From a virus, in IMG/VR virus record IMGVR_UViG_3300037847_005281, positions 5,080 through 37,757 of that record: a DNA stretch of 32,678 bases, one strand, 5' to 3'. The notes beneath the pieces were generated by a model. That model saw nothing but the letters and a program-made list of their open reading frames with translations, searched no databases and was not told the origin of the DNA. Below are positions 1 through 32,678 of the stretch, piece after piece. Positions within the stretch are counted from its first letter, which is position 1. Every line of letters begins with the position of its first letter. The position numbers were made by a program, and so were the translations under genes.

Positions 1-1
1 A

Positions 2-145
2 ATGACAATAATATCAGGATTAGGATTGTTAGGATGCGGAATGGTCGTGACAATAGTGTTTTGGGTTATATTATCTAAAGCATTTGAATATGAAAGAAAA
101 CAATTAGATGAACGAAGTGTACAAAAAATTAGACGAGAAGATTAA
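2..145 (+). CDS. small single-pass membrane protein, unknown
   Basis: A 47-residue reading frame opens with ATG at base 2. Residues 2-25 are hydrophobic and would make one transmembrane segment; the remainder is charged (Glu, Arg, Lys). Its last 38 bases overlap the start of the next gene in another frame, the tight packing normal for this genome. A start upstream of the window cannot be excluded. I do not recognise the family. Confidence 0.5.
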   Translation: MTIISGLGLLGCGMVVTIVFWVILSKAFEYERKQLDERSVQKIRRED

Positions 146-416
146 AGAACTAAACTCTACTAGAGTATTTAAGAAAGTCACTCCTAAAGGTGATTTGTCT
201 TGGTATGTAAAGTGGGCGTCAAGTTTTTTAATTTTGATGGCAGTAGTTTATAGAAGTATAGGATTACACGAATATGATATGTGGTTCAGTATCTTTGGAA
301 CTGCCGGATGGTTCTGGGTAGGTATGCTTTGGCACGATAGAGCATTAATATTATTAAATGGCACATTGACTACTTTATTAGCAATGGGATTAGTTAAACT
401 ATATTTTGGTGTGTGA
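108..416 (+). CDS. small multi-pass membrane protein, paralogue of the one at 21835
   Basis: This 102-aa protein has about 30 charged N-terminal residues followed by two or three hydrophobic segments. The segment from about residue 33 on matches the 76-aa protein at 21835-22065: both have V-K-[WY]-[AV]-S near the first helix, then GL, then G-[TA]-AGW-x-[WY]-VG, then a W-(K/H)-[DE]-[RK]-A-[IL] turn before the last helix. The two are therefore paralogous copies of one small membrane domain placed in different operons. The stop overlaps the SufE start (TGATG), suggesting translational coupling. Function is unknown. Confidence 0.7.
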   Translation: MNEVYKKLDEKIKELNSTRVFKKVTPKGDLSWYVKWASSFLILMAVVYRSIGLHEYDMWFSIFGTAGWFWVGMLWHDRALILLNGTLTTLLAMGLVKLYFGV

Positions 417-811
417 TGAAGATAGAAGAATGGGCAGAAAACCTAAGTATGATGGGCGACGGTACTGAACGCCTTACTTACCTGGTTGAACTAGCAAGAA
501 ATAAGACTACTTTGCCTTACGAACTTAGAAGTGATGATAGACTTATAGGTGGTTGTTTAAGTAAAATATGGGTAGAAGTAGGTGTAGTAGATGAGCAAGT
601 GCAAGTATATTATGATAGTGATGCAATGATTACTAAAGGTATTACTAGTATTGTTTGTGATTGCTTTTCAAATCAAAGTATTGCAGATGCAAAGAAAATA
701 ACAGAAGAAGATTTTCAAAAGTTAGGAATACAACAATTAATAACTCCTCAAAGACGAAATGGATTGAGTAGTCTAATAGGGACAATTATATCTAAAATAC
801 AGAGGTTATAA
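416..811 (+). CDS. sufE: SufE-like cysteine desulfurase sulfur acceptor
   Basis: SufE accepts persulfide sulfur from the desulfurase SufS and passes it to the SufBCD scaffold for Fe-S cluster assembly in the cytoplasm. The 131-aa product covers the family from the N-terminal helix (ERLTYLVELARNK) through the catalytic loop GGCLSKIW, with the acceptor cysteine at about residue 47, to the C-terminal LITPQRRNGLSSLI segment that matches the family's L-x-P-x-R-x-NG pattern. The ATG at 416 is preferred to the in-frame GTG at 413, since it gives a TGATG overlap with the gene before. No SufS is in the window, so the protein presumably works with the host desulfurase. It could support the Fe-S proteins encoded here (ferredoxin at 4348, radical SAM protein at 23223); that link is inference. 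Confidence 0.88.
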   Translation: MKIEEWAENLSMMGDGTERLTYLVELARNKTTLPYELRSDDRLIGGCLSKIWVEVGVVDEQVQVYYDSDAMITKGITSIVCDCFSNQSIADAKKITEEDFQKLGIQQLITPQRRNGLSSLIGTIISKIQRL

Positions 812-814
812 ATA
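807..814 (+). promoter_or_regulatory. T4-like late promoter box, possibly leaderless
   Basis: The octamer TATAAATA overlaps the sufE stop codon. In T4, transcription begins about 6-7 bases after the box, which here would fall on the def start codon at 820-823. It may be a chance match in A+T-rich DNA, or it may give a leaderless def message. Confidence 0.35.
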
Positions 815-819
815 GACTT

Positions 820-1344
820 ATGATGAAATATGAACTTATACCAGAAGATGACAAAAGACTAAGAACTATAGTCCACAATAAACATAAAATAACAAAAAAT
901 ACAGAAGACCTAGTTTATAATATGATTATGGTTATGAAAAAGCACGATGGTATTGGATTGGCGGCACCACAACTTGGTGTAATGGAAAGAATATTTGTTA
1001 TAGGACACGAAAGTACAGGTTATGTTGTATGTATAAATCCAAGTTGGGAAAGAACACAAACTGCAAAATTAGAATTGTTTCAAGAAGGTTGTTTAAGTTT
1101 TCCTCACTTAGAAATGCAAGTAGAAAGATTTAATGAAGTACATTGTACATTTACTAATCTAAAAGGCGAAACAGATACTAGATTATTCACAGGAGTTTGG
1201 GCACAAGCAGTACAACACGAAACAGACCATTTAGATGGTATGACTTTTGACAAAAGAGTTAAAACAAGTGTATGGCAAAAAGCGAATGCATTACGTAGAG
1301 AAAAAATAAAGAATCTACAGGCTCATACTCAGAATGACAATTAA
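820..1344 (+). CDS. def: peptide deformylase
   Basis: Peptide deformylase removes the formyl group from the N-terminal methionine of new proteins at the ribosome exit. All three family motifs are present in this 174-aa protein: GIGLAAPQ from residue 44, EGCLS from residue 89 (metal-ligand Cys91) and HETDH at 133-137 (metal ligands His133 and His137, catalytic Glu134). Length is close to the bacterial enzyme (about 170 aa), with no long C-terminal extension. Two adjacent ATGs (820, 823) could start it; the Shine-Dalgarno (AGAGG at 801) is distant. The 3' end overlaps the next gene by 11 bases. Phage deformylases are known from marine myoviruses. Here it belongs with IF-3, bS21, tmRNA and ClpX in a set acting on protein synthesis. 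Confidence 0.95.
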   Translation: MMKYELIPEDDKRLRTIVHNKHKITKNTEDLVYNMIMVMKKHDGIGLAAPQLGVMERIFVIGHESTGYVVCINPSWERTQTAKLELFQEGCLSFPHLEMQVERFNEVHCTFTNLKGETDTRLFTGVWAQAVQHETDHLDGMTFDKRVKTSVWQKANALRREKIKNLQAHTQNDN

Positions 1345-2233
1345 TCTCAAAGAATACACTTTACTTAGTTTAGGCGATAGTTTTACTTTCGGTCAAGGAA
1401 CTGTTCCACCTCATAATAAAGAAGATCCAATAAATGGACATCTTCATAATTTTAGAGGTAGAAAAACTTGGGTAGAGAATTGTAATAATAATTGCTATAC
1501 TCATTTTCTATCAAAATATTTTAAAAAGACAGTAAATCTTGGTAGTCCAGGAATATCAAATGACTGGTTATATCATATTATGAGAAGATATGTAGATTTA
1601 AATCCCAATGAAAATATATTTGTTTTATTCAGTATAGGAGATCCTCAGAGAGGTTCTTATTTTGATTATGATAAAAGAATGAAAACATATAGGTCACAAT
1701 CTTTTGGATATAATTTTGGACCATTTAATGATAACAGAAAATTTTTAGATGACTATTATACTATTATTAAAAACGATATAACTTTACACTATGATTATTT
1801 TTTATTTAAAAGAAAATTACAAGATTATTTTTATCTAAAAAAATTAAAAAATTTTGTTTTTAGTGCATACGATATAACAGATTATAGATTAAGAAAACAC
1901 AGACACAGATATAAATTTGGAGATGGTATAGGGTTTGTAGCAAGTGAATATATAGGAAGTATCACAGGTGATTTTGAATCATATATGGACAACATCGATA
2001 ATGATATCACAATTATAAACTATCTGAATTTGAAAAAGTTAAGAGCAAAAACAGGATGTAACACAATAGAAGAATACTTAAACAAAAAAGCACTAGAAAA
2101 AGGTATAGACAAAAGACCAAAAGATAGAGTACATTTATCACCATACTTAGATGATGAAGGTAGGCCAGACGGTCATTATTCAAGAGAATCGCACATAGAA
2201 CTAGCAAAATTATTAGAAAACTACGTAGTTTAA
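1334..2233 (+). CDS. SGNH/GDSL-hydrolase-like protein
   Basis: The 299-aa protein begins with LLSLGDSFTFGQGT, matching block I of SGNH hydrolases (nucleophile Ser in GDS). NLGSPGISND near residue 75 resembles block II (conserved Gly). The C-terminus holds DGHYSRESH, consistent with the D-x-x-H catalytic pair of block V. The middle is rich in Tyr, Lys and Asp and is not recognised. Known family members hydrolyse esters of lipids or polysaccharides; the substrate here is unknown. It overlaps def by 11 bases and ends the first operon. The fold call is moderately secure and enzymatic activity is inferred. Confidence 0.6.
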   Translation: MTINLKEYTLLSLGDSFTFGQGTVPPHNKEDPINGHLHNFRGRKTWVENCNNNCYTHFLSKYFKKTVNLGSPGISNDWLYHIMRRYVDLNPNENIFVLFSIGDPQRGSYFDYDKRMKTYRSQSFGYNFGPFNDNRKFLDDYYTIIKNDITLHYDYFLFKRKLQDYFYLKKLKNFVFSAYDITDYRLRKHRHRYKFGDGIGFVASEYIGSITGDFESYMDNIDNDITIINYLNLKKLRAKTGCNTIEEYLNKKALEKGIDKRPKDRVHLSPYLDDEGRPDGHYSRESHIELAKLLENYVV

Positions 2234-2256
2234 CTCACAAACTAGTAAACAATACA

Positions 2257-2264
2257 CATAAATA
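2257..2264 (+). promoter_or_regulatory. T4-like late promoter box
   Basis: CATAAATA lies 42 bases before the next start codon in a gene-free gap. It is followed by a small hairpin (AGGGA/TCCCT, 6-base loop) and then the AAAGGAG ribosome site. Position and spacing fit a late promoter for the small gene at 2299. Confidence 0.55.
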
Positions 2265-2298
2265 TTAGAGGGAAACAACTCCCTGAAAGGAGAATACT

Positions 2299-2460
2299 AT
2301 GATTAAATGGATTAAAGACAGAAGTAAAGAAAGAACAACTTGGGACGGTGCAGTATGTATCGCCTTAGGTCTTATGATTTTATTTATGGCACCATTGGCA
2401 AAAATAGCGGCAGGATTGGCTATCGCTTGGGGAGCCTGGACTATCTGGAAATCAGAGTAA
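2299..2460 (+). CDS. small two-helix membrane protein
   Basis: A 53-aa product with a basic N-terminus (MIKWIKDRSKERTTW) and two hydrophobic stretches (about residues 17-30 and 33-48) separated by a lysine. A strong ribosome site (AAAGGAG, 8 bases from ATG) and a preceding late promoter box support expression. I do not recognise the family; a small phage membrane protein is all that can be said. Confidence 0.7.
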   Translation: MIKWIKDRSKERTTWDGAVCIALGLMILFMAPLAKIAAGLAIAWGAWTIWKSE

Positions 2461-2488
2461 ACACTAACTAAGGGATAATGGCACCCTG

Positions 2489-2692
2489 ATGACTGACGAA
2501 TTCAGGAAAGAAGCATACAGACTCTTTTGGCTCGTAAAGGGCCATTTAGGGTGTCATATTTGGAGCGAAGAAGAAATAATCAAAATGCACGATTCATATT
2601 TTAGAAGATTATGGAATAATGAATCAGGGTGTTTAGATATTTACGAAGAAGGATTTGAAGAAGCATACGAGGCCCTAATTGGAAAAGAATGA
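2489..2692 (+). CDS. hypothetical protein, 67 aa
   Basis: An acidic soluble protein (many Glu) with aromatic residues and two cysteines. It is the first of five closely packed or overlapping small genes (2489-3569), a run typical of phage early or accessory regions. The start lies 28 bases after the previous stop. No family recognised. Confidence 0.55.
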   Translation: MTDEFRKEAYRLFWLVKGHLGCHIWSEEEIIKMHDSYFRRLWNNESGCLDIYEEGFEEAYEALIGKE

Positions 2693-2936
2693 TAAAACAC
2701 CAAGACTTATATTGCTATCAGAATTTTTAGACCAAAGCAAACGCAAAGAAAAAGAAATAGCATATTACGAAAGAGAACTAAAAGCAATCGAAGAAAAACT
2801 CTACTGGCTACGTAGAGAAAAAGACCTTACAGAAACAATAATCAAAATCATCTCAGAAGAAAAAGTATTAGATATCAGAGAAGAAATGGAGAAGAAAATG
2901 ATACAGGATAATGGTGGCCAAAATGACGAAACCTAA
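2679..2936 (+). CDS. predicted coiled-coil protein, TTG start
   Basis: The 85-aa product is dominated by Lys, Glu and Leu in heptad-like spacing between about residues 18 and 72, suggesting one long coiled-coil helix. There is no ATG near the N-terminus; TTG at 2679 is the likely start, overlapping the end of the upstream gene by 14 bases. Its own 3' end overlaps the next gene. Function unknown. Confidence 0.55.
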   Translation: MEKNDKTPRLILLSEFLDQSKRKEKEIAYYERELKAIEEKLYWLRREKDLTETIIKIISEEKVLDIREEMEKKMIQDNGGQNDET

Positions 2937-3150
2937 TACGACATTTAAGTTATCAATACGTGATGTAGAAATCATTGAACACGCACTACGAGCCAAAGCA
3001 GGACGTAGGGGAATGGCTATAGCACAAGGCGAAACTTCTCCACAATTAAAACAAGAAATGATTGAGATACAAGAAGTGTTAGGTAGATTACACGCACAAA
3101 AAAACTTTTATGCAAAATTTAAAGATGGGAGTCCTTATGTCAGTGGGTAA
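2923..3150 (+). CDS. hypothetical protein, about 75 aa
   Basis: The frame has ATGs at 2911 and 2923; the second gives MTKPNTTFKLSIRDVEI. The protein is helical and mixed-charge, with a GRRGMAIAQG turn near its middle. It overlaps both neighbours, consistent with translational coupling. No family recognised. Confidence 0.55.
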   Translation: MTKPNTTFKLSIRDVEIIEHALRAKAGRRGMAIAQGETSPQLKQEMIEIQEVLGRLHAQKNFYAKFKDGSPYVSG

Positions 3151-3322
3151 TATTTTTAAGATTTTTAAGAAAGAAGAAAAGCAAGAAGAAAAGAAAGAAA
3201 TTAAAAAGAAGTTTAATCACAGACAAAGAATAGATGGTGATAAACTTACTGATAAAGAAAAGATGGATAAAGGTTTCAATGGAAAAACCTATACTATAAA
3301 TGGAATTGAATATGACTTCTAG
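3137..3322 (+). CDS. small highly charged protein, 61 aa
   Basis: I chose the ATG at 3137 (MSVGNIFKIFKKEEK) over 3110 because GGGAG lies just upstream of it. The N-terminal half is almost entirely Lys and Glu; the C-terminal half ends in KTYTINGIEYDF. It overlaps the previous and the following genes. Unknown function. Confidence 0.5.
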   Translation: MSVGNIFKIFKKEEKQEEKKEIKKKFNHRQRIDGDKLTDKEKMDKGFNGKTYTINGIEYDF

Positions 3323-3569
3323 CATAACAAATCATAATCTTAATATGATTATACAACAAGAACGTTTACACGAATATTATATAAATAAACAGAGGACAAT
3401 AGAGTACCACAATAAAATCAAACAAGTTTCAAACGATGCCTTAAAGGCATACAATGAAAGACAAGATAGAGTACAGGAGGCTCTACTTGAAATCTACGAT
3501 AGGAATGGAAAATTTGTAAATAAAATATCGCAGATACCCGACGGAAAATCAATAGACATTTTGATTTGA
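3300..3569 (+). CDS. hypothetical protein, 85-89 aa
   Basis: A soluble, mostly helical protein rich in Asn, Gln and Glu; possible starts are ATG at 3300 or 3312. It closes the run of small overlapping genes. Its stop codon lies within the sigma70 promoter that drives the next gene. No family recognised. Confidence 0.55.
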   Translation: MELNMTSSITNHNLNMIIQQERLHEYYINKQRTIEYHNKIKQVSNDALKAYNERQDRVQEALLEIYDRNGKFVNKISQIPDGKSIDILI

Positions 3570-3594
3570 CTTCAAATACAACCTATGCTATAAT
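3566..3594 (+). promoter_or_regulatory. sigma70 promoter, near-consensus
   Basis: TTGACT at 3566-3571 and TATAAT at 3589-3594 are separated by 17 bp. Transcription would begin near 3601, about 40 bases before the exported protein at 3640. Host-type promoters in T4-like phages usually mark early genes. Confidence 0.85.
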
Positions 3595-3639
3595 CAACAA
3601 TTCACTTGGTACTTTAAACAAGTGATAAAGGAGGACTTT

Positions 3640-3987
3640 ATGAAAAAAATAAGCATAATCGGACTGCTAGTAGCAGTCTTCTTTTCTGGTGCCGTAGTGG
3701 CAGAAGAAACAAACGATATCTCTTGGGCATTAACTCTTGAGAGACAAACAGAAGCCAATGCAAACACTGGCGAACTAATGGGAACTAAATCATTGGCAGG
3801 AATTGATATTTCAGCAGGTGGGTTATGGGACATTGACAAATCAGGTCAAGATTTTATTGCTCTGAACAAAACAATGTTGAACTTTAGTCATTCATTATCT
3901 GACCAAGCAACTTTGTATATAAAGAATGACTTTGATACAGAATTTGTCAGAACTGAGTCAACTGTAGGATTAAAAATTACATTTTAA
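3640..3987 (+). CDS. exported protein, outer-membrane/beta-strand type
   Basis: The ATG at 3640 follows a strong ribosome site (AAGGAGG, 7 bases upstream) and gives a 115-aa product. Residues 1-22 form a signal peptide (MKK, hydrophobic core, AVVAEE cleavage region). The mature part alternates polar and nonpolar residues and ends in phenylalanine (VGLKITF), as outer-membrane beta proteins do, but it is far too short for a full porin. An early promoter directly upstream suggests action soon after infection; alteration of the envelope or superinfection exclusion is a possibility only. No specific family recognised. Confidence 0.7.
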   Translation: MKKISIIGLLVAVFFSGAVVAEETNDISWALTLERQTEANANTGELMGTKSLAGIDISAGGLWDIDKSGQDFIALNKTMLNFSHSLSDQATLYIKNDFDTEFVRTESTVGLKITF

Positions 3988-3991
3988 TTTG

Positions 3992-4020
3992 TTGACAAAC
4001 ACGTTGCTATAGTGTATAAA
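3992..4020 (+). promoter_or_regulatory. sigma70 promoter of the tmRNA
   Basis: TTGACA at 3992-3997 and TATAAA at 4015-4020 are 17 bp apart. The -10 hexamer is also the first six bases of a late box (TATAAATA, 4015-4022), so one site could serve both host and phage-modified polymerase with almost the same start point near 4028. Confidence 0.8.
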
Positions 4021-4022
4021 TA
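4015..4022 (+). promoter_or_regulatory. T4-like late promoter box overlapping a sigma70 -10
   Basis: A perfect TATAAATA is superimposed on the sigma70 -10 element of the tmRNA gene. The overlap would allow tmRNA synthesis throughout infection. Confidence 0.55.
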
Positions 4023-4027
4023 TAGTA

Positions 4028-4310
4028 TGTTAACGTTGAAGCAACGTAGACATATACTGGACCTGGGGGCAGTACCCAGCGGCTCCACCAAAATACATTG
4101 AGTCATAGAGGTTGTAGAAGGCTTGACTATTGTTATTTAAACTCAGTGCGTTTCGGCGGGGCCGAACTAGGATCGACAGGTATGAAAGCGAAGTGGAGTT
4201 ATCCGTGGTGACCTACGTTATTCGGTCAAAAACTATAAATGCAAACGATAATTTTGCAAATGAAGATTTAGCCTTAGCGGCTTAATCATTCGGGGTTGGC
4301 AACTGACCTG
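4028..4310 (+). ncRNA. ssrA: two-piece (permuted) tmRNA
   Basis: tmRNA frees stalled ribosomes and adds a degradation tag. The gene has the alphaproteobacterial permuted order. The acceptor piece comes first and ends in CGGCTCCACCA at 4080-4090. The intervening segment is about 4091-4157. The coding piece starts with GGGGCCG at 4158. GGGGCCG pairs with CGGCTCC as a 7-bp acceptor stem with a G-U at the third pair, the alanine identity element. A T-arm (CTGGG/CCCAG) precedes the acceptor strand. The tag frame begins at GCA 4241 and stops at TAA 4283-4285, encoding ANDNFANEDLALAA (AANDNFANEDLALAA with the charged Ala). This resembles alphaproteobacterial tags and ends in the LAA signal read by ClpXP. 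Outer ends are approximate. It has its own promoter, and a ClpX gene lies about 9 kb away. Confidence 0.93.
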
Positions 4311-4337
4311 GCAACAGAACTAGTTGCACTTTTATTT
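4311..4337 (+). terminator. hairpin with T-rich tail after tmRNA
   Basis: GCAAC (4311-4315) and GTTGC (4323-4327) form a 5-bp stem with a 7-base loop, followed by ACTTTTATTT. It is a modest intrinsic terminator or processing hairpin ahead of the ferredoxin gene, whose message may come from read-through. Confidence 0.45.
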
Positions 4338-4347
4338 CGGGTGATTG

Positions 4348-4686
4348 ATGACATATGTAGTAACACAGGATTGTATCAAATGTAAATACACAGATTGTGT
4401 TGAGGTATGTCCCGTAGATTGTTTCTACGAAGGTGATAATATGCTTGTTATCAATCCAGATGAATGCATCGATTGTGGAGTATGTGAACCAGAATGTCCA
4501 GCAGATGCAATCATTCCTGATACTTCCCCAAAATTCACACAAAGACTTTACGATATCAATAAGAAATGGTCAGAAGAATGGCCTGTAATTACTGAACAAA
4601 AAGACCCACTACCAAATGCAGATGCAATGAATCCATCAAAAGGATATGCGGAAAGTAAAGAAAATTTACTAGACGAATATGATTAA
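4348..4686 (+). CDS. fdxA: 7Fe (3Fe-4S/4Fe-4S) ferredoxin, FdxA type
   Basis: A soluble electron carrier of 112 aa beginning [17 protein letters not shown]. It shows the FdxA pattern: Cys9, Cys17 and neighbours with CPVDC form one cluster site, and [12 protein letters not shown] forms the second. The C-terminal extension (about residues 60-112) is typical of bacterial FdxA. The ATG at 4348 is preferred to the TTG one codon earlier. Its stop overlaps the next gene by 8 bases, and an unknown protein, a 2OG-Fe(II) oxygenase and a methyltransferase follow in one tight operon. Phage ferredoxins are known from marine viruses. The partner is unknown; the radical SAM protein at 23223 and nearby oxygenases are candidates by inference. 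Confidence 0.93.
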
Positions 4687-5455
4687 GCAGAAGTACATAG
4701 GTCTTAGTTGGGGCAGAGAATATAGTAGTCTTCCACTAGAAGGTTGGGTTAACTTTCTTACTTTGACTAAACAAGCAGATGATGTTTCTAAAACTAAAAC
4801 TTTTGTATATAAAGCACCAATTAGTACAGTAGTTAATGATTTATTAAGAACTAGTGATTATGATAATTACGTGTCATTTGAACTGCAAAAACAAGTAGAC
4901 AAACTTTTCAGAAAATCAGATATAGTAAAAAGCAATGAAGTAGGTGCTGACCGTAGTGTTAAAATCAATGCATTTGATTTTATACTTGAAACTTTCAGAG
5001 CAGGATATCCAATATTAGATCCTCTTTGTTTTCATTATTTTGGAAACAGTAATTTTGCATTACATCCAGGATATACTAGATTATTATTTGGTAATGTTTA
5101 CAAAGAAGATGTTGATTGTATAATATTTGATTATACAAATGGAAAAGTACAAGATGATTTTAAACATATAAATATCATCACACCAGATGAAACATTTATT
5201 GATGTTAAAGAAAAAAGATATTTGTTTGGGCATACGGGCATAGATAATAGTCCAAGACAAATTCATAAATTATCTGGTAATAAAGATGGAGTAATGTATA
5301 GAGAACTTTTAGGTAAAAATCCAATACCTGATGAACTAGCAGATCCTAGATTATATAATCCTCCAAGAACGTATAAAAAAGAAAAAGAAGTTGTGACAGT
5401 AGACGGTAGAAAAGTACTAGAAAGAAATAAAGGTAGTTGGGAGTTAACACTATGA
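4679..5455 (+). CDS. unknown protein with HPG-x-TRL motif (copy 1)
   Basis: A 258-aa soluble protein of unknown function. Around residues 120-152 it has [13 protein letters not shown] followed by [10 protein letters not shown]. The protein at 9391-10278 has the matching FNIHPGRTRL followed by KTDVILFKP. Both precede a lipid- or sugar-modifying type gene. The shared pattern HPG-x-TRL, then 8-12 residues, then an acidic/hydrophobic strand suggests a common catalytic or binding core. No known family is recognised. The gene overlaps ferredoxin upstream and the oxygenase downstream, so all are probably co-translated. Confidence 0.75.
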
Positions 5456-5997
5456 ATTTTGAAAAGAAAGACTTTGGATATCCTGTCTGGACAGTAGATG
5501 AGGTATTCTTAGAAGGTAAGTTGGCAGACGAAATTTTAAAACAATCAGAACATTTACCATATGTACCAATGGCTGGTATGAGAACTGATAAGACTGGAAA
5601 ACGAATTTGGATGAACCATTATGACTATCCTGCATTTAAAGAAGTATGTATATTTTTTGATAGCAATTATGTTAAACAAAAATTTAGTGATGAATGTGGA
5701 AAAGACTTTACTAAATTAGGTACAAGAATTGAACTTTGTAAAGATGCTAAAGGAAGTTGGTTACATAATCATTTTGACGATAAAGCAAAACTATTTACAT
5801 TACAAATATATCTATCAGATACAGATACAAGTACAAGTTTTATGAAAACAAATACACCTGCTAAAAAGAACTCAGGTTGGTTTTTCGCTAATACAGGAAC
5901 AGAATTGCACGGACTAAAACCACTGTTAAATGATAGAGTTAGTATTATCGTAAATTATGTTGATGAAACTTGGAGAGATAGGTCAGTAATCGTATAA
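5452..5997 (+). CDS. 2OG-Fe(II) oxygenase family protein
   Basis: These enzymes use Fe(II), O2 and 2-oxoglutarate to hydroxylate a substrate. The 181-aa product, starting at ATG 5452 rather than an in-frame TTG at 5437, contains the double-stranded beta-helix signature: H-x-D in LHNHFDDK, a distal histidine in GTELHGLKP and an arginine eight residues later in DRVSIIVNYV that would bind 2-oxoglutarate. Such proteins are common in T4-like marine phages, but their substrates are mostly unknown. It lies between the HPG-motif protein and an FkbM methyltransferase, suggesting modification of a sugar or peptide (inference). Confidence 0.8.
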   Translation: MNFEKKDFGYPVWTVDEVFLEGKLADEILKQSEHLPYVPMAGMRTDKTGKRIWMNHYDYPAFKEVCIFFDSNYVKQKFSDECGKDFTKLGTRIELCKDAKGSWLHNHFDDKAKLFTLQIYLSDTDTSTSFMKTNTPAKKNSGWFFANTGTELHGLKPLLNDRVSIIVNYVDETWRDRSVIV

Positions 5998-6716
5998 TGT
6001 ATAAAGATAGCAATCAACGAACAAAAGATTACTTAGATACTTTTAATCAAGATAAAGTTATACAAAATTTGGTTGGAACGGATAGCCCGGTAATATTTGA
6101 TATTGGCGCAAATATAGGACAAACAATAGAGAAACTAAAGAAAGTTTGGCCTAAGTCTACAATACATAGTTTCGAACCTTTACCAGACGCATATGAAAAA
6201 CTCACGTTTTGGTCAGACTTTTGGAAATCAGTACATACTTATAATATAGCACTTGGTTCAAAAGACGGAACACAAGAGTTTAATGTAAGCAAACATCAAC
6301 CAATGTTAAGCAGTTTCTATGAACTTAATGAAAATAGCAGAGATAGTATTGCAGTAAACAGACCAGAACCTGGTCATAAAGATTTCTTAGAATCTAGTAA
6401 AATACAAGTAAATGTAAGAACTTTAGATAGTTTCACAAAAGAACACAATATACAACATATAGATATAATCAAAATGGATGCTCAAGGAGCCGAACCAGAG
6501 ATATTAGAGAACGGTATAGATTCGCTTAAAAATACAAGAATTATACTAACTGAACTTAATTTCTATGACTTGTACAAGAAAAGTTGTTCTTTCTATGATT
6601 TAGAAAAAACCCTGATTCCCTTGGGTTTCGAACTTTTTGATATTGCTCACGTTAGCAAAAACCCTATGAATGGTCGTACAGATTGGGTAGAAGTAATTTA
6701 TTTCAAAAAAAATTAA
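5997..6716 (+). CDS. FkbM-family SAM-dependent methyltransferase
   Basis: The 239-aa protein has the class I methyltransferase motif I IFDIGANIGQT, the acidic ribose-binding strand HSFEP and the FkbM-typical IDIIKMDAQGAEPEIL segment. Family members methylate hydroxyl groups of sugars or natural products. It starts at the TAATG junction with the oxygenase and is the last gene before a long noncoding stretch. A role in modifying phage or host glycans is plausible but not shown by the sequence. Confidence 0.88.
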   Translation: MYKDSNQRTKDYLDTFNQDKVIQNLVGTDSPVIFDIGANIGQTIEKLKKVWPKSTIHSFEPLPDAYEKLTFWSDFWKSVHTYNIALGSKDGTQEFNVSKHQPMLSSFYELNENSRDSIAVNRPEPGHKDFLESSKIQVNVRTLDSFTKEHNIQHIDIIKMDAQGAEPEILENGIDSLKNTRIILTELNFYDLYKKSCSFYDLEKTLIPLGFELFDIAHVSKNPMNGRTDWVEVIYFKKN

Positions 6717-6724
6717 AAAAGGTG

Positions 6725-6753
6725 TTGACAAACCGAATCAAATTTGCTATATT
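6725..6753 (+). promoter_or_regulatory. sigma70 promoter of the orphan structured RNA
   Basis: TTGACA at 6725-6730 and TATATT at 6748-6753 are spaced by 17 bp. The predicted start near 6760 is exactly the first base of the RNA's closing helix. Confidence 0.85.
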
Positions 6754-6759
6754 AGTAAC

Positions 6760-6979
6760 ATAGCATATAAAGAGTTATAAACTTTATATTGTAGTGCATC
6801 GAAGAGGCTGTTACCAGACGGTCGAAGATGACTAGTTAGGGGTGGTACCCAGGCTCAAAGTCTAGCGACCGAGGGTCACATCGCTCTACCGAGCGGAACT
6901 AGGTTCCCTGGATTTAGAATGGTATCTGAGTCGAGGGGTTGGGGGTGAAACCAAGTCCCTCCTACTTTGCTATATTTTT
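6760..6979 (+). ncRNA. structured noncoding RNA of about 215 nt, family unassigned
   Basis: No credible reading frame covers this segment. ATAGCA (6760-6765) pairs with TGCTAT (6968-6973), closing the whole RNA. Inside are ATATAAA/TTTATAT with AGTT/AACT (6766-6789), CGGTCG (about 6819) with CGACCG (about 6866) extended by CTAG/CTAG, a GGGT/ACCC hairpin at 6840-6850, AGCGA/TCGCT, GCTC-TACC-GAGC, and a 3' arm GAGGG/CCCTC enclosing TTGG/CCAA. An ATTTTT tract follows. Start, closing helix and U-tract agree with the promoter, so the limits are fairly firm. It lacks RNase P core motifs and a tmRNA tag; 6S-like or marine environmental RNA families remain possible. There is no protein-coding gene on + downstream, so it is not a leader. 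Confidence 0.75.
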
Positions 6980-7003
6980 AACTTTACACATAACTGTAAA
7001 GTT
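6980..7003. terminator. perfect 9-bp hairpin between convergent units
   Basis: AACTTTACA (6980-6988) and TGTAAAGTT (6995-7003) flank a 6-base loop, preceded by a T-tract on +. It lies between the + RNA gene and the minus-strand tRNA unit and probably acts in termination or 3'-end protection. Confidence 0.5.
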
Positions 7004-7060
7004 GAGGGTTGAAAATACCATATAAAAACTCACTTTCATTTTCATTTATTTTCAACCCTC
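7004..7060. terminator. 14-bp inverted repeat, likely bidirectional terminator
   Basis: GAGGGTTGAAAATA (7004-7017) is the exact reverse complement of 7047-7060, with 29 bases between. It directly abuts the 9-bp hairpin. Placement between convergent transcripts suggests bidirectional termination or a transcript-end barrier; the loop is unusually long for an intrinsic terminator. Confidence 0.5.
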
Positions 7061-7083
7061 TCTCCCATTTCATTTCAGATACT

Positions 7084-7171
7084 TGGCTTTAGGGGGAGGA
7101 TTCGAACCTCCACGTAACTATGTTACAACGGATAAACAGTCCGCTATGTCTACCAATTCCATCACCCTAAA
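7084..7171 (-). tRNA. class II tRNA with GUU (Asn) anticodon
   Basis: The minus strand folds into a full cloverleaf of 88 nt. The acceptor is TTTAGGG/CCCTAAA with discriminator G73 and an encoded CCA. The D-arm has GG in GAATTGGTAGA. The anticodon stem is GCGGA/TCCGT with loop CTGTTTA, hence GUU. A long variable arm GTAAC-ATA-GTTAC and T-arm GGAGG-TTCGAAT-CCTCC complete it. The body and long variable arm are those of tRNA-Leu-type (class II) molecules, while the anticodon and G73 are asparagine identity elements; bacterial tRNA-Leu normally has A73. U37 is also unusual, since position 37 is nearly always a purine. It begins 13 nt after the stop of the AsnRS-like gene, so both probably share a transcript. 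Confidence 0.9.
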
Positions 7172-7183
7172 CTAGCAAGTATA

Positions 7184-8008
7184 TTACGAATTTTTATCTA
7201 AAGCAGAAATCATTCTTGTCATACCGATTCCACCACCAACTCTTGGGAAGAAATCGAATTCTAAGAACTTTTCTAATTCTGCCTCTACTCTTTCTTTAGA
7301 GAATAGTTTATAAAGCAATTCTGAATATTCACCATTTGTGATTGTGTGAAAAGTATCACGCATCATTTCTTTATCACAAGAACGTTCCGCGGAACCTATT
7401 GTTTCCATACCTCCTAAGATAACATCTATCTTCTTACTTGTAGCACCACCTTCGTGTCTACTCATATTCCAGAACGGAGATGTCATTTCAGGAAAGTCTG
7501 TAATCATTGTAGCACCGAATTCTTCAAACATTTTAGTTTCGTGTTCGGCTTCCATTTCTGTCATTGCATCTAGACCAAAATGTTTTTGCCAGTCTGCATA
7601 TGTTCTTTCTTCTGGTTTAGGGAATTCTAAGTATTCACATAATTCATATTCCATCTTTTTCAAATCATCATATCCACCTGGAAATTCAAATTCAAACATA
7701 GGGAAGATTATATCGTGTCTACCTGGAATTGCATTTGGTTCTTGTCTATAGGACGTGGAGACACAAAAAAAGCCCTTTGCATCGGGCTTTGAGAGTAATT
7801 CGTGTTCTAACCACATTTGGCCTGTTTGGGGAAGGGGCCAGACTTGGCCTGCATAATTGTATGTTGCTACATTGAACGGATCTTCACAAGCCGCCAATAT
7901 ACTTAATCTGTTTTGAGTATGTACTTCTTCAAAACCTTTATCCAAAAAAAATGACCTTAAAAGGCCAACTGTTTTTGTAAATTTTGTAGGATTTATTAAT
8001 TGCGTCAT
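7184..8008 (-). CDS. AsnRS/AspRS-like class II synthetase catalytic core
   Basis: This 274-aa protein is a class II aminoacyl-tRNA synthetase fold of the Asp/Asn/Lys group without any anticodon-binding OB domain. Motif 2 is at about residues 84-109 (SYRQE, then GRHDIIFPMFEFEF; R88, E90, RH 97-98). The middle has IDVILGGMETIGSAERS, corresponding to the GGSQRE region of AsnRS. Motif 3 is GGGIGMTRM at 258-266, with the ATP-binding Arg265. Known stand-alone cores of this type include archaeal asparagine synthetase (AS-AR) and bacterial AsnA, which make Asn from Asp, ammonia and ATP, and other synthetase paralogues. The co-transcribed GUU tRNA makes a tRNA-linked role plausible. A minus-strand late box is 78 bases upstream of the start. 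Whether it charges tRNA, amidates Asp or modifies something else cannot be told from sequence. Confidence 0.82.
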   Translation of the reverse strand: MTQLINPTKFTKTVGLLRSFFLDKGFEEVHTQNRLSILAACEDPFNVATYNYAGQVWPLPQTGQMWLEHELLSKPDAKGFFCVSTSYRQEPNAIPGRHDIIFPMFEFEFPGGYDDLKKMEYELCEYLEFPKPEERTYADWQKHFGLDAMTEMEAEHETKMFEEFGATMITDFPEMTSPFWNMSRHEGGATSKKIDVILGGMETIGSAERSCDKEMMRDTFHTITNGEYSELLYKLFSKERVEAELEKFLEFDFFPRVGGGIGMTRMISALDKNS

Positions 8009-8085
8009 TTTCTTTTTTCCTTTCTGTTATCCAAAAAAAAATAATAGCCAAAAAAAAATTTGGTATTCGTTTTTGATGTTGTTTT

Positions 8086-8093
8086 TATTTATC
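8086..8093 (-). promoter_or_regulatory. T4-like late promoter box, minus strand
   Basis: GATAAATA read on the minus strand, 78 bases before the synthetase-like start codon. The interval contains long A-tracts and a purine-rich ribosome site (GAAAGGAAAAAAG). Confidence 0.55.
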
Positions 8094-8163
8094 ATTTTGT
8101 TTCAAAAGTTATACACAATACAATTAAAAAGTGTATTGATTTCATATCTTTTTTATGTTACAT

Positions 8164-8171
8164 TATAAATA
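8164..8171 (+). promoter_or_regulatory. T4-like late promoter box
   Basis: Perfect TATAAATA, about 95 bases upstream of the PiT-like gene and just before a leader with three hairpins. Confidence 0.65.
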
Positions 8172-8176
8172 ATGAT

Positions 8177-8247
8177 TGTAATATCGTATTACAGCCAGGC
8201 ACAAGTCGAGCCTGGTCTAACTTTGTGAGCAACGTGGTAAAGACGTT
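8177..8247 (+). promoter_or_regulatory. structured mRNA leader (three hairpins)
   Basis: After the late box the leader can form TGTAATA/TATTACA (8177-8193, 3-base loop), CCAGGC/GCCTGG (8195-8215, 9-base loop) and AACGT/ACGTT (8231-8247), ending 20 bases before the PiT-like start codon. The regular series suggests a stabilising or regulatory leader. It matches no riboswitch I recognise. Confidence 0.55.
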
Positions 8248-8266
8248 AAGCAGAAAGAGATAAAAA

Positions 8267-9229
8267 ATGGACGCATTAACTTTATGGATGGCACTAGGTT
8301 TTCTATTTGCCGCATATTCAGTAATCGCAAACGATTCAGTACAAACTCTTGGTACTTGGATTGCATCAAACAACGAAAAATTTAATTGGAAGATAATGTG
8401 GGGAGCCGCAAGTGCGGTACTACTTTATACTTTGTGGTATGGTTGGACAACTAATGGTGGAGATATTAGTTACGGACGATTGAACAAAATTCCATTTCAA
8501 GAAATTCAATGGTATCACGCCGCCGCACCAGGCTTACTATTGGTATTAACAAGAATAGGTGTACCAGTAAGTACAAGTTTCTTAGTGCTAAGTGCATTTG
8601 CTAGTACGTTTGTATTAGAGAAGATGCTAGTCAAATCAATGATGGGTTATGCAGTTGCGGCCGTGGCGGCATATGTAATCTGGATTGGTGTTACTAAAAT
8701 ACTTGATGAAGCAAAACCAGTCGCTGAAAATCATAAAGTATATTGGCGAGTAGGTCAGTGGATAACAACTGGCTTTTTATGGTTCACTTGGTTATCACAC
8801 GATATGGCAAACATTGCCGTATTCTTACCAAGAGAAATACCATTCGATTTAATGGTAATGGTAAGTGCAGTATTTGTATTTGGCTTAGGTTATATATTTT
8901 ATACTGGTGGTGGTAAAATACAAAACATCGTAATTGAAAAACATAATACACGTTATGTAAGAAGTGCTACAATAATTGATTGTGTATATTTTCTAATTCT
9001 TTGGTTCTTCAAAGAACTGAATGATATACCAATGTCAACAACTTGGGTATTCGTTGGTTTACTTTGTGGTCGTGAACTTGCAATGGCAACAATGACAGGT
9101 AAAGAAAAGTTTAGAACTGTTTTCCCTCTTGTAACTAGAGACTTCATAAAGATGATGATTGGTTTAGGTGCAAGTGTTGGTGTAGTTTTATCTATTCACT
9201 ATATAATTGTACCCAATGGATTACACTAA
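8267..9229 (+). CDS. PiT-family phosphate permease-like protein
   Basis: The 320-aa integral membrane protein has about ten hydrophobic segments and the internal duplication of PiT transporters. ANDSVQTLGT (21-30) and LSHDMANIAVFLP (about 177-188) correspond to the paired GANDVANAxGT signatures. PVSTSFLVLSAF (100-111) and IPMSTTWVFVG (about 256-266) correspond to the paired P-[IV]-STTH motifs, with the usual His replaced by F and W. PiT proteins import inorganic phosphate, often as metal phosphate, using a cation gradient. The degenerate first signature and the missing His leave the substrate uncertain. A late box and a structured leader precede it. Phosphate uptake during infection of a phosphate-limited host would make sense (inference). 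Confidence 0.75.
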   Translation: MDALTLWMALGFLFAAYSVIANDSVQTLGTWIASNNEKFNWKIMWGAASAVLLYTLWYGWTTNGGDISYGRLNKIPFQEIQWYHAAAPGLLLVLTRIGVPVSTSFLVLSAFASTFVLEKMLVKSMMGYAVAAVAAYVIWIGVTKILDEAKPVAENHKVYWRVGQWITTGFLWFTWLSHDMANIAVFLPREIPFDLMVMVSAVFVFGLGYIFYTGGGKIQNIVIEKHNTRYVRSATIIDCVYFLILWFFKELNDIPMSTTWVFVGLLCGRELAMATMTGKEKFRTVFPLVTRDFIKMMIGLGASVGVVLSIHYIIVPNGLH

Positions 9230-9232
9230 AAA

Positions 9233-9240
9233 GATAAATA
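9233..9240 (+). promoter_or_regulatory. T4-like late promoter box
   Basis: GATAAATA directly follows the PiT-like stop codon; its predicted start falls at the 5' edge of the structured segment 9242-9376. Confidence 0.55.
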
Positions 9241-9241
9241 A

Positions 9242-9376
9242 TTACATAAGAATACTAATATTTACGTAAGGCTGTTTTAACATAAAGGATAGGTGTACTA
9301 GACCCTGCTATTAACATTCTAGTATTCAATGTAACAATTTTCAAACCGGTTGCCCAGGATTCGTCCTGGGTTAACC
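9242..9376 (+). ncRNA. structured leader or small RNA, unassigned
   Basis: TTACAT plus GAATACTA (9242-9247, 9250-9257) pair with TAGTATTC plus ATGTAA (9320-9327, 9329-9334), closing a domain of about 93 nt with a 14-bp helix interrupted by a small internal loop. A second hairpin, CCCAGGA-TTCG-TCCTGGG with outer GGTT/AACC, ends at about 9376. Such long perfect complementarity is unlikely in ordinary intergenic DNA. It could be a cis-regulatory leader of the HPG-motif gene at 9391 or a free small RNA. No reading frame of note is present. Confidence 0.55.
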
Positions 9377-9377
9377 A

Positions 9378-9385
9378 TATAAATA
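9378..9385 (+). promoter_or_regulatory. T4-like late promoter box close to a start codon
   Basis: TATAAATA ends 5 bases before the ATG at 9391. Transcription from it would give an essentially leaderless message, or the box is fortuitous. Confidence 0.35.
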
Positions 9386-9390
9386 TCATT

Positions 9391-10278
9391 ATGTTTTCGA
9401 AGAGGCAAAAAGAATTATACGACATAGCAGGATTTATTGAATTTCAAAATTTAGTAAGGACTGAATTTGATTTACATTCCTTTACAAAAGAAAATATTAA
9501 TAAACTAGAAAGGTTTGTTAATAATAATGGCGTAGACATTTATCATATAAAAGATATAACTTTATCACAAATTAATAGACGATTTAGATTCCACGAAGTA
9601 CCTGCAAATCAATATGATGAAAGTGTACTTTCATATTTTGAGGCAATAAGAGAAATACATAATATATTTGAAATGCCTTTTGATGATATACATAAAACAG
9701 ATATACAAATTAAATTTGATAAAGTAACGAACAAAACAAAAGTTAAAGAACTTGCATTCTTTTATTTTTATGCAGGAAGTTATTGGACACACGTAGAACA
9801 GATAAAGTATTGGAGAACTCCTTTAGTTATTAACTTTATAAAAGGTTTTAAATTCAATATACATCCTGGAAGAACAAGATTAAAAATATCTTCACCAATA
9901 ATAAGAAATAGTAAAACAGATGTAATACTTTTTAAACCACATATATATAAACAACCTTTTGCTAGTGACAGTTACGATTATTCATTTGATCCAAATAGTA
10001 TAATACATAATGAAAGATTTTTTGGAGGTTTCGGTAAAGTAGAATTACAAGTATTAAATGATAAACAAATGGAAATACATTCATATGGTATAAATCCAAA
10101 GAGTGCATCATTAGTACCAGAACTGCTTATTATGAAGGCTATGACATTGAAATGGAATAACAATACAATGTATATAAATGATGACCCTTTAATAACTGTA
10201 GAACCTTTTAAAATGCCTATATGGCATAAATTACCAGAGTATCATTTGGTCCAGCAGTGGCACTTGATAAATAATTAG
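9391..10278 (+). CDS. unknown protein with HPG-x-TRL motif (copy 2)
   Basis: A 295-aa soluble protein rich in Asn, Lys, Ile and aromatic residues. Around residues 150-182 it has FNIHPGRTRL followed by KTDVILFKP, the pattern shared with the 258-aa protein at 4679-5455. Outside that core the two differ, so they are distant relatives and not recent duplicates. It lies immediately upstream of a desaturase-like gene (TAG then ATG without gap). No known family is recognised. The conserved His, Pro, Gly, Thr, Arg core suggests a binding or catalytic site. Confidence 0.7.
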   Translation: MFSKRQKELYDIAGFIEFQNLVRTEFDLHSFTKENINKLERFVNNNGVDIYHIKDITLSQINRRFRFHEVPANQYDESVLSYFEAIREIHNIFEMPFDDIHKTDIQIKFDKVTNKTKVKELAFFYFYAGSYWTHVEQIKYWRTPLVINFIKGFKFNIHPGRTRLKISSPIIRNSKTDVILFKPHIYKQPFASDSYDYSFDPNSIIHNERFFGGFGKVELQVLNDKQMEIHSYGINPKSASLVPELLIMKAMTLKWNNNTMYINDDPLITVEPFKMPIWHKLPEYHLVQQWHLINN

Positions 10279-10908
10279 ATGAACAAAGGACAAATAATAG
10301 TATTATTCCATCACGTATTCTTGATGTTAGGGCTTTTTGCTTATGGCTTTAATATCTGGTATGCGTTGATTATATTCTTTGCCAGTATGCTATGGGCTTG
10401 GCAAGTAGGATCAAATGTAATGCATTTTGGTTTTGCACATAAGAGATATAAAGATACATTAAAAAATAAGTTTTTTGCTTTATTAACATTAGTAACAGGA
10501 TTGGGTTCTCCTTTAAGTTTTGTTGCATCACATAGACAACATCACAAGTATTCAGATACAGAAAAAGACCCACATTCACCAGACCACATAGGTTGGAAAA
10601 GAGTATATTTCTTAGATTGGGAACCACAAAGTATCAATCCAAGAATGCTAAAAGACTGGATAACTAGCAAGTTTCAAAAGAAATTACATAAGAACTTCTT
10701 TTATTATCATTGTCTATTAGTAATGATTGCTTTTATTATCGACCCTAGGTTGTTGTTTTTCGTAGTTTCTCCCTTTGTTGTATACACATTTCACGTGGGA
10801 AGTCTACAAAATACACTACCACATATGGGCGGGGTAGTCAAAAACGTACCAATTATGGCGTTAATTGCACCTTGGGCCTGGCGTCACGGTGACCATCATA
10901 GTTACTAA
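10279..10908 (+). CDS. fatty acid desaturase-like membrane di-iron protein, short form
   Basis: Membrane desaturases place double bonds in acyl chains using two irons held by three histidine boxes. Here box 1 is HFGFAH, box 2 is SHRQHHKYSDTEKDPH, very typical of delta-9 type enzymes, and a third box appears only at the very C-terminus as WRHGDHHSY. Hydrophobic segments surround the first box and lie at about residues 145-180. At 209 aa it is about 100 residues shorter than usual family members and ends right after the third box, where others continue by 50 or more residues. It may be a minimal phage form or truncated. Host membrane remodelling is a possible role (inference). Confidence 0.78.
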   Translation: MNKGQIIVLFHHVFLMLGLFAYGFNIWYALIIFFASMLWAWQVGSNVMHFGFAHKRYKDTLKNKFFALLTLVTGLGSPLSFVASHRQHHKYSDTEKDPHSPDHIGWKRVYFLDWEPQSINPRMLKDWITSKFQKKLHKNFFYYHCLLVMIAFIIDPRLLFFVVSPFVVYTFHVGSLQNTLPHMGGVVKNVPIMALIAPWAWRHGDHHSY

Positions 10909-10912
10909 AAAC

Positions 10913-10941
10913 TTGACAAATCCATTAAAATCGTGTATACT
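10913..10941 (+). promoter_or_regulatory. sigma70 promoter
   Basis: TTGACA at 10913-10918 and TATACT at 10936-10941, 17 bp apart, precede the exported glycine-zipper gene by about 30 bases. Confidence 0.85.
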
Positions 10942-10969
10942 GAAAGTATAAATCGTTGAGAAAGGACGT

Positions 10970-11506
10970 ATGAAAATGAAAAAAATAATTGTATTAGTAA
11001 CTGGTATGGTAATGCTTTTCTCAAGTGTTGCTATGGCAAACGCACATCATAAGAACAAAACTATGAGAGTACAAGCAGAAGTTATTTCTAGTACTGCAAT
11101 TACACAACAAGTAGTACAAAAAATTCCTGAGCAACAATGTAGTGTCGTAGATGTTCCAATCTATTCACAAAATAATGCAAGTACAGGTGATGTATTAGCA
11201 GGTGCTATTATTGGTGGTGTTATCGGTAATCAATTCGGTAAAGGTAAAGGTAACGATGCGGCCACTGTATTAGGTGCTATCATCGGTGCTGATGCGGCCA
11301 ATAAAAAGAATGGCAATAAGAACATTGTTGGATACAAACAAGTACAACAATGTAGCACAATATTCATCGAAACAGTTGCAGATAAAGTTGTAGGTTATCA
11401 ATCTACTTTTCAAACAACTGATGGTGAAACATACACGTTCCAAACTAAATCACAATGGAAAGTTGGAACAATAGTATTCTTAAACAAAACAGTTTCACTT
11501 AACTAA
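10970..11506 (+). CDS. exported glycine-zipper (17 kDa antigen/SlyB-like) protein
   Basis: The 178-aa product has a signal peptide (MKKIIVLVTGMVMLFSSVAMANA) and a central glycine-zipper hairpin, VLAGAIIGGVIGNQFG then AATVLGAIIGADAA, the two-helix module of Rickettsia 17 kDa/SlyB-type envelope proteins. No lipobox cysteine is seen at the cleavage site, so it is probably periplasmic or outer-membrane-associated and not lipidated. Two cysteines flank the zipper. ATG at 10976 gives a better ribosome-site spacing than 10970. A strong host-type promoter suggests early expression; envelope modification or exclusion of other phages is conceivable (inference). Confidence 0.75.
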   Translation: MKMKKIIVLVTGMVMLFSSVAMANAHHKNKTMRVQAEVISSTAITQQVVQKIPEQQCSVVDVPIYSQNNASTGDVLAGAIIGGVIGNQFGKGKGNDAATVLGAIIGADAANKKNGNKNIVGYKQVQQCSTIFIETVADKVVGYQSTFQTTDGETYTFQTKSQWKVGTIVFLNKTVSLN

Positions 11507-11513
11507 TAGTATA

Positions 11514-11569
11514 ATTCTCCTTCGTTAATTTGATAAATACAGATGAGGTTCTGTAAAACGAAGGAGAAT
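11514..11569 (+). promoter_or_regulatory. RBS-sequestering hairpin with a late promoter in its loop
   Basis: ATTCTCCTTCGTT (11514-11526) is the exact reverse complement of 11557-11569, which contains the AAGGAG ribosome site of the gene at 11574. In transcripts entering from the early promoter at 10913 the 13-bp stem would hide the ribosome site. The late box at 11532-11539 lies in the loop, so late transcripts starting near 11545 lack the left arm and leave the site open. Confidence 0.8.
11532..11539 (+). promoter_or_regulatory. T4-like late promoter box within hairpin loop
   Basis: GATAAATA in the loop between the arms of the 13-bp inverted repeat, about 35 bases before the ATG at 11574. 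Confidence 0.7.
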
Positions 11570-11573
11570 AACT

Positions 11574-13148
11574 ATGGTATTTCCAATTATCACTTTTGTT
11601 ACGGCTATTGCCATTGCCTTTATTGCGGCTTGGTTCTCAATAATAGGTCTTATGGCGATTTTTGCCGCCTCGGCATTGCCCGTAGCATTAATGGCTGGTT
11701 CACTTGAAGTCGGTAAATTAGTTGCCGCCTCTTGGGTTTACCGTAATTGGAAGAGGGCTCCATTTTTATTAAAAACATATCTAACGATAGCAGTTGTTGT
11801 TTTAATGTTCATCACAAGTATGGGCATTTTTGGTTTCTTATCTAAAGCACACTTAGACCAAGCCGCACAGGGAGAGGCTAGTAGTGCCAAGATAGAACGT
11901 ATAATAAGTGATATCGAAAGAAACGAGAATTTAATAAAAAGAACTGAATTAAAAATTGACAAACTCGATTCTGAGTCTAACAATGAATCTAGTGATATCA
12001 ATTCTCAAATCGATGCTGAACAACAACGTATGGATAATGCATATGCTCGTATTCAGCCAGCGATTGATGAACAAATGGAAATCATTAGAAATGAGCAAAA
12101 AGGTACAGAAGACCAGGTTCAATCATATACACTTCAAATAAATCGTATCAATGAAACATTAAACAAACTTGAAACTTATACTGATGGTATAGATAACAAG
12201 GATAATGTTAAAAAACTACAGGCCCTTGTTGGTACGAAGGTAGATGGTAGATATGGTTATCGTACTGCAAATGCAGTTGAAGATTTCAGAAAAGACCAAC
12301 TAAAAGAAAAAGAAAAGTTAATTAATATTATTGAAGATATTCGTAATTCTGTAGATACAGATGTTATTGACCAAGCACGTGAAGAAATTAAAAGATTACG
12401 TACTATGGCTGACAGAGAAATACAGAATGCACAAGATAATATCAATAGATTAAGAAACTCTTTGAATGCAGTTGGAGAAATTGATAATACAGTTGAAATA
12501 GAAGAACTAACTATCAAAGTACGAAATGCTGAGGAAGAAATCGAAGTCTGGCTTGACGAAAAGTTTGAATTAGAAAGTAAAGTCAGAGAGATTGAAGCCG
12601 AAGTAGGACCAATCAAATATATTGCTGAACTGATTTATGGTGAAACCAATCCCTCTATTATAGATTCGGCAGTAAGATGGTTGATTATTGTCTTTATTTT
12701 TGTGTTTGATCCACTAGCAGTTATCTTATTACTTGCGGCCAATTACAGTTTTGTTCATAGAAACGACCATTCTGGACGACAAGCAGAGATATTCGAATCT
12801 CTTTTTTCGAAAAATGAAAAGAAACCGCTTGACAAAGAAGAAGAAATAAGCGATAATAAAGAGATTGACACGGATTCAGAGGAAGTTGAAGAATCTGATG
12901 AAGTAGTCAAAGATGAAATAGAGAAAAAGGAAGATAACGAAACTGTGGAAGTTGAAGAAACTAAATCAGAAGATCCAAGTGGTGTTCATTTAGATCCTGC
13001 AGAAGTTGACTTAAAAAATCTTATAGAGAATGCTGATGAAGAAACTCTTAAGAAAATAAAAGACGATGCAGAAAGAGAAATAAATACTAAAAAGGAAAAG
13101 AAAGGCCAAGGCTGGCTAGATGATTTAGGCAAAGGCTTTTACAAGTAA
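11574..13148 (+). CDS. membrane protein with coiled coil and peptidoglycan-binding-like segment
   Basis: A 524-aa protein with two or three hydrophobic N-terminal segments (about 1-88), a long charged, probably coiled-coil region (about 95-355), a C-terminal transmembrane segment (about 364-390) and a very acidic tail. Residues about 212-240 (VKKLQALVGTKVDGRYGYRT, continuing with AVEDFRK) match the PG_binding_1 pattern, in which a short repeat binds cell-wall peptidoglycan. This suggests an envelope protein spanning from cytoplasm to periplasm. It is under a late promoter with translation-controlling hairpin, so late production seems required. Lysis control or wall remodelling before release is possible; I do not recognise an exact family. 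Confidence 0.7.
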   Translation: MVFPIITFVTAIAIAFIAAWFSIIGLMAIFAASALPVALMAGSLEVGKLVAASWVYRNWKRAPFLLKTYLTIAVVVLMFITSMGIFGFLSKAHLDQAAQGEASSAKIERIISDIERNENLIKRTELKIDKLDSESNNESSDINSQIDAEQQRMDNAYARIQPAIDEQMEIIRNEQKGTEDQVQSYTLQINRINETLNKLETYTDGIDNKDNVKKLQALVGTKVDGRYGYRTANAVEDFRKDQLKEKEKLINIIEDIRNSVDTDVIDQAREEIKRLRTMADREIQNAQDNINRLRNSLNAVGEIDNTVEIEELTIKVRNAEEEIEVWLDEKFELESKVREIEAEVGPIKYIAELIYGETNPSIIDSAVRWLIIVFIFVFDPLAVILLLAANYSFVHRNDHSGRQAEIFESLFSKNEKKPLDKEEEISDNKEIDTDSEEVEESDEVVKDEIEKKEDNETVEVEETKSEDPSGVHLDPAEVDLKNLIENADEETLKKIKDDAEREINTKKEKKGQGWLDDLGKGFYK

Positions 13149-13168
13149 ACAGAGAAAGTAGACAAAAA

Positions 13169-14440
13169 TTGTCAGACAAAAAAGATTATCATTGTTCGTT
13201 TTGTGGAAAACACAAGAATGAAATAAAAACTTTGATTGCAGGTCCGGCTAGTTACATTTGTAACGAGTGTATAGACCTTTGTCATTCAATCGTACACGAA
13301 AGAAAAAAATCTGACAAGATAGGTAAAAATTTAGACGGCGGCATTCCTACTCCCGATGAAATCAAAGAATTTTTAGATTTACACGTGATAGGACAAGCGG
13401 AAGCAAAAGAAGTCCTGAGTGTCGCCGTTTATAATCACTATAAAAGAGTAAATTTACCAGAAGACGATAACGATATAGAATTAGAAAAATCTAATGTTAT
13501 GATGCTTGGTCCATCAGGAACAGGTAAAACATTACTAGGTAAAACAATCGCAAAATTTTTAGAAGTACCATTTGCACAAGTTGATGCAACAACATTAACT
13601 GAAAGTGGTTATGTTGGTGAAGATGTTGAAAATGTAATTCAAAGATTATTAATGAATGCAGATTTTGATATTAAGAAAGCAGAACAAGGTATTATCTATA
13701 TTGACGAAATTGATAAAAAAGCAAAGAAAGGCGAAAACGTTTCAATAACAAAAGACGTATCAGGTGAAGGTGTTCAACAAGCATTACTAAAAATTGTTGA
13801 AGGTACTGTAGTACGTGTTCCACCAGGAGGTGGTCGTAAACACCCAGGTGCTGATATGCTTGAAGTTGATACAAGTAAAATTTTGTTTATTGTAGGTGGA
13901 GCCTTTGTTGGATTAGATAACATCATTAAGAAAAGATTAAACTCAAGTGGATCAATTGGATTTGGTGCAAATGTAGTAGCACCTGAAGAAGATAAAATAC
14001 AAGTTTCAAAAGAAGTATTAGCAGAAGATGTTATTAAGTATGGTATCATACCAGAGTTTATGGGAAGATTTCCTATCTTAGTAGGAATAGATGATTTAAC
14101 AAAAGACGAATTAACAAGAATTTTAACAGAACCTAAAAATAATCTTGTTGCACAATTTAAAAAGATTTTCAAATTAGATGGCGTAGAATTGAATTTCACA
14201 AAAGACGCAATCAAAGAAATAGCAAATCAGGCAAGTGAAAACAAAACAGGAGCAAGAGGACTACGTAGTGTATTAGAAAAATCATTATTAAAAATACAAT
14301 TTACATTACCTAAGTTACGAAAGAATGCAGGTCTTCAATCTGTAGAAATAACGGCTGATTTTATTAAAAGCAACAAAGAACCAATAATGGTATTTAAGGA
14401 ACCAAAATCAACAGGGACATCAAAAAATATAAATGAATAA
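13169..14440 (+). CDS. clpX: ClpX ATPase subunit of the Clp protease
   Basis: ClpX unfolds tagged proteins and feeds them to ClpP. The 423-aa protein is full length (E. coli 424). A zinc-binding domain (Cys 9, 12, 31, 34) is followed by Walker A GPSGTGKT (114-121), pore loop GYVG (147-150), Walker B IIYIDE (175-180), RKH loop (223-225) and the ClpP-contact loop IGFGA (263-267). All functional motifs are intact, so it could dock on host ClpP. The start is TTG at 13169, with AGAGAAAG upstream; no in-frame ATG is near. It overlaps infC, which overlaps rpsU. With a phage tmRNA (tag ending LALAA) and ClpS in the same window, a dedicated substrate-selection system is likely. Confidence 0.96.
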   Translation: MSDKKDYHCSFCGKHKNEIKTLIAGPASYICNECIDLCHSIVHERKKSDKIGKNLDGGIPTPDEIKEFLDLHVIGQAEAKEVLSVAVYNHYKRVNLPEDDNDIELEKSNVMMLGPSGTGKTLLGKTIAKFLEVPFAQVDATTLTESGYVGEDVENVIQRLLMNADFDIKKAEQGIIYIDEIDKKAKKGENVSITKDVSGEGVQQALLKIVEGTVVRVPPGGGRKHPGADMLEVDTSKILFIVGGAFVGLDNIIKKRLNSSGSIGFGANVVAPEEDKIQVSKEVLAEDVIKYGIIPEFMGRFPILVGIDDLTKDELTRILTEPKNNLVAQFKKIFKLDGVELNFTKDAIKEIANQASENKTGARGLRSVLEKSLLKIQFTLPKLRKNAGLQSVEITADFIKSNKEPIMVFKEPKSTGTSKNINE

Positions 14441-14975
14441 ACGACATAGAGAAGAACGTAATAAACCTTTTGTAATTTCAAATCACAGGATACGTTCTAA
14501 CGAATTGAGAGTGATTTCAGACGAAGGCGAACAACTTGGGATTTTATCTAAAAACGAAGCCCAAAATATTGCTGATGAAAAGCAATTAGATTTAATTTTA
14601 ATCGTACCAAATGCAGAACCGCCTGTAGCAAAAATAATTAGTTTAAATAAATATACTTACGAAATCAAAAAGCGAGAAAAGGATAGAGCAAAACAGGCAA
14701 GACAGAATTCAGTAGATATTAAGGAAGTTAAGTTTAGACCTAACATAGGTGAGAATGACCTTAAGATGAAACTGAAACAATGTCAAAAGTTTATTGACAA
14801 AGGCAATAAAGTAAAAATAACTATACAAATGAGAGGCAGAGAAAATTCTAGATCCACAGATGTACTAGAAAATTTCAATTCCCAATTCTCTGAGAATTTG
14901 AGTGGTTTCAAATTCGATGCACCTCTGAAACAAACAGGGAATAGAATAATGGGTATGTTGGTAAAAGATGAATAA
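14433..14975 (+). CDS. infC: translation initiation factor IF-3
   Basis: IF-3 binds the 30S subunit, keeps it free of 50S and checks start codon pairing. The 180-aa product has both domains. The N-domain includes NHRIRSNELRVISDEGEQLG and DLILIVPNAEPPVAKI. A Lys/Arg-rich linker follows, then the C-domain with DIKEVKFRPNIGENDL and KVKITIQMRGRE, the RNA-binding core. Length equals bacterial IF-3. It overlaps clpX upstream and rpsU downstream by 8 bases each (ATGAATAA junctions), so the three are translationally coupled. Unlike most host infC genes, it is not next to rpmI/rplT. Confidence 0.96.
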   Translation: MNKRHREERNKPFVISNHRIRSNELRVISDEGEQLGILSKNEAQNIADEKQLDLILIVPNAEPPVAKIISLNKYTYEIKKREKDRAKQARQNSVDIKEVKFRPNIGENDLKMKLKQCQKFIDKGNKVKITIQMRGRENSRSTDVLENFNSQFSENLSGFKFDAPLKQTGNRIMGMLVKDE

Positions 14976-15231
14976 CGAAAGAAACAATAAAAGACGTTGG
15001 AATAGCAATAATGATTTTGGTATTCGAAAGTCTGGAATACAAGTTGAAGTAAAGAACGGTCAATTTGAACGTGCAATGCGTAAGTTCAAAAAGAAAGTAA
15101 CTGAGGCTGGTATTATACAAGAAGTCAGGGAACGTAAATTTTTTGTTAAACCAAGTGAGATTAAACGAAAGGCACGTGATGCTGGACGTAAACGTTGGTT
15201 AAGAAAACAAAAAATGGATGAATGGAAATAA
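14968..15231 (+). CDS. rpsU: ribosomal protein bS21
   Basis: bS21 sits on the 30S platform near the anti-Shine-Dalgarno and affects mRNA selection. The 87-aa protein has an extra N-terminal extension of about 25 Asn/Arg-rich residues before the conserved core VEVKNGQFERAMRKFKKKV, then GIIQEVRERKFFVKPSEIKR and the basic tail. Phage bS21 is known from pelagiphages and can enter host ribosomes. Together with IF-3 in the same operon it could bias initiation towards phage messages (inference). Confidence 0.95.
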   Translation: MNNERNNKRRWNSNNDFGIRKSGIQVEVKNGQFERAMRKFKKKVTEAGIIQEVRERKFFVKPSEIKRKARDAGRKRWLRKQKMDEWK

Positions 15232-15232
15232 T

Positions 15233-15252
15233 AAAGGGGATTTCTCCCCTTT
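15233..15252. terminator. hairpin between convergent genes
   Basis: AAAGGGGA (15233-15240) and TCCCCTTT (15245-15252) form a perfect 8-bp stem with a TTTC loop, 1 base after the rpsU stop and 9 bases from the end of the minus-strand gene at 15262. It probably terminates both. Confidence 0.75.
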
Positions 15253-15261
15253 ACTATATAA

Positions 15262-15579
15262 TTAGAATAAGTGGTCAGTAATTTCTTCTTCAAAAATTGG
15301 TTGAGCACCATTGAAAGATGCAAGTTGAGATTCAATATCTGCAACAACTGTATCTCTAGTTGATTCATCAGGATATACGAATGTCGTTACACCTTCAAAT
15401 TTGTCCTCTGTTAATGCTTCCTGAAAGTTTGATGCATCAGAAATATCAACACCAGCATTTGTTAAAGAATTTTTTAGAATTGCTACATAATCTGTGTAGT
15501 TATTCTCTGACACAATTTGGTCTACCGTATCATATTGCTTTACAATATGCGGATAGAAAACTTTAGTTATTTTAATCAT
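15262..15579 (-). CDS. hypothetical protein, 105 aa
   Basis: The ATG at 15579 (MIKITKVFYPHIVKQYDTVD) is chosen over an upstream in-frame start because TAGGAGG lies 8 bases before it. An acidic soluble protein with no recognised family. It lies alone on the minus strand between rpsU and a + gene. A minus-strand late box is 39 bases upstream. Confidence 0.72.
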   Translation of the reverse strand: MIKITKVFYPHIVKQYDTVDQIVSENNYTDYVAILKNSLTNAGVDISDASNFQEALTEDKFEGVTTFVYPDESTRDTVVADIESQLASFNGAQPIFEEEITDHLF

Positions 15580-15617
15580 TAGGTGGCCTCCTAGAATAAA
15601 TATTAATTGTGTACAAG

Positions 15618-15625
15618 TATTTATC
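15618..15625 (-). promoter_or_regulatory. T4-like late promoter box, minus strand
   Basis: GATAAATA on the minus strand, 39 bases before the start at 15579, in the gap between two divergent genes. Confidence 0.6.
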
Positions 15626-15639
15626 ACAAAGAAAAGAAA

Positions 15640-15879
15640 ATGACAATAGATTTAGATAAATTAACATTAAGAGAACTACAAAAAGAGAGTACTAGAGCCT
15701 TATTAACTATGGACGGTACTAGTCACGGTATTTCTCAATTCAATAAAAAAGCACATCATAATAGTCAACTTTGGTATAAGGCTGTTTTGGAACATTATAT
15801 CAAAGAATACGGCGGATTACCAAGAGATATAGGACCTGCAAAAGATATTGTTTTAATGAGTGAAATGATTGGCTGTTAA
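15640..15879 (+). CDS. hypothetical protein, 79 aa
   Basis: The ATG at 15640 (MTIDLDKLTLRELQKES) is preferred to an upstream in-frame start at 15607, which would overlap the minus-strand promoter. A soluble helical protein with several histidines and a terminal cysteine. A weak late-like box (AATAAATA, 15595-15602) could drive it. No family recognised. Confidence 0.6.
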   Translation: MTIDLDKLTLRELQKESTRALLTMDGTSHGISQFNKKAHHNSQLWYKAVLEHYIKEYGGLPRDIGPAKDIVLMSEMIGC

Positions 15880-15881
15880 AT

Positions 15882-15889
15882 GATAAATA
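15882..15889 (+). promoter_or_regulatory. T4-like late promoter box before the riboswitch
   Basis: GATAAATA; the predicted start near 15896 coincides with the first paired base of the glutamine-II-type aptamer. Confidence 0.6.
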
Positions 15890-15895
15890 TATGTA

Positions 15896-15967
15896 CGTTC
15901 AGGCAATATAGCCCGGAAGTAGCATAATGTGAAGGAACGCACTTAAACCTTTAACCGGGAGAGTGCA
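15896..15967 (+). promoter_or_regulatory. glutamine-II (downstream-peptide) riboswitch
   Basis: The element has the conserved core of glutamine riboswitches: CGTTCA at 15896, GGAAGTAG at 15915-15922, and GAAGGAACGC at 15931-15940. CGTTC pairs with GAACG (P1), GGC with GCC (15902-15913), and CCCGG (15912-15916) with CCGGG (15955-15959) as a pseudoknot crossing P1. CCGGGAGAG includes the ribosome site of the 32-aa ORF at 15968, so glutamine binding would hide it. GCACT (15939-15943) with AGTGC (15962-15966) gives a possible alternative fold. The pattern and the small ORF behind it match the class found in marine cyanobacteria, cyanophages and ocean metagenomes. Confidence 0.85.
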
Positions 15968-16066
15968 ATGGATTTATTCGCTATATGGTGCTTTAAACGT
16001 GAGATTTCACTACGAAAAATAAAGAAAATTGAACTTTTATTAAGAAAAAGACGTATTTGCACTTGA
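15968..16066 (+). CDS. glutamine-riboswitch downstream peptide, 32 aa
   Basis: The ORF opens 8 bases after the riboswitch's CCGGG and encodes a 32-aa peptide: a hydrophobic N-terminus (MDLFAIWCF) followed by a very basic helix with ten Lys/Arg. Downstream peptides of glutamine-II riboswitches are of this size. Some basic small proteins under glutamine riboswitches in cyanobacteria inhibit glutamine synthetase; a similar role here is only a hypothesis. Its last bases overlap the -35 of the hsp20 promoter. Confidence 0.72.
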   Translation: MDLFAIWCFKREISLRKIKKIELLLRKRRICT

Positions 16067-16090
16067 CATTTCCAAAAAAATGATTATATT
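16063..16090 (+). promoter_or_regulatory. sigma70 promoter for hsp20
   Basis: TTGACA at 16063-16068 and TATATT at 16085-16090, 16 bp apart, about 90 bases before the hsp20 start. Confidence 0.75.
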
Positions 16091-16112
16091 AATAGTATAT
16101 GCATAATTTATG

Positions 16113-16120
16113 CATAAATA
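16113..16120 (+). promoter_or_regulatory. T4-like late promoter box for hsp20
   Basis: CATAAATA, 63 bases before hsp20, downstream of the sigma70 promoter, giving early and late expression. Confidence 0.55.
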
Positions 16121-16182
16121 ACAGTGTAGATTGCTTTGATAGGGTCTACATAAATTAACTTGCTTAAAAAAGGAGTATTATT

Positions 16183-16626
16183 ATGACAAGAAACGCACTA
16201 TCAATTTTTAACCAGTTACGTCCTGTAACTGTAGGCTTTGACAATATGTTTGACCATTTCGAATCTATGTTCGATGGAGACGTATTCTCAGTACCACAAG
16301 TAAACTTTCCACCATACAACATCGTAAAGACTGGTGATTTTACTTATGATGTAGAACTAGCACTTGCTGGTTACTCAAAAGATGACATTACAGTAGATTA
16401 TGCTGATAATGTACTAACTGTAAAATCAATCAAGAAATCTGATGAAAGTAAAGATGAAGACGGTGTTCTTCATAGAGGTATCGCAAAAAGATATTTCTCA
16501 AAAGCATTTACTATCGCAGATGATGTTGAAGTAAGAGGTGCAGAGTTGAAAGATGGACTTCTAAAAATCTCTATGGAAAGAATTGTTCCAGAGGGTAAAA
16601 AGCCTAGAAGTATCGACATCAAATAA
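16183..16626 (+). CDS. Hsp20/alpha-crystallin small heat shock protein
   Basis: Small heat shock proteins hold unfolding proteins for later refolding. The 147-aa protein is IbpA-like: N-terminal MTRNALSIFNQLRPVTVGFD, an alpha-crystallin domain from about residue 43 (PPYNIVKTGDFTYDVELALAGY, DDITVDYADNVLTVK) and a C-terminal SIDIK with the I-x-I motif used in oligomerisation. Full length. A strong AAGGAG ribosome site precedes it, with dual sigma70 and late promoters, and an intrinsic terminator follows. Hsp20 genes are frequent in T4-like marine phages and may help head or tail assembly. Confidence 0.94.
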   Translation: MTRNALSIFNQLRPVTVGFDNMFDHFESMFDGDVFSVPQVNFPPYNIVKTGDFTYDVELALAGYSKDDITVDYADNVLTVKSIKKSDESKDEDGVLHRGIAKRYFSKAFTIADDVEVRGAELKDGLLKISMERIVPEGKKPRSIDIK

Positions 16627-16629
16627 TAC

Positions 16630-16658
16630 TTGAAACCTAATCAGGTTTCTGATATAAT
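16630..16658 (+). promoter_or_regulatory. possible sigma70 promoter for clpS overlapping a hairpin
   Basis: TTGAAA (16630) and TATAAT (16653-16658) are 17 bp apart. The spacer contains a hairpin GAAACCT/AGGTTTC (16632-16649). Its start near 16665 would fall inside the left arm of the following terminator, so only upstream transcripts would terminate. Confidence 0.45.
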
Positions 16659-16661
16659 ATT

Positions 16662-16691
16662 AGGAGAGGCGAGAAATTGCCTCTCCTTTTT
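16662..16691 (+). terminator. intrinsic terminator after hsp20
   Basis: AGGAGAGGC (16662-16670) and GCCTCTCCT (16679-16687) form a perfect 9-bp stem with an 8-base loop, followed by a T run. This is the clearest rho-independent terminator in the window. Confidence 0.92.
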
Positions 16692-16704
16692 ATCTTTAAA
16701 AACA

Positions 16705-16712
16705 GATAAATA
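16705..16712 (+). promoter_or_regulatory. T4-like late promoter box for clpS
   Basis: GATAAATA, 27 bases before the clpS start and downstream of the hsp20 terminator. Confidence 0.6.
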
Positions 16713-16738
16713 TTAGTATACAGTGGGAAGTAAGTATT

Positions 16739-17053
16739 ATGCAAACACAAAATGAAAGTGTAACATCAGTTGATACGGCATCGACTATAAAAATAGCAAC
16801 ACCAAAAAGATATTATGTTGTTATGCATAACGATGACCAAACACCTATTGACTTTGTTGTTAAAGTACTTATGGAACTGTATCATCACGACCAACAAACA
16901 TCAGCCGACTTAGCAAATAAAATTCATATAGACCAAAAAGCAATAGTCGGAATGTATAATTTAGAAATAGCGGAACAAAAGGTGGAAGAGACTCACGGGA
17001 CAAGCAGGGCACATGGTTACCCATTAACGGTAACATTGGAACAGGCAGATTAA
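16739..17053 (+). CDS. clpS: ClpS adaptor protein
   Basis: ClpS binds N-degron substrates and delivers them to ClpAP (or ClpCP). The 104-aa protein has a flexible N-terminal extension (about 20 residues) and the core RYYVVMHNDDQTPIDFVVKV, containing the NDD-x-T-P-[IM] substrate pocket, then KAIVGMYNLEIAEQKVEE and PLTVTLEQ. No ClpA is in the window, so it would act through a host ClpA. Binding host ClpA could also redirect that protease. A ribosome-site-like GGGAAG and late box precede it. Its coupling with phage ClpX and tmRNA suggests control over both degradation routes. Confidence 0.92.
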   Translation: MQTQNESVTSVDTASTIKIATPKRYYVVMHNDDQTPIDFVVKVLMELYHHDQQTSADLANKIHIDQKAIVGMYNLEIAEQKVEETHGTSRAHGYPLTVTLEQAD

Positions 17054-17073
17054 GCACCGTCCGGAGACTCACA

Positions 17074-17781
17074 ATGAATTTTCATAAATTTTTACAATAT
17101 AACACGGATAACCTCCGTCTTGGATGGGATTTACTAGAAAAGGTTTCAAGTCACGCAGAATATTATCTACTACAAAGATTTCCAAAAGATAAACAAAAAG
17201 AACTTTGTAATGTCGCAGATAGAGTACATATGACCGAAAGTGTCCCACCAAATTTCGATTTGAATTTAGTAGTAGCAAGAGGCCCAGGAGGAACATTGGG
17301 TAGTATAGAAACAATAGATTTACCAAGTGAACAATTAATACGTGCAGTAGGTAATCCTTGGCAGGGTTGCAATGCATTAAAATGTAACGTTGGTGTAATT
17401 AACTTAATTTCAATGTTGCCTTGTTTTCCTGAAAACGTAGGAGAATTTCCTGTTCAAGAAAGCGACTTACTAAAAGATGTAGAATATATTTTATCTGAAA
17501 TGAAAGATACACCAAGTATCATAGCAGGTGATTTTCATATGGATCCAAATCATAAAGAAATAAATCAACTGATTGGAGACTATGGATTTAAATCATATCT
17601 AGATTCTTATCCTACATTTAAAACTAACTCAGGTAAATTGATAAATTTAGACAAGATGATTTCTAATGCAGATATCAAAGTAAAAGATATTAAGGTGCAT
17701 ACTGAAAATACAAAAGAAATATCACAAGGTCATTATCCAATTACGTATGAAATTAGTTGGGATTCGATAAAAGATAAATAA
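17074..17781 (+). CDS. endonuclease/exonuclease/phosphatase-like protein, degenerate
   Basis: The C-terminal part of this 235-aa protein resembles the EEP (DNase I-like) fold: IIAGDFHMDP aligns with the GDFN motif, INLDKMISNADIKVKDI with the L-D-x-I/M strand, and QGHYPITYEI with the terminal SDHYP motif. The catalytic Asn of GDFN and Asp of SDH are replaced, so activity as a nuclease or phosphatase is doubtful. The first 140 residues are not recognisable. It lies 20 bases after clpS with its own GGAG ribosome site. Confidence 0.55.
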   Translation: MNFHKFLQYNTDNLRLGWDLLEKVSSHAEYYLLQRFPKDKQKELCNVADRVHMTESVPPNFDLNLVVARGPGGTLGSIETIDLPSEQLIRAVGNPWQGCNALKCNVGVINLISMLPCFPENVGEFPVQESDLLKDVEYILSEMKDTPSIIAGDFHMDPNHKEINQLIGDYGFKSYLDSYPTFKTNSGKLINLDKMISNADIKVKDIKVHTENTKEISQGHYPITYEISWDSIKDK

Positions 17782-17796
17782 ACTTAGTACATAATT

Positions 17797-17804
17797 GATA
17801 AATA
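17797..17804 (+). promoter_or_regulatory. T4-like late promoter box for the TTT cassette
   Basis: GATAAATA, 73 bases before the first oxygenase. It is followed by a leader hairpin, GAGC-GACTT (17822-17830) with AAGTC (17839-17843) and GCTC (17851-17854). The leader matches no class I recognise. Confidence 0.6.
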
Positions 17805-17876
17805 AAAGTACGTTATAAAAAGAGCGACTTGCTGAAATAAGTCAGTTAATGCTCAGAGCCTATAAAAGGACCAAAA

Positions 17877-18629
17877 ATGACAAATCGATCCCAACAAGGG
17901 TATCGAAAATACCAGAACTGGAATGGTTCACGTTGGTTATATACACGTGAACAATCACAATGGCATTTTGATACTAAATCAGATACACAAGACTTTCAGC
18001 CTATTTGCCAATTTATTGGTGATTGGGATTTTTCTGTACAGAAAGCAATGAAACGTGTTGTTGATTGTACTTGGGCAAATCGTAATTATTTCTCAAAAAA
18101 TCCAGATGAAAATAAGAAACCGATGTATTCTGCAAGTGCGGAAGAAATGGACTTGTTTAGAGCGGGTGCAAATCCAAAACAAGAAATATTTCAACGTGCG
18201 GTAGCAGACGATATTCCCATATTTCAAAAAATTGCTAGTCACTTAAAACTAGAAGATCCATCAGTTAAATTTCATAATCAAAGACCTGGACAAACTCTTA
18301 ATTTACATATTGATAATTTTGCTGGTCGTAAAGAACGTGGCAATAGTTTCAAAGAAATAAAAGTAGACAGAAATCCTGACGCAATGAGAAGATTTGTTGT
18401 GATGCTAGATGATTGGAAACACGGACAAGTGTTTATGTTAGGAAATCAAGTTTGGCATCGTTGGAACAAAGGCGATTGTATAACTTGGAACTGGCGTGAT
18501 ATTCCACACTGTACAAGTAATATGGGTTGGGATAATAGACCTATGTTACAGATAACAGGTTGGACTACAAAAGAAACTATTGAAGTTGTAAACAACGGCA
18601 GTTTTGAAAAGAAAGTAGAGATATGTTAG
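17877..18629 (+). CDS. 2OG-Fe(II) oxygenase-like protein A
   Basis: The 250-aa protein carries the 2-oxoglutarate oxygenase signature: metal ligands H144-x-D146 (LHIDNF), distal His211 (DIPHCTSN) and R221 ten residues later (DNRPMLQ) for binding 2-oxoglutarate. It is clearly paralogous to protein B at 20065-20781; both share DNFAGRKERGNSF, MLDDWKHGQVF and NMGW-x-x-RPMLQ. Its stop overlaps the tctA start by 7 bases, so oxygenase and transporter are translationally coupled. The pair flanking a permease is striking. Substrate unknown; 2-oxoglutarate use is inferred from the motif. Confidence 0.8.
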   Translation: MTNRSQQGYRKYQNWNGSRWLYTREQSQWHFDTKSDTQDFQPICQFIGDWDFSVQKAMKRVVDCTWANRNYFSKNPDENKKPMYSASAEEMDLFRAGANPKQEIFQRAVADDIPIFQKIASHLKLEDPSVKFHNQRPGQTLNLHIDNFAGRKERGNSFKEIKVDRNPDAMRRFVVMLDDWKHGQVFMLGNQVWHRWNKGDCITWNWRDIPHCTSNMGWDNRPMLQITGWTTKETIEVVNNGSFEKKVEIC

Positions 18630-20065
18630 AACAAATTTTAGTACTATTAGCAGGTACATTTTATGGTCTCGTTGTAGGTATTATTCCAAGTGCAGGTGCA
18701 ACAACAGGATTAGTTGCTTTGTTTTCTTTTATTGGATATTTTTCAGGAGACCCATATTTAGGAGTAATATTCTGTATGGCAGTTGTTGCCGCCAGTACAA
18801 CTGGTGATACATTTACTGGTGTACTATTAGGAATACCAGGAGCAAATTCAGCCGCGGCTACTATGGTAGACGGATACCCATTAGCAAAACAAGGTAAGGC
18901 AACTTATGCCATTACGGCGGCAGTTACAACATCAACAGTAAATGGATTAATTTGGGGTACATTGACTTTTGGATTATTGCCCTGGTACATACAATTAATG
19001 ATGATATTTGGTATACCTGAATTGTGGGCATTCACAATGTTGGCACTTGCTTGTGTTGGATTTATATCAAGCAAATGGTGGGTAAGAAGTTTAATCGCTA
19101 TTGTAATAGGTTTCTGTTTAGGATATATTGGTACAGATCCATATACAAACGCAGATAGATGGACATTAGGTTGGGCATACTTAGGTGATGGATTACAACT
19201 TATGCCAGTAGTTGCAGGTTTATTTGCTTTTCCAGAAATTATTGCAGGCTTAAGAAGAAGTGATAAAATTTCTGCGGTACCAATGGACAACTTATTTCAA
19301 CAAACAGTTGATGGTGCAAAAGCAACTTGGAAACATAAATGGGACGCATTACGAGGTGGGGCTATAGGAGCATTTATTGGTTTACTTCCTGGCTTAGGTG
19401 GAGCAATGAGTGATTGGTTAGCATATGGTTCTACAGTAGCCGCCCATCCAAATGATAAGTTTGGTAATGGTAACATCAAAGGTGTTATTGGACCAGAAGG
19501 ATCTAATAATGCACAAAAGGCTACATCTATGATACCAACTGTTTTATTCGGTATACCAGGTGCAAGTTTTGCCGCGGTGTTGATGGGCTTGTTTATGTAT
19601 CTTGATTTTGAATTAGGTACACCAGACTTAGCATATGATACAAAATTCTTTGATAGTTTGTTTTATGGATTTATGTGGGCAACTGTACTTTGTGGAATTT
19701 TATGCTTGATTTTTACTAGATATATTGCTATGATAAGTTATGTACCTTACAAATATTATTTTCCGATTCTTGTAGCATTTATTATTTGGGCTTGTGTTCA
19801 ATATACAGGTGGTTGGGAAGATTACGCAGTATTGGCAGGTATGACAGTATTGGGACTTATTTGTAGAAAATGGAAATTTAGTAGACCAGCAATGTTAATG
19901 GGCTTCATTCTTTCAGATAGAATTGAAGGCTTATCAATACAAATGTTAAACTTATATGGTTTTGACAAATTAATGGATAGACCGATATTTTTAGGTTTAA
20001 TGGGATTAATAGTAATCGTTTTTATATGGGGAATATTTAGACGAGGAAAATTGGAGTATGCATAA
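18623..20065 (+). CDS. tctA: TctA-like permease of a tripartite tricarboxylate transporter
   Basis: TctA is the large membrane subunit of TTT transporters, which import citrate and other carboxylates with a periplasmic binding protein. The 480-aa protein is full length with about 11-12 hydrophobic segments. It has both family repeats: GLVVGIIPSAGATTGLVALF near the N-terminus and FIGLLPGLGGAMSDWLAYG near residue 250, plus GVIGPEGSNNAQKATSMIPT and LFGIPGASFAAVLMG. It is coupled to oxygenase A upstream and B downstream (TAATG). A TctC-like binding protein follows B. No standard TctB of about 150 aa is seen; the 76-aa membrane protein at 21835 is the nearest candidate. Confidence 0.92.
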   Translation: MLEQILVLLAGTFYGLVVGIIPSAGATTGLVALFSFIGYFSGDPYLGVIFCMAVVAASTTGDTFTGVLLGIPGANSAAATMVDGYPLAKQGKATYAITAAVTTSTVNGLIWGTLTFGLLPWYIQLMMIFGIPELWAFTMLALACVGFISSKWWVRSLIAIVIGFCLGYIGTDPYTNADRWTLGWAYLGDGLQLMPVVAGLFAFPEIIAGLRRSDKISAVPMDNLFQQTVDGAKATWKHKWDALRGGAIGAFIGLLPGLGGAMSDWLAYGSTVAAHPNDKFGNGNIKGVIGPEGSNNAQKATSMIPTVLFGIPGASFAAVLMGLFMYLDFELGTPDLAYDTKFFDSLFYGFMWATVLCGILCLIFTRYIAMISYVPYKYYFPILVAFIIWACVQYTGGWEDYAVLAGMTVLGLICRKWKFSRPAMLMGFILSDRIEGLSIQMLNLYGFDKLMDRPIFLGLMGLIVIVFIWGIFRRGKLEYA

Positions 20066-20781
20066 TGAATGATGAAAAATGGGGTGATAGTAGATGGGAA
20101 TTTACTAAATCACAATCTCAATGGCACTTTGATGAATTTGAACCAGGCGAAAGAGACTTTCAGTATGTTGGTACTTTTCAAGGAGACTGGTCAAATGAAA
20201 TAGATGAGTGTTTAGGTAGAGTAAAACCAAATACTTGGGCAAATAGAAACATAGAACAAAAGTCAGAAATCTATACTGCCTCACAAGAACAAAACGATTT
20301 AATAAAAGCAGGAGCAGATCCTGACTCACAGATTTTTAGTAGGGCAAATGCGAAAGATATTCCTATCTTTCAACGTATTGCTAACTATTTTGGTATGAAT
20401 GAAACGGCAATAAAGTTTCATAACCAAACAACAGGTCAAATGTTGCATTGGCACATTGATAATTTTGCAGGACGCAAAGAACGTGGTAATTCATTTACCG
20501 AGATTGAGGCTGATAAAAATCCTCACTTAATGCGAAGATTTGCAATTATGTTAGACGATTGGAAACACGGTCAAGTTTTTGCATTAGGTAATACATACTT
20601 TCATCAATGGAAAAAAGGTGAATGTATAACTTGGGAATGGAGAGATATTCCACACGCAACTTGTAATATGGGTTGGAACGATAGACCTATGCTACAAGTA
20701 ACAGGATGGACTACCGAAACAACACATAAAGTTGTTAAGGAAGGACGTAAAAACAAACTCATAAACGTAAACGGAGAGTAA
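20065..20781 (+). CDS. 2OG-Fe(II) oxygenase-like protein B
   Basis: A 238-aa paralogue of protein A (17877), with all proposed ligands kept: HID in HWHIDNF, a distal His in DIPHATCN and Arg in NDRPMLQ. Long identical stretches such as DNFAGRKERGNSF and MLDDWKHGQVF indicate duplication within this lineage followed by divergence. It starts at the TAATG junction with tctA and is followed 2 bases later by the tctC-like gene, so it sits inside the transporter operon. Its product may act on the imported carboxylate or depend on imported 2-oxoglutarate (hypothesis). Confidence 0.8.
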   Translation: MNDEKWGDSRWEFTKSQSQWHFDEFEPGERDFQYVGTFQGDWSNEIDECLGRVKPNTWANRNIEQKSEIYTASQEQNDLIKAGADPDSQIFSRANAKDIPIFQRIANYFGMNETAIKFHNQTTGQMLHWHIDNFAGRKERGNSFTEIEADKNPHLMRRFAIMLDDWKHGQVFALGNTYFHQWKKGECITWEWRDIPHATCNMGWNDRPMLQVTGWTTETTHKVVKEGRKNKLINVNGE

Positions 20782-20783
20782 CT

Positions 20784-21827
20784 ATGAGAAAAACATTAAT
20801 AGCATTAGCCGTATTTTTTGGCTTAACAACATCAGCATTCGCTGAATACATTATGGTTATCCCTCAGAAGCCCGGTGGCGGAACTTCTGTATGGGGTGAA
20901 ATCGTAGCAGGACAATTAGAAAAACACTTAGGTGAAAAGATTGTTCTAAAACATTATCCAGGTGCAAGAGATATTCCTGGTTTTAACAAATGGCATAACA
21001 CTATGCGTGATGATGACAAAGTAATTATGGTATCACACGGTGGTAACGGTGTTGCATTCTTACAAGAGAATGTAGACTACAATTATGCTGAATATGAATC
21101 AATCGGATTGATGAACTTGAATATTATCGCTGGTAAATTAAAAGGCGCTGATATGACAAACCCATCATTTGCGGCAGGTTCAGGTATGGTTCCAGAGGCA
21201 TTTGCAATGACAATGCTTATCTGTGGTCCAGATAAATCAATCGCAGAATATACTGCTTGTTTCAAAGAACACGTAACTTGGGTTCCAGGAATGAGTGGCG
21301 GTGAACGTAGACTTGCTTTCAAAAGAGGCGAACTTACAGGTACACGTGAAAATCCAGCGGCTTATAAAAAGCACGTAGGACCAAATGAAAATGCAGAACT
21401 TTGGTTTCATCACGGTATTTTACAACCAGATGGTTCACACGCAGATGATCCTAACTATCCAGGATTTCAATTCGAAATTTTATTCGAAGCGAAATGGGGT
21501 GTAGCACCAAGTGGTGAAATGTATGATGCATACAAACTTGTGAAATCATTCCGTGATGGTTTACAAAAAGCATTATGGGTTAACGCAGGTAATCCAAATG
21601 CACCAGAACTAATTGCGGCAATGGAAAAAATGGCGGCAGATCCAGAATCAACAAAAGTAATTGCTAAAAAAGTTGGTAATTATGAATGGAAAATCGGTTC
21701 TGACGGAAATGCTCAACGTGATACTCTTATGACATTTATTACAGAAGATGCACTAAGAGGTCTTGTTGAGTTTAATACTAACGCATTAGGACTTAAGTCT
21801 GTATTCAAAGAAAATCTTGTAAAGTAA
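20784..21827 (+). CDS. tctC: TctC-like periplasmic binding protein
   Basis: The 347-aa product has a signal peptide (MRKTLIALAVFFGLTTSAFA) and, directly after it, YIMVIPQKPGGGTSVWGEIVAGQLEKHLG, corresponding to the PGG-x-[TS]-D ligand-binding start of TctC/Bug solute receptors, then a PGA motif (HYPGARDIPGF) like the family's N-R-PGAGG. The remainder is less conserved than in bacterial TctC. The family delivers carboxylates to TctA in the inner membrane. It is the last of the four cassette genes. A GGAG ribosome site precedes it. Confidence 0.8.
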   Translation: MRKTLIALAVFFGLTTSAFAEYIMVIPQKPGGGTSVWGEIVAGQLEKHLGEKIVLKHYPGARDIPGFNKWHNTMRDDDKVIMVSHGGNGVAFLQENVDYNYAEYESIGLMNLNIIAGKLKGADMTNPSFAAGSGMVPEAFAMTMLICGPDKSIAEYTACFKEHVTWVPGMSGGERRLAFKRGELTGTRENPAAYKKHVGPNENAELWFHHGILQPDGSHADDPNYPGFQFEILFEAKWGVAPSGEMYDAYKLVKSFRDGLQKALWVNAGNPNAPELIAAMEKMAADPESTKVIAKKVGNYEWKIGSDGNAQRDTLMTFITEDALRGLVEFNTNALGLKSVFKENLVK

Positions 21828-21834
21828 TCTTTGA

Positions 21835-22065
21835 ATGGACTTAGTAAAATACGTAAAGTATGCAAGTGCAGTTACTATCTTAATTGCGATGATGTTCCAC
21901 GTAGTCGGTTTGACTCCGTGGAACTCAATCTTGCAACTTTGTGGAGCCGCAGGTTGGTGTTATGTGGGGTATAAATGGAAAGAAAAAGCAATACTATTGA
22001 ACTTCTTACCTCAATTCGCTATCATAGTACCAATGTTAATATGGATTTATTGGATTAGTAGTTAG
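21835..22065 (+). CDS. small multi-pass membrane protein, paralogue of the one at 108
   Basis: A 76-aa protein with three closely spaced hydrophobic segments. It matches the second part of the 102-aa protein at 108-416 (K-[WY]-AS start, GL, G-A-AGW-x-[WY]-VG, short basic turn, final helix). It follows tctC by 7 bases. A very reduced TctB is one possible role from position alone, but the copy at 108 sits beside sufE, which argues against a specific TTT function. Confidence 0.65.
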   Translation: MDLVKYVKYASAVTILIAMMFHVVGLTPWNSILQLCGAAGWCYVGYKWKEKAILLNFLPQFAIIVPMLIWIYWISS

Positions 22066-22073
22066 GAACTAAA

Positions 22074-22787
22074 ATGACGGTAGGGGTAATATCAGCAATA
22101 CCAGAAGAATATGGTAAATTAAAATGGGACGATGAACCCAAAACAGAAACAATCATCAATAAAATATTTCAATTTGGTACAATGAATGGTGTCAAAGTTA
22201 TTGCCGCAGAATGTGGGATAGGTAAAGTTAATGCAAGTATGACAACTGCATTACTTTTAGGACATTTCGGATGTGATAGCATTGCATTTTCAGGTGTAGC
22301 AGGTGGAGTAAATCCAGAATATAAAATAGGTGACGTTTTAGTTGCTGAACAACTTATTCAACACGACTACGGTGCAGTAGTCAATGGACAACTTATTAGT
22401 GCTATACCGGGTGTATTCCCTGGTATGGTAGATGAAAATGAAGATGTATCTTATAAGATGTCTAAAGAAATGCGTAAACAACTAGGTGATATTCTGAAAG
22501 ATGAAGTTAGATTTGGAAGAATATTAACAGGAGATACATATCTTGCTTGTAGTAAAACTAGACAAATGTTTTACGAACAGTTTAGAGCGGATGCAATAGA
22601 AATGGAAGGTGCCGCGATTGCACAAGTTTGTTGTAATTGGCATAAACCATTTGTTATTGTAAGAGTATTAAGTGATTTAGCAGGTAATGAATCACACTTT
22701 GATTTTAACGATTTTGTTGACGATAGTTCAAGGAAAGCCGCTAGGGTCATAAATAAAATACTACCGGTATTAGACGTATGGAAATAG
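22074..22787 (+). CDS. mtnN: 5'-methylthioadenosine/S-adenosylhomocysteine nucleosidase
   Basis: This enzyme cleaves MTA and SAH to adenine and the thiopentose, removing inhibitors of methyltransferases and radical SAM enzymes (for which it also clears 5'-deoxyadenosine). The 237-aa protein is full length, with the N-terminal VGVISAIPEE, central FSGVAGGVNPEYKIGDVLVA, catalytic-site IEMEGAAIAQVC and VRVLSDLAG (catalytic Asp). It overlaps the next gene by 10 bases and is two genes upstream of a radical SAM protein, with an FkbM methyltransferase elsewhere in the window; a supporting role for these SAM-dependent enzymes is plausible. Confidence 0.93.
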   Translation: MTVGVISAIPEEYGKLKWDDEPKTETIINKIFQFGTMNGVKVIAAECGIGKVNASMTTALLLGHFGCDSIAFSGVAGGVNPEYKIGDVLVAEQLIQHDYGAVVNGQLISAIPGVFPGMVDENEDVSYKMSKEMRKQLGDILKDEVRFGRILTGDTYLACSKTRQMFYEQFRADAIEMEGAAIAQVCCNWHKPFVIVRVLSDLAGNESHFDFNDFVDDSSRKAARVINKILPVLDVWK

Positions 22788-23230
22788 AAAAATTTGAAGA
22801 CACACCATTTGAACGAAATGGACAGAACTCAATAGAAGATACTTTTTATTACAAAGTATACGAAGATAAGTGGCCTGTCTGCGATGGCCATTTACTCTTT
22901 GTACCTAAAGAAAACAATACAAAATTTATAACAATAGCCTTACAAGCAACTGTTCAGTATGGAGAGAAACTTGTAGAAGAAGGCAAGATAGATGGATATC
23001 ATTTTGGAATGAATATGAGAGAACCTGCAGGACAATCTGTAATGTGGCCTCATATTCATTTTATGCCAAGAAAAGAAGGAGACGTAGAAGGGTTTCCTGG
23101 TAGTGTAAGATTTGCAGTTAGAAATGGTAGAGGTCCATCGTATTATTTAAATCACCCAAAATATAAAGAAGAATATTCAAAGTTACATCAACACGTATTA
23201 GACGAAGAAGGTTTTATACGTGATGAGTAA
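22778..23230 (+). CDS. HIT-superfamily-like protein
   Basis: HIT proteins hydrolyse or transfer nucleotidyl groups. The 150-aa product has KWPVCDGHLLFVPKE, resembling the family's P-x-x-x-GH-x-L-[IV]-x-P strand, and QSVMWPHIHFMPR, the HIT-triad region, in which the usual first His is replaced by Trp (W-P-H-I-H). The middle His, the nucleophile, appears retained. It overlaps mtnN and the radical SAM gene, so the three form a coupled unit. Substrate unknown. Confidence 0.75.
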   Translation: MEIEKFEDTPFERNGQNSIEDTFYYKVYEDKWPVCDGHLLFVPKENNTKFITIALQATVQYGEKLVEEGKIDGYHFGMNMREPAGQSVMWPHIHFMPRKEGDVEGFPGSVRFAVRNGRGPSYYLNHPKYKEEYSKLHQHVLDEEGFIRDE

Positions 23231-24671
23231 AACTTTTTGTATTGCTCCCTGGCACGACATACACGTAATAACAGACGGAACTTTTAAAGGTTGTTGTGTG
23301 ATGAGTCACGGTGAACAGAAAGGCAGATTGCTTACTAATGGTAATGTGCATACTGTTTATAAAGATGGCATTAAAGGAGCAATGAATTCAGATACAAGTA
23401 AACAATTACGTTTAGATATGTTACAAGGCAAGTGGCATACTAATTGTACTAGATGTATGAATGAAGAAAATTCTGGTGTTCGTAGTATGAGACAGTTATA
23501 CGAACAAAGATGGTCTCATAAATTTTCACTTGATGATGCAAAGAAAATAACAAATCCAGAAACAGGAGAAATCCCACAAGACCATAAACCTTTTTATTAC
23601 GATATTCAATTAGGAAATTTATGTAATCTAAAATGTAGAATTTGTAATCCTATTGTTAGTTCATCTTGGTTACCTGATTATATGAAGATGATGAAAAAGG
23701 GAGACCAAGGTAAAATAAGAGTAAGAGGTGGTAAAAAACCATTTGATATTTTTGTACAACACGTAAAGGGTAAACAATATAATATAACACCTAATCCTTT
23801 TTCTTGGGCAGAAACAGACAAGTTTTGGGAAAGTATGTCTGCTATAAAAGGAGAGATTGACCATTTATACTTAATTGGTGGTGAGCCAATGATGATTCAT
23901 AGACACTTTAAATTCTTAGAAGAATGTGTAGAAAGTGGTGATGCTAAAAATATGATATTACAGTATGACACTAACTTAACAAATATTCCAGAAAAAGTAT
24001 TGGGTTATTGGTCTCATTTTAAAGAGTTATGGATAGGCTTTAGTATTGATGGAATGGGACCTGAGTTAGAATATATGAGAGCGCCTGTAAAATGGGATCA
24101 TATATTACGAAATATAAACAGAGTAGAAAAGTATGCAATAGAAAATCGTAATGTAAAATTAAACGATTCAGTAACATTAAGTGTTATGAATATATTACAT
24201 ATACTTGATTATGTTGAATGGAAAGTAAAAGCAGGTCATTATGAATATGAGTATTTGTGGCAATGGCACGATGAAGCATTTAATATTCATCCATTGCATA
24301 GTCCTGATTTCTTATCAATAAAAACTATACCAAAACGTTCTAAAGAAAAGATAACAAAAATATGGTATGCGTGGCGAGATAAAATGGTTGCTTGGACAGA
24401 GAGTTTACCTAACGGACATTATACAAAACATTTAAGTGCAGAAGATTTAGCAAAAAAAATTAATGCATTTGTAGAAAATCATATCAATCTTATGAATCAA
24501 GAAGATTGGGAAAACAAAGTATGGAAGTTTTGGGAATATACAGATGATTTAGATGAAGTTAGAAATGAGAACTTCTCGCAAGTATTTCCAGAATTATCTG
24601 TATTAATGAAAGATTATACTCCAAAACCTGACTGGAGATTTATACCTACAGGAACGTATCCAACAGAATAA
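23223..24671 (+). CDS. radical SAM protein with extra Cys motifs
   Basis: The 482-aa protein has the radical SAM signature C-x3-C-x2-C at Cys135, 139 and 142 (LCNLKCRIC), followed by YLIGGEPMMIHRHF, the GGEP motif that binds SAM. Its N-terminus has FCIAPWHDIHV, GTFKGCC and TNCTRCMNEE, cysteine patterns that may hold an auxiliary Fe-S cluster of the twitch/SPASM type. Such proteins recur in T4-like marine phages with unknown substrates. I choose ATG at 23223 over the GTG just before it. It overlaps the HIT gene. MtnN nearby could remove 5'-deoxyadenosine, and SufE and the ferredoxin could support its cluster. Confidence 0.88.
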   Translation: MSKTFCIAPWHDIHVITDGTFKGCCVMSHGEQKGRLLTNGNVHTVYKDGIKGAMNSDTSKQLRLDMLQGKWHTNCTRCMNEENSGVRSMRQLYEQRWSHKFSLDDAKKITNPETGEIPQDHKPFYYDIQLGNLCNLKCRICNPIVSSSWLPDYMKMMKKGDQGKIRVRGGKKPFDIFVQHVKGKQYNITPNPFSWAETDKFWESMSAIKGEIDHLYLIGGEPMMIHRHFKFLEECVESGDAKNMILQYDTNLTNIPEKVLGYWSHFKELWIGFSIDGMGPELEYMRAPVKWDHILRNINRVEKYAIENRNVKLNDSVTLSVMNILHILDYVEWKVKAGHYEYEYLWQWHDEAFNIHPLHSPDFLSIKTIPKRSKEKITKIWYAWRDKMVAWTESLPNGHYTKHLSAEDLAKKINAFVENHINLMNQEDWENKVWKFWEYTDDLDEVRNENFSQVFPELSVLMKDYTPKPDWRFIPTGTYPTE

Positions 24672-24682
24672 ATGAAAATACT

Positions 24683-24690
24683 GATAAATA
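24683..24690 (+). promoter_or_regulatory. T4-like late promoter box for the lipase unit
   Basis: GATAAATA 35 bases before the lipase start; a short hairpin (AGTTAT/ATAACT) and a TAGGAGAGGG ribosome site follow. Confidence 0.65.
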
Positions 24691-24724
24691 GTCGTAGTTA
24701 TCTAATAACTTTAGGAGAGGGACT

Positions 24725-25729
24725 ATGATGGTATTTTTAATAAGATATTTCATTAAATGGGTGATACAAGGATGGATACTTGCCCGACTGGCGAAGAGAG
24801 TAAGAAAATGGTTAGTTAAGAAGTATAACTTAGAAGGCAGATTTAAAGAGACAGTAAAAAATAAAAAAGACCCAGATTGGAATAAGATTAAATGGTATGC
24901 TGAATTGGCCGGAGCAATATACAAAGAGAACGATACAATTAAAAAGAAATATAAAAGCATTGACAAAGATATCTACATAAATGAAATCAATGAAATAAAA
25001 TATTGCATCATTACAGATAAGTCCGCACAAAAATATTACGTATCTATTAGAGGTACAAAGAACTCTCACAATGCAATGCAAGATATAAATTTCTTTAAAG
25101 ACAAAAGTTTTAGATTACAGATAGAATTACATACAGGCTTTCATAGAACTGCTGAAATGATAGCAGATGATATTATGAATAGACTTGATAAGACTTGGAG
25201 TGTAACAGTTACAGGTCATAGTTTAGGTGGTGCTGAGGCAGTTATTGTAAGTTGGTACTTAGACTATGCAGGATTTAAGTTATCAGAATGTATTACATAC
25301 GGTCAACCAAAAGTAACTGACTCACACGGAATAAGAAGTATGCGTGGCAAAATTAAACTTACACGTGTTGTTAATGAAACAGATATAGTAGCACTAGTCC
25401 CACCAGCAGGTACACATAGACATAGATATGCACACGGTGGAACATTAATTAAACTATTAGACCATGGTAAGTTTTGTCATTTAGAAGAACCAGATAGTTT
25501 AAACTTTGGTGTTAACAGTTTCTGGTTATTCGCGGCAAGAGAAGATTTTTCATTTTGGGAAGTAGGAAAAGAACTACCAGACCACTATATGACAAGTTAT
25601 ATAGAGAACATCAATAAGATTATTGATGATGGAGAAGAAGTCCCGTTCAATAAAAGATTAGAATATATTGAAGACCACGGGATGCTAGGTGAGTGGGGAA
25701 AAAAGAAAAAGAAAGGCAAGGGTAAATAA
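24725..25729 (+). CDS. class 3 lipase (alpha/beta hydrolase) with N-terminal membrane anchor
   Basis: The 334-aa protein begins with a hydrophobic segment (about residues 2-22) and then a lipase-3 domain. It has YYVSIRGTKN (oxyanion region), TVTGHSLGGAEA with nucleophile Ser166, TYGQPKVTD, catalytic Asp about 220 in VNETDIVALVPP, and a likely catalytic His in LPDHYMTSYIENI. Class 3 lipases hydrolyse triglycerides or phospholipids. The lysine-rich C-terminus and N-terminal anchor suggest action at the inner membrane. Late promoter control fits a function in lysis or lipid breakdown late in infection. Confidence 0.9.
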   Translation: MMVFLIRYFIKWVIQGWILARLAKRVRKWLVKKYNLEGRFKETVKNKKDPDWNKIKWYAELAGAIYKENDTIKKKYKSIDKDIYINEINEIKYCIITDKSAQKYYVSIRGTKNSHNAMQDINFFKDKSFRLQIELHTGFHRTAEMIADDIMNRLDKTWSVTVTGHSLGGAEAVIVSWYLDYAGFKLSECITYGQPKVTDSHGIRSMRGKIKLTRVVNETDIVALVPPAGTHRHRYAHGGTLIKLLDHGKFCHLEEPDSLNFGVNSFWLFAAREDFSFWEVGKELPDHYMTSYIENINKIIDDGEEVPFNKRLEYIEDHGMLGEWGKKKKKGKGK

Positions 25730-25730
25730 T

Positions 25731-25997
25731 ATGGAAGATAAGTTATTAGAACTGGATCATTTACAAAAGGCAGAGGCTAGTTGGTTTAGACATTGGTATA
25801 TGGCATTATATTTTGCCAGTATAGCCATTGTAGCGGGTTTGATAGGTATCGTACACGCATTTATACCACAGTTATTTGGTTTTCTCCCTTATAAGTTATG
25901 TAAGAAAATAACAGATGGAACAGAAAAGAACTTTCCAGGTTGTCTAGTTGAAGACAAACCAAAAAAGAAAATTAGAAAAACAACGAAGAAAAAATAG
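25731..25997 (+). CDS. small membrane protein (DUF6356-like pattern)
   Basis: The ATG at 25731 gives an 88-aa protein (MEDKLLELDHLQKAEASWFRH). One or two hydrophobic segments (about 22-50) end in GIVHAFIPQLFGFLP, an H-A-[FL]-x-P pattern that I associate with the small membrane family DUF6356; this link is from memory and unverified. The tail is strongly basic. It starts 1 base after the lipase stop and ends 16 bases before the nuclease. Confidence 0.6.
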   Translation: MEDKLLELDHLQKAEASWFRHWYMALYFASIAIVAGLIGIVHAFIPQLFGFLPYKLCKKITDGTEKNFPGCLVEDKPKKKIRKTTKKK

Positions 25998-26013
25998 TAT
26001 TTGGGAGAGTACA

Positions 26014-26454
26014 ATGTTTGAATACAAGTGTAAAATTTTAAGAATTGTAGATGGAGATACAGTTGATGTAGATATCGATTTAGGCTTTGGAATATGGAGA
26101 CATAGAGAAAGAGTCAGACTTGTAGGCATTGATACTCCTGAATCAAGAACACGTGATTTAGTTGAAAAGAAATTTGGTTTAGCGGCAAAAGAATTTGTAC
26201 GTTTTATGATGCCAGTTGGATCATCACAAATAATCACTACACAGAAAGATAAGACAGGAAAGTTTGGTCGTATCTTAGGAGACTTCAAAATATGGGACGA
26301 AAAAACTGAGGAAACAAAAACATTAACACAAATTATGTTAGATAATCATCACGCAGTACCATATACTGGAGCAAGTAAAGAAGAAATTAAAGAGGCACAT
26401 TTGGCGAACAGAAAGTGGCTCACAGAATCAGGTCAAGTTAAATTGGAGGACTAA
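26014..26454 (+). CDS. thermonuclease (SNase-domain) family nuclease
   Basis: The start at ATG 26014 (GGGAGAG just upstream) gives a 146-aa protein that is nearly all SNase domain: DGDT at 13-16, RVRLVGIDTPE with Arg35 and Glu43, and KFGR with Arg86, matching the catalytic Arg-Glu-Arg and Ca-binding Asp positions of staphylococcal nuclease. No signal peptide is evident. It probably acts on DNA or RNA inside the cell, for example in host nucleic acid breakdown (inference). Complete and with all catalytic residues. Confidence 0.92.
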   Translation: MFEYKCKILRIVDGDTVDVDIDLGFGIWRHRERVRLVGIDTPESRTRDLVEKKFGLAAKEFVRFMMPVGSSQIITTQKDKTGKFGRILGDFKIWDEKTEETKTLTQIMLDNHHAVPYTGASKEEIKEAHLANRKWLTESGQVKLED

Positions 26455-26456
26455 TA

Positions 26457-26909
26457 ATGGCTTTTAAATTAAGTAAAAGAAGTCTAGCAAAATTAGAAGG
26501 CGTAGACGATAGAATGGTAAGAGTTGTTAAGACGGCTATTACTGTTTCAAAAATCGACTTTGGAGTAATCCAAGGTTTAAGAACTATCGAAGAACAAAAA
26601 GAGTTAGTGGCTAAAGGTGCATCACAAACAATGAAATCTAAACACTTAGATGGATTAGCAGTTGATGTTATGGCTTATATCGGAAGTAGAGGTTCTTGGG
26701 AACTAAAACTATATGATGATATTGCTGATGCTTTCAAAATTGCGGCAGAAGAAGAAGACGTTGCCGTAAGATGGGGAGCCGCTTGGCACATTAGCGATTT
26801 ACGTGAATGGGACGGAACAATGCAAGATGCAATGGATGCCTATATTGATTTAAGGCGTTCACAGGGACGTAGACCATTCATCGATGGCCCACATTTTGAA
26901 TTAATGTAA
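26457..26909 (+). CDS. M15-family peptidase endolysin
   Basis: Zn-dependent L-alanyl-D-glutamate (VanY/Ply500-like) peptidases cut peptidoglycan stem peptides. The 150-aa protein has QGLRTIEEQ, then SKHLDGLAVD (Zn ligands His63 and Asp70) and, at the C-terminus, DGPHFEL (Zn ligand His146). All ligands are present and the length is that of single-domain phage endolysins. A strong TTGGAGGA ribosome site precedes it. It sits right at the border with the convergent minus-strand cluster. Confidence 0.93.
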   Translation: MAFKLSKRSLAKLEGVDDRMVRVVKTAITVSKIDFGVIQGLRTIEEQKELVAKGASQTMKSKHLDGLAVDVMAYIGSRGSWELKLYDDIADAFKIAAEEEDVAVRWGAAWHISDLREWDGTMQDAMDAYIDLRRSQGRRPFIDGPHFELM

Positions 26910-26910
26910 A

Positions 26911-27291
26911 TTACCACTTACGACAAGACCAATAACGTGCTTTTGTTTTTGGTCCCGGATTATCACAATTATGTCGAGCCCTAAAAGATTTTCTTCTTGC
27001 AGGGTTTGACTTTTTGATTCTCATATTAGGATCACCAAAGTTAACTTTGACAACGTTTCCTTTGTCATTCTTTACATACACCTTGAATTTCTTTACATCG
27101 CCTTGCATAGGCTTGTTTAGTTTAACATCACGTCCTTGGTATTCGGCTTCAAACATATCATTTTCATCTTCTGAAAATGCTAAGAAACCAAACTCATCGT
27201 GAAAGTCTTGGTCATCTTCAAGTGTAATTTCATCAACTACTGGTTCTTCTTTCTGAGTAATTGCGTCAATCCATTTTCTTAAATCGTTCAT
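26911..27291 (-). CDS. phage protein with acidic N-half and basic Cys C-half
   Basis: The 126-aa protein starts MNDLRKWIDAITQ, has an acidic middle, and ends in a conserved-looking module with VYVKNDKGNVVKVNFGDP, SFRARHNCDNPGPKTKARYW and SCRKW. I recall this C-terminal module as frequent in marine T4-like phages, where its function is unknown. It is the last gene of a minus-strand series and ends 1 base from the endolysin stop on the opposite strand. The N-terminal DLR-x-W also starts the 284-aa protein at 29262-30116. A virion or DNA-binding role is inferred only. Confidence 0.72.
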   Translation of the reverse strand: MNDLRKWIDAITQKEEPVVDEITLEDDQDFHDEFGFLAFSEDENDMFEAEYQGRDVKLNKPMQGDVKKFKVYVKNDKGNVVKVNFGDPNMRIKKSNPARRKSFRARHNCDNPGPKTKARYWSCRKW

Positions 27292-27292
27292 T

Positions 27293-27433
27293 TTATTTTC
27301 CTTGTCCTACGTATTTTTTCCAAGTTCTACGTTTATGTTTGTTTTTAGGTCTACTTCTATTAGAATGTCCTATTGATGTTCGTTTTTTAGGTCCTCTTTC
27401 GAACGCCACTGTGTTCGGTGAATATCTCGCCAT
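27293..27433 (-). CDS. small very basic protein, 46 aa
   Basis: The minus strand has an ATG at 27433 with AAAGGA 5-6 bases upstream. It encodes 46 residues, about a third Lys/Arg (MARYSPNTVAFERGPKKRTS, ending WKKYVGQGK). The stop lies 2 bases before the next start. Similar tiny basic proteins occur in marine T4-like phages. Binding of nucleic acid is likely from charge. Confidence 0.7.
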   Translation of the reverse strand: MARYSPNTVAFERGPKKRTSIGHSNRSRPKNKHKRRTWKKYVGQGK

Positions 27434-27441
27434 AAATTCCT

Positions 27442-27693
27442 TTACATTGTTCTACCTTGTCTACGAGGGTCTCCCCAAACTTCACGGGCATTCTTTCGTA
27501 TAAAAGGTTTATTTGTTTCTTTATCGTTTGGATTAGGAATAGTAAGAACAACATTACGACCTTCCTTCCAAGCAATTCTCTGGTTCATTAATCTATTAAA
27601 TGCATAACCAGGATCCTGTTTAGTGGAACTTTTCATCGGGCTTCCAACTATACCCTTTGATACATATTTTTCTCTAGACTTCTTCTTTCCCAT
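27442..27693 (-). CDS. hypothetical basic protein, 83 aa
   Basis: A Lys/Arg-rich soluble protein (MGKKKSREKYVSKGIVGSPM, ending RREV/WGDPRRQGRTM-like residues). Its start overlaps the stop of the preceding gene at 27693. It is followed 8 bases later by the 46-aa basic protein. No family recognised; basic charge suggests nucleic acid or virion association. Confidence 0.6.
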   Translation of the reverse strand: MGKKKSREKYVSKGIVGSPMKSSTKQDPGYAFNRLMNQRIAWKEGRNVVLTIPNPNDKETNKPFIRKNAREVWGDPRRQGRTM

Positions 27694-27890
27694 TATTCGC
27701 TTCCCATCATTTCAACTAGTGGGGGACCAAAACTTGCCGCGGCCCAACCTAATGCACATATTGTTATTACGCCATACACTAGCCATTTAATTTTAAAATC
27801 ATCTACTATCATTTTTAATGCTACTAATTCATTACCTAAAATTCGTACTGCTACTTCTAATCTGCCTTTGTTGTCTTTATCTTCTGCCAT
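27693..27890 (-). CDS. small single-pass membrane protein, 65 aa
   Basis: A charged N-terminal 33 residues precede one hydrophobic segment (WLVYGVITICALGWAAASFG), and the C-terminus is short and acidic. Start overlaps the upstream zinc-ribbon gene. The layout (soluble head, one helix) would also fit a spanin- or antiholin-like protein, but no family is recognised. Confidence 0.6.
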   Translation of the reverse strand: MAEDKDNKGRLEVAVRILGNELVALKMIVDDFKIKWLVYGVITICALGWAAASFGPPLVEMMGSE

Positions 27891-28087
27891 TTTTCTTCTC
27901 TTTCTTTAATACAGTTATCGCATCTACAATGGTCGCATATTTTAATCTCTCTATACTCTCCACCATCTACTGCGTAGTCTTTTACAGTTGCATATTTAGG
28001 TCCACCACAATGTGAAGTATGACCGCAATTTTGACAACAAGTCTGTGTAGTTCTAGTACTAACTGACTCTATTATCAAATCTGCCAT
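27857..28087 (-). CDS. small zinc-ribbon-like protein, 76 aa
   Basis: Two cysteine clusters, TCCQNCGHTSHCGG at about residues 16-29 and CDHCRCDNC at about 50-58, resemble a treble-clef or zinc-ribbon metal site. The remainder is charged. It overlaps both neighbours (start shares the stop base of the upstream gene at 28087). A nucleic acid or regulatory role is conceivable. No precise family. Confidence 0.62.
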   Translation of the reverse strand: MADLIIESVSTRTTQTCCQNCGHTSHCGGPKYATVKDYAVDGGEYREIKICDHCRCDNCIKEREEKWQKIKTTKAD

Positions 28088-28284
28088 TATTTACTTCCTA
28101 TGTAACCTGCTATTATTCCTATAAGTCCTGTCAATGACATTTTCATAAGTGTAATAACACTTTCGTCCACTGGACGATTTTCTTGTAATGCAACGTAATA
28201 GTCACCAATAATTACTACACCCAATAGTACTAATACACCAGCGACTAAAATACAAATTATTAAATCTTTTAAATTCTTTATCAT
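28087..28284 (-). CDS. small two-helix membrane protein, holin candidate
   Basis: The 65-aa protein has two hydrophobic segments (about 8-27 and 46-63) joined by a short acidic loop and ends in GYIGSK. Size and topology fit class II holins, and an endolysin lies about 1.2 kb away on the other strand, but many phage membrane proteins look alike. Function is therefore tentative. Confidence 0.58.
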   Translation of the reverse strand: MIKNLKDLIICILVAGVLVLLGVVIIGDYYVALQENRPVDESVITLMKMSLTGLIGIIAGYIGSK

Positions 28285-28293
28285 AGTTATCTC

Positions 28294-28710
28294 CTAAGCA
28301 AAATCTACGTGAGTTATCTCAGGGTGTTTTGTCTTCCAACCTCGAGCCTCTTTATTCAAAGCAAATACTTGTCTATTCATCCAACCTTCTGGTTTACCAC
28401 CTGAAATCATATTTCCATCTCTTTGAGATGGTATTTCTTGGCTTTGTTTACCTATGTTGCTTTTTAACCAAGCAGTTGATATGTTAATAAACTTATCTAT
28501 TTCAATCGGACTAGATTCTTCAAAATCAGGATTAAAACCTAATGCATCTAAGATTTCTCTTGCACTTGCATTTGAATAATAACCTGTTTCTTCATTATCT
28601 AAATCATCAGGAAATGTCCAGTAAATTTGTTTTTTACCGTCCTCTTCTCTTTCCTTTTTATAGTAACCCATAAAGTTAGCACCTTCTTTAATAATATCTT
28701 TTACTAACAT
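28294..28710 (-). CDS. hypothetical protein, 138 aa
   Basis: A soluble protein with an N-terminal MLVKDIIKEGANFMGYYKK and a C-terminal Trp-rich segment (KPEGWMNRQVFALNKEARGW). Member of the late minus-strand series, 10 bases after the 179-aa gene. The opening resembles the lead peptides of neighbouring virion-type genes, but no family is recognised. Confidence 0.62.
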   Translation of the reverse strand: MLVKDIIKEGANFMGYYKKEREEDGKKQIYWTFPDDLDNEETGYYSNASAREILDALGFNPDFEESSPIEIDKFINISTAWLKSNIGKQSQEIPSQRDGNMISGGKPEGWMNRQVFALNKEARGWKTKHPEITHVDFA

Positions 28711-28720
28711 TGCTCAGTTC

Positions 28721-29260
28721 CTATTTCTTTGGGTGATTGTTTACGTTCTTTGCTTTACCACGTCTATCTTTGTTAGGATCATTTTTTCTTTTTCTTTTAA
28801 CTGCATTTGCGATTGCTTTCTTACCACCACTTGCTCTAAGTGAGGCCGCTCTTGCTTTTGATAGACATTTTGGTTTACCTTCACCTGGTTTACTGTCACC
28901 ACATTTACCAATACGTTCGCCTTTTGTATTGTAACGGTCCCAACCGCCACCGCCTGCTCCACCTTTTTTACCTTTGCCAAACCAAGCACGTAAATCTTCA
29001 TCTAAGATACTTTCTTTTTTGATTGTTACATCAGTACCGTGTTGTTTACGTAGTTTGTGCCAAGCAGACCTAGCCTCGTCTTCTGTTTTGTGTCTGGATA
29101 CTTCTTTGCCTTTTAGACTTATGATATAATCTTCATCTAAGACACTTTCTTTTTTGACACAGTTTGGAACACGTTTACCAAACATAGTTTTCATACCTTT
29201 TTTCTCGTACCCTTTCCAGCACTTTTCAAAAAGTTTATTATCTATATCTGTAATTTTCAT
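28721..29260 (-). CDS. phage protein with basic Cys/Gly C-terminal module (DUF5872-like)
   Basis: The 179-aa protein begins MKITDIDNKLFEKCWKGYEK and KGMKTMFGKRVPNCVKKE. It has two copies of a KKES-[VI]-LDED linker around a small domain (SLKGKEVSRHKTEDEARSAW), then a Gly-rich hinge (GGAGGGGWDRY) and a Lys/Arg-rich C-terminus with CGDSKPGEGKPKCLSKARA. The C-terminal pattern resembles DUF5872 as I remember it. The KES-LDED repeats could be cleavage or linker sites. Late, virion-associated role inferred from position and composition. Confidence 0.68.
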   Translation of the reverse strand: MKITDIDNKLFEKCWKGYEKKGMKTMFGKRVPNCVKKESVLDEDYIISLKGKEVSRHKTEDEARSAWHKLRKQHGTDVTIKKESILDEDLRAWFGKGKKGGAGGGGWDRYNTKGERIGKCGDSKPGEGKPKCLSKARAASLRASGGKKAIANAVKRKRKNDPNKDRRGKAKNVNNHPKK

Positions 29261-29261
29261 T

Positions 29262-30116
29262 TTACTTCTTCTTTGAATTGCCCCAATTTGCGGCGCCTAC
29301 TTTACGACACTTAACTAAGGCACCAGATGCATATGCACTAGGCCATACTTTGTATCTTGATTTAACTTTGTGATAACAAGCATCTTTTTCACCAGCGGCT
29401 TCATCAAATTGTTCTTCTGTTAATGCTACTGGTCTTTCGACACCTTCCATTTGATAGTATTCTTTATCTGATTGAATTTCTGGTGCAATTTTAACTACAC
29501 TATCTGCAACTTCTTTTGCTCTTTCTATTTCAGAATCATCACCATCAATGTATAAAATACCTTTGTTAAAGAAACCTTCTATACCTTCATCTTGTAATGC
29601 AGATATAATTGTTGTTTCATAACCTTCATCTATTTGTTCTTCTTCTGTTTTCATATCGGAATAATCATTGTCAAGACTTTTGAATTCTTCATAAGACATA
29701 TACATATCGGTGTCAGGGTCGTAGTATTTGCCTTCTTTTGGATCGTAGTAAACTACTTTACCACTTAGAGTTGAGAAAGGACCTTCTAATCCATCACGTG
29801 ATTGATATTTTTCTTTATCAATCTTAGGTAGAACTTTGTATCCTTCTTGTACTTTTTCACCGTCCATATAATCTGCGACAGTTTGTAAATATTCTTCTGA
29901 TAATGTAAGTTTTGATGCAACCCAACCTTCAAGACCTTCTGTTTCGCTTGTATCTTTTAGATGTTTTGCTATTCTTACTGCACTCTTAACACTTGATAAT
30001 AATTGGGATTTCGCCATACTAACCTCGTGGTCTGTATGATTTACGTCCTCGTGGTCATTTTCGTTGGTCTGCATAGCATTTTCAACGATTTTTTTCCAAT
30101 TTCTTAAATCTGACAT
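29262..30116 (-). CDS. modular phage protein, probably virion-associated, 284 aa
   Basis: It starts MSDLRNWKKIVENAM, like the 126-aa protein at 26911, then has a helical domain (about 30-95), a segment with Tyr/Asp repeats (KVVYYDPKEGKYYDPDTDMY), an acidic region with an E-E-Q-I-DEGYETT linker, and a basic C-terminus with ACYHKVKSRYKVWPSAYASG and CRKVG. The linkers resemble those of other genes in this series. The first gene behind a minus-strand late box at 30170, so probably expressed late as part of the virion or its assembly (inference). Confidence 0.68.
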   Translation of the reverse strand: MSDLRNWKKIVENAMQTNENDHEDVNHTDHEVSMAKSQLLSSVKSAVRIAKHLKDTSETEGLEGWVASKLTLSEEYLQTVADYMDGEKVQEGYKVLPKIDKEKYQSRDGLEGPFSTLSGKVVYYDPKEGKYYDPDTDMYMSYEEFKSLDNDYSDMKTEEEQIDEGYETTIISALQDEGIEGFFNKGILYIDGDDSEIERAKEVADSVVKIAPEIQSDKEYYQMEGVERPVALTEEQFDEAAGEKDACYHKVKSRYKVWPSAYASGALVKCRKVGAANWGNSKKK

Positions 30117-30139
30117 AATATAATTCCTTTAAAAAAACA

Positions 30140-30168
30140 TTGACTTTATTCTATGTTTATAATATAAT
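30140..30168 (+). promoter_or_regulatory. sigma70 promoter for the uvsE unit
   Basis: TTGACT at 30140-30145 and TATAAT at 30163-30168 with a 17-bp spacer, reading + toward the gene at 30197. Confidence 0.85.
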
Positions 30169-30169
30169 G

Positions 30170-30177
30170 TATTTATC
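30170..30177 (-). promoter_or_regulatory. T4-like late promoter box, minus strand
   Basis: GATAAATA on the minus strand, 54 bases before the 284-aa gene, abutting the + strand sigma70 -10. Early and late units diverge from this single gap. Confidence 0.65.
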
Positions 30178-30196
30178 ATTATAAGGAGTAAATCTG

Positions 30197-30475
30197 ATGC
30201 AAGAACCAACACACGAATTTAAGTTTAAATTTAGTACACGTGAGCAATTTTACGGAATAGTTAGATTACTTAATAACGAGTGTGGAAAAGGCAACTGGAC
30301 TATCAAGGGCAAAGTGCTTAAAGGTCTTAAACGTATTGAAGAAATGAATGGTATGTATTCTGGTATGTCAACTTATGTTCCTTATGTTGAGAAAACAGTA
30401 GTAGTTCCAAAAAAGCAAGACCACGTAGAATCAATGTTGCTTTTTATATATAAAGATGATAGAATTAAACAATGA
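30197..30475 (+). CDS. hypothetical protein, 92 aa
   Basis: A basic soluble protein (EFKFKFSTREQFYGIVRLLN, then GNWTIKGKVLKGLKRIEEMN). It has a good ribosome site (AAGGAG) and stands between an early promoter and uvsE, which it overlaps by 4 bases (ATGA). Probably early. No family recognised. Confidence 0.68.
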   Translation: MQEPTHEFKFKFSTREQFYGIVRLLNNECGKGNWTIKGKVLKGLKRIEEMNGMYSGMSTYVPYVEKTVVVPKKQDHVESMLLFIYKDDRIKQ

Positions 30476-31485
30476 CAGGAAGAGTAGGATTTGCGTGTAA
30501 ATATTTACACGATGACCAAAACTTAAAACCGAAAGTTCTCAAAGAGATTCAACAGCCTCTTAACTTTCGAGGTACCACAATCAAATGGTTACGTGAGAAC
30601 AATGACAATGCACAAGAAAAAGTTTACGAACTTATTGAGCATAATCTAAACGCAACAGAAAATCTAGTTGATTACGTTTCAAGTTTACCTATGAACCAAC
30701 GTATGTTACGTCTTGGTAGCGATATGTTACCTGCATACACAGAACCTAACTTTGGTCACTTATCAAAGACAAATTACATTACGTCAAAAGTTGCAGATAA
30801 ACTAAATACTATTGGGATTAAAGCAAGGAACAATCAGGTTCGTTTGTCAATGCATCCTGGTCAATTTTGTGTTCTAGCATCTGATAGAGAAGAAGTTGTT
30901 AAGAAAAGCATAGAGGAGTTTGAATACCATGTTGATATCGCAAGGTGGATGGGTTACGGCAAGTCGTTTCAAGACTTCAAAATCAATGTACACATCTCAG
31001 GCAGACAAGGTCCAGAAGGCATCAAAAACGTCCTCGGAAAACTCTCGCCGGAAGCAAGAAACACAATCACAATCGAAAACGAAGAAAATGCGTGGGGTCT
31101 CGATTCTTGCCTAGAACTAGAGAAACACGTTCCACTTGTTTTGGATATTCATCACCATTGGTGTAATAGTAACGGTGAATACATTTCTGCGAATGATGAC
31201 CGTGTTAAGCGGGTTATTGATAGTTGGCGTGGGGTGCGGCCCACGTGTCACTATTCCGTCTCAAGGGAAGAACATTTACCAGAACATAGAACAGATATCA
31301 AACCAGACTTCACAAGTTTGTGTGAGCAAGGCCTTAACAAACAAAAACTCAGAGCCCATAGTGACTATATGTGGAACACAGCCGTCAACGAATGGGCAGG
31401 AACCTTCCGTGAAAATTTCGATATTATGGTAGAGGCTAAAATGAAAAATTTGGCTAGTATACCTTTTGAGGAGGAAACAAGATAA
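30472..31485 (+). CDS. uvsE: UV damage endonuclease UvsE
   Basis: UvsE nicks DNA 5' of UV photoproducts to start excision repair. The 337-aa TIM-barrel protein shows the family features: RVGFACKYLH at the N-terminus, MLRLGSDMLPAYT, VRLSMHPGQFCVL, TIENEENAWGLDSC and VLDIHHHWC with metal-binding Glu and His residues. Length is typical. UvsE occurs in several marine T4-like phages of sunlit water. It is in a sigma70-driven, probably early, unit. Confidence 0.94.
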   Translation: MTGRVGFACKYLHDDQNLKPKVLKEIQQPLNFRGTTIKWLRENNDNAQEKVYELIEHNLNATENLVDYVSSLPMNQRMLRLGSDMLPAYTEPNFGHLSKTNYITSKVADKLNTIGIKARNNQVRLSMHPGQFCVLASDREEVVKKSIEEFEYHVDIARWMGYGKSFQDFKINVHISGRQGPEGIKNVLGKLSPEARNTITIENEENAWGLDSCLELEKHVPLVLDIHHHWCNSNGEYISANDDRVKRVIDSWRGVRPTCHYSVSREEHLPEHRTDIKPDFTSLCEQGLNKQKLRAHSDYMWNTAVNEWAGTFRENFDIMVEAKMKNLASIPFEEETR

Positions 31486-31733
31486 TGTATTATATGGTAG
31501 TAATTGTAATGGCAATGATTCATATGAATGGCACAGAAAGACAAAAAGATTTATTTGTTTATTACGAACCTTACTTTTATTCAACAGAAGAATGTAAAAA
31601 ATATATAAATAACAATTTGGGAAAATATCATTACGATATGGCGAAAGTATTTCCAGAGGATCAAATTGAAAAAATATACTGCATACCTAACACAAAGGTA
31701 TCACAAATAATGAAGGATCATCCAAATGGCTGA
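31485..31733 (+). CDS. hypothetical protein, 82 aa
   Basis: Hydrophobic N-terminus (MYYMVVIVMAMIHM), possibly a short signal or anchor, then a charged domain with two cysteines (EECKKYINNN, KIYCIPNTK). Starts at a TAATG junction with uvsE and overlaps the next gene by 8 bases. No family recognised. Confidence 0.6.
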   Translation: MYYMVVIVMAMIHMNGTERQKDLFVYYEPYFYSTEECKKYINNNLGKYHYDMAKVFPEDQIEKIYCIPNTKVSQIMKDHPNG

Positions 31734-31911
31734 TTATCCTGAGACAGTTATATACACCGAAAAAGATAGAGTTTGGTGTATGGGTGAAGACTTAGACCAC
31801 CCTAAAGTATATTATAGTTTGCCCGAGGAAGGCTTTACAAGGTGTAATTATTGTGATATAATATATACCAGAGATAAAAAATTTGCAAAAGAGAAAGGAC
31901 TAAAACTATGA
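31726..31911 (+). CDS. zf-CHCC-like zinc-finger protein, 61 aa
   Basis: The pattern VWCMGEDLDHPKVYYSLPEE followed by GFTRCNYCDIIY has the spacing C-x6-H-x14-C-x2-C of the zf-CHCC domain known from the NDUFS6 subunit of respiratory complex I and bacterial stand-alone zinc-finger proteins. All four metal ligands are present. Overlaps the genes on both sides. Phage role unknown. Confidence 0.72.
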   Translation: MADYPETVIYTEKDRVWCMGEDLDHPKVYYSLPEEGFTRCNYCDIIYTRDKKFAKEKGLKL

Positions 31912-32291
31912 GAGAATGGGTATATGATTGTTGGAATCATATAATGGATGCAGAAGTTAATCCATTAAGACATATTCCAGACTTACAAGTACGACATATG
32001 ATAATGCAGATTCTAGCATTTATGTGGTCAAGTGTATTTGCTATTGCTATAGCAGATAGTATTATGGCATTTGGTATTAGCGCCATAGTTCATATGCTTT
32101 TAGTTGCCGCAGTTGTTATTACTGTTGGTACGTTTAAAGTTGCTGAATACAAACCGAATGCTTTTCAATGGAGAAAAGACGGATATCACTCACACGGTCG
32201 AGGTAGAATGTATACAATCTACAGAGATAAAAAAGGTGATGCATATAAAGTGCCATTAGATCCTCAAGATCCAGGCGGTGAACACGAATAA
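31908..32291 (+). CDS. membrane protein, 127 aa
   Basis: Two hydrophobic segments (about 34-53 and 56-76) lie between a soluble N-terminus (MREWVYDCWNHIMDAEVNPL) and a basic, His/Gly-rich C-terminus (KDGYHSHGRGRMYTIYRDKK). Starts at an ATGA overlap. No family recognised. Confidence 0.62.
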   Translation: MREWVYDCWNHIMDAEVNPLRHIPDLQVRHMIMQILAFMWSSVFAIAIADSIMAFGISAIVHMLLVAAVVITVGTFKVAEYKPNAFQWRKDGYHSHGRGRMYTIYRDKKGDAYKVPLDPQDPGGEHE

Positions 32292-32292
32292 G

Positions 32293-32490
32293 ATGAAATA
32301 TATCGATTGGGTGCGAAGGAGAATCAATAATTTATTAGATGATAAAATTATAGATTTTCCTGAAACGCCTGAAATGGTAGAAAGAAAAGTTGTTACAGAG
32401 CAACGAAGACAAAAAAGAAAAACTAAACACGTTGCTAAAAGAAAAGGCAGAATAGATTACAGAACAAATAAACCAGGTAAAAGAAAATGA
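32293..32490 (+). CDS. small very basic protein, 65 aa
   Basis: ATG at 32293 is preferred to GTG 32278, as it follows directly on the previous stop. The C-terminal half is mostly Lys and Arg (EQRRQKRKTKHVAKRKGRID). Probably nucleic acid-binding by charge. No family recognised. Confidence 0.55.
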   Translation: MKYIDWVRRRINNLLDDKIIDFPETPEMVERKVVTEQRRQKRKTKHVAKRKGRIDYRTNKPGKRK

Positions 32491-32657
32491 GAGAATTACT
32501 TAAAATATGGCAATATGCATTAGGGTCATATTCAGATGATAAGACAAAACCATACGATAAACAAATGTTGATTGTTAGAACATTTTGGGTATTATTGCAT
32601 ATTGCAACGTGTCTTATGATTATATTAGGTAATGGACATATAATGGGATGGTGGTAA
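32487..32657 (+). CDS. small membrane protein, 56 aa
   Basis: The ATG at 32487 overlaps the previous stop (ATGA). The first 27 residues are polar, followed by one hydrophobic segment (LIVRTFWVLLHIATCLMIIL) and a Trp-Trp end. No family recognised. Confidence 0.58.
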   Translation: MRELLKIWQYALGSYSDDKTKPYDKQMLIVRTFWVLLHIATCLMIILGNGHIMGWW

Positions 32658-32658
32658 A

Positions 32659-32678
32659 ATGAAATGTACAATTTTAAA
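32659..32678 (+). CDS. start of a gene cut by the window edge
   Basis: An ATG lies 1 base after the preceding stop and leaves an open frame (MKCTIL) to the end of the window. Too short to judge; given only because the packing pattern predicts a gene here. Confidence 0.3.

Follow-up and report, generated by a model that had tools for sequence, protein, structure and literature searches.

A marine jumbo-phage group with clpX and clpS also carries a two-piece tmRNA gene of alphaproteobacterial type

tmRNA releases stalled ribosomes and marks incomplete proteins for degradation, and the locus described here raises the question of why a phage should carry a gene for it. The window, by which we mean the whole 32,678-nucleotide stretch of DNA that was analysed, belongs to a 37,757-bp IMG/VR virus record. 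The reading that we consider probable is that a jumbo myophage of marine bacteria carries here a functional, permuted ssrA gene, which would recycle ribosomes and send the released fragments to ClpXP.

Architecture and conservation of the tmRNA gene

A sequence-only reading had proposed a two-piece, phage-borne tmRNA of alphaproteobacterial type and had named a covariance search as one check. All three attributes are supported, by the Rfam models, by the IMG/VR record and by synteny with a 342-kb viral contig (G002) discussed below. At 3992-4337 the plus strand carries a tmRNA gene that is complete, circularly permuted (two-piece) and of the alphaproteobacterial type. In a cmscan search of the window, the alpha_tmRNA model RF01849 matches 3973-4330 (+) with 141.5 bits (E 6e-39) and the tmRNA_permuted model RF04321 matches 4029-4285 with 124.5 bits, both exceeding the Rfam gathering cut-offs of 50 and 47 bits, respectively. 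The cmscan listing holds only the best model of each clan, and the beta and cyano tmRNA models are absent from it. The match is far beyond chance. Model positions 1-355 of RF01849 are all matched, with the window tmRNA being shorter between tag and 3' end, where the alignment has a gap. ARAGORN calls a permuted tmRNA (tmRNA*) at 3997-4376 with the encoded tag ANDNFANEDLALAA. The earlier coordinates of 4028-4310 had the right locus and a slightly short extent, as the promoter begins at 3992 and the 3' hairpin reaches 4327. The elements of the gene, taken directly from the sequence unless a source is given, are as follows.

3992-3997 and 4015-4022, +: promoter, TTGACA, 17-nt spacer and TATAAATA; kept in relatives
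4029-4090, +: tmRNA acceptor piece (start of the RF04321 match at 4029, and sequence; mature 5' end putative)
4063-4079, +: T-stem CTGGG/CCCAG
4080-4086, +: acceptor stem 3' strand CGGCTCC
4087, +: discriminator A
4088-4090, +: CCA end
4091-4157, +: intervening 67-nt segment between CCA and the 5' acceptor strand; an insert in both Rfam alignments
4158-4164, +: 5' strand of the acceptor stem, GGGGCCG, with which the coding RNA piece begins; pairs 7/7 with 4080-4086
4241-4282, +: tag reading frame of 14 codons, ANDNFANEDLALAA, with stop TAA at 4283-4285 (ARAGORN and sequence)
4299-4337, +: 3' hairpin GCAACT/AGTTGC around CCTGGCAACAGAA, then a T-rich run (covariation, invariant loop, terminator-like site)

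The models, ARAGORN and direct reading agree on the permuted order, in which the 3' half of the acceptor with its CCA precedes the 5' half and the tag. The third pair of the 7-bp acceptor stem is G-U (G3-U70), the mark of alanine tRNAs. Order, CCA end and stem are thus as they were first described. By analogy with the tmRNA family, the 67-nt segment is expected to be removed by tRNA-type processing to leave two RNA pieces. The tag frame has a resume codon, a stop and a hydrophobic C-terminal degron. Counting the charged alanine, which supplies the leading Ala of AANDNF..., the added tag is AANDNFANEDLALAA, exactly as originally written. The alphaproteobacterial type is indicated by the full-length RF01849 match together with the 3' CCTGGCAACAGAA hairpin, whose strands lie at 4299-4304 and 4322-4327 with CCTGGCAACAGAA itself at 4307-4319. 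The hairpin and T-run, which overlap a terminator-like site at 4311-4337, are a candidate for the 3' end of the coding piece or for its terminator. Single-strand folding with a model lacking pseudoknots was uninformative, the coding piece folding no better than shuffles (z -0.99).

Of all TATAAATA sites in the window and the 342-kb contig, just those of the tmRNA copies have an exact TTGACA at a spacing of 16-18 nt. A reading of TATAAATA as a late promoter was dropped because the motif is rarer than expected (28 against 60 in the 342-kb contig, most of whose structural region is without it) and because a perfect -35 accompanies it at the tmRNA.

Three diverged phages related to the window have the acceptor stem GGGGCTG/CAGCTCC or GGGCCTG/CAGGTCC, with the seven pairs and G3-U70 retained. 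Across a set of 74 permuted tmRNAs drawn from the window group, IMG/VR contigs and three MAGs, all seven pairs are found in 72 and G3-U70 in 70, with nine distinct stem pairs. Among four phages compared, the loop of the 3' hairpin is unchanged, and the stem, GCAACT/AGTTGC in the window, becomes TGACTT/AAGTCA. Judged from these sequences, the gene is under constraint, and it is intact, conserved and covarying, with predicted promoter, alanine identity, tag and 3' end. The conservation also bears on whether the RNA might instead be a decoy that occupies host SmpB or AlaRS and so blocks host trans-translation. A precedent exists in the tag-less tmRNA-like RNA of phage DS6A, which inhibits endogenous tmRNA in E. 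coli (PMC11915505). However, all the related phages have an intact tag frame, resume region and C-terminus of ClpXP type, and we regard a decoy as very unlikely.

Phage identity, origin and host

Homologues of 37 of the 42 window proteins lie on the 342,607-bp viral contig G002, with gene order mostly conserved within 278-312 kb, and this contig encodes a T4-type gp23 major capsid protein. Because of this largely collinear match, the window contig is almost certainly a fragment of a jumbo myophage; the gp23-type capsid and a genome above 200 kb are seen in the relative, the window contig being itself a fragment. The annotated window genes, which include UvdE, M15 peptidase (endolysin-like), SufE and Hsp20, hold no capsid or terminase gene, as might be expected if the contig were host chromosome and the tmRNA the host's own. 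Against that explanation stand the IMG/VR virus record and the synteny, by which the contig is viral unless its relatives are chromosomal too, and we give it hardly any credence. Just upstream of the window, L002 4160-5224 contains a stretch of undetermined bases, translated as XXXX, that is probably a scaffold gap.

In a tree of 80 tmRNAs, which is weakly supported, the window sequence falls nearest to other jumbo-phage tmRNAs (G009, 84%) and mostly apart from sampled hosts, and BLAST against 289 sampled alphaproteobacterial genomes finds matches only in short conserved stretches, mainly the T-arm and tag start. This tree position and the shortness of the host matches suit a tmRNA long resident in phages rather than recently captured. 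They also weigh on the idea that the phage picked up a host ssrA at an integration site or by transduction and has kept it as a passive relic. Phages do commonly integrate at tmRNA genes (PMC9004378, PMC11915505). A relic is nevertheless highly improbable here, given that no integrase was found in eight records, that the stems covary, that the position before a ferredoxin gene and the gene's own promoter are kept in diverged phages, and that the closest sequences are other phage tmRNAs.

Assignment of a host by tmRNA similarity was dropped, the BLAST matches being mainly T-arm and tag start and the tree poorly supported. The closest annotated phage relatives of ClpX and ClpP infect Rhizobiales, and the closest endolysin relative (68.7%) belongs to a Roseobacter phage. 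An alphaproteobacterial host is likely on these grounds, if not proven. These clues lean the same way as the first reading, whose statement that the tmRNA points strongly to such a host was nevertheless too strong: tmRNA type alone cannot settle the host, because phage Melnitz has an alpha-type tmRNA yet infects OM43 (PMC9004378).

Clp genes, related phages and proposed function

Several window genes concern proteolysis or translation, and are listed with the gene that follows the tmRNA.

820-1344, +: peptide deformylase, of the translation gene set (Pfam; NCBIfam TIGR00079 over cut-off)
4345-4686, +: FdxA-type ferredoxin, ATG at 4348, directly downstream of the tmRNA (NCBIfam FdxA_Protbact, 154.5 bits)
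13169-14440, +: ClpX unfoldase (NCBIfam NF003745, 575.3 bits, cut-off 359; aligned to solved ClpX)
14433-14975, +: translation initiation factor IF-3, adjoining clpX (Pfam IF3_N, IF3_C)
14968-15231, +: ribosomal protein bS21 (Pfam Ribosomal_S21)
16739-17053, +: ClpS-type adaptor (Pfam ClpS, 87 bits; matches solved ClpS)

The ferredoxin gene is also next after the tmRNA in the related contigs L004, L005 and L007. The window ClpX retains the zinc finger, GPSGTGKT, the GYVG pore loop, the RKHP loop and the IGF loop for ClpP docking. Six further viral contigs were collected through ClpX similarity, and a permuted tmRNA is present in all six, so that with the window tmRNA, ClpX and ClpS occur together in 7/7; the presence of ClpX is by construction, as the contigs were found through it. 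Their tags are ANANYQPEMAMAA, ANDNYQPEMAMAA or ANANYEPEMALAA, all ending A-(L/M)-A-A. Some of the six are near-duplicates and they hold three distinct tmRNA sequences, which puts the independent count, the window included, at about four. L113 has the same tag but is the same viral population (99.8%) and was dropped as independent evidence. Full ClpP is found in two contigs, with GQACSMG, MIHQP and an aligned Asp at the Ser-His-Asp positions. The 342-kb contig has ClpP with intact catalytic positions, and ClpA as well. Both ClpP and ClpA come from relatives; the 37.8-kb fragment to which the window belongs shows neither. SmpB (PF01668) was not found in the seven contigs, which may be incomplete, and host SmpB is presumed; the function of the tmRNA would then depend on host SmpB accepting the phage RNA. 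Five related contigs encode a second ClpP-like protein, which is divergent and proline-rich at its N-terminus (for example at L038 11669-12310, L020 1366-2016 and L021 1492-2133), between primase-like and PRPP-synthetase-like genes.

A two-piece phage tmRNA is not categorically new, given those of Melnitz and Phosso and the tmRNAs of huge phages. By 2021, 53 two-piece tmRNAs had been counted in phages, 50 of them marine or aquatic, and tmRNA was present in 2.3% of the genomes of phage isolates (PMC9004378). The earlier statement that phage tmRNAs are rare accordingly fits isolates; it does not fit metagenomic phages, since a single T-arm pattern recovers at least 119 IMG/VR contigs, at least 69 of them with ARAGORN tmRNAs. 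Methylophilales phage Melnitz (MZ577097; PMC9004378) is, like the window phage, a marine myophage with a permuted tmRNA of alphaproteobacterial type (tag ANDNYVPVDYALAA, as read here), but it is a 141-kb phage of OM43. Its ssrA is reported to lie under a glutamine riboswitch, beside the late-transcription coactivator (PMC9004378), whereas the window tmRNA precedes ferredoxin, with 11.6 kb separating it from the glutamine riboswitch before Hsp20.

Sinorhizobium phage Phosso (PV764938) is likewise a jumbo phage with a permuted tmRNA (tag ANDNVSTKVALAA), clpX adjoining IF-3, and ClpA and ClpP, the last 71% identical to ClpP of the 342-kb contig. It differs in being a soil phage of S. meliloti, with ClpX 53% identical to that of the window. 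Its tmRNA gene match, of ~600 bp and missed by ARAGORN, lies ~31 kb from clpX. Sinorhizobium jumbo phage AP-J-162, also a soil phage unlike the marine window phage, is reported to have a tmRNA, six Clp proteins, clpX adjoining IF-3, and Hsp20 (PMC11242549). The huge phages of Al-Shayeb et al. 2020 share tmRNA, IF-3, bS21 and peptide deformylase, and SmpB is reported there whereas none was found here (PMC7162821). ClpP, ClpS or ClpX have been reported in jumbo phages (PMC7824862), and the clpX-IF-3 adjacency is shared with both Phosso and Atu_ph07. What is new here, at the level of sequence, is the conserved association of tmRNA with ClpX and ClpS in a marine jumbo-phage group. Matches to the ferredoxin and ClpX of Acinetobacter phage MD-2021a were set aside because its records resemble a bacterial chromosome; CAKLQF020000001 and CAKLQH020000005 carry mutS, metX, leuA and tig-clpP-clpX.

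Our proposed mechanism follows the tmRNA family. The transcript would be cut into acceptor and coding pieces, the RNA charged by host AlaRS through G3-U70 and brought to stalled ribosomes by host SmpB, whereupon the host ribosome would switch to the tag frame and append AANDNFANEDLALAA. For the phage, this may maintain ribosome recycling during host mRNA decay and deliver tagged fragments to host ClpXP or to a ClpXP that contains phage ClpX (and ClpP in full genomes). A working tmRNA is supported by the models, ARAGORN, the compensatory changes and the kept G3-U70, CCA and tag frame, and further by the Clp motifs, ClpS in 7/7, IF-3, bS21, peptide deformylase and the lack of an integrase in the eight records.

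A stronger form of this proposal is that the tmRNA serves mainly to route the products of truncated host mRNAs to a ClpXP/ClpAPS protease assembled by the phage, rather than for rescue as such, with amino acid supply or removal of host factors as the purpose. As it is a stronger form of the first, the confidences in the two overlap. The joint presence of tmRNA, ClpX and ClpS in 7/7 contigs, the ClpP and ClpA of the 342-kb relative, the similar set in Phosso, and the recycling role proposed for the Melnitz tmRNA (PMC9004378) all speak for it. However, ClpX was the means of finding the contigs, tmRNA and clpX are 9 kb apart in the window and not one operon, Atu_ph07 has ClpX and ClpP but a permuted tmRNA was not found in it, and ClpX occurs in just 1 of 50 other viral contigs with a permuted tmRNA, though most of these are short. 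We hold such a takeover to be a tentative possibility. Somewhat more doubtful still is that the giant-phage group has its own pathway, in which tmRNA writes the tag, ClpX/ClpP and ClpS/ClpA read it and host SmpB is borrowed; if true, phage components would largely control protein turnover in the infected cell. The idea that phage tmRNAs are linked to ClpX in general was dropped on the 1/50 count, the exception being a 48-kb contig in which ClpX is again followed by an IF-3-like gene.

These results show the alphaproteobacterial-type two-piece tmRNA to be a stable part of a marine jumbo-phage lineage that also carries Clp protease parts, and the recurrence of tag and destroyer together in one giant-phage group is worth testing. 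Phosso shares most of the package and grows on culturable Sinorhizobium, so that ideas on why phages carry tmRNA can be tested directly.

Other elements of the window

The window glutamine riboswitch (15894-15943, +, 44.6 bits) lies 240 nt before the Hsp20 gene and is not seen at the gathering threshold in L004, L005 and L007. A manA RNA (RF01745) follows the FkbM methyltransferase gene at 6766-6971 (+) and is conserved in relatives (L004 4289-4486; L005 3683-3881; L007 5222-5420). In L007 a membrane permease gene, judged PitA-like by eye, follows it at a distance of ~270 nt, and in the window, L004 and L005 an AsnRS-like gene on the opposite strand stands between the two. At 7084-8008 (-), tRNA-Asn(GTT), which was not found in L004-L009, neighbours a class II synthetase-like protein of 274 aa, which apparently lacks an anticodon-binding domain and is 67% identical to the 'tRNA ligase' of cyanophages P-SSM2 and P-SSM7. 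A tricarboxylate-transporter-like pair was recognised by eye at 18623-21827 (+), TctA-like at 18623-20065 and TctC-like at 20784-21827, for which NCBIfam gives no match at 1e-5; homologues of both occur on the 342-kb contig in reversed order.

Follow-up and report, generated by a model that had tools for sequence, protein, structure and literature searches.

The structured RNA at positions 6760 to ~6979 (+ strand) of the window, the 32,678-nt stretch of a 37,757-base IMG/VR virus record that was analyzed here, is best explained as a free-standing noncoding RNA (ncRNA) gene of the manA family in a T4-like marine phage, probably acting in trans. We put the probability of this reading at about 70%. 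Sequence analysis showed a sigma-70-type promoter, a covarying fold whose closing helix begins at the predicted start point, and no same-strand open reading frame (ORF) of at least 80 aa for ~1.3 kb, and in most relatives of the subfamily, a predicted intrinsic terminator and a separate late promoter cut the RNA off from the next gene. The neighboring genes are similar to genes of T4-like marine phages, and by sequence the window belongs to such a phage, kin to Pelagibacter phage Mosig. Mosig EXVC030M was the only strongly similar annotated phage found by BLASTN with the RNA core (74.9% identity, E = 8e-22). Its RNA, at 108164-108371 and unannotated in the record, is ~75% identical over the core and has its promoter at the same position, but it is followed by a same-strand rubrerythrin gene.

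At the curated threshold, Rfam 15 identified manA RNA (RF01745) at 6766-6971(+) with a score of 64.5 bits (cut-off, 55.2; E = 2e-14), and the match is full length, with model positions 1-192 complete. Both a score above the curated cut-off and a covariation-supported structure, as expected of a family member, were found. No other family, including 6S, IMES, RNase P, and tmRNA, matched the RNA in Rfam at E ≤ 1, and these four identities were rejected. The sequence-only reading had correctly seen no RNase P core or tmRNA tag, but its description of the RNA as unclassified and 6S- or IMES-like was wrong because of the match to RF01745. Its word "orphan" holds for a discrete structured RNA with a sigma-70-type promoter and no downstream gene but not in the sense of unclassified; the search of all Rfam models led clearly to a known family, so the RNA is real but not novel. 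A 6S-like RNA that binds the host RNA polymerase would share with the window RNA a length of ~200 nt and a free-standing gene with its own promoter. This is nevertheless highly improbable, as there was no 6S match at E ≤ 1 and the covarying fold is multi-branched rather than a single long hairpin with a central bubble.

RF01745 is filed in Rfam as type Cis-reg. Weinberg et al. (2010) regarded both the RNA nature of manA and its cis-regulatory role as certain and a riboswitch function as probable; they listed it from marine metagenomes, cyanophages, and gammaproteobacteria and placed it in potential 5′ untranslated regions (UTRs) of sugar, nucleotide, ibpA, and photosynthesis genes (PMC2864571). 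Later phage papers keep the cis-regulatory label, one of them adding that the regulatory role is still to be verified (PMC9964418; PMC12197685). In an expression study of P-HM2 that counted intergenic reads, the passage concerned does not mention a manA RNA (PMC5082946). The window RNA resembles the family in its full-length model match, in its 5′ hairpin, closing stem, and multi-branched core, and in its occurrence in marine T4-like phages. It differs in having no same-strand gene directly behind it, in the terminator or convergent context of its clade, and in an extra covarying closing helix of its subfamily that lies outside the Rfam model. The subfamily scores ~45-76 bits on RF01745, compared to 124-186 bits in four isolated cyanophages.

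The structured RNA is ~215-220 nt long, its start being placed at 6760 by the promoter spacing and the closing helix. This helix, P0, which the sequence-only reading had picked out, pairs ATAGCA (6760-6765) with TGCTAT (6968-6973). Both strands covary in relatives, where variants such as ATAAGC/GCTTAT, ATATGC/GCATAT, and ATAAGT/ACTTAT occur, and the mean longest helix was 6.88 compared to 6.02 with swapped partners (maximum of 500 swaps, 6.47). Inside it lie a 5′ hairpin (ATATAAAG/CTTTATAT) at 6765-6789 and a core multi-helix domain at 6791-6965, which is closed by 6791-6794/6962-6965. At least six internal helices had been proposed, and ten have covariation support. As had also been noted, there is no reading frame: the RNA contains no ORF of 80 aa or more. 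The U-tract at 6975-6979, which had been taken as the end of the RNA, is real but is not directly behind a short hairpin, and the 3′ end is therefore uncertain.

Relatives were gathered by protein-neighbor searches and by scanning viral contigs for the core motif TTAGNGGTGGTRCYCAGGC, which together yielded at least 53 distinct RNAs for alignment. RNAalifold returned 44 pairs, 27 of them with compensatory changes on both sides, and standard pairs filled 98.8% of the 2332 cells across these pairs (53 aligned RNAs, among the matches listed). The covariation score was 0.421 compared to 0.142 in shuffled alignments (none of 500 shuffles reached the observed value) and no more than 0.070 with the structure slid by 1 to 3 columns, which rules out a chance fold. 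The minimum free energy is -72.5 kcal/mol (z = -2.5). A conserved UACCA loop and a conserved UGGUA loop (6842-6846) may contact each other, but both sides are invariant. Since the loci share the search motif and many are kin, the counts given here for relatives do not represent independent events.

The promoter occupies 6725-6753 (+) and, exactly as had been claimed, consists of TTGACA (-35, 6725-6730) and TATATT (-10, 6748-6753) with a 17-nt spacer; a TG before the latter makes it an extended -10 promoter. It has 11 of 12 consensus matches and was the top-scoring site in the 3 kb scanned (5.5-8.5 kb). The spacing puts the predicted start point at A6760, the first base of the closing helix, which also agrees with the sequence-only reading. 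An FkbM-type methyltransferase gene (5997-6716, +) stops 8 nt before the -35 hexamer. The promoter keeps its position and hexamers in relatives: TTGAC with TATATT, TATAGT, or TATAAT recurs at a single position in 74 of the 96 complete loci among the matches listed, a set that contains a few motif matches that are not this RNA (e.g., L106 and L215). In the 31 distinct promoters whose spacer is 17 nt, the information content reaches ~2 bits per base at most hexamer positions, compared to <0.5 bits at most inner positions of the near-random spacer. A promoter of its own at a fixed, conserved position, as expected of a free-standing ncRNA gene, is therefore present. A cellular origin was rejected on a scan of the genome_contigs set, in which 14 exact motif matches were found and the promoter was correctly placed only in the marine MAG contigs L220, L221, and L222, which are possibly phage contigs binned with bacteria.

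On the downstream side, the window copy has the U-tract and an inverted repeat but no canonical terminator. The repeat (7004-7060), with perfect 14-bp arms, lies between convergent units. In the close relatives L003, L004, L006, L008, and L084, a long-stem terminator with a T-run takes its place, and by sequence this is a terminator shared by the convergent units. Beyond the repeat are two genes on the opposite strand, a tRNA-Asn(gtt) at 7084-7171 and a protein with a class-II aminoacyl-tRNA-synthetase core-like domain (PF00152) at 7184-8008. The order methyltransferase, promoter, RNA, and convergent gene is characteristic of the window type; a convergent downstream gene is also found in L003, L004, L006, L008, and L175, and in L003, L004, and L008 the whole order recurs with the PF00152 gene. 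No same-strand ORF of 80 aa or more was found for ~1.3 kb on the 3′ side of the RNA. Since the next one starts at 8267, past the two convergent genes, the usual cis control is excluded for the window copy. The Cis-reg type implies a location in the 5′ UTR of a protein gene on the same strand; this location belongs to the annotation and not to the model, and the window copy does not have it.

Other features of the window were recorded. The PF00152 gene product is 274 aa long, belongs to phrog_29758, and has no further Pfam domain; its gene is 12 nt upstream of the same-strand tRNA-Asn(gtt). This core has at least 590 matching IMG/VR stretches and is annotated as "tRNA ligase" in P-SSM2, P-SSM5, and P-SSM7. 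A permuted (two-piece, alpha-type) tmRNA is present at 3973-4330 (+), 2.4 kb upstream of the RNA, with the ARAGORN tag ANDNFANEDLALAA. A glutamine riboswitch (RF01739) at 15894-15943 (+) lies shortly before an Hsp20 gene (16183-16626). Host-like genes include those for SufE (413-811), a ClpX-like ATPase (13169-14440, named from sequence), a TctA tricarboxylate transporter subunit (18623-20065), and a UvdE endonuclease (30472-31485).

Several arrangements were apparent among the relatives. First, of 77 distinct complete loci among the matches listed, 43 have a predicted intrinsic terminator directly behind the closing helix, compared to 3 of 385 random windows; its start lies at +130 to +160 relative to the core motif. 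Behind it, 38 of these 43 loci (among the matches listed) have the T4-type late promoter ATAAATA (background, 10 of 430). Second, gp23-type loci have a capsid gene, called gp23-like on the basis of its sequence, upstream of the RNA and its terminator, and structural genes downstream. In three loci, a freshwater-2 RNA (RF02980) was seen after the manA terminator and before the structural genes (L148, 4425-4507; L156, 12660-12742; L177, 7469-7545). Third, in seven Rfam-scanned loci (L090, L101, L107, L116, L152, L169, and L203), the RNA, with no promoter, lies 10 to 16 nt behind a permuted tmRNA, and from this spacing the two apparently form one transcript; aragorn places a tmRNA before the manA RNA in further loci. 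Finally, the Mosig-type clade has no simple terminator that we could find, and a same-strand gene starts within ~10-100 nt. Because this may be a rubrerythrin, peroxiredoxin-like, or gp32-like gene, it is the downstream gene that varies and the RNA that stays.

The Mosig-type placement speaks for the established view, according to which manA regulates metabolic genes in cis from their 5′ UTRs, perhaps as a riboswitch aptamer, and the window copy is an orphan whose gene was lost or changed. The Rfam type and the potential 5′ UTR placement in Weinberg et al. (PMC2864571) also favor this view, as do the cyanophage copies upstream of gp32, transaldolase, Hsp20, and other genes. We consider it unlikely, although not negligible, on four grounds. 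Promoter and fold are kept even in the window copy and its close relatives, where the next gene is convergent; most subfamily relatives have a terminator and a late promoter before the next gene; some copies adjoin a tRNA or tmRNA rather than a coding gene; and the downstream genes are unrelated and swapped while the RNA stays. For a riboswitch, an expression platform coupled to the aptamer would be expected, whereas the relatives have their terminators outside the closing helix and the window copy lacks a same-strand gene that it could control. The terminator arms were also no more complementary to the RNA (6.30) than arms swapped between loci (6.34), and no antiterminator pairing was seen between these arms and the RNA in the relatives. 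This argues against a switching terminator, and a transcription-attenuation riboswitch was rejected.

The cyanophage-type copies, which are out of reach of BLASTN, were found with the Rfam model, and a second scan gave 97 complete loci. A promoter with at least 10 of 12 matches is directly upstream in 92 of these 97, compared to 76 of 1940 control windows. A simple terminator was found in 13 of the 97, and a tRNA starts 5 to 19 nt downstream in 9. The downstream proteins form many clusters that are unrelated to one another; gp32-like proteins (15) are the most frequent, followed by transaldolase-like proteins (8) and a small unknown protein (8). In many of the loci, a same-strand ORF begins within 10-100 nt, and a cis role is therefore possible for these copies. 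Among the isolated cyanophages P-HM1, P-SSM2, P-SSM4, S-SSM7, and S-CREM1, four of five resemble the window copy in having a sigma-70-type promoter directly upstream; the fifth copy (S-CREM1) is inside a tRNA array, flanked by tRNA-Leu and tRNA-Asn at a spacing of 0-1 nt. Their neighbors differ: the RNA is found after gp23 in P-HM1, as in the gp23-type relatives, directly before tRNA-Gly in S-SSM7, and elsewhere between regA and a purL-like gene or after pstS.

That promoter and RNA stand together before so many unrelated genes would also suit a mobile cassette, in which the promoter and a structured, stabilizing 5′ leader drive any gene behind them and sense nothing. This is improbable, since many copies have a terminator or a convergent gene and thus drive nothing, and since the loops are conserved far above the needs of a stabilizing leader. 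For the free-standing gene, the following course may be proposed. The host RNA polymerase would transcribe the RNA early in infection, early expression being suggested by the host-type promoter. The transcript of the window copy would end at the U-tract or at the inverted repeat shared with the convergent unit, and the product would be a stable RNA of ~220 nt, or up to ~300 nt. Across the contexts described above, the 3′ end would come either from termination, at the RNA's own or a convergent terminator, or from processing at an adjoining tRNA. Once made, the RNA would function in trans, and its partner is probably a factor of the host or the phage. Since manA RNAs are repeatedly coupled to tRNA genes and to permuted tmRNA, a search for this partner would best begin with the translation machinery; we infer both the trans action and the link to translation from gene neighborhood alone. 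Judging from the gene order, the RNA may be read through into the next gene or have a cis role in the Mosig-type clade and in many copies of the cyanophage type.

The family is thus an already known one, manA, and it is the arrangement that is new. For the subfamily of the window, it is doubtful that RF01745 deserves its cis-regulatory label. The metabolic roles given to manA in phage papers were inferred from the neighboring gene, and if manA is a separate RNA gene, these inferences fall. A broader proposal, which we offer tentatively, is that the whole manA family consists of free-standing phage ncRNAs, transcribed early by the host polymerase, coexpressed or coprocessed with tRNAs and tmRNA, and acting in trans on translation during the takeover of marine bacteria. 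Isolated phage-host pairs with manA exist in Mosig and Pelagibacter HTCC1062 and in P-HM1 and Prochlorococcus MED4. If the free-standing reading is true, abundant marine phages would carry a large structured RNA as a gene of its own.

What the first reader, a model, noticed from the sequence alone, without database searches (positions are those of the whole stretch)
7084..8008. Synthetase-like catalytic core co-transcribed with a Leu-shaped tRNA carrying an Asn anticodon
Seen: a 274-aa class II core of the AsnRS/AspRS group without anticodon-binding domain, and 13 nt after it an 88-nt class II tRNA with long variable arm, GUU anticodon, U37 and G73. Known: bacterial tRNA-Asn is class I with a short variable loop; tRNA-Leu has A73; GUU and G73 are Asn identity elements; stand-alone cores can be asparagine synthetases. 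Inference: a Leu-type tRNA may have been converted to a private tRNA-Asn, or to a tRNA decoding Asn codons with another amino acid, served by the phage core enzyme. Either would be a new phage decoding system, in a genome rich in AAT codons.
Basis: partly seen in the sequence, partly recalled or inferred. Interest (0 to 1): 0.92.

Follow-up and report, generated by a model that had tools for sequence, protein, structure and literature searches.

The report
Phage pyrimidine-type enzyme with private tRNA
Hundreds of marine phages carry an asparagine-tRNA-synthetase-like enzyme whose bacterial relatives sit among pyrimidine-synthesis genes, inseparably followed by an odd tRNA that has every tag for being loaded with asparagine but is built unlike a tRNA for reading codons, which suggests a tRNA used for metabolism rather than for decoding.

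Summary
A class II tRNA (anticodon GUU, G73, U1-A72, Leu-like body) follows the 274-aa AsnRS-like core in 164 of 182 distinct viral genes collected. All 164 keep GUU, G73 and U1-A72. Among 80 loci found by tRNA pattern alone, 78 have the core just upstream and 2 are cut by a contig end. Decoding positions are not kept: 37 is a pyrimidine in 144/164 and 33 is not U in 15/164, against 0/83 for other tRNAs of these phages.

The enzyme is older than the tRNA. Cellular relatives (52-62% identical) lack the private tRNA, and many sit beside pyrD, pyrE and pyrF. In one bacterial order all 7 core-bearing genomes lack aspartate carbamoyltransferase, against 16 of 143 without the core. Some phages add divergent PyrD- and PyrE-like genes, with the tRNA inside the operon.

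Best reading: a pyrimidine-pathway enzyme that uses asparagine, plus a dedicated, probably non-decoding tRNA charged (and amidated) by host enzymes to supply Asn. The enzyme's pyrimidine role is well supported; the tRNA's role is inferred.

The parts
7184..8008 (-). Core enzyme gene: 274-aa stand-alone class II AsnRS-like catalytic domain (PHROG 29758)
   Evidence: AF2 model pLDDT 92; Foldseek top hits AsnRS/AspRS
7172..7183 (-). 12-nt spacer between the stop codon and the tRNA 5' end; spacing is 4-12 nt in most relatives
7084..7171 (-). Class II (long variable arm) tRNA with GUU anticodon, U1-A72, G73, encoded CCA (7084-7086)
7134..7138 (-). Anticodon-loop bases: U33 at 7138, G34U35U36 at 7137-7135, U37 at 7134 (37 is a pyrimidine in 144/164 relatives)
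7087..7087 (-). Discriminator base G73, invariant in 164/164 relatives

Best explanation
The enzyme belongs to a family of stand-alone AsnRS-like cores that replaces the first committed step(s) of pyrimidine synthesis (PyrB, in some lineages apparently also PyrC) and, from its AsnRS-like pocket, probably binds asparagine. One possible reaction is Asn + bicarbonate + ATP to dihydroorotate. Marine phages carry it as an auxiliary metabolic gene. Their dedicated tRNA is a metabolic Asn carrier: GUU and G73 let the host AsnRS or non-discriminating AspRS charge it, U1-A72 (with no U20a) lets GatCAB amidate Asp to Asn, and the altered positions 33/37 and class II body keep it out of translation, so that Asn is delivered to the enzyme, directly or after release. 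Shown by sequence: conservation, linkage, pyrimidine context, PyrB absence, identity elements, anticodon-loop anomaly. Inferred: the reaction, that Asn is the substrate, and that the tRNA feeds the enzyme.
For: Cellular relatives in 129 stretches of GTDB genomes. Of 80 loci, cluster 0 (pyrE/pyrF) is near the core in 23 and cluster 1 (mostly pyrD) in 20, confirmed by model for Pasteurella atlantica pyrD and pyrF. PyrB (TIGR00670) has no hit in 15/18 core genomes; in 150 genomes of one order all 7 with the core lack it against 16/143 without, P=8e-7. PyrC models: no hit in 11/18 (TIGR00857) and 16/17 (TIGR00856, the other weak). Phage loci: PyrD-like gene beside or near the core in 11 loci, a PyrE-like PRTase near it in about 28, and in L009 PyrD-like, core, tRNA and PRTase run on one strand with 17 nt between tRNA and PRTase. 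The phage PyrD/PRT are closest to those of proteobacterial core operons among the cellular loci. tRNA: GUU, G73, U1-A72 164/164 against 2/83 U1-A72 in other tRNAs; position 20a is A, not U. These are the published determinants for AsnRS/ND-AspRS and GatCAB (PMC9976931). Position 37 pyrimidine, 110 distinct tRNAs vs 83 others, P=3e-40. AsnRS-type Glu and Arg in the pocket.
Against: Three to four phage lineages keep the enzyme at 85-98% identity but show no tRNA in the available contigs (L001, L004, L006, L033, L030/L074), and cells do without it, so the enzyme does not strictly need it. No residue change marks tRNA-bearing enzymes as tRNA-binding, and they are more acidic. Whether SAR11/Prochlorococcus hosts lack free Asn synthesis was not testable here. 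PyrD/PyrE-like genes were seen near the core in only a minority of viral loci (flanks of 2-5 kb), not in this window. Several CPR loci lie beside dus/dnaX rather than pyr genes.
Confidence: 0.38

Rival explanations
1. Private decoding pair: the core activates Asn (or another amino acid) and charges this tRNA, recognised by its body and acceptor end because the core has no anticodon-binding domain; the tRNA then reads AAU/AAC codons.
For: The tRNA never occurs without the enzyme (78/80, 2 cut by contig ends) while the enzyme can occur without the tRNA, the asymmetry expected if the tRNA depends on the enzyme. GUU is invariant although the enzyme cannot read it. CCA is encoded where the other phage tRNAs encode it. 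AsnRS-like pocket and motif 2 loop kept.
Against: Pyrimidine context and PyrB replacement of the family; U33 lost in 15/164 and pyrimidine 37 in 144/164, against 0/83 in the other tRNAs; no tRNA-specific adaptation in the enzyme; the variable arm has no conserved sequence and the tRNA varies greatly in length (82-106 nt).
Confidence: 0.2
2. Pyrimidine enzyme plus an independent phage tRNA-Asn: the enzyme works on free substrates only, and the tRNA is a translation supplement or a decoy/resistant tRNA against anticodon nucleases, charged by the host and merely kept in the same transcript.
For: Phage tRNAs with anticodon-loop mutations that evade host nucleases are described (PMC10264068); GUU/G73 suffice for host charging (PMC9976931); enzyme without tRNA exists.
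Against: Mere cargo does not explain why this tRNA is never found without the enzyme across two diverged phage groups; other tRNAs of the same phages show no such loop changes (0/83); a decoding tRNA should keep U33 and purine 37.
Confidence: 0.2
3. Regulatory tRNA: the tRNA (charged or uncharged) binds the core and reports Asn supply, switching phage pyrimidine synthesis; it is neither substrate nor decoder.
For: Tight co-transcription, tRNA dependent on enzyme but not the reverse, relaxed decoding positions.
Against: No direct evidence; strict U1-A72, GUU and G73 are more than binding to a core without anticodon domain would need.
Confidence: 0.1
4. The core is a tRNA-independent asparagine synthetase like archaeal AS-AR or AsnA, supplying free Asn.
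For: Single catalytic domain without anticodon-binding domain; archaeal asparagine synthetase 3P8T is among the PDB profile hits; motif 3 has T instead of D/E before the Arg.
Against: Profile match to AsnRS is far stronger (2XGT 1.7e-12) than to AS-AR (3P8T 0.0015, partial); AsnB-family genes over the cut-off in 6 of 8 and AsnA in 1 of 8 core genomes; the neighbours are pyrD/E/F and PyrB is missing.
Confidence: 0.08

Closest known systems
Asparaginyl-tRNA synthetase (class IIb, e.g. human 8H53, Brugia 2XGT)
   Same: Fold of the catalytic core (Foldseek TM 0.79), motif 2 RxE..RH, Glu (SGQL..E / TGQMWLE) and Arg of the Asn pocket
   Different: No N-terminal anticodon-binding domain, far below the family cut-off, 'RLSILAACEDP' loop, ETIGSAER instead of EIIGGSQR, motif 3 GGGIGxTR; pyrimidine neighbours in cells
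Archaeal asparagine synthetase AS-AR (3P8T) and AsnA
   Same: Stand-alone class II core that is an AspRS/AsnRS paralog and makes a metabolite
   Different: Weak, partial sequence match; different gene neighbourhood; co-encoded tRNA in phages
tRNA-dependent asparagine formation (ND-AspRS + GatCAB + tRNA-Asn; review PMC9976931)
   Same: The tRNA carries its published determinants: GUU, G73, U1-A72, no U20a
   Different: Class II body; decoding positions 33/37 not kept; linked to a metabolic enzyme rather than used for protein synthesis (inferred)
Phage tRNAs with anticodon-loop mutations that evade tRNA nucleases (van den Berg et al. 2023, PMC10264068)
   Same: Phage tRNA with altered anticodon loop
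   Different: Obligate enzyme partner; only this tRNA in these phages is altered; also acceptor and body are chimeric

Membership tests
Asparaginyl-tRNA synthetase | Class II catalytic core with motifs 1-3 | tested here: met
   Pfam tRNA-synt_2 1.5e-16, model and fold search, alignment
Asparaginyl-tRNA synthetase | Asn-specific pocket (Glu in place of the AspRS Lys, conserved Arg) | tested here: met
   QTGQMWLE aligned with SGQLNGE; GSAER with GGSQR; E68 and R209 invariant
Asparaginyl-tRNA synthetase | N-terminal OB-fold anticodon-binding domain and full-length family score | tested here: not met
   274 aa, core only; TIGR00457 has no match in the record holding the window; best NCBIfam score 28.5 vs cut-off 353
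Asparaginyl-tRNA synthetase | Aminoacylates tRNA with Asn | not testable with these tools
   needs purified enzyme and transcript
AS-AR / AsnA asparagine synthetase | Closer by sequence profile to AS-AR than to AsnRS | tested here: not met
   3P8T 0.0015 partial versus AsnRS 1.7e-12
AS-AR / AsnA asparagine synthetase | Makes Asn from Asp, ATP, ammonia | not testable with these tools
   biochemistry
Replacement of PyrB (pyrimidine pathway) | Gene lies among pyr genes | tested here: met
   cellular loci; phage loci in part; not in this window
Replacement of PyrB (pyrimidine pathway) | Occurs where canonical pyrB is missing | tested here: met
   15/18 genomes with no hit, 7/7 vs 16/143 in one order; near relatives are not independent
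Replacement of PyrB (pyrimidine pathway) | Forms carbamoyl-aspartate or dihydroorotate | not testable with these tools
   biochemistry or complementation
tRNA-Asn | GUU anticodon, G73, U1-A72 | tested here: met
   164/164
tRNA-Asn | Class I body, short variable loop | tested here: not met
   5-bp variable arm, 82-106 nt
tRNA-Asn | U33 and purine at 37 as in decoding tRNAs | tested here: not met
   window U33 but U37; relatives: non-U33 15/164, pyrimidine 37 144/164
tRNA-Leu | Class II Leu-type body | tested here: met
   best cellular class II matches of the covariance model are tRNA-Leu, 58-74 bits
tRNA-Leu | A73 and a Leu anticodon | tested here: not met
   G73, GUU
Nuclease-evading phage tRNAs | Anticodon-loop changes in the phage's tRNAs generally | tested here: not met
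   0/83 other tRNAs of these loci altered at 33 or 37

The most novel reading that the evidence does not exclude
A metabolic tRNA-enzyme pair of phages: a chimeric tRNA that is loaded with Asn by host enzymes but barred from translation, feeding an AsnRS-derived enzyme that makes a pyrimidine precursor by a route bypassing aspartate carbamoyltransferase and dihydroorotase.
Probability: 0.3. Interest if true: 0.95.

Novelty: categorically new. Interest (0 to 1): 0.86.

Why it matters
Two things would be new. First, an unannotated enzyme family of CPR bacteria, Bacteroidetes, some Proteobacteria and phages appears to replace the first step(s) of pyrimidine synthesis, a textbook pathway. Second, an abundant group of marine phages keeps a tRNA with full Asn identity whose decoding positions are not conserved and which is obligately linked to that enzyme; this would be a tRNA dedicated to metabolism and encoded by a virus. 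Both are directly testable with small proteins and transcripts from cultured phages (P-SSM2, P-SSM7).

Tried and rejected
Pseudogene or chance tRNA: rejected (covariation and linkage). Pair limited to this phage: rejected. AS-AR-like Asn synthetase as the main reading: weaker. A class II GUU tRNA hidden in cellular core genomes: none found; all inspected class II covariance-model hits were Leu, Ser or Tyr, and GUU hits were ordinary class I. The tRNA elsewhere in records with the core but no adjacent tRNA (37-89 kb records, giant phages W01/W02): no class II GUU tRNA found. Enzyme residues marking tRNA binding: only a few conservative differences. First DNA pattern scan had a counting error and found nothing; corrected. 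PyrD-like and PRT genes in cultured cyanophages: no PRT and no close PyrD. Literature searches found no paper describing this pair or the enzyme; open-access PMC only, so absence is weak evidence.

Full report
What is there. The window holds, on the minus strand, a 274-aa ORF (7184-8008) and, 12 nt after its stop codon, an 88-nt tRNA (7084-7171) with encoded CCA. The protein matches Pfam tRNA-synt_2 over its whole length (1.5e-16), no NCBIfam equivalog near its cut-off and PHROG 29758 of unknown function.

Conservation. From the loci fetched I extracted 182 distinct genes (window included); 164 have a class II tRNA on the same strand 4-172 nt downstream, mostly 4-12 nt. The rest are contig ends, two tRNAs missed by the regular expression (L194, L208), a few close relatives without tRNA and distant giant-phage homologs. 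Cultured cyanophages P-SSM2, P-SSM5 and P-SSM7 have the pair, annotated 'tRNA ligase' and tRNA-Asn (in P-SSM2 the tRNA annotation is misplaced, ARAGORN finds it at L082:6813-6900). In the reverse test, 80 loci were taken by tRNA pattern alone: 78 have the core just upstream and the other two are cut at a contig end. So the tRNA is not found without the enzyme.

The tRNA. A covariance test on 26 diverse sequences supports acceptor, D, anticodon, variable and T stems (98.6% of cells paired, 20 of 25 pairs with double changes). The model's best hits in eight cellular genomes are all tRNA-Leu, 58-74 bits, so the body is Leu-like. Invariant in 164/164: GUU, G73 and U1-A72; the base after position 20 is A, so no U20a. 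According to the review PMC9976931, the anticodon and G73 are enough to transplant Asn identity into another tRNA body, ND-AspRS uses anticodon and discriminator, GatCAB requires U1-A72 and is repelled by U20a, and t6A37 is an antideterminant against AspRS in yeast. In contrast, position 37 is U/C/A in 138/6/20 and position 33 is U/C/G in 149/13/2; C33 occurs in both phage groups. All 83 other distinct tRNAs in the same phage loci have U33 and a purine at 37 (P=3e-40 for position 37 among 110 distinct tRNAs). CCA is encoded in the group whose other tRNAs encode it (77/77) and not in the cyanophage group, where 1 of 6 others does. The molecule therefore looks like a properly matured tRNA that keeps charging and amidation signals and not decoding signals. 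That it is charged at all is inference.

The enzyme. AlphaFold2 with 47 family members gives pLDDT 92; the best solved structures are AsnRS and AspRS (human AsnRS with Asn-AMP, TM 0.79). A profile finds AsnRS 2XGT at 1.7e-12 and the archaeal asparagine synthetase 3P8T only at 0.0015. Alignment shows the AsnRS-type Glu (TGQMWLE) and the conserved Arg, an intact motif 2 with its tRNA-side loop, but also family-specific features: RLSILAACEDP in place of the flipping loop, ETIGSAER, and motif 3 GGGIGxTR. There is no anticodon-binding domain, so the core itself is unlikely to be what conserves GUU.

Cellular relatives change the picture. GTDB genomes hold 129 matching stretches: CPR bacteria, Bacteroidetes, Midichloriaceae, Pasteurella atlantica (complete chromosome) and others; a few entries (L251-L253) are evidently phage contigs binned into MAGs. 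Of 80 loci, 23 have pyrE/pyrF and 20 a cluster that is mostly pyrD close by; in P. atlantica the order is pyrD(-), core, pyrF, PRTase. Canonical PyrB has no hit in 15 of 18 core genomes (the others are two weak matches and one partial match in a fragmented MAG). In 150 genomes of one order, all 7 with the core lack PyrB against 16 of 143 without it (P=8e-7; close relatives are not independent). PyrC models give no hit in 11 of 18 and 16 of 17; the Bacteroidetes do have PyrC-like genes. No class II GUU tRNA was found in eight core genomes. Hence the family most likely replaces PyrB and, where PyrC is missing too, may deliver dihydroorotate.

Phages do the same. A short PyrD-like gene lies beside or near the core in 11 viral loci: in place of the tRNA in L004/L005, directly upstream in L252/L469/L473/L475, further upstream in L009/L011/L095/L483 and 1 kb downstream in L260 (Pfam DHO_dh 2.4e-17 for L004). 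A divergent PRTase homologous to that of the Pasteurella and Midichloriaceae operons (about 40-44% identity) lies near the core in about 28 viral loci. In L009 PyrD-like (3701-4375), core (5001-5819), tRNA (5833-5917) and PRTase (5935-6327) run in one direction: the tRNA sits inside a pyrimidine operon. In P-SSM2 the core lies in a stretch with mazG, purH and nrdA. The tree places tRNA-bearing phage enzymes in one clade with the proteobacterial operon enzymes, nested in the larger cellular family, with several losses of the tRNA.

Mechanism. The enzyme half, pyrimidine synthesis, is well supported (I would put it near 0.7). For the tRNA the evidence fits best with an Asn carrier: it keeps exactly the signals for host charging and for Asp-to-Asn amidation and drops those for decoding. 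If the enzyme consumes Asn (its pocket is AsnRS-like; Asn plus CO2 has the atoms of the dihydroorotate ring, side-chain amide N becoming N3), a phage in a host that makes Asn only on tRNA would need such a carrier; cells with the core mostly have AsnB or AsnA over the cut-off (6 of 8) and no private tRNA. That the phage hosts lack free Asn synthesis is a guess I could not test. Against an obligatory role stand close relatives without the tRNA (L001 is 98% identical) and the absence of tRNA-specific residues.

Novelty. The enzyme family has no functional annotation in the libraries searched, the chimeric tRNA has no described counterpart that I found, and their obligate pairing is not a known kind of system. 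Open-access literature searches found nothing on either, which is weak evidence of absence.

Noticed in passing
window 3973-4376 (+): A phage-encoded tmRNA: Rfam alpha_tmRNA 141 bits and permuted tmRNA 124 bits, ARAGORN tag ANDNFANEDLALAA; the phage also has ClpX (13169-14440) and a ClpS-like ORF (16739-17053), so a phage copy of the tagging and proteolysis route is conceivable.
   Followed up: no
window 6766-6971 (+): manA RNA motif (64.5 bits) just downstream of the core-tRNA unit, on the other strand.
   Followed up: no
window 15894-15943 (+): Glutamine riboswitch aptamer (44.6 bits) with an Hsp20-like ORF (16183-16626) as the next gene, not a nitrogen-assimilation gene.
   Followed up: no
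L296 (Pasteurella atlantica) 1604-4892; L266, L261, L264 and others: Cellular pyrimidine operons with the AsnRS-like core and no PyrB, in several genomes no recognised PyrC: a candidate alternative route to dihydroorotate worth its own study.
   Followed up: partly
L008, L013, L037, L053 and other loci, variable arm of the GUU tRNA: Many relatives have 97-106-nt versions with a recurrent insert (TGTACTGCAATATATTTA) in the variable arm; ARAGORN misreads these as tRNA-Asp/Glu/Ile or four-base anticodons.
   Followed up: partly
L085 (LR756501, 735 kb) and L086 (LR756508, 484 kb): Giant phages carry diverged core homologs (44-49% identity) without the class II GUU tRNA; L085 lies beside a RimK-like ATP-grasp gene and a family B DNA polymerase.
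   Followed up: partly
window 18623-21827 (+): TctA/TctC-like tricarboxylate transporter genes interleaved with a pair of related ORFs (17877-18629 and 20065-20781), an unusual set for a phage.
   Followed up: no

Follow-up and report, generated by a model that had tools for sequence, protein, structure and literature searches.

A probable conserved clpX-infC-rpsU cassette, arranged as one overlapping translational unit, in T4-type jumbo marine phages

The viral DNA analysed here (32,678 nucleotides, hereafter the window, which comes from a 37.8-kb IMG/VR virus record and is a probable fragment of a T4-type jumbo phage) carries the genes clpX, infC (encoding IF-3) and rpsU (encoding bS21) in direct succession, each overlapping the next. 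Comparison with related loci suggests that T4-type jumbo marine phages probably conserve these three genes as a cassette, organized as one overlapping translational unit. The explanation that we favour, with rather better than even confidence, is a joint and dose-limited supply of IF-3 and bS21 to the 30S subunit of the host, accompanied by a phage-encoded set of quality-control functions. Replacement of IF-3 and bS21 by a phage in order to hijack initiation is itself an already published idea (PMC7162821). The new point is the position of the weak start codon, which lies on clpX (TTG) in the clade of the window and on infC (TTG or GTG) in several further lineages, in no case on both. No description of the overlapping unit or of this reciprocal weak start was found in the open-access literature searched. 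The features of the window that bear on this are the following:

820..1344, plus strand: def, peptide deformylase (Pfam Pep_deformylase), also found in most of the relatives L007-L014
3973..4376, plus strand: permuted alphaproteobacterial-type tmRNA with tag ANDNFANEDLALAA (ARAGORN 3997-4376; Rfam alpha_tmRNA 3973-4330)
11574..13148, plus strand: p524, a membrane/coiled-coil protein upstream of the block
13169..14440, plus strand: clpX, 423 aa, TTG start, weak Shine-Dalgarno (Pfam zf-C4_ClpX and AAA_2)
14433..14440, plus strand: clpX/infC overlap ATGAATAA, with the start of infC within the end of clpX
14433..14975, plus strand: infC, 180 aa, complete two-domain IF-3, ATG start (Pfam IF3_N and IF3_C)
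14968..14975, plus strand: infC/rpsU overlap ATGAATAA
14968..15231, plus strand: rpsU (bS21), 87 aa, ATG start, basic N-terminal extension (Pfam Ribosomal_S21)
15640..15879, plus strand: small conserved protein, 3' of rpsU in most of L002-L025
16183..16626, plus strand: hsp20, small heat-shock protein (Pfam HSP20)
16739..17053, plus strand: clpS adaptor (Pfam ClpS, 7e-25)

The products of clpX, infC, rpsU and def are bona fide members of their families. An initial annotation of the window had described a complete IF-3 gene overlapping both of its neighbours by 8 bases, as well as a deformylase gene at position 820, and all of this was confirmed: the two overlaps have the stated length and are identical in sequence (ATGAATAA), IF-3 is complete since Pfam matches both its N-terminal (IF3_N, 9e-25) and its C-terminal domain (IF3_C, 2e-19), and def is recognized with an E-value of 3e-35. 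For bS21 the Pfam match (3.4e-15) is complemented by a family profile that matches solved bS21 chains. In ClpX the zinc-binding residues (C9/C12/C31/C34), the pore loops GYVG (G147-G150) and RKH (R223-H225) and the ClpP-docking IGF motif (I263-F265) are all invariant in alignment A3. Ratios of dN/dS between 0.02 and 0.17 for clpX, infC and rpsU indicate strong purifying selection on all three genes.

An AlphaFold model of the phage IF-3 (pLDDT 83) has two domains joined by a linker helix (71-92), and the structures that it matches best are those of IF-3, several in the 30S-bound state (E 1.5e-17 to 1e-12). The IF-3 contact residues R25, Y75, K110 and R133 (E. coli numbering) are kept in all phage sequences compared, and for R99 and R131 the block phages around the window have either R or K. 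Three arginines thought to be important in E. coli, R129, R147 and R168, are replaced across the clade of the window (R129Q, R147Q and R168N in the window itself), and given these substitutions the activity of the phage factor could differ from that of E. coli IF-3. Nearly all block-phage IF-3 sequences in the comparison have N at position 168, in most cases followed directly by R, a phage-specific change of the IF-3 C-terminal domain.

The arrangement was followed through 43 non-redundant IMG/VR loci sampled via IF-3, in which counts of neighbours are lower bounds since contigs end. The gene rpsU lies after infC in 41/43 loci, with an overlap of 8 bases in 25 and of 4 bases in 10; p524 is found upstream of the block in 41/43, hsp20 within 3 kb of infC in 38/43, clpS within 4 kb in 37/43, and clpX immediately 5' of infC in 24/43. 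This retention of the infC-rpsU pair, together with the low dN/dS of all three genes, argues against a pairing by chance. In one clade (L027-L064) a conserved protein of ∼130 aa takes the place of clpX about 450 bases upstream of infC; the one representative tested (L057) had no PHROG match. Since infC occurs without clpX in some relatives and clpX-rpsU without infC in other phages, ClpX, IF-3 and bS21 are not obligate partners. Enterobacterial jumbo phages carry infC without the block.

The relatives identified with the IF-3 alignment are located on virus contigs, those of block phages reaching up to 342 kb. The T4-type major capsid protein Gp23 was identified in five related records, including both of 342 kb, and was not found in the 37.8-kb record of the window, which is a fragment. 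A phage-encoded IF-3, called unusual in the initial annotation, is in fact no rarity: it has its own PHROG family (phrog_9787), matches 98 phage records, among them dozens of enterobacterial jumbo phages, although some of the 98 are probably bacterial contamination, and it has been described in print (PMC7162821). In a phylogenetic tree the IF-3 of block phages splits from all sampled bacterial IF-3 (SH-aLRT 98), while that of rhizobial jumbo phages groups with the bacterial sequences; the deep relations are tentative, as the tree comes from a quick search with SH-aLRT support only on a short protein with many weak forks. With the same reservation, the tree speaks against the idea that IF-3 was captured recently from an alphaproteobacterial host.

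The initial annotation had also pointed to the TTG start of clpX. We consider this start real because the window offers no in-frame ATG and the TTG is conserved in relatives; the start of clpX is forced to TTG (16) or GTG (1) in 17/19 loci. A general bias of the phage genes towards TTG was ruled out, as an ATG start is available for 323/363 gene copies, and of about 40 gene families no clear one other than clpX is consistently forced to a non-ATG start (the count takes in a few reverse-strand families that are doubtful, their starts being mixed or absent). Nor is TTG a general habit of clpX, given that an ATG lies nearby in 72/80 bacterial clpX genes, a forced GTG or TTG being confined to the other 8. 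An overlap with p524 was likewise rejected as its cause, the two genes being 20 bases apart in the window and not overlapping in L002-L006. In prokaryotes generally, changes of the start codon from UUG to AUG are commoner than the reverse (PMC5622118), and the relatives that keep the TTG of clpX share only 50-76% identity in IF-3, so that its retention needs explaining. The Shine-Dalgarno energy at clpX is -2.9, and the sites at infC and rpsU of the window are middling to poor, which would fit coupled translation.

In the window and its clade infC starts with ATG and the weak start sits on the upstream clpX instead. The reverse is seen where clpX has an ATG or is absent: there infC is forced to TTG or GTG (L050-L053, L055, L064, L061, L065, L066/L068), and likewise in the cultured phages Phosso and Atu_ph07. 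No locus has a weak start on both genes. The pattern is not universal, and independent switches are few: both genes have ATG in L023-L026, L056 and L077-L080, infC has ATG in the clpX-less L027-L049, and neither gene has a weak start in enterobacterial jumbo phages. Among bacteria, 39 of the 56 infC genes sampled lack a nearby ATG, which is the known rare-start hallmark of this gene. The weak start may fix the dose of the coupled unit or act on it through feedback.

Three further elements of the window, the tmRNA, clpS and hsp20, were absent from the initial annotation and belong to the same picture as clpX-infC-rpsU. The tmRNA scores 141.5 bits against Rfam alpha_tmRNA (gathering score 50), and its encoded tag ANDNFANEDLALAA ends in LAA. 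Permuted tmRNAs of the alphaproteobacterial type are present in 11/12 records of the phage group, that of the window included, with tags ending in LAA, IAA or MAA, close to the signal read by ClpX. A search of 11 related records found no SmpB, so the phage tmRNA would rely on that of the host. A literature search on phage-encoded tmRNA returned no paper. A ClpP-family protein is encoded in 9/11 related records, with a strong ClpP match in six, while the weaker matches may represent another protease; the largest related phages carry ClpP.

Around these genes, the small protein at 15640..15879 had no PHROG match. A minus-strand gene between rpsU and this small gene (15262-15627) is confined to the window and its closest relatives (L016-L022), and a glutamine riboswitch aptamer (15894-15943, Rfam RF01739) lies between the small gene and hsp20. 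Elsewhere, a tRNA-Asn gene adjoins a 274-aa class II tRNA-synthetase-like protein (7084-8008, minus strand; Pfam tRNA-synt_2, D/K/N type), which may be a relative of asparaginyl-tRNA or asparagine synthetase without the anticodon-binding domain. A manA RNA motif is found at 6766-6971 (Rfam RF01745, 64.5 bits), and a TctA tricarboxylate transporter gene with a downstream TctC-like gene (18623-21827), the latter named from reading and without a Pfam match, is shared with several relatives.

Huge phages have been reported to encode IF1, IF3, bS21, tmRNA and deformylase, for which a redirection of host translation initiation was proposed (Al-Shayeb 2020, PMC7162821). Both the gene set and the role proposed for it agree with those of the window, but the passages found in that paper mention neither an overlapping clpX-infC-rpsU unit nor start codons, and the term "Clp" is absent from its main text. 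A clpX gene next to that of IF-3 has been noted in the rhizobial jumbo phage AP-J-162 (PMC11242549), and AP-J-162, Phosso and Atu_ph07 resemble the window in that infC directly follows clpX. In Phosso and Atu_ph07, however, clpX and infC do not overlap, infC has no S21 annotated beside it, the weak start is a GTG on infC with ATG on clpX, and IF-3 groups with bacterial sequences, unlike that of block phages. The Pseudomonas PA5oct-type phage Callisto and the Salicola phage SCTP-2, both cultured, share the order clpX-rpsU-(hsp20)-clpS with the window, and SCTP-2 also has a p524 homologue upstream that adjoins clpX, but in both infC is missing between clpX and rpsU, and clpX starts with ATG. In E. 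coli, infC is autoregulated via its AUU start. The phage unit resembles this system in having a weak start codon within the translational unit of infC; it differs in that the weak codon is a TTG on the overlapping upstream clpX, infC itself having ATG. The Pelagibacter phage HTVC008M and lake phages also encode bS21, often with Hsp20 or Clp genes nearby (PMC6375957, PMC9723584), but IF-3 is unmentioned in the lake-phage paper (PMC9723584), and the organism groups listed with the IF-3 matches include no Pelagibacter phage. The bS21 of HTVC008M enters E. coli ribosomes, which then retain ∼5% activity in vitro, and the authors suggested that additional factors may be needed or that host and phage parts are mismatched (PMC6375957).

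An intact, overlapping and conserved gene pair is naturally read as supplying IF-3 and bS21 jointly to the 30S subunit. Ribosomes completing clpX would restart on infC and then on rpsU, and IF-3 and bS21 would thereby be produced together and in proportion. Both would join the host 30S subunit, with bS21 on the platform close to the anti-Shine-Dalgarno tail and IF-3 as its neighbour, and may there maintain initiation on phage mRNAs, or bias it towards them, while selecting AUG as usual. ClpX, together with ClpS, Hsp20, the tmRNA with its tag ending in LAA and, in larger relatives, ClpP would clear stalled or damaged proteins. The weak start of clpX would hold the whole unit at a low dose and may let the phage IF-3 limit its own synthesis.

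This last step, in which discrimination against the conserved UUG of the coupled clpX would let the phage IF-3 control its own dose along with those of bS21 and ClpX, seems to us rather unlikely. For E. coli IF-3, UUG is almost an ordinary start, and discrimination and feedback are directed mainly at AUU, AUC, AUA and CUG, which makes self-control a minority reading, and it would require a phage IF-3 that acts against UUG more than its E. coli counterpart does. The same specificity speaks for a simpler possibility, to which we would give some weight without thinking it probable, namely that the TTG start and the overlaps fix a low, constant dose without feedback and that the genes cluster for no other reason than their related roles in late housekeeping. 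It differs from the preferred explanation only by dropping the feedback and the joint action on the 30S subunit. A weak start with a weak Shine-Dalgarno would indeed reduce output, and published phage bS21 genes are commonly near Hsp20 and Clp genes (PMC9723584). A fixed dose does not, however, predict that the weak start falls on clpX or on infC according to lineage and never on both, although the independent switches behind this pattern are few.

The remaining alternatives concern what the two factors do to the ribosome. The initial annotation had proposed that simultaneous replacement of both 30S factors could reprogram the choice of starts towards phage mRNAs, TTG-started ones included. 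Joint replacement agrees with the intact pair, its single overlapping unit and its conserved pairing; the shift towards TTG is not supported, since phage genes are ATG-started, with clpX as the sole clear family that is consistently forced to another codon. A relaxed choice of start codons in favour of phage messages with TTG is accordingly improbable: the conserved TTG of clpX fits it, and loss of R129, R147 and R168 could relax proofreading, but many TTG genes would then be expected, and bacterial IF-3 as known acts against non-AUG starts, not for them. It is similarly improbable that IF-3 and bS21 poison the ribosome and shut down host translation instead of aiding phage mRNAs. The low activity of ribosomes with pelagiphage bS21 would suit such a role, but it was measured with a foreign host (PMC6375957), lake phages express their bS21 late, along with the structural genes (PMC9723584), and the phage needs the same ribosomes. 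That the genes are recent, non-functional host genes picked up by chance we regard as very improbable; several transfers of bS21 between hosts and phages are documented (PMC6375957), yet purifying selection, a block conserved over deep divergence and the split of the phage IF-3 from all sampled bacterial IF-3 contradict it.

The joint, dose-limited supply of IF-3 and bS21 thus remains the explanation that we prefer. The findings turn a loose list of translation genes of large phages into one conserved physical unit with fixed order and overlaps, and this makes the idea that phages rebuild host ribosomes directly testable. IF-3 becomes a candidate for the missing factor of the nearly inactive ribosomes with phage bS21 (PMC6375957). 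The reciprocal placing of the weak start, if it is regulatory, would represent a phage-specific form of initiation-factor self-control, and the self-control reading, if true, would make the TTG of clpX the bacterial self-control loop of infC moved to another site.

Follow-up and report, generated by a model that had tools for sequence, protein, structure and literature searches.

The stretch of viral DNA analysed here (the window; 32,678 nucleotides, positions 5080-37757 of a 37,757-base IMG/VR virus record) carries a glutamine-riboswitch aptamer directly before a short open reading frame (ORF) for a basic peptide. A preliminary description of the sequence had recognised this arrangement in a phage, and it was right to do so (RF01739, 44.6 bits; ORF, 15968-16066). 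The features at and around the locus, in window coordinates, are as follows.

15852..16060, + strand: cassette (late box, riboswitch, and the greater part of the ORF), missing in syntenic relatives
15882..15889, + strand: T4-type late-promoter-like box GATAAATA, 6 nt upstream of the aptamer
15894..15943, + strand: glutamine-I (glnA-type) riboswitch aptamer, RF01739 (44.6 bits; gathering score, 35; E value, 9.2e-7)
15896-15900 with 15935-15939, + strand: P1, enclosing P2 and P3 (Rfam alignment versus sequence)
15902-15904 (GGC) with 15911-15913 (GCC), + strand: P2, inside P1 (Rfam alignment versus sequence)
15915-15916, + strand: equivalents of G22/G23 (residue numbers after PMC5393176 and PMC6698751)
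15922-15924 (GCA) with 15928-15930 (UGU), + strand: P3, inside P1 (Rfam alignment versus sequence)
15939-15944 (GCACUU) with 15961-15966 (GAGUGC), + strand: outer arm of the expression-platform hairpin, including G59 and C60
15948-15950 (CCU) with 15957-15959 (GGG), + strand: inner pairing of the hairpin, covering the Shine-Dalgarno sequence
15957..15961, + strand: Shine-Dalgarno sequence GGGAG, within the hairpin and 6 nt upstream of the ATG (sequence and fold)
15968..16066, + strand: 32-aa basic microprotein MDLFAIWCFKREISLRKIKKIELLLRKRRICT, W/Y-C family (ORF call)
16063..16090, + strand: sigma70-like promoter TTGACA-16-TATATT for hsp20 (11/12 consensus positions)
16113-16120, + strand: late box CATAAATA before hsp20
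16183-16626, + strand: hsp20, 117 nt downstream of the 32-aa ORF, same strand

The late box, riboswitch, and ORF behave as a portable cassette that is missing from near relatives. In the relative L007, the alignment covers 13050-15851 and 16061-16628, two blocks separated by 28 nt, and L009, L010, L011, and L012 likewise align on both sides of the cassette, with 24 nt at 15821/16027.

The window also holds a permuted alpha-type tmRNA (3973-4376; tag ANDNFANEDLALAA), a manA RNA (6766-6971; 64.5 bits) that directly follows an FkbM-type methyltransferase ORF, and a tRNA-Asn adjoining a 274-aa class-II aminoacyl-tRNA-synthetase-like ORF on the minus strand (7084-8008). Genes for translation and proteolysis (ClpX-like AAA with a zinc finger, IF-3, Hsp20, and ClpS) form a run over 13169-17053, and a TctA tricarboxylate-transporter gene lies at 18623-20065; for TctA, remote matches only were found, in 7 phage records, and an exact-peptide search of genome contigs found no cellular relative. 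An alphaproteobacterial host, as proposed earlier, is plausible (here of SAR11 type), given the alpha-type tmRNA and an hsp20 beside the cassette whose closest relative is that of Pelagibacter phage Mosig (73% identity).

Aptamer class

The element at 15894-15943 is a real glutamine-I aptamer. The preliminary description had placed it in the glutamine-II class, which is wrong: RF01739, above its cutoff, was the only Rfam family with a match at E ≤ 5 within 15860-16170, whereas a covariance search with the glutamine-II model RF01704 was empty at E ≤ 5 in that interval and at E ≤ 10 over the whole record. Glutamine-II membership was therefore rejected, the pseudoknot claimed with it also being at chance level (see below). 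When run on 14 control genomes, RF01739 matched in Synechococcus elongatus only. The motifs CGTTCA (15896-15901), GGAAGTAG (15915-15922), and GAAGGAACGC (15931-15940), which had been read as a glutamine-II core, are all in the sequence and belong to glutamine-I.

The three-way junction of P1, P2, and P3 is present together with a core of residues equivalent to C1, G22, G23, C58, G59 (15939), and C60 (15940). Glutamine-I is described as a three-way junction without a pseudoknot and glutamine-II as having one, and in the bound glutamine-I aptamer the ligand touches the G59:C1 pair, G22, and C58 (PMC6698751). G22 and G23 are reported as disordered in the free aptamer and ordered, with a G23-C60 pair, when glutamine is bound (PMC5393176).

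Expression platform

A pattern scan of viral sequences supplied relatives of the aptamer (at least 121 read, the sample being whichever matches came first). Among the approximately 121 read first, 8 had no ORF under an ATG-only rule, mostly at contig ends, and 117 units among the matches listed formed the set for platform covariation.

The structure conserved over the ribosome site is a hairpin (15939-15966), other than the CCCGG/CCGGG pseudoknot of the preliminary description. Its energy, computed on the leader of a close relative (L002) that is identical to that of the window, is −9.9 kcal/mol, against −3.0 kcal/mol without G59 and C60 and −1.6 kcal/mol without A61 as well. Among the units listed, 79 of the 89 unique platforms have C60 paired (shuffled mean, 37.4; maximum, 46), and the mean platform energy is −7.8 kcal/mol versus −2.4 kcal/mol for shuffled sequences. 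Across the 117 listed units, the arms covary beyond 2000/2000 permutations (mean, 4.93 pairs versus 4.06; sd, 0.09), with examples such as GCACU/AGUGC, GCACC/GGGUG, GCAUCU/AGAUG, and GCAAUC/GAUUG. The unconstrained minimum free energy of the leader is no lower than that of shuffles (z, −0.8).

CCCGG and CCGGG are complementary in the window, where pairing is possible. Full 5/5 pairing nevertheless occurs in 7 of the 117 listed relatives versus a mean of 5.1 with permuted leaders, and CCGGG is not kept in the pre-Shine-Dalgarno sequences of relatives; the pseudoknot was rejected as a chance-level match.

Late promoter

Of 96 nonredundant listed units, 59 have the motif [AC]TAAATA at most 25 nt before the aptamer (dinucleotide-shuffled mean, 2.4; maximum, 7) and 37 lack it; in the next 25 nt further out it occurs in 3/96. 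The modal gap between box and aptamer is 6 nt, the same as in the window. Over the whole window, ATAAATA occurs 21 times on the plus strand versus 13.3 expected (sd, 3.3), a modest excess on the coding-rich strand, and 4 times on the minus strand versus 8.5 expected. At the usual distance from a late box to the start, transcription presumably begins at about 15895, and GATAAATA is a late box near TATAAATA just upstream of this expected start, as for a T4-type late gene. With the box at a fixed 6-nt spacing, the riboswitch transcript probably starts at the aptamer and would be made late in infection. The methods of the paper on phage Melnitz give the T4-like late box as TATAAAT (PMC9004378).

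Microprotein family

The peptides of the viral units and their relatives fell into approximately 21 clusters among the units listed, the largest of which holds the window peptide. This W/Y-C family has at least 34 nonredundant members (28 to 48 aa, positively charged overall, [WY]C close to the N terminus), and Cys8 is invariant in 23/23 aligned members. The W/Y-C ORF is under purifying selection (pN/pS, 0.37 over 15 disjoint pairs; p, 7e-17); in other peptide clusters pN/pS is 0.17 to 0.43.

When peptide sequence alone served as the query, 34 viral loci were recovered, at least 4 of them on contigs that had supplied query peptides, and an aptamer lies directly upstream in 34/34. Thirteen of these aptamers carry GGAAGTAG and 21 carry GGGAGTAG, the latter recognised by eye because the strict DNA pattern could not find them. 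The core of those 21 (L207-L219, L223, L224, and L226-L231; approximately 100 nt upstream of the peptide) reads GGGAGUAG in place of GGAAGUAG. RF01739 called the variant-core loci L207 and L231, and L214 fell under the cutoff; an altered ligand or affinity is possible for the variant core. Downstream of W/Y-C members, the next genes fall into 10 clusters over 22 units with a called gene (31 examined), so it is the microprotein, not the next gene, that constantly accompanies the switch.

AlphaFold2 modelled the window peptide as one helix (pLDDT, 86), and an amphipathic character of this helix was unsupported (moment z, −0.9 for the window peptide; mean, −0.5 over 23 members). The window peptide had no match in Pfam, PHROGs, or PDB; neither it nor the 23 family members matched Pfam including DUF4278 (PF14105), and similarity of the W/Y-C peptide to known inhibitors was not found with Pfam, PDB, alignment z-scores, or hhalign.

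Copies in bacterial genomes

The aptamer pattern in bacterial genomes gave at least 120 stretches, of which 80 loci were listed (whichever came first), mostly from marine Alphaproteobacteria and SAR86 with some cyanobacteria. Beyond cyanobacteria, glutamine-I riboswitches occur in marine Alpha- and Gammaproteobacteria as well as in their phages. Using our own signatures, the genes after 85 listed cellular units were called as amtB (20), glnA (10), GS-II (2), gltD (1), and a circularly permuted ATP-grasp gene (15; Pfam for one); 6 units had no called ORF, 10 were of other kinds, and the rest include microproteins. Labels such as IF-like (applied by motif to the cyanobacterial ORFs L261 and L266) and YRG are motif names of our own; DUF4278-like YRG peptides also occur in other phage units of the viral scan. 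W/Y-C peptides stand behind the aptamer in the cellular loci L264, L310, and L390, a GTSGY peptide does so on a Pelagibacteraceae chromosome (L282), and a FFPYYL peptide does so on a 480-kb SAR86 contig (L300). At L390, in a cellular genome, two aptamers precede a single 72-aa ORF in which a tandemly duplicated Y-C microprotein is fused; it adjoins an ORF that we read as CobW-like.

A C60 hairpin ending at most 12 nt from the start codon is present in 17/18 microprotein units, including cyanobacterial IF-like and DUF4278-type ORFs, and in 0/43 nitrogen-assimilation units (61 nonredundant listed units; Fisher p, 3e-14, kinship ignored), in a comparison where nitrogen-gene leaders are longer and the ORF caller favoured short leaders with a Shine-Dalgarno sequence. 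Among the listed phage platforms, 77/89 have such a hairpin. Tandem glutamine-I aptamers were seen in 54/85 listed units (glnA/amtB leaders, L239-L318), and these tandem leaders have a different common downstream element (GCGGAUCUUA..UCCAUAGCUAAGCAUGA).

The aptamer was found in 39/80 genomes of the order of L256 (at most 8 copies each), 2/100 genomes of the order of L264, and 2/197 genomes of the order holding the Pelagibacteraceae genome. The last figure implies that most SAR11 hosts are without it, so a SAR11 phage would bring its own sensor.

Copies in cultured phages

Pelagibacter phage Mosig (MT647606.1) has an RF01739 aptamer at 92197-92250 on the minus strand, with a CATAAATA late box before it and the 51-aa hypothetical protein Mosig_00116 (RPR family) after it. 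Phage Melnitz (MZ577097.1) has an aptamer (L201, 1782-1830) 3′ of a tmRNA match that ends at 1774 and before an unannotated 32-aa ORF, MTLYQQWCYLKAQKEYRRRQKILMYFRIRLKG, that is a member of the W/Y-C family of the window. The Melnitz paper puts the tmRNA under riboswitch control (PMC9004378); with the aptamer 3′ of the tmRNA and 5′ of the ORF, the microprotein ORF would fit better as the target. HTVC008M and HTVC011P, which encode GTSGY-like ORFs, had no RF01739 match, and a pelagimyophage survey with Riboswitch Scanner is reported to have found no riboswitches (PMC7029224).

Switching mechanism and role of the microprotein

We propose that the mRNA is started by a T4-type late promoter and begins with the glutamine-I aptamer. 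When glutamine is absent, the segment immediately 3′ of the aptamer (G59-C60-A61 onward) would pair with bases before the start codon and hide the Shine-Dalgarno sequence; with glutamine bound, C60 would pair with G23, G59 would close P1, the base of the hairpin would be lost, and the 32-aa basic helical microprotein would be translated. Because the hairpin uses C60 (and G59), which the bound aptamer needs, glutamine binding and burial of the Shine-Dalgarno sequence should be mutually exclusive, which predicts an ON switch. Both glutamine riboswitch classes are reviewed as activating expression, including the tested gifB/IF17 (PMC6316151), and together with the competition for C60 this predicts that the peptide is made at high glutamine; the opposite direction given in the preliminary description, with the peptide made at low glutamine, is probably wrong.

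In whole-leader ensembles with P1 forced and C60/A61 blocked, mean Shine-Dalgarno accessibility went from 0.36 to 0.39 (of 102 leaders, 47 rose and 22 fell; window, 0.34 to 0.36), a change so small that the direction is one we infer. We consider it likely that this copy binds glutamine and acts as a translational ON switch, so that a late microprotein is made when glutamine is plentiful, and that the whole unit is a portable cassette.

As to what the microprotein does, a brake on nitrogen assimilation is our leading guess: by analogy, it may damp assimilation in the host as host microproteins under the same kind of switch may, a guess to which we give somewhat less than even weight. A transcriptome of infection by two pelagiphages reports host glnA, gltB, gltD, and amt as raised (PMC12753301). 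The wider reading, that ocean phages use interchangeable cassettes of late promoter, glutamine-I ON switch, and basic microprotein, related to host units, to slow host nitrogen assimilation, or some other step linked to glutamine, once glutamine triggers them, is more doubtful; if true, it would describe a proteobacterial counterpart of the cyanobacterial gif system, with several unrelated microprotein families taken over by phages.

The preliminary description named host glutamine synthetase and the PII protein as candidate targets; support for glutamine synthetase is weak. The peptide could be an IF7/IF17-like inactivating factor of that enzyme which stops host glutamine synthesis at abundance, being small and basic, sharing its platform type with the IF-like cyanobacterial ORFs L261 and L266, and belonging to a branch with z of approximately 2 versus IF-like ORFs for 8/23 members; we judge this unlikely, since the family mean z in this comparison with two IF-like sequences is 0.86 only, the profile-profile (hhalign) probability is 1%, and Pfam and PDB gave no match. 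By the first two measures, homology to the cyanobacterial IF-like ORFs was not found. The regulatory logic would be the same as for gifB/IF17 (PMC6316151), but Melnitz has a family member, and both this phage and its OM43 host are stated to be without glutamine synthetase, which argues against that target for the W/Y-C family (PMC9004378).

Less probable again is an OFF switch built on the same glutamine-I aptamer, with glutamine repressing the peptide, which would then be produced under glutamine scarcity. Whole-leader folding favours neither direction clearly, and host glnA and amtB carry the same aptamer, where repression by glutamine would make sense. Yet those nitrogen-assimilation genes have another platform, with this hairpin in none of the 43 units; both the conserved hairpin and the bound aptamer use C60, the occluding CCCGG/CCGGG pseudoknot is not conserved, and the reported activation by both classes (PMC6316151) points the same way.

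Control of hsp20, with the 32-aa ORF as a mere leader or translational coupler, would fit the position of that gene 117 nt downstream on the same strand, but is very improbable and was rejected: hsp20 has promoter-like boxes of its own, which relatives lacking the cassette still possess (L007 retains the TTGACA stretch), the aptamer is present in 1/24 hsp20-bearing relative records searched and missing in the other 23, the next genes differ across the peptide family, and purifying selection acts on the peptide itself. That the aptamer is decayed or fortuitous and the ORF a chance one is scarcely credible: 44.6 bits is below the scores of many relatives and the exact copy is common to one close relative only (L002), but the core bases named in PMC5393176 and PMC6698751 are all intact, and between the window and L002 the aptamer and platform are identical while the ORF has 2 synonymous changes and 1 nonsynonymous change across 27 codons.

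The predicted glutamine-ON cassette stands as the preferred reading. Riboswitches in phages are said to be rare, and their targets are mostly unassigned; here, marine phages carry one class repeatedly and in a constant layout (late box, aptamer, Shine-Dalgarno hairpin, and microprotein), which makes the target explicit and testable. The class proposed earlier for the element is corrected, as is, by what we infer, its direction, and the published Melnitz switch would move from the tmRNA to an overlooked microprotein. Presence or absence of the C60 hairpin gives a simple sequence rule that separates microproteins from nitrogen-assimilation genes under the same aptamer, and a cultured system is at hand in Mosig on Pelagibacter HTCC1062. 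A search of open-licence papers gave no account of these microprotein families or of an arrangement with the late promoter. The range of glutamine-I riboswitches is extended well beyond cyanobacteria, to which a review restricts glutamine riboswitches (PMC6316151).

Comparison with known systems

Glutamine-II (Downstream-peptide) elements resemble the window in having a short ORF right after a glutamine aptamer, and their ligand pocket is described as nearly the same as that of glutamine-I (PMC6698751); the window differs in having no RF01704 match. With IF7/IF17 and DUF4278 proteins, the microprotein has in common that it is small, basic, and under a glutamine switch, whereas its family has no detectable homology to the IF-like ORFs or DUF4278. 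Like glutamine-I riboswitches (RF01739), the window has P1, P2, P3, and the conserved GGAAGUAG/GAAGGAACGC core, and like the gifB leader it has a translational platform before a small basic protein (gifB/IF17, PMC6316151). It differs from the cyanobacterial copies in being phage borne, with a T4-type late box at fixed spacing in front, and from gifB in preceding a microprotein family that neither Pfam nor PHROGs names. Melnitz and Mosig carry the same aptamer class as the window. For Melnitz the published target is the tmRNA (PMC9004378), but its aptamer, like that of the window, is followed by a 32-aa W/Y-C ORF; in Mosig the ORF after the aptamer encodes a 51-aa hypothetical protein of the RPR family, and a late box is present in both Mosig and the window.
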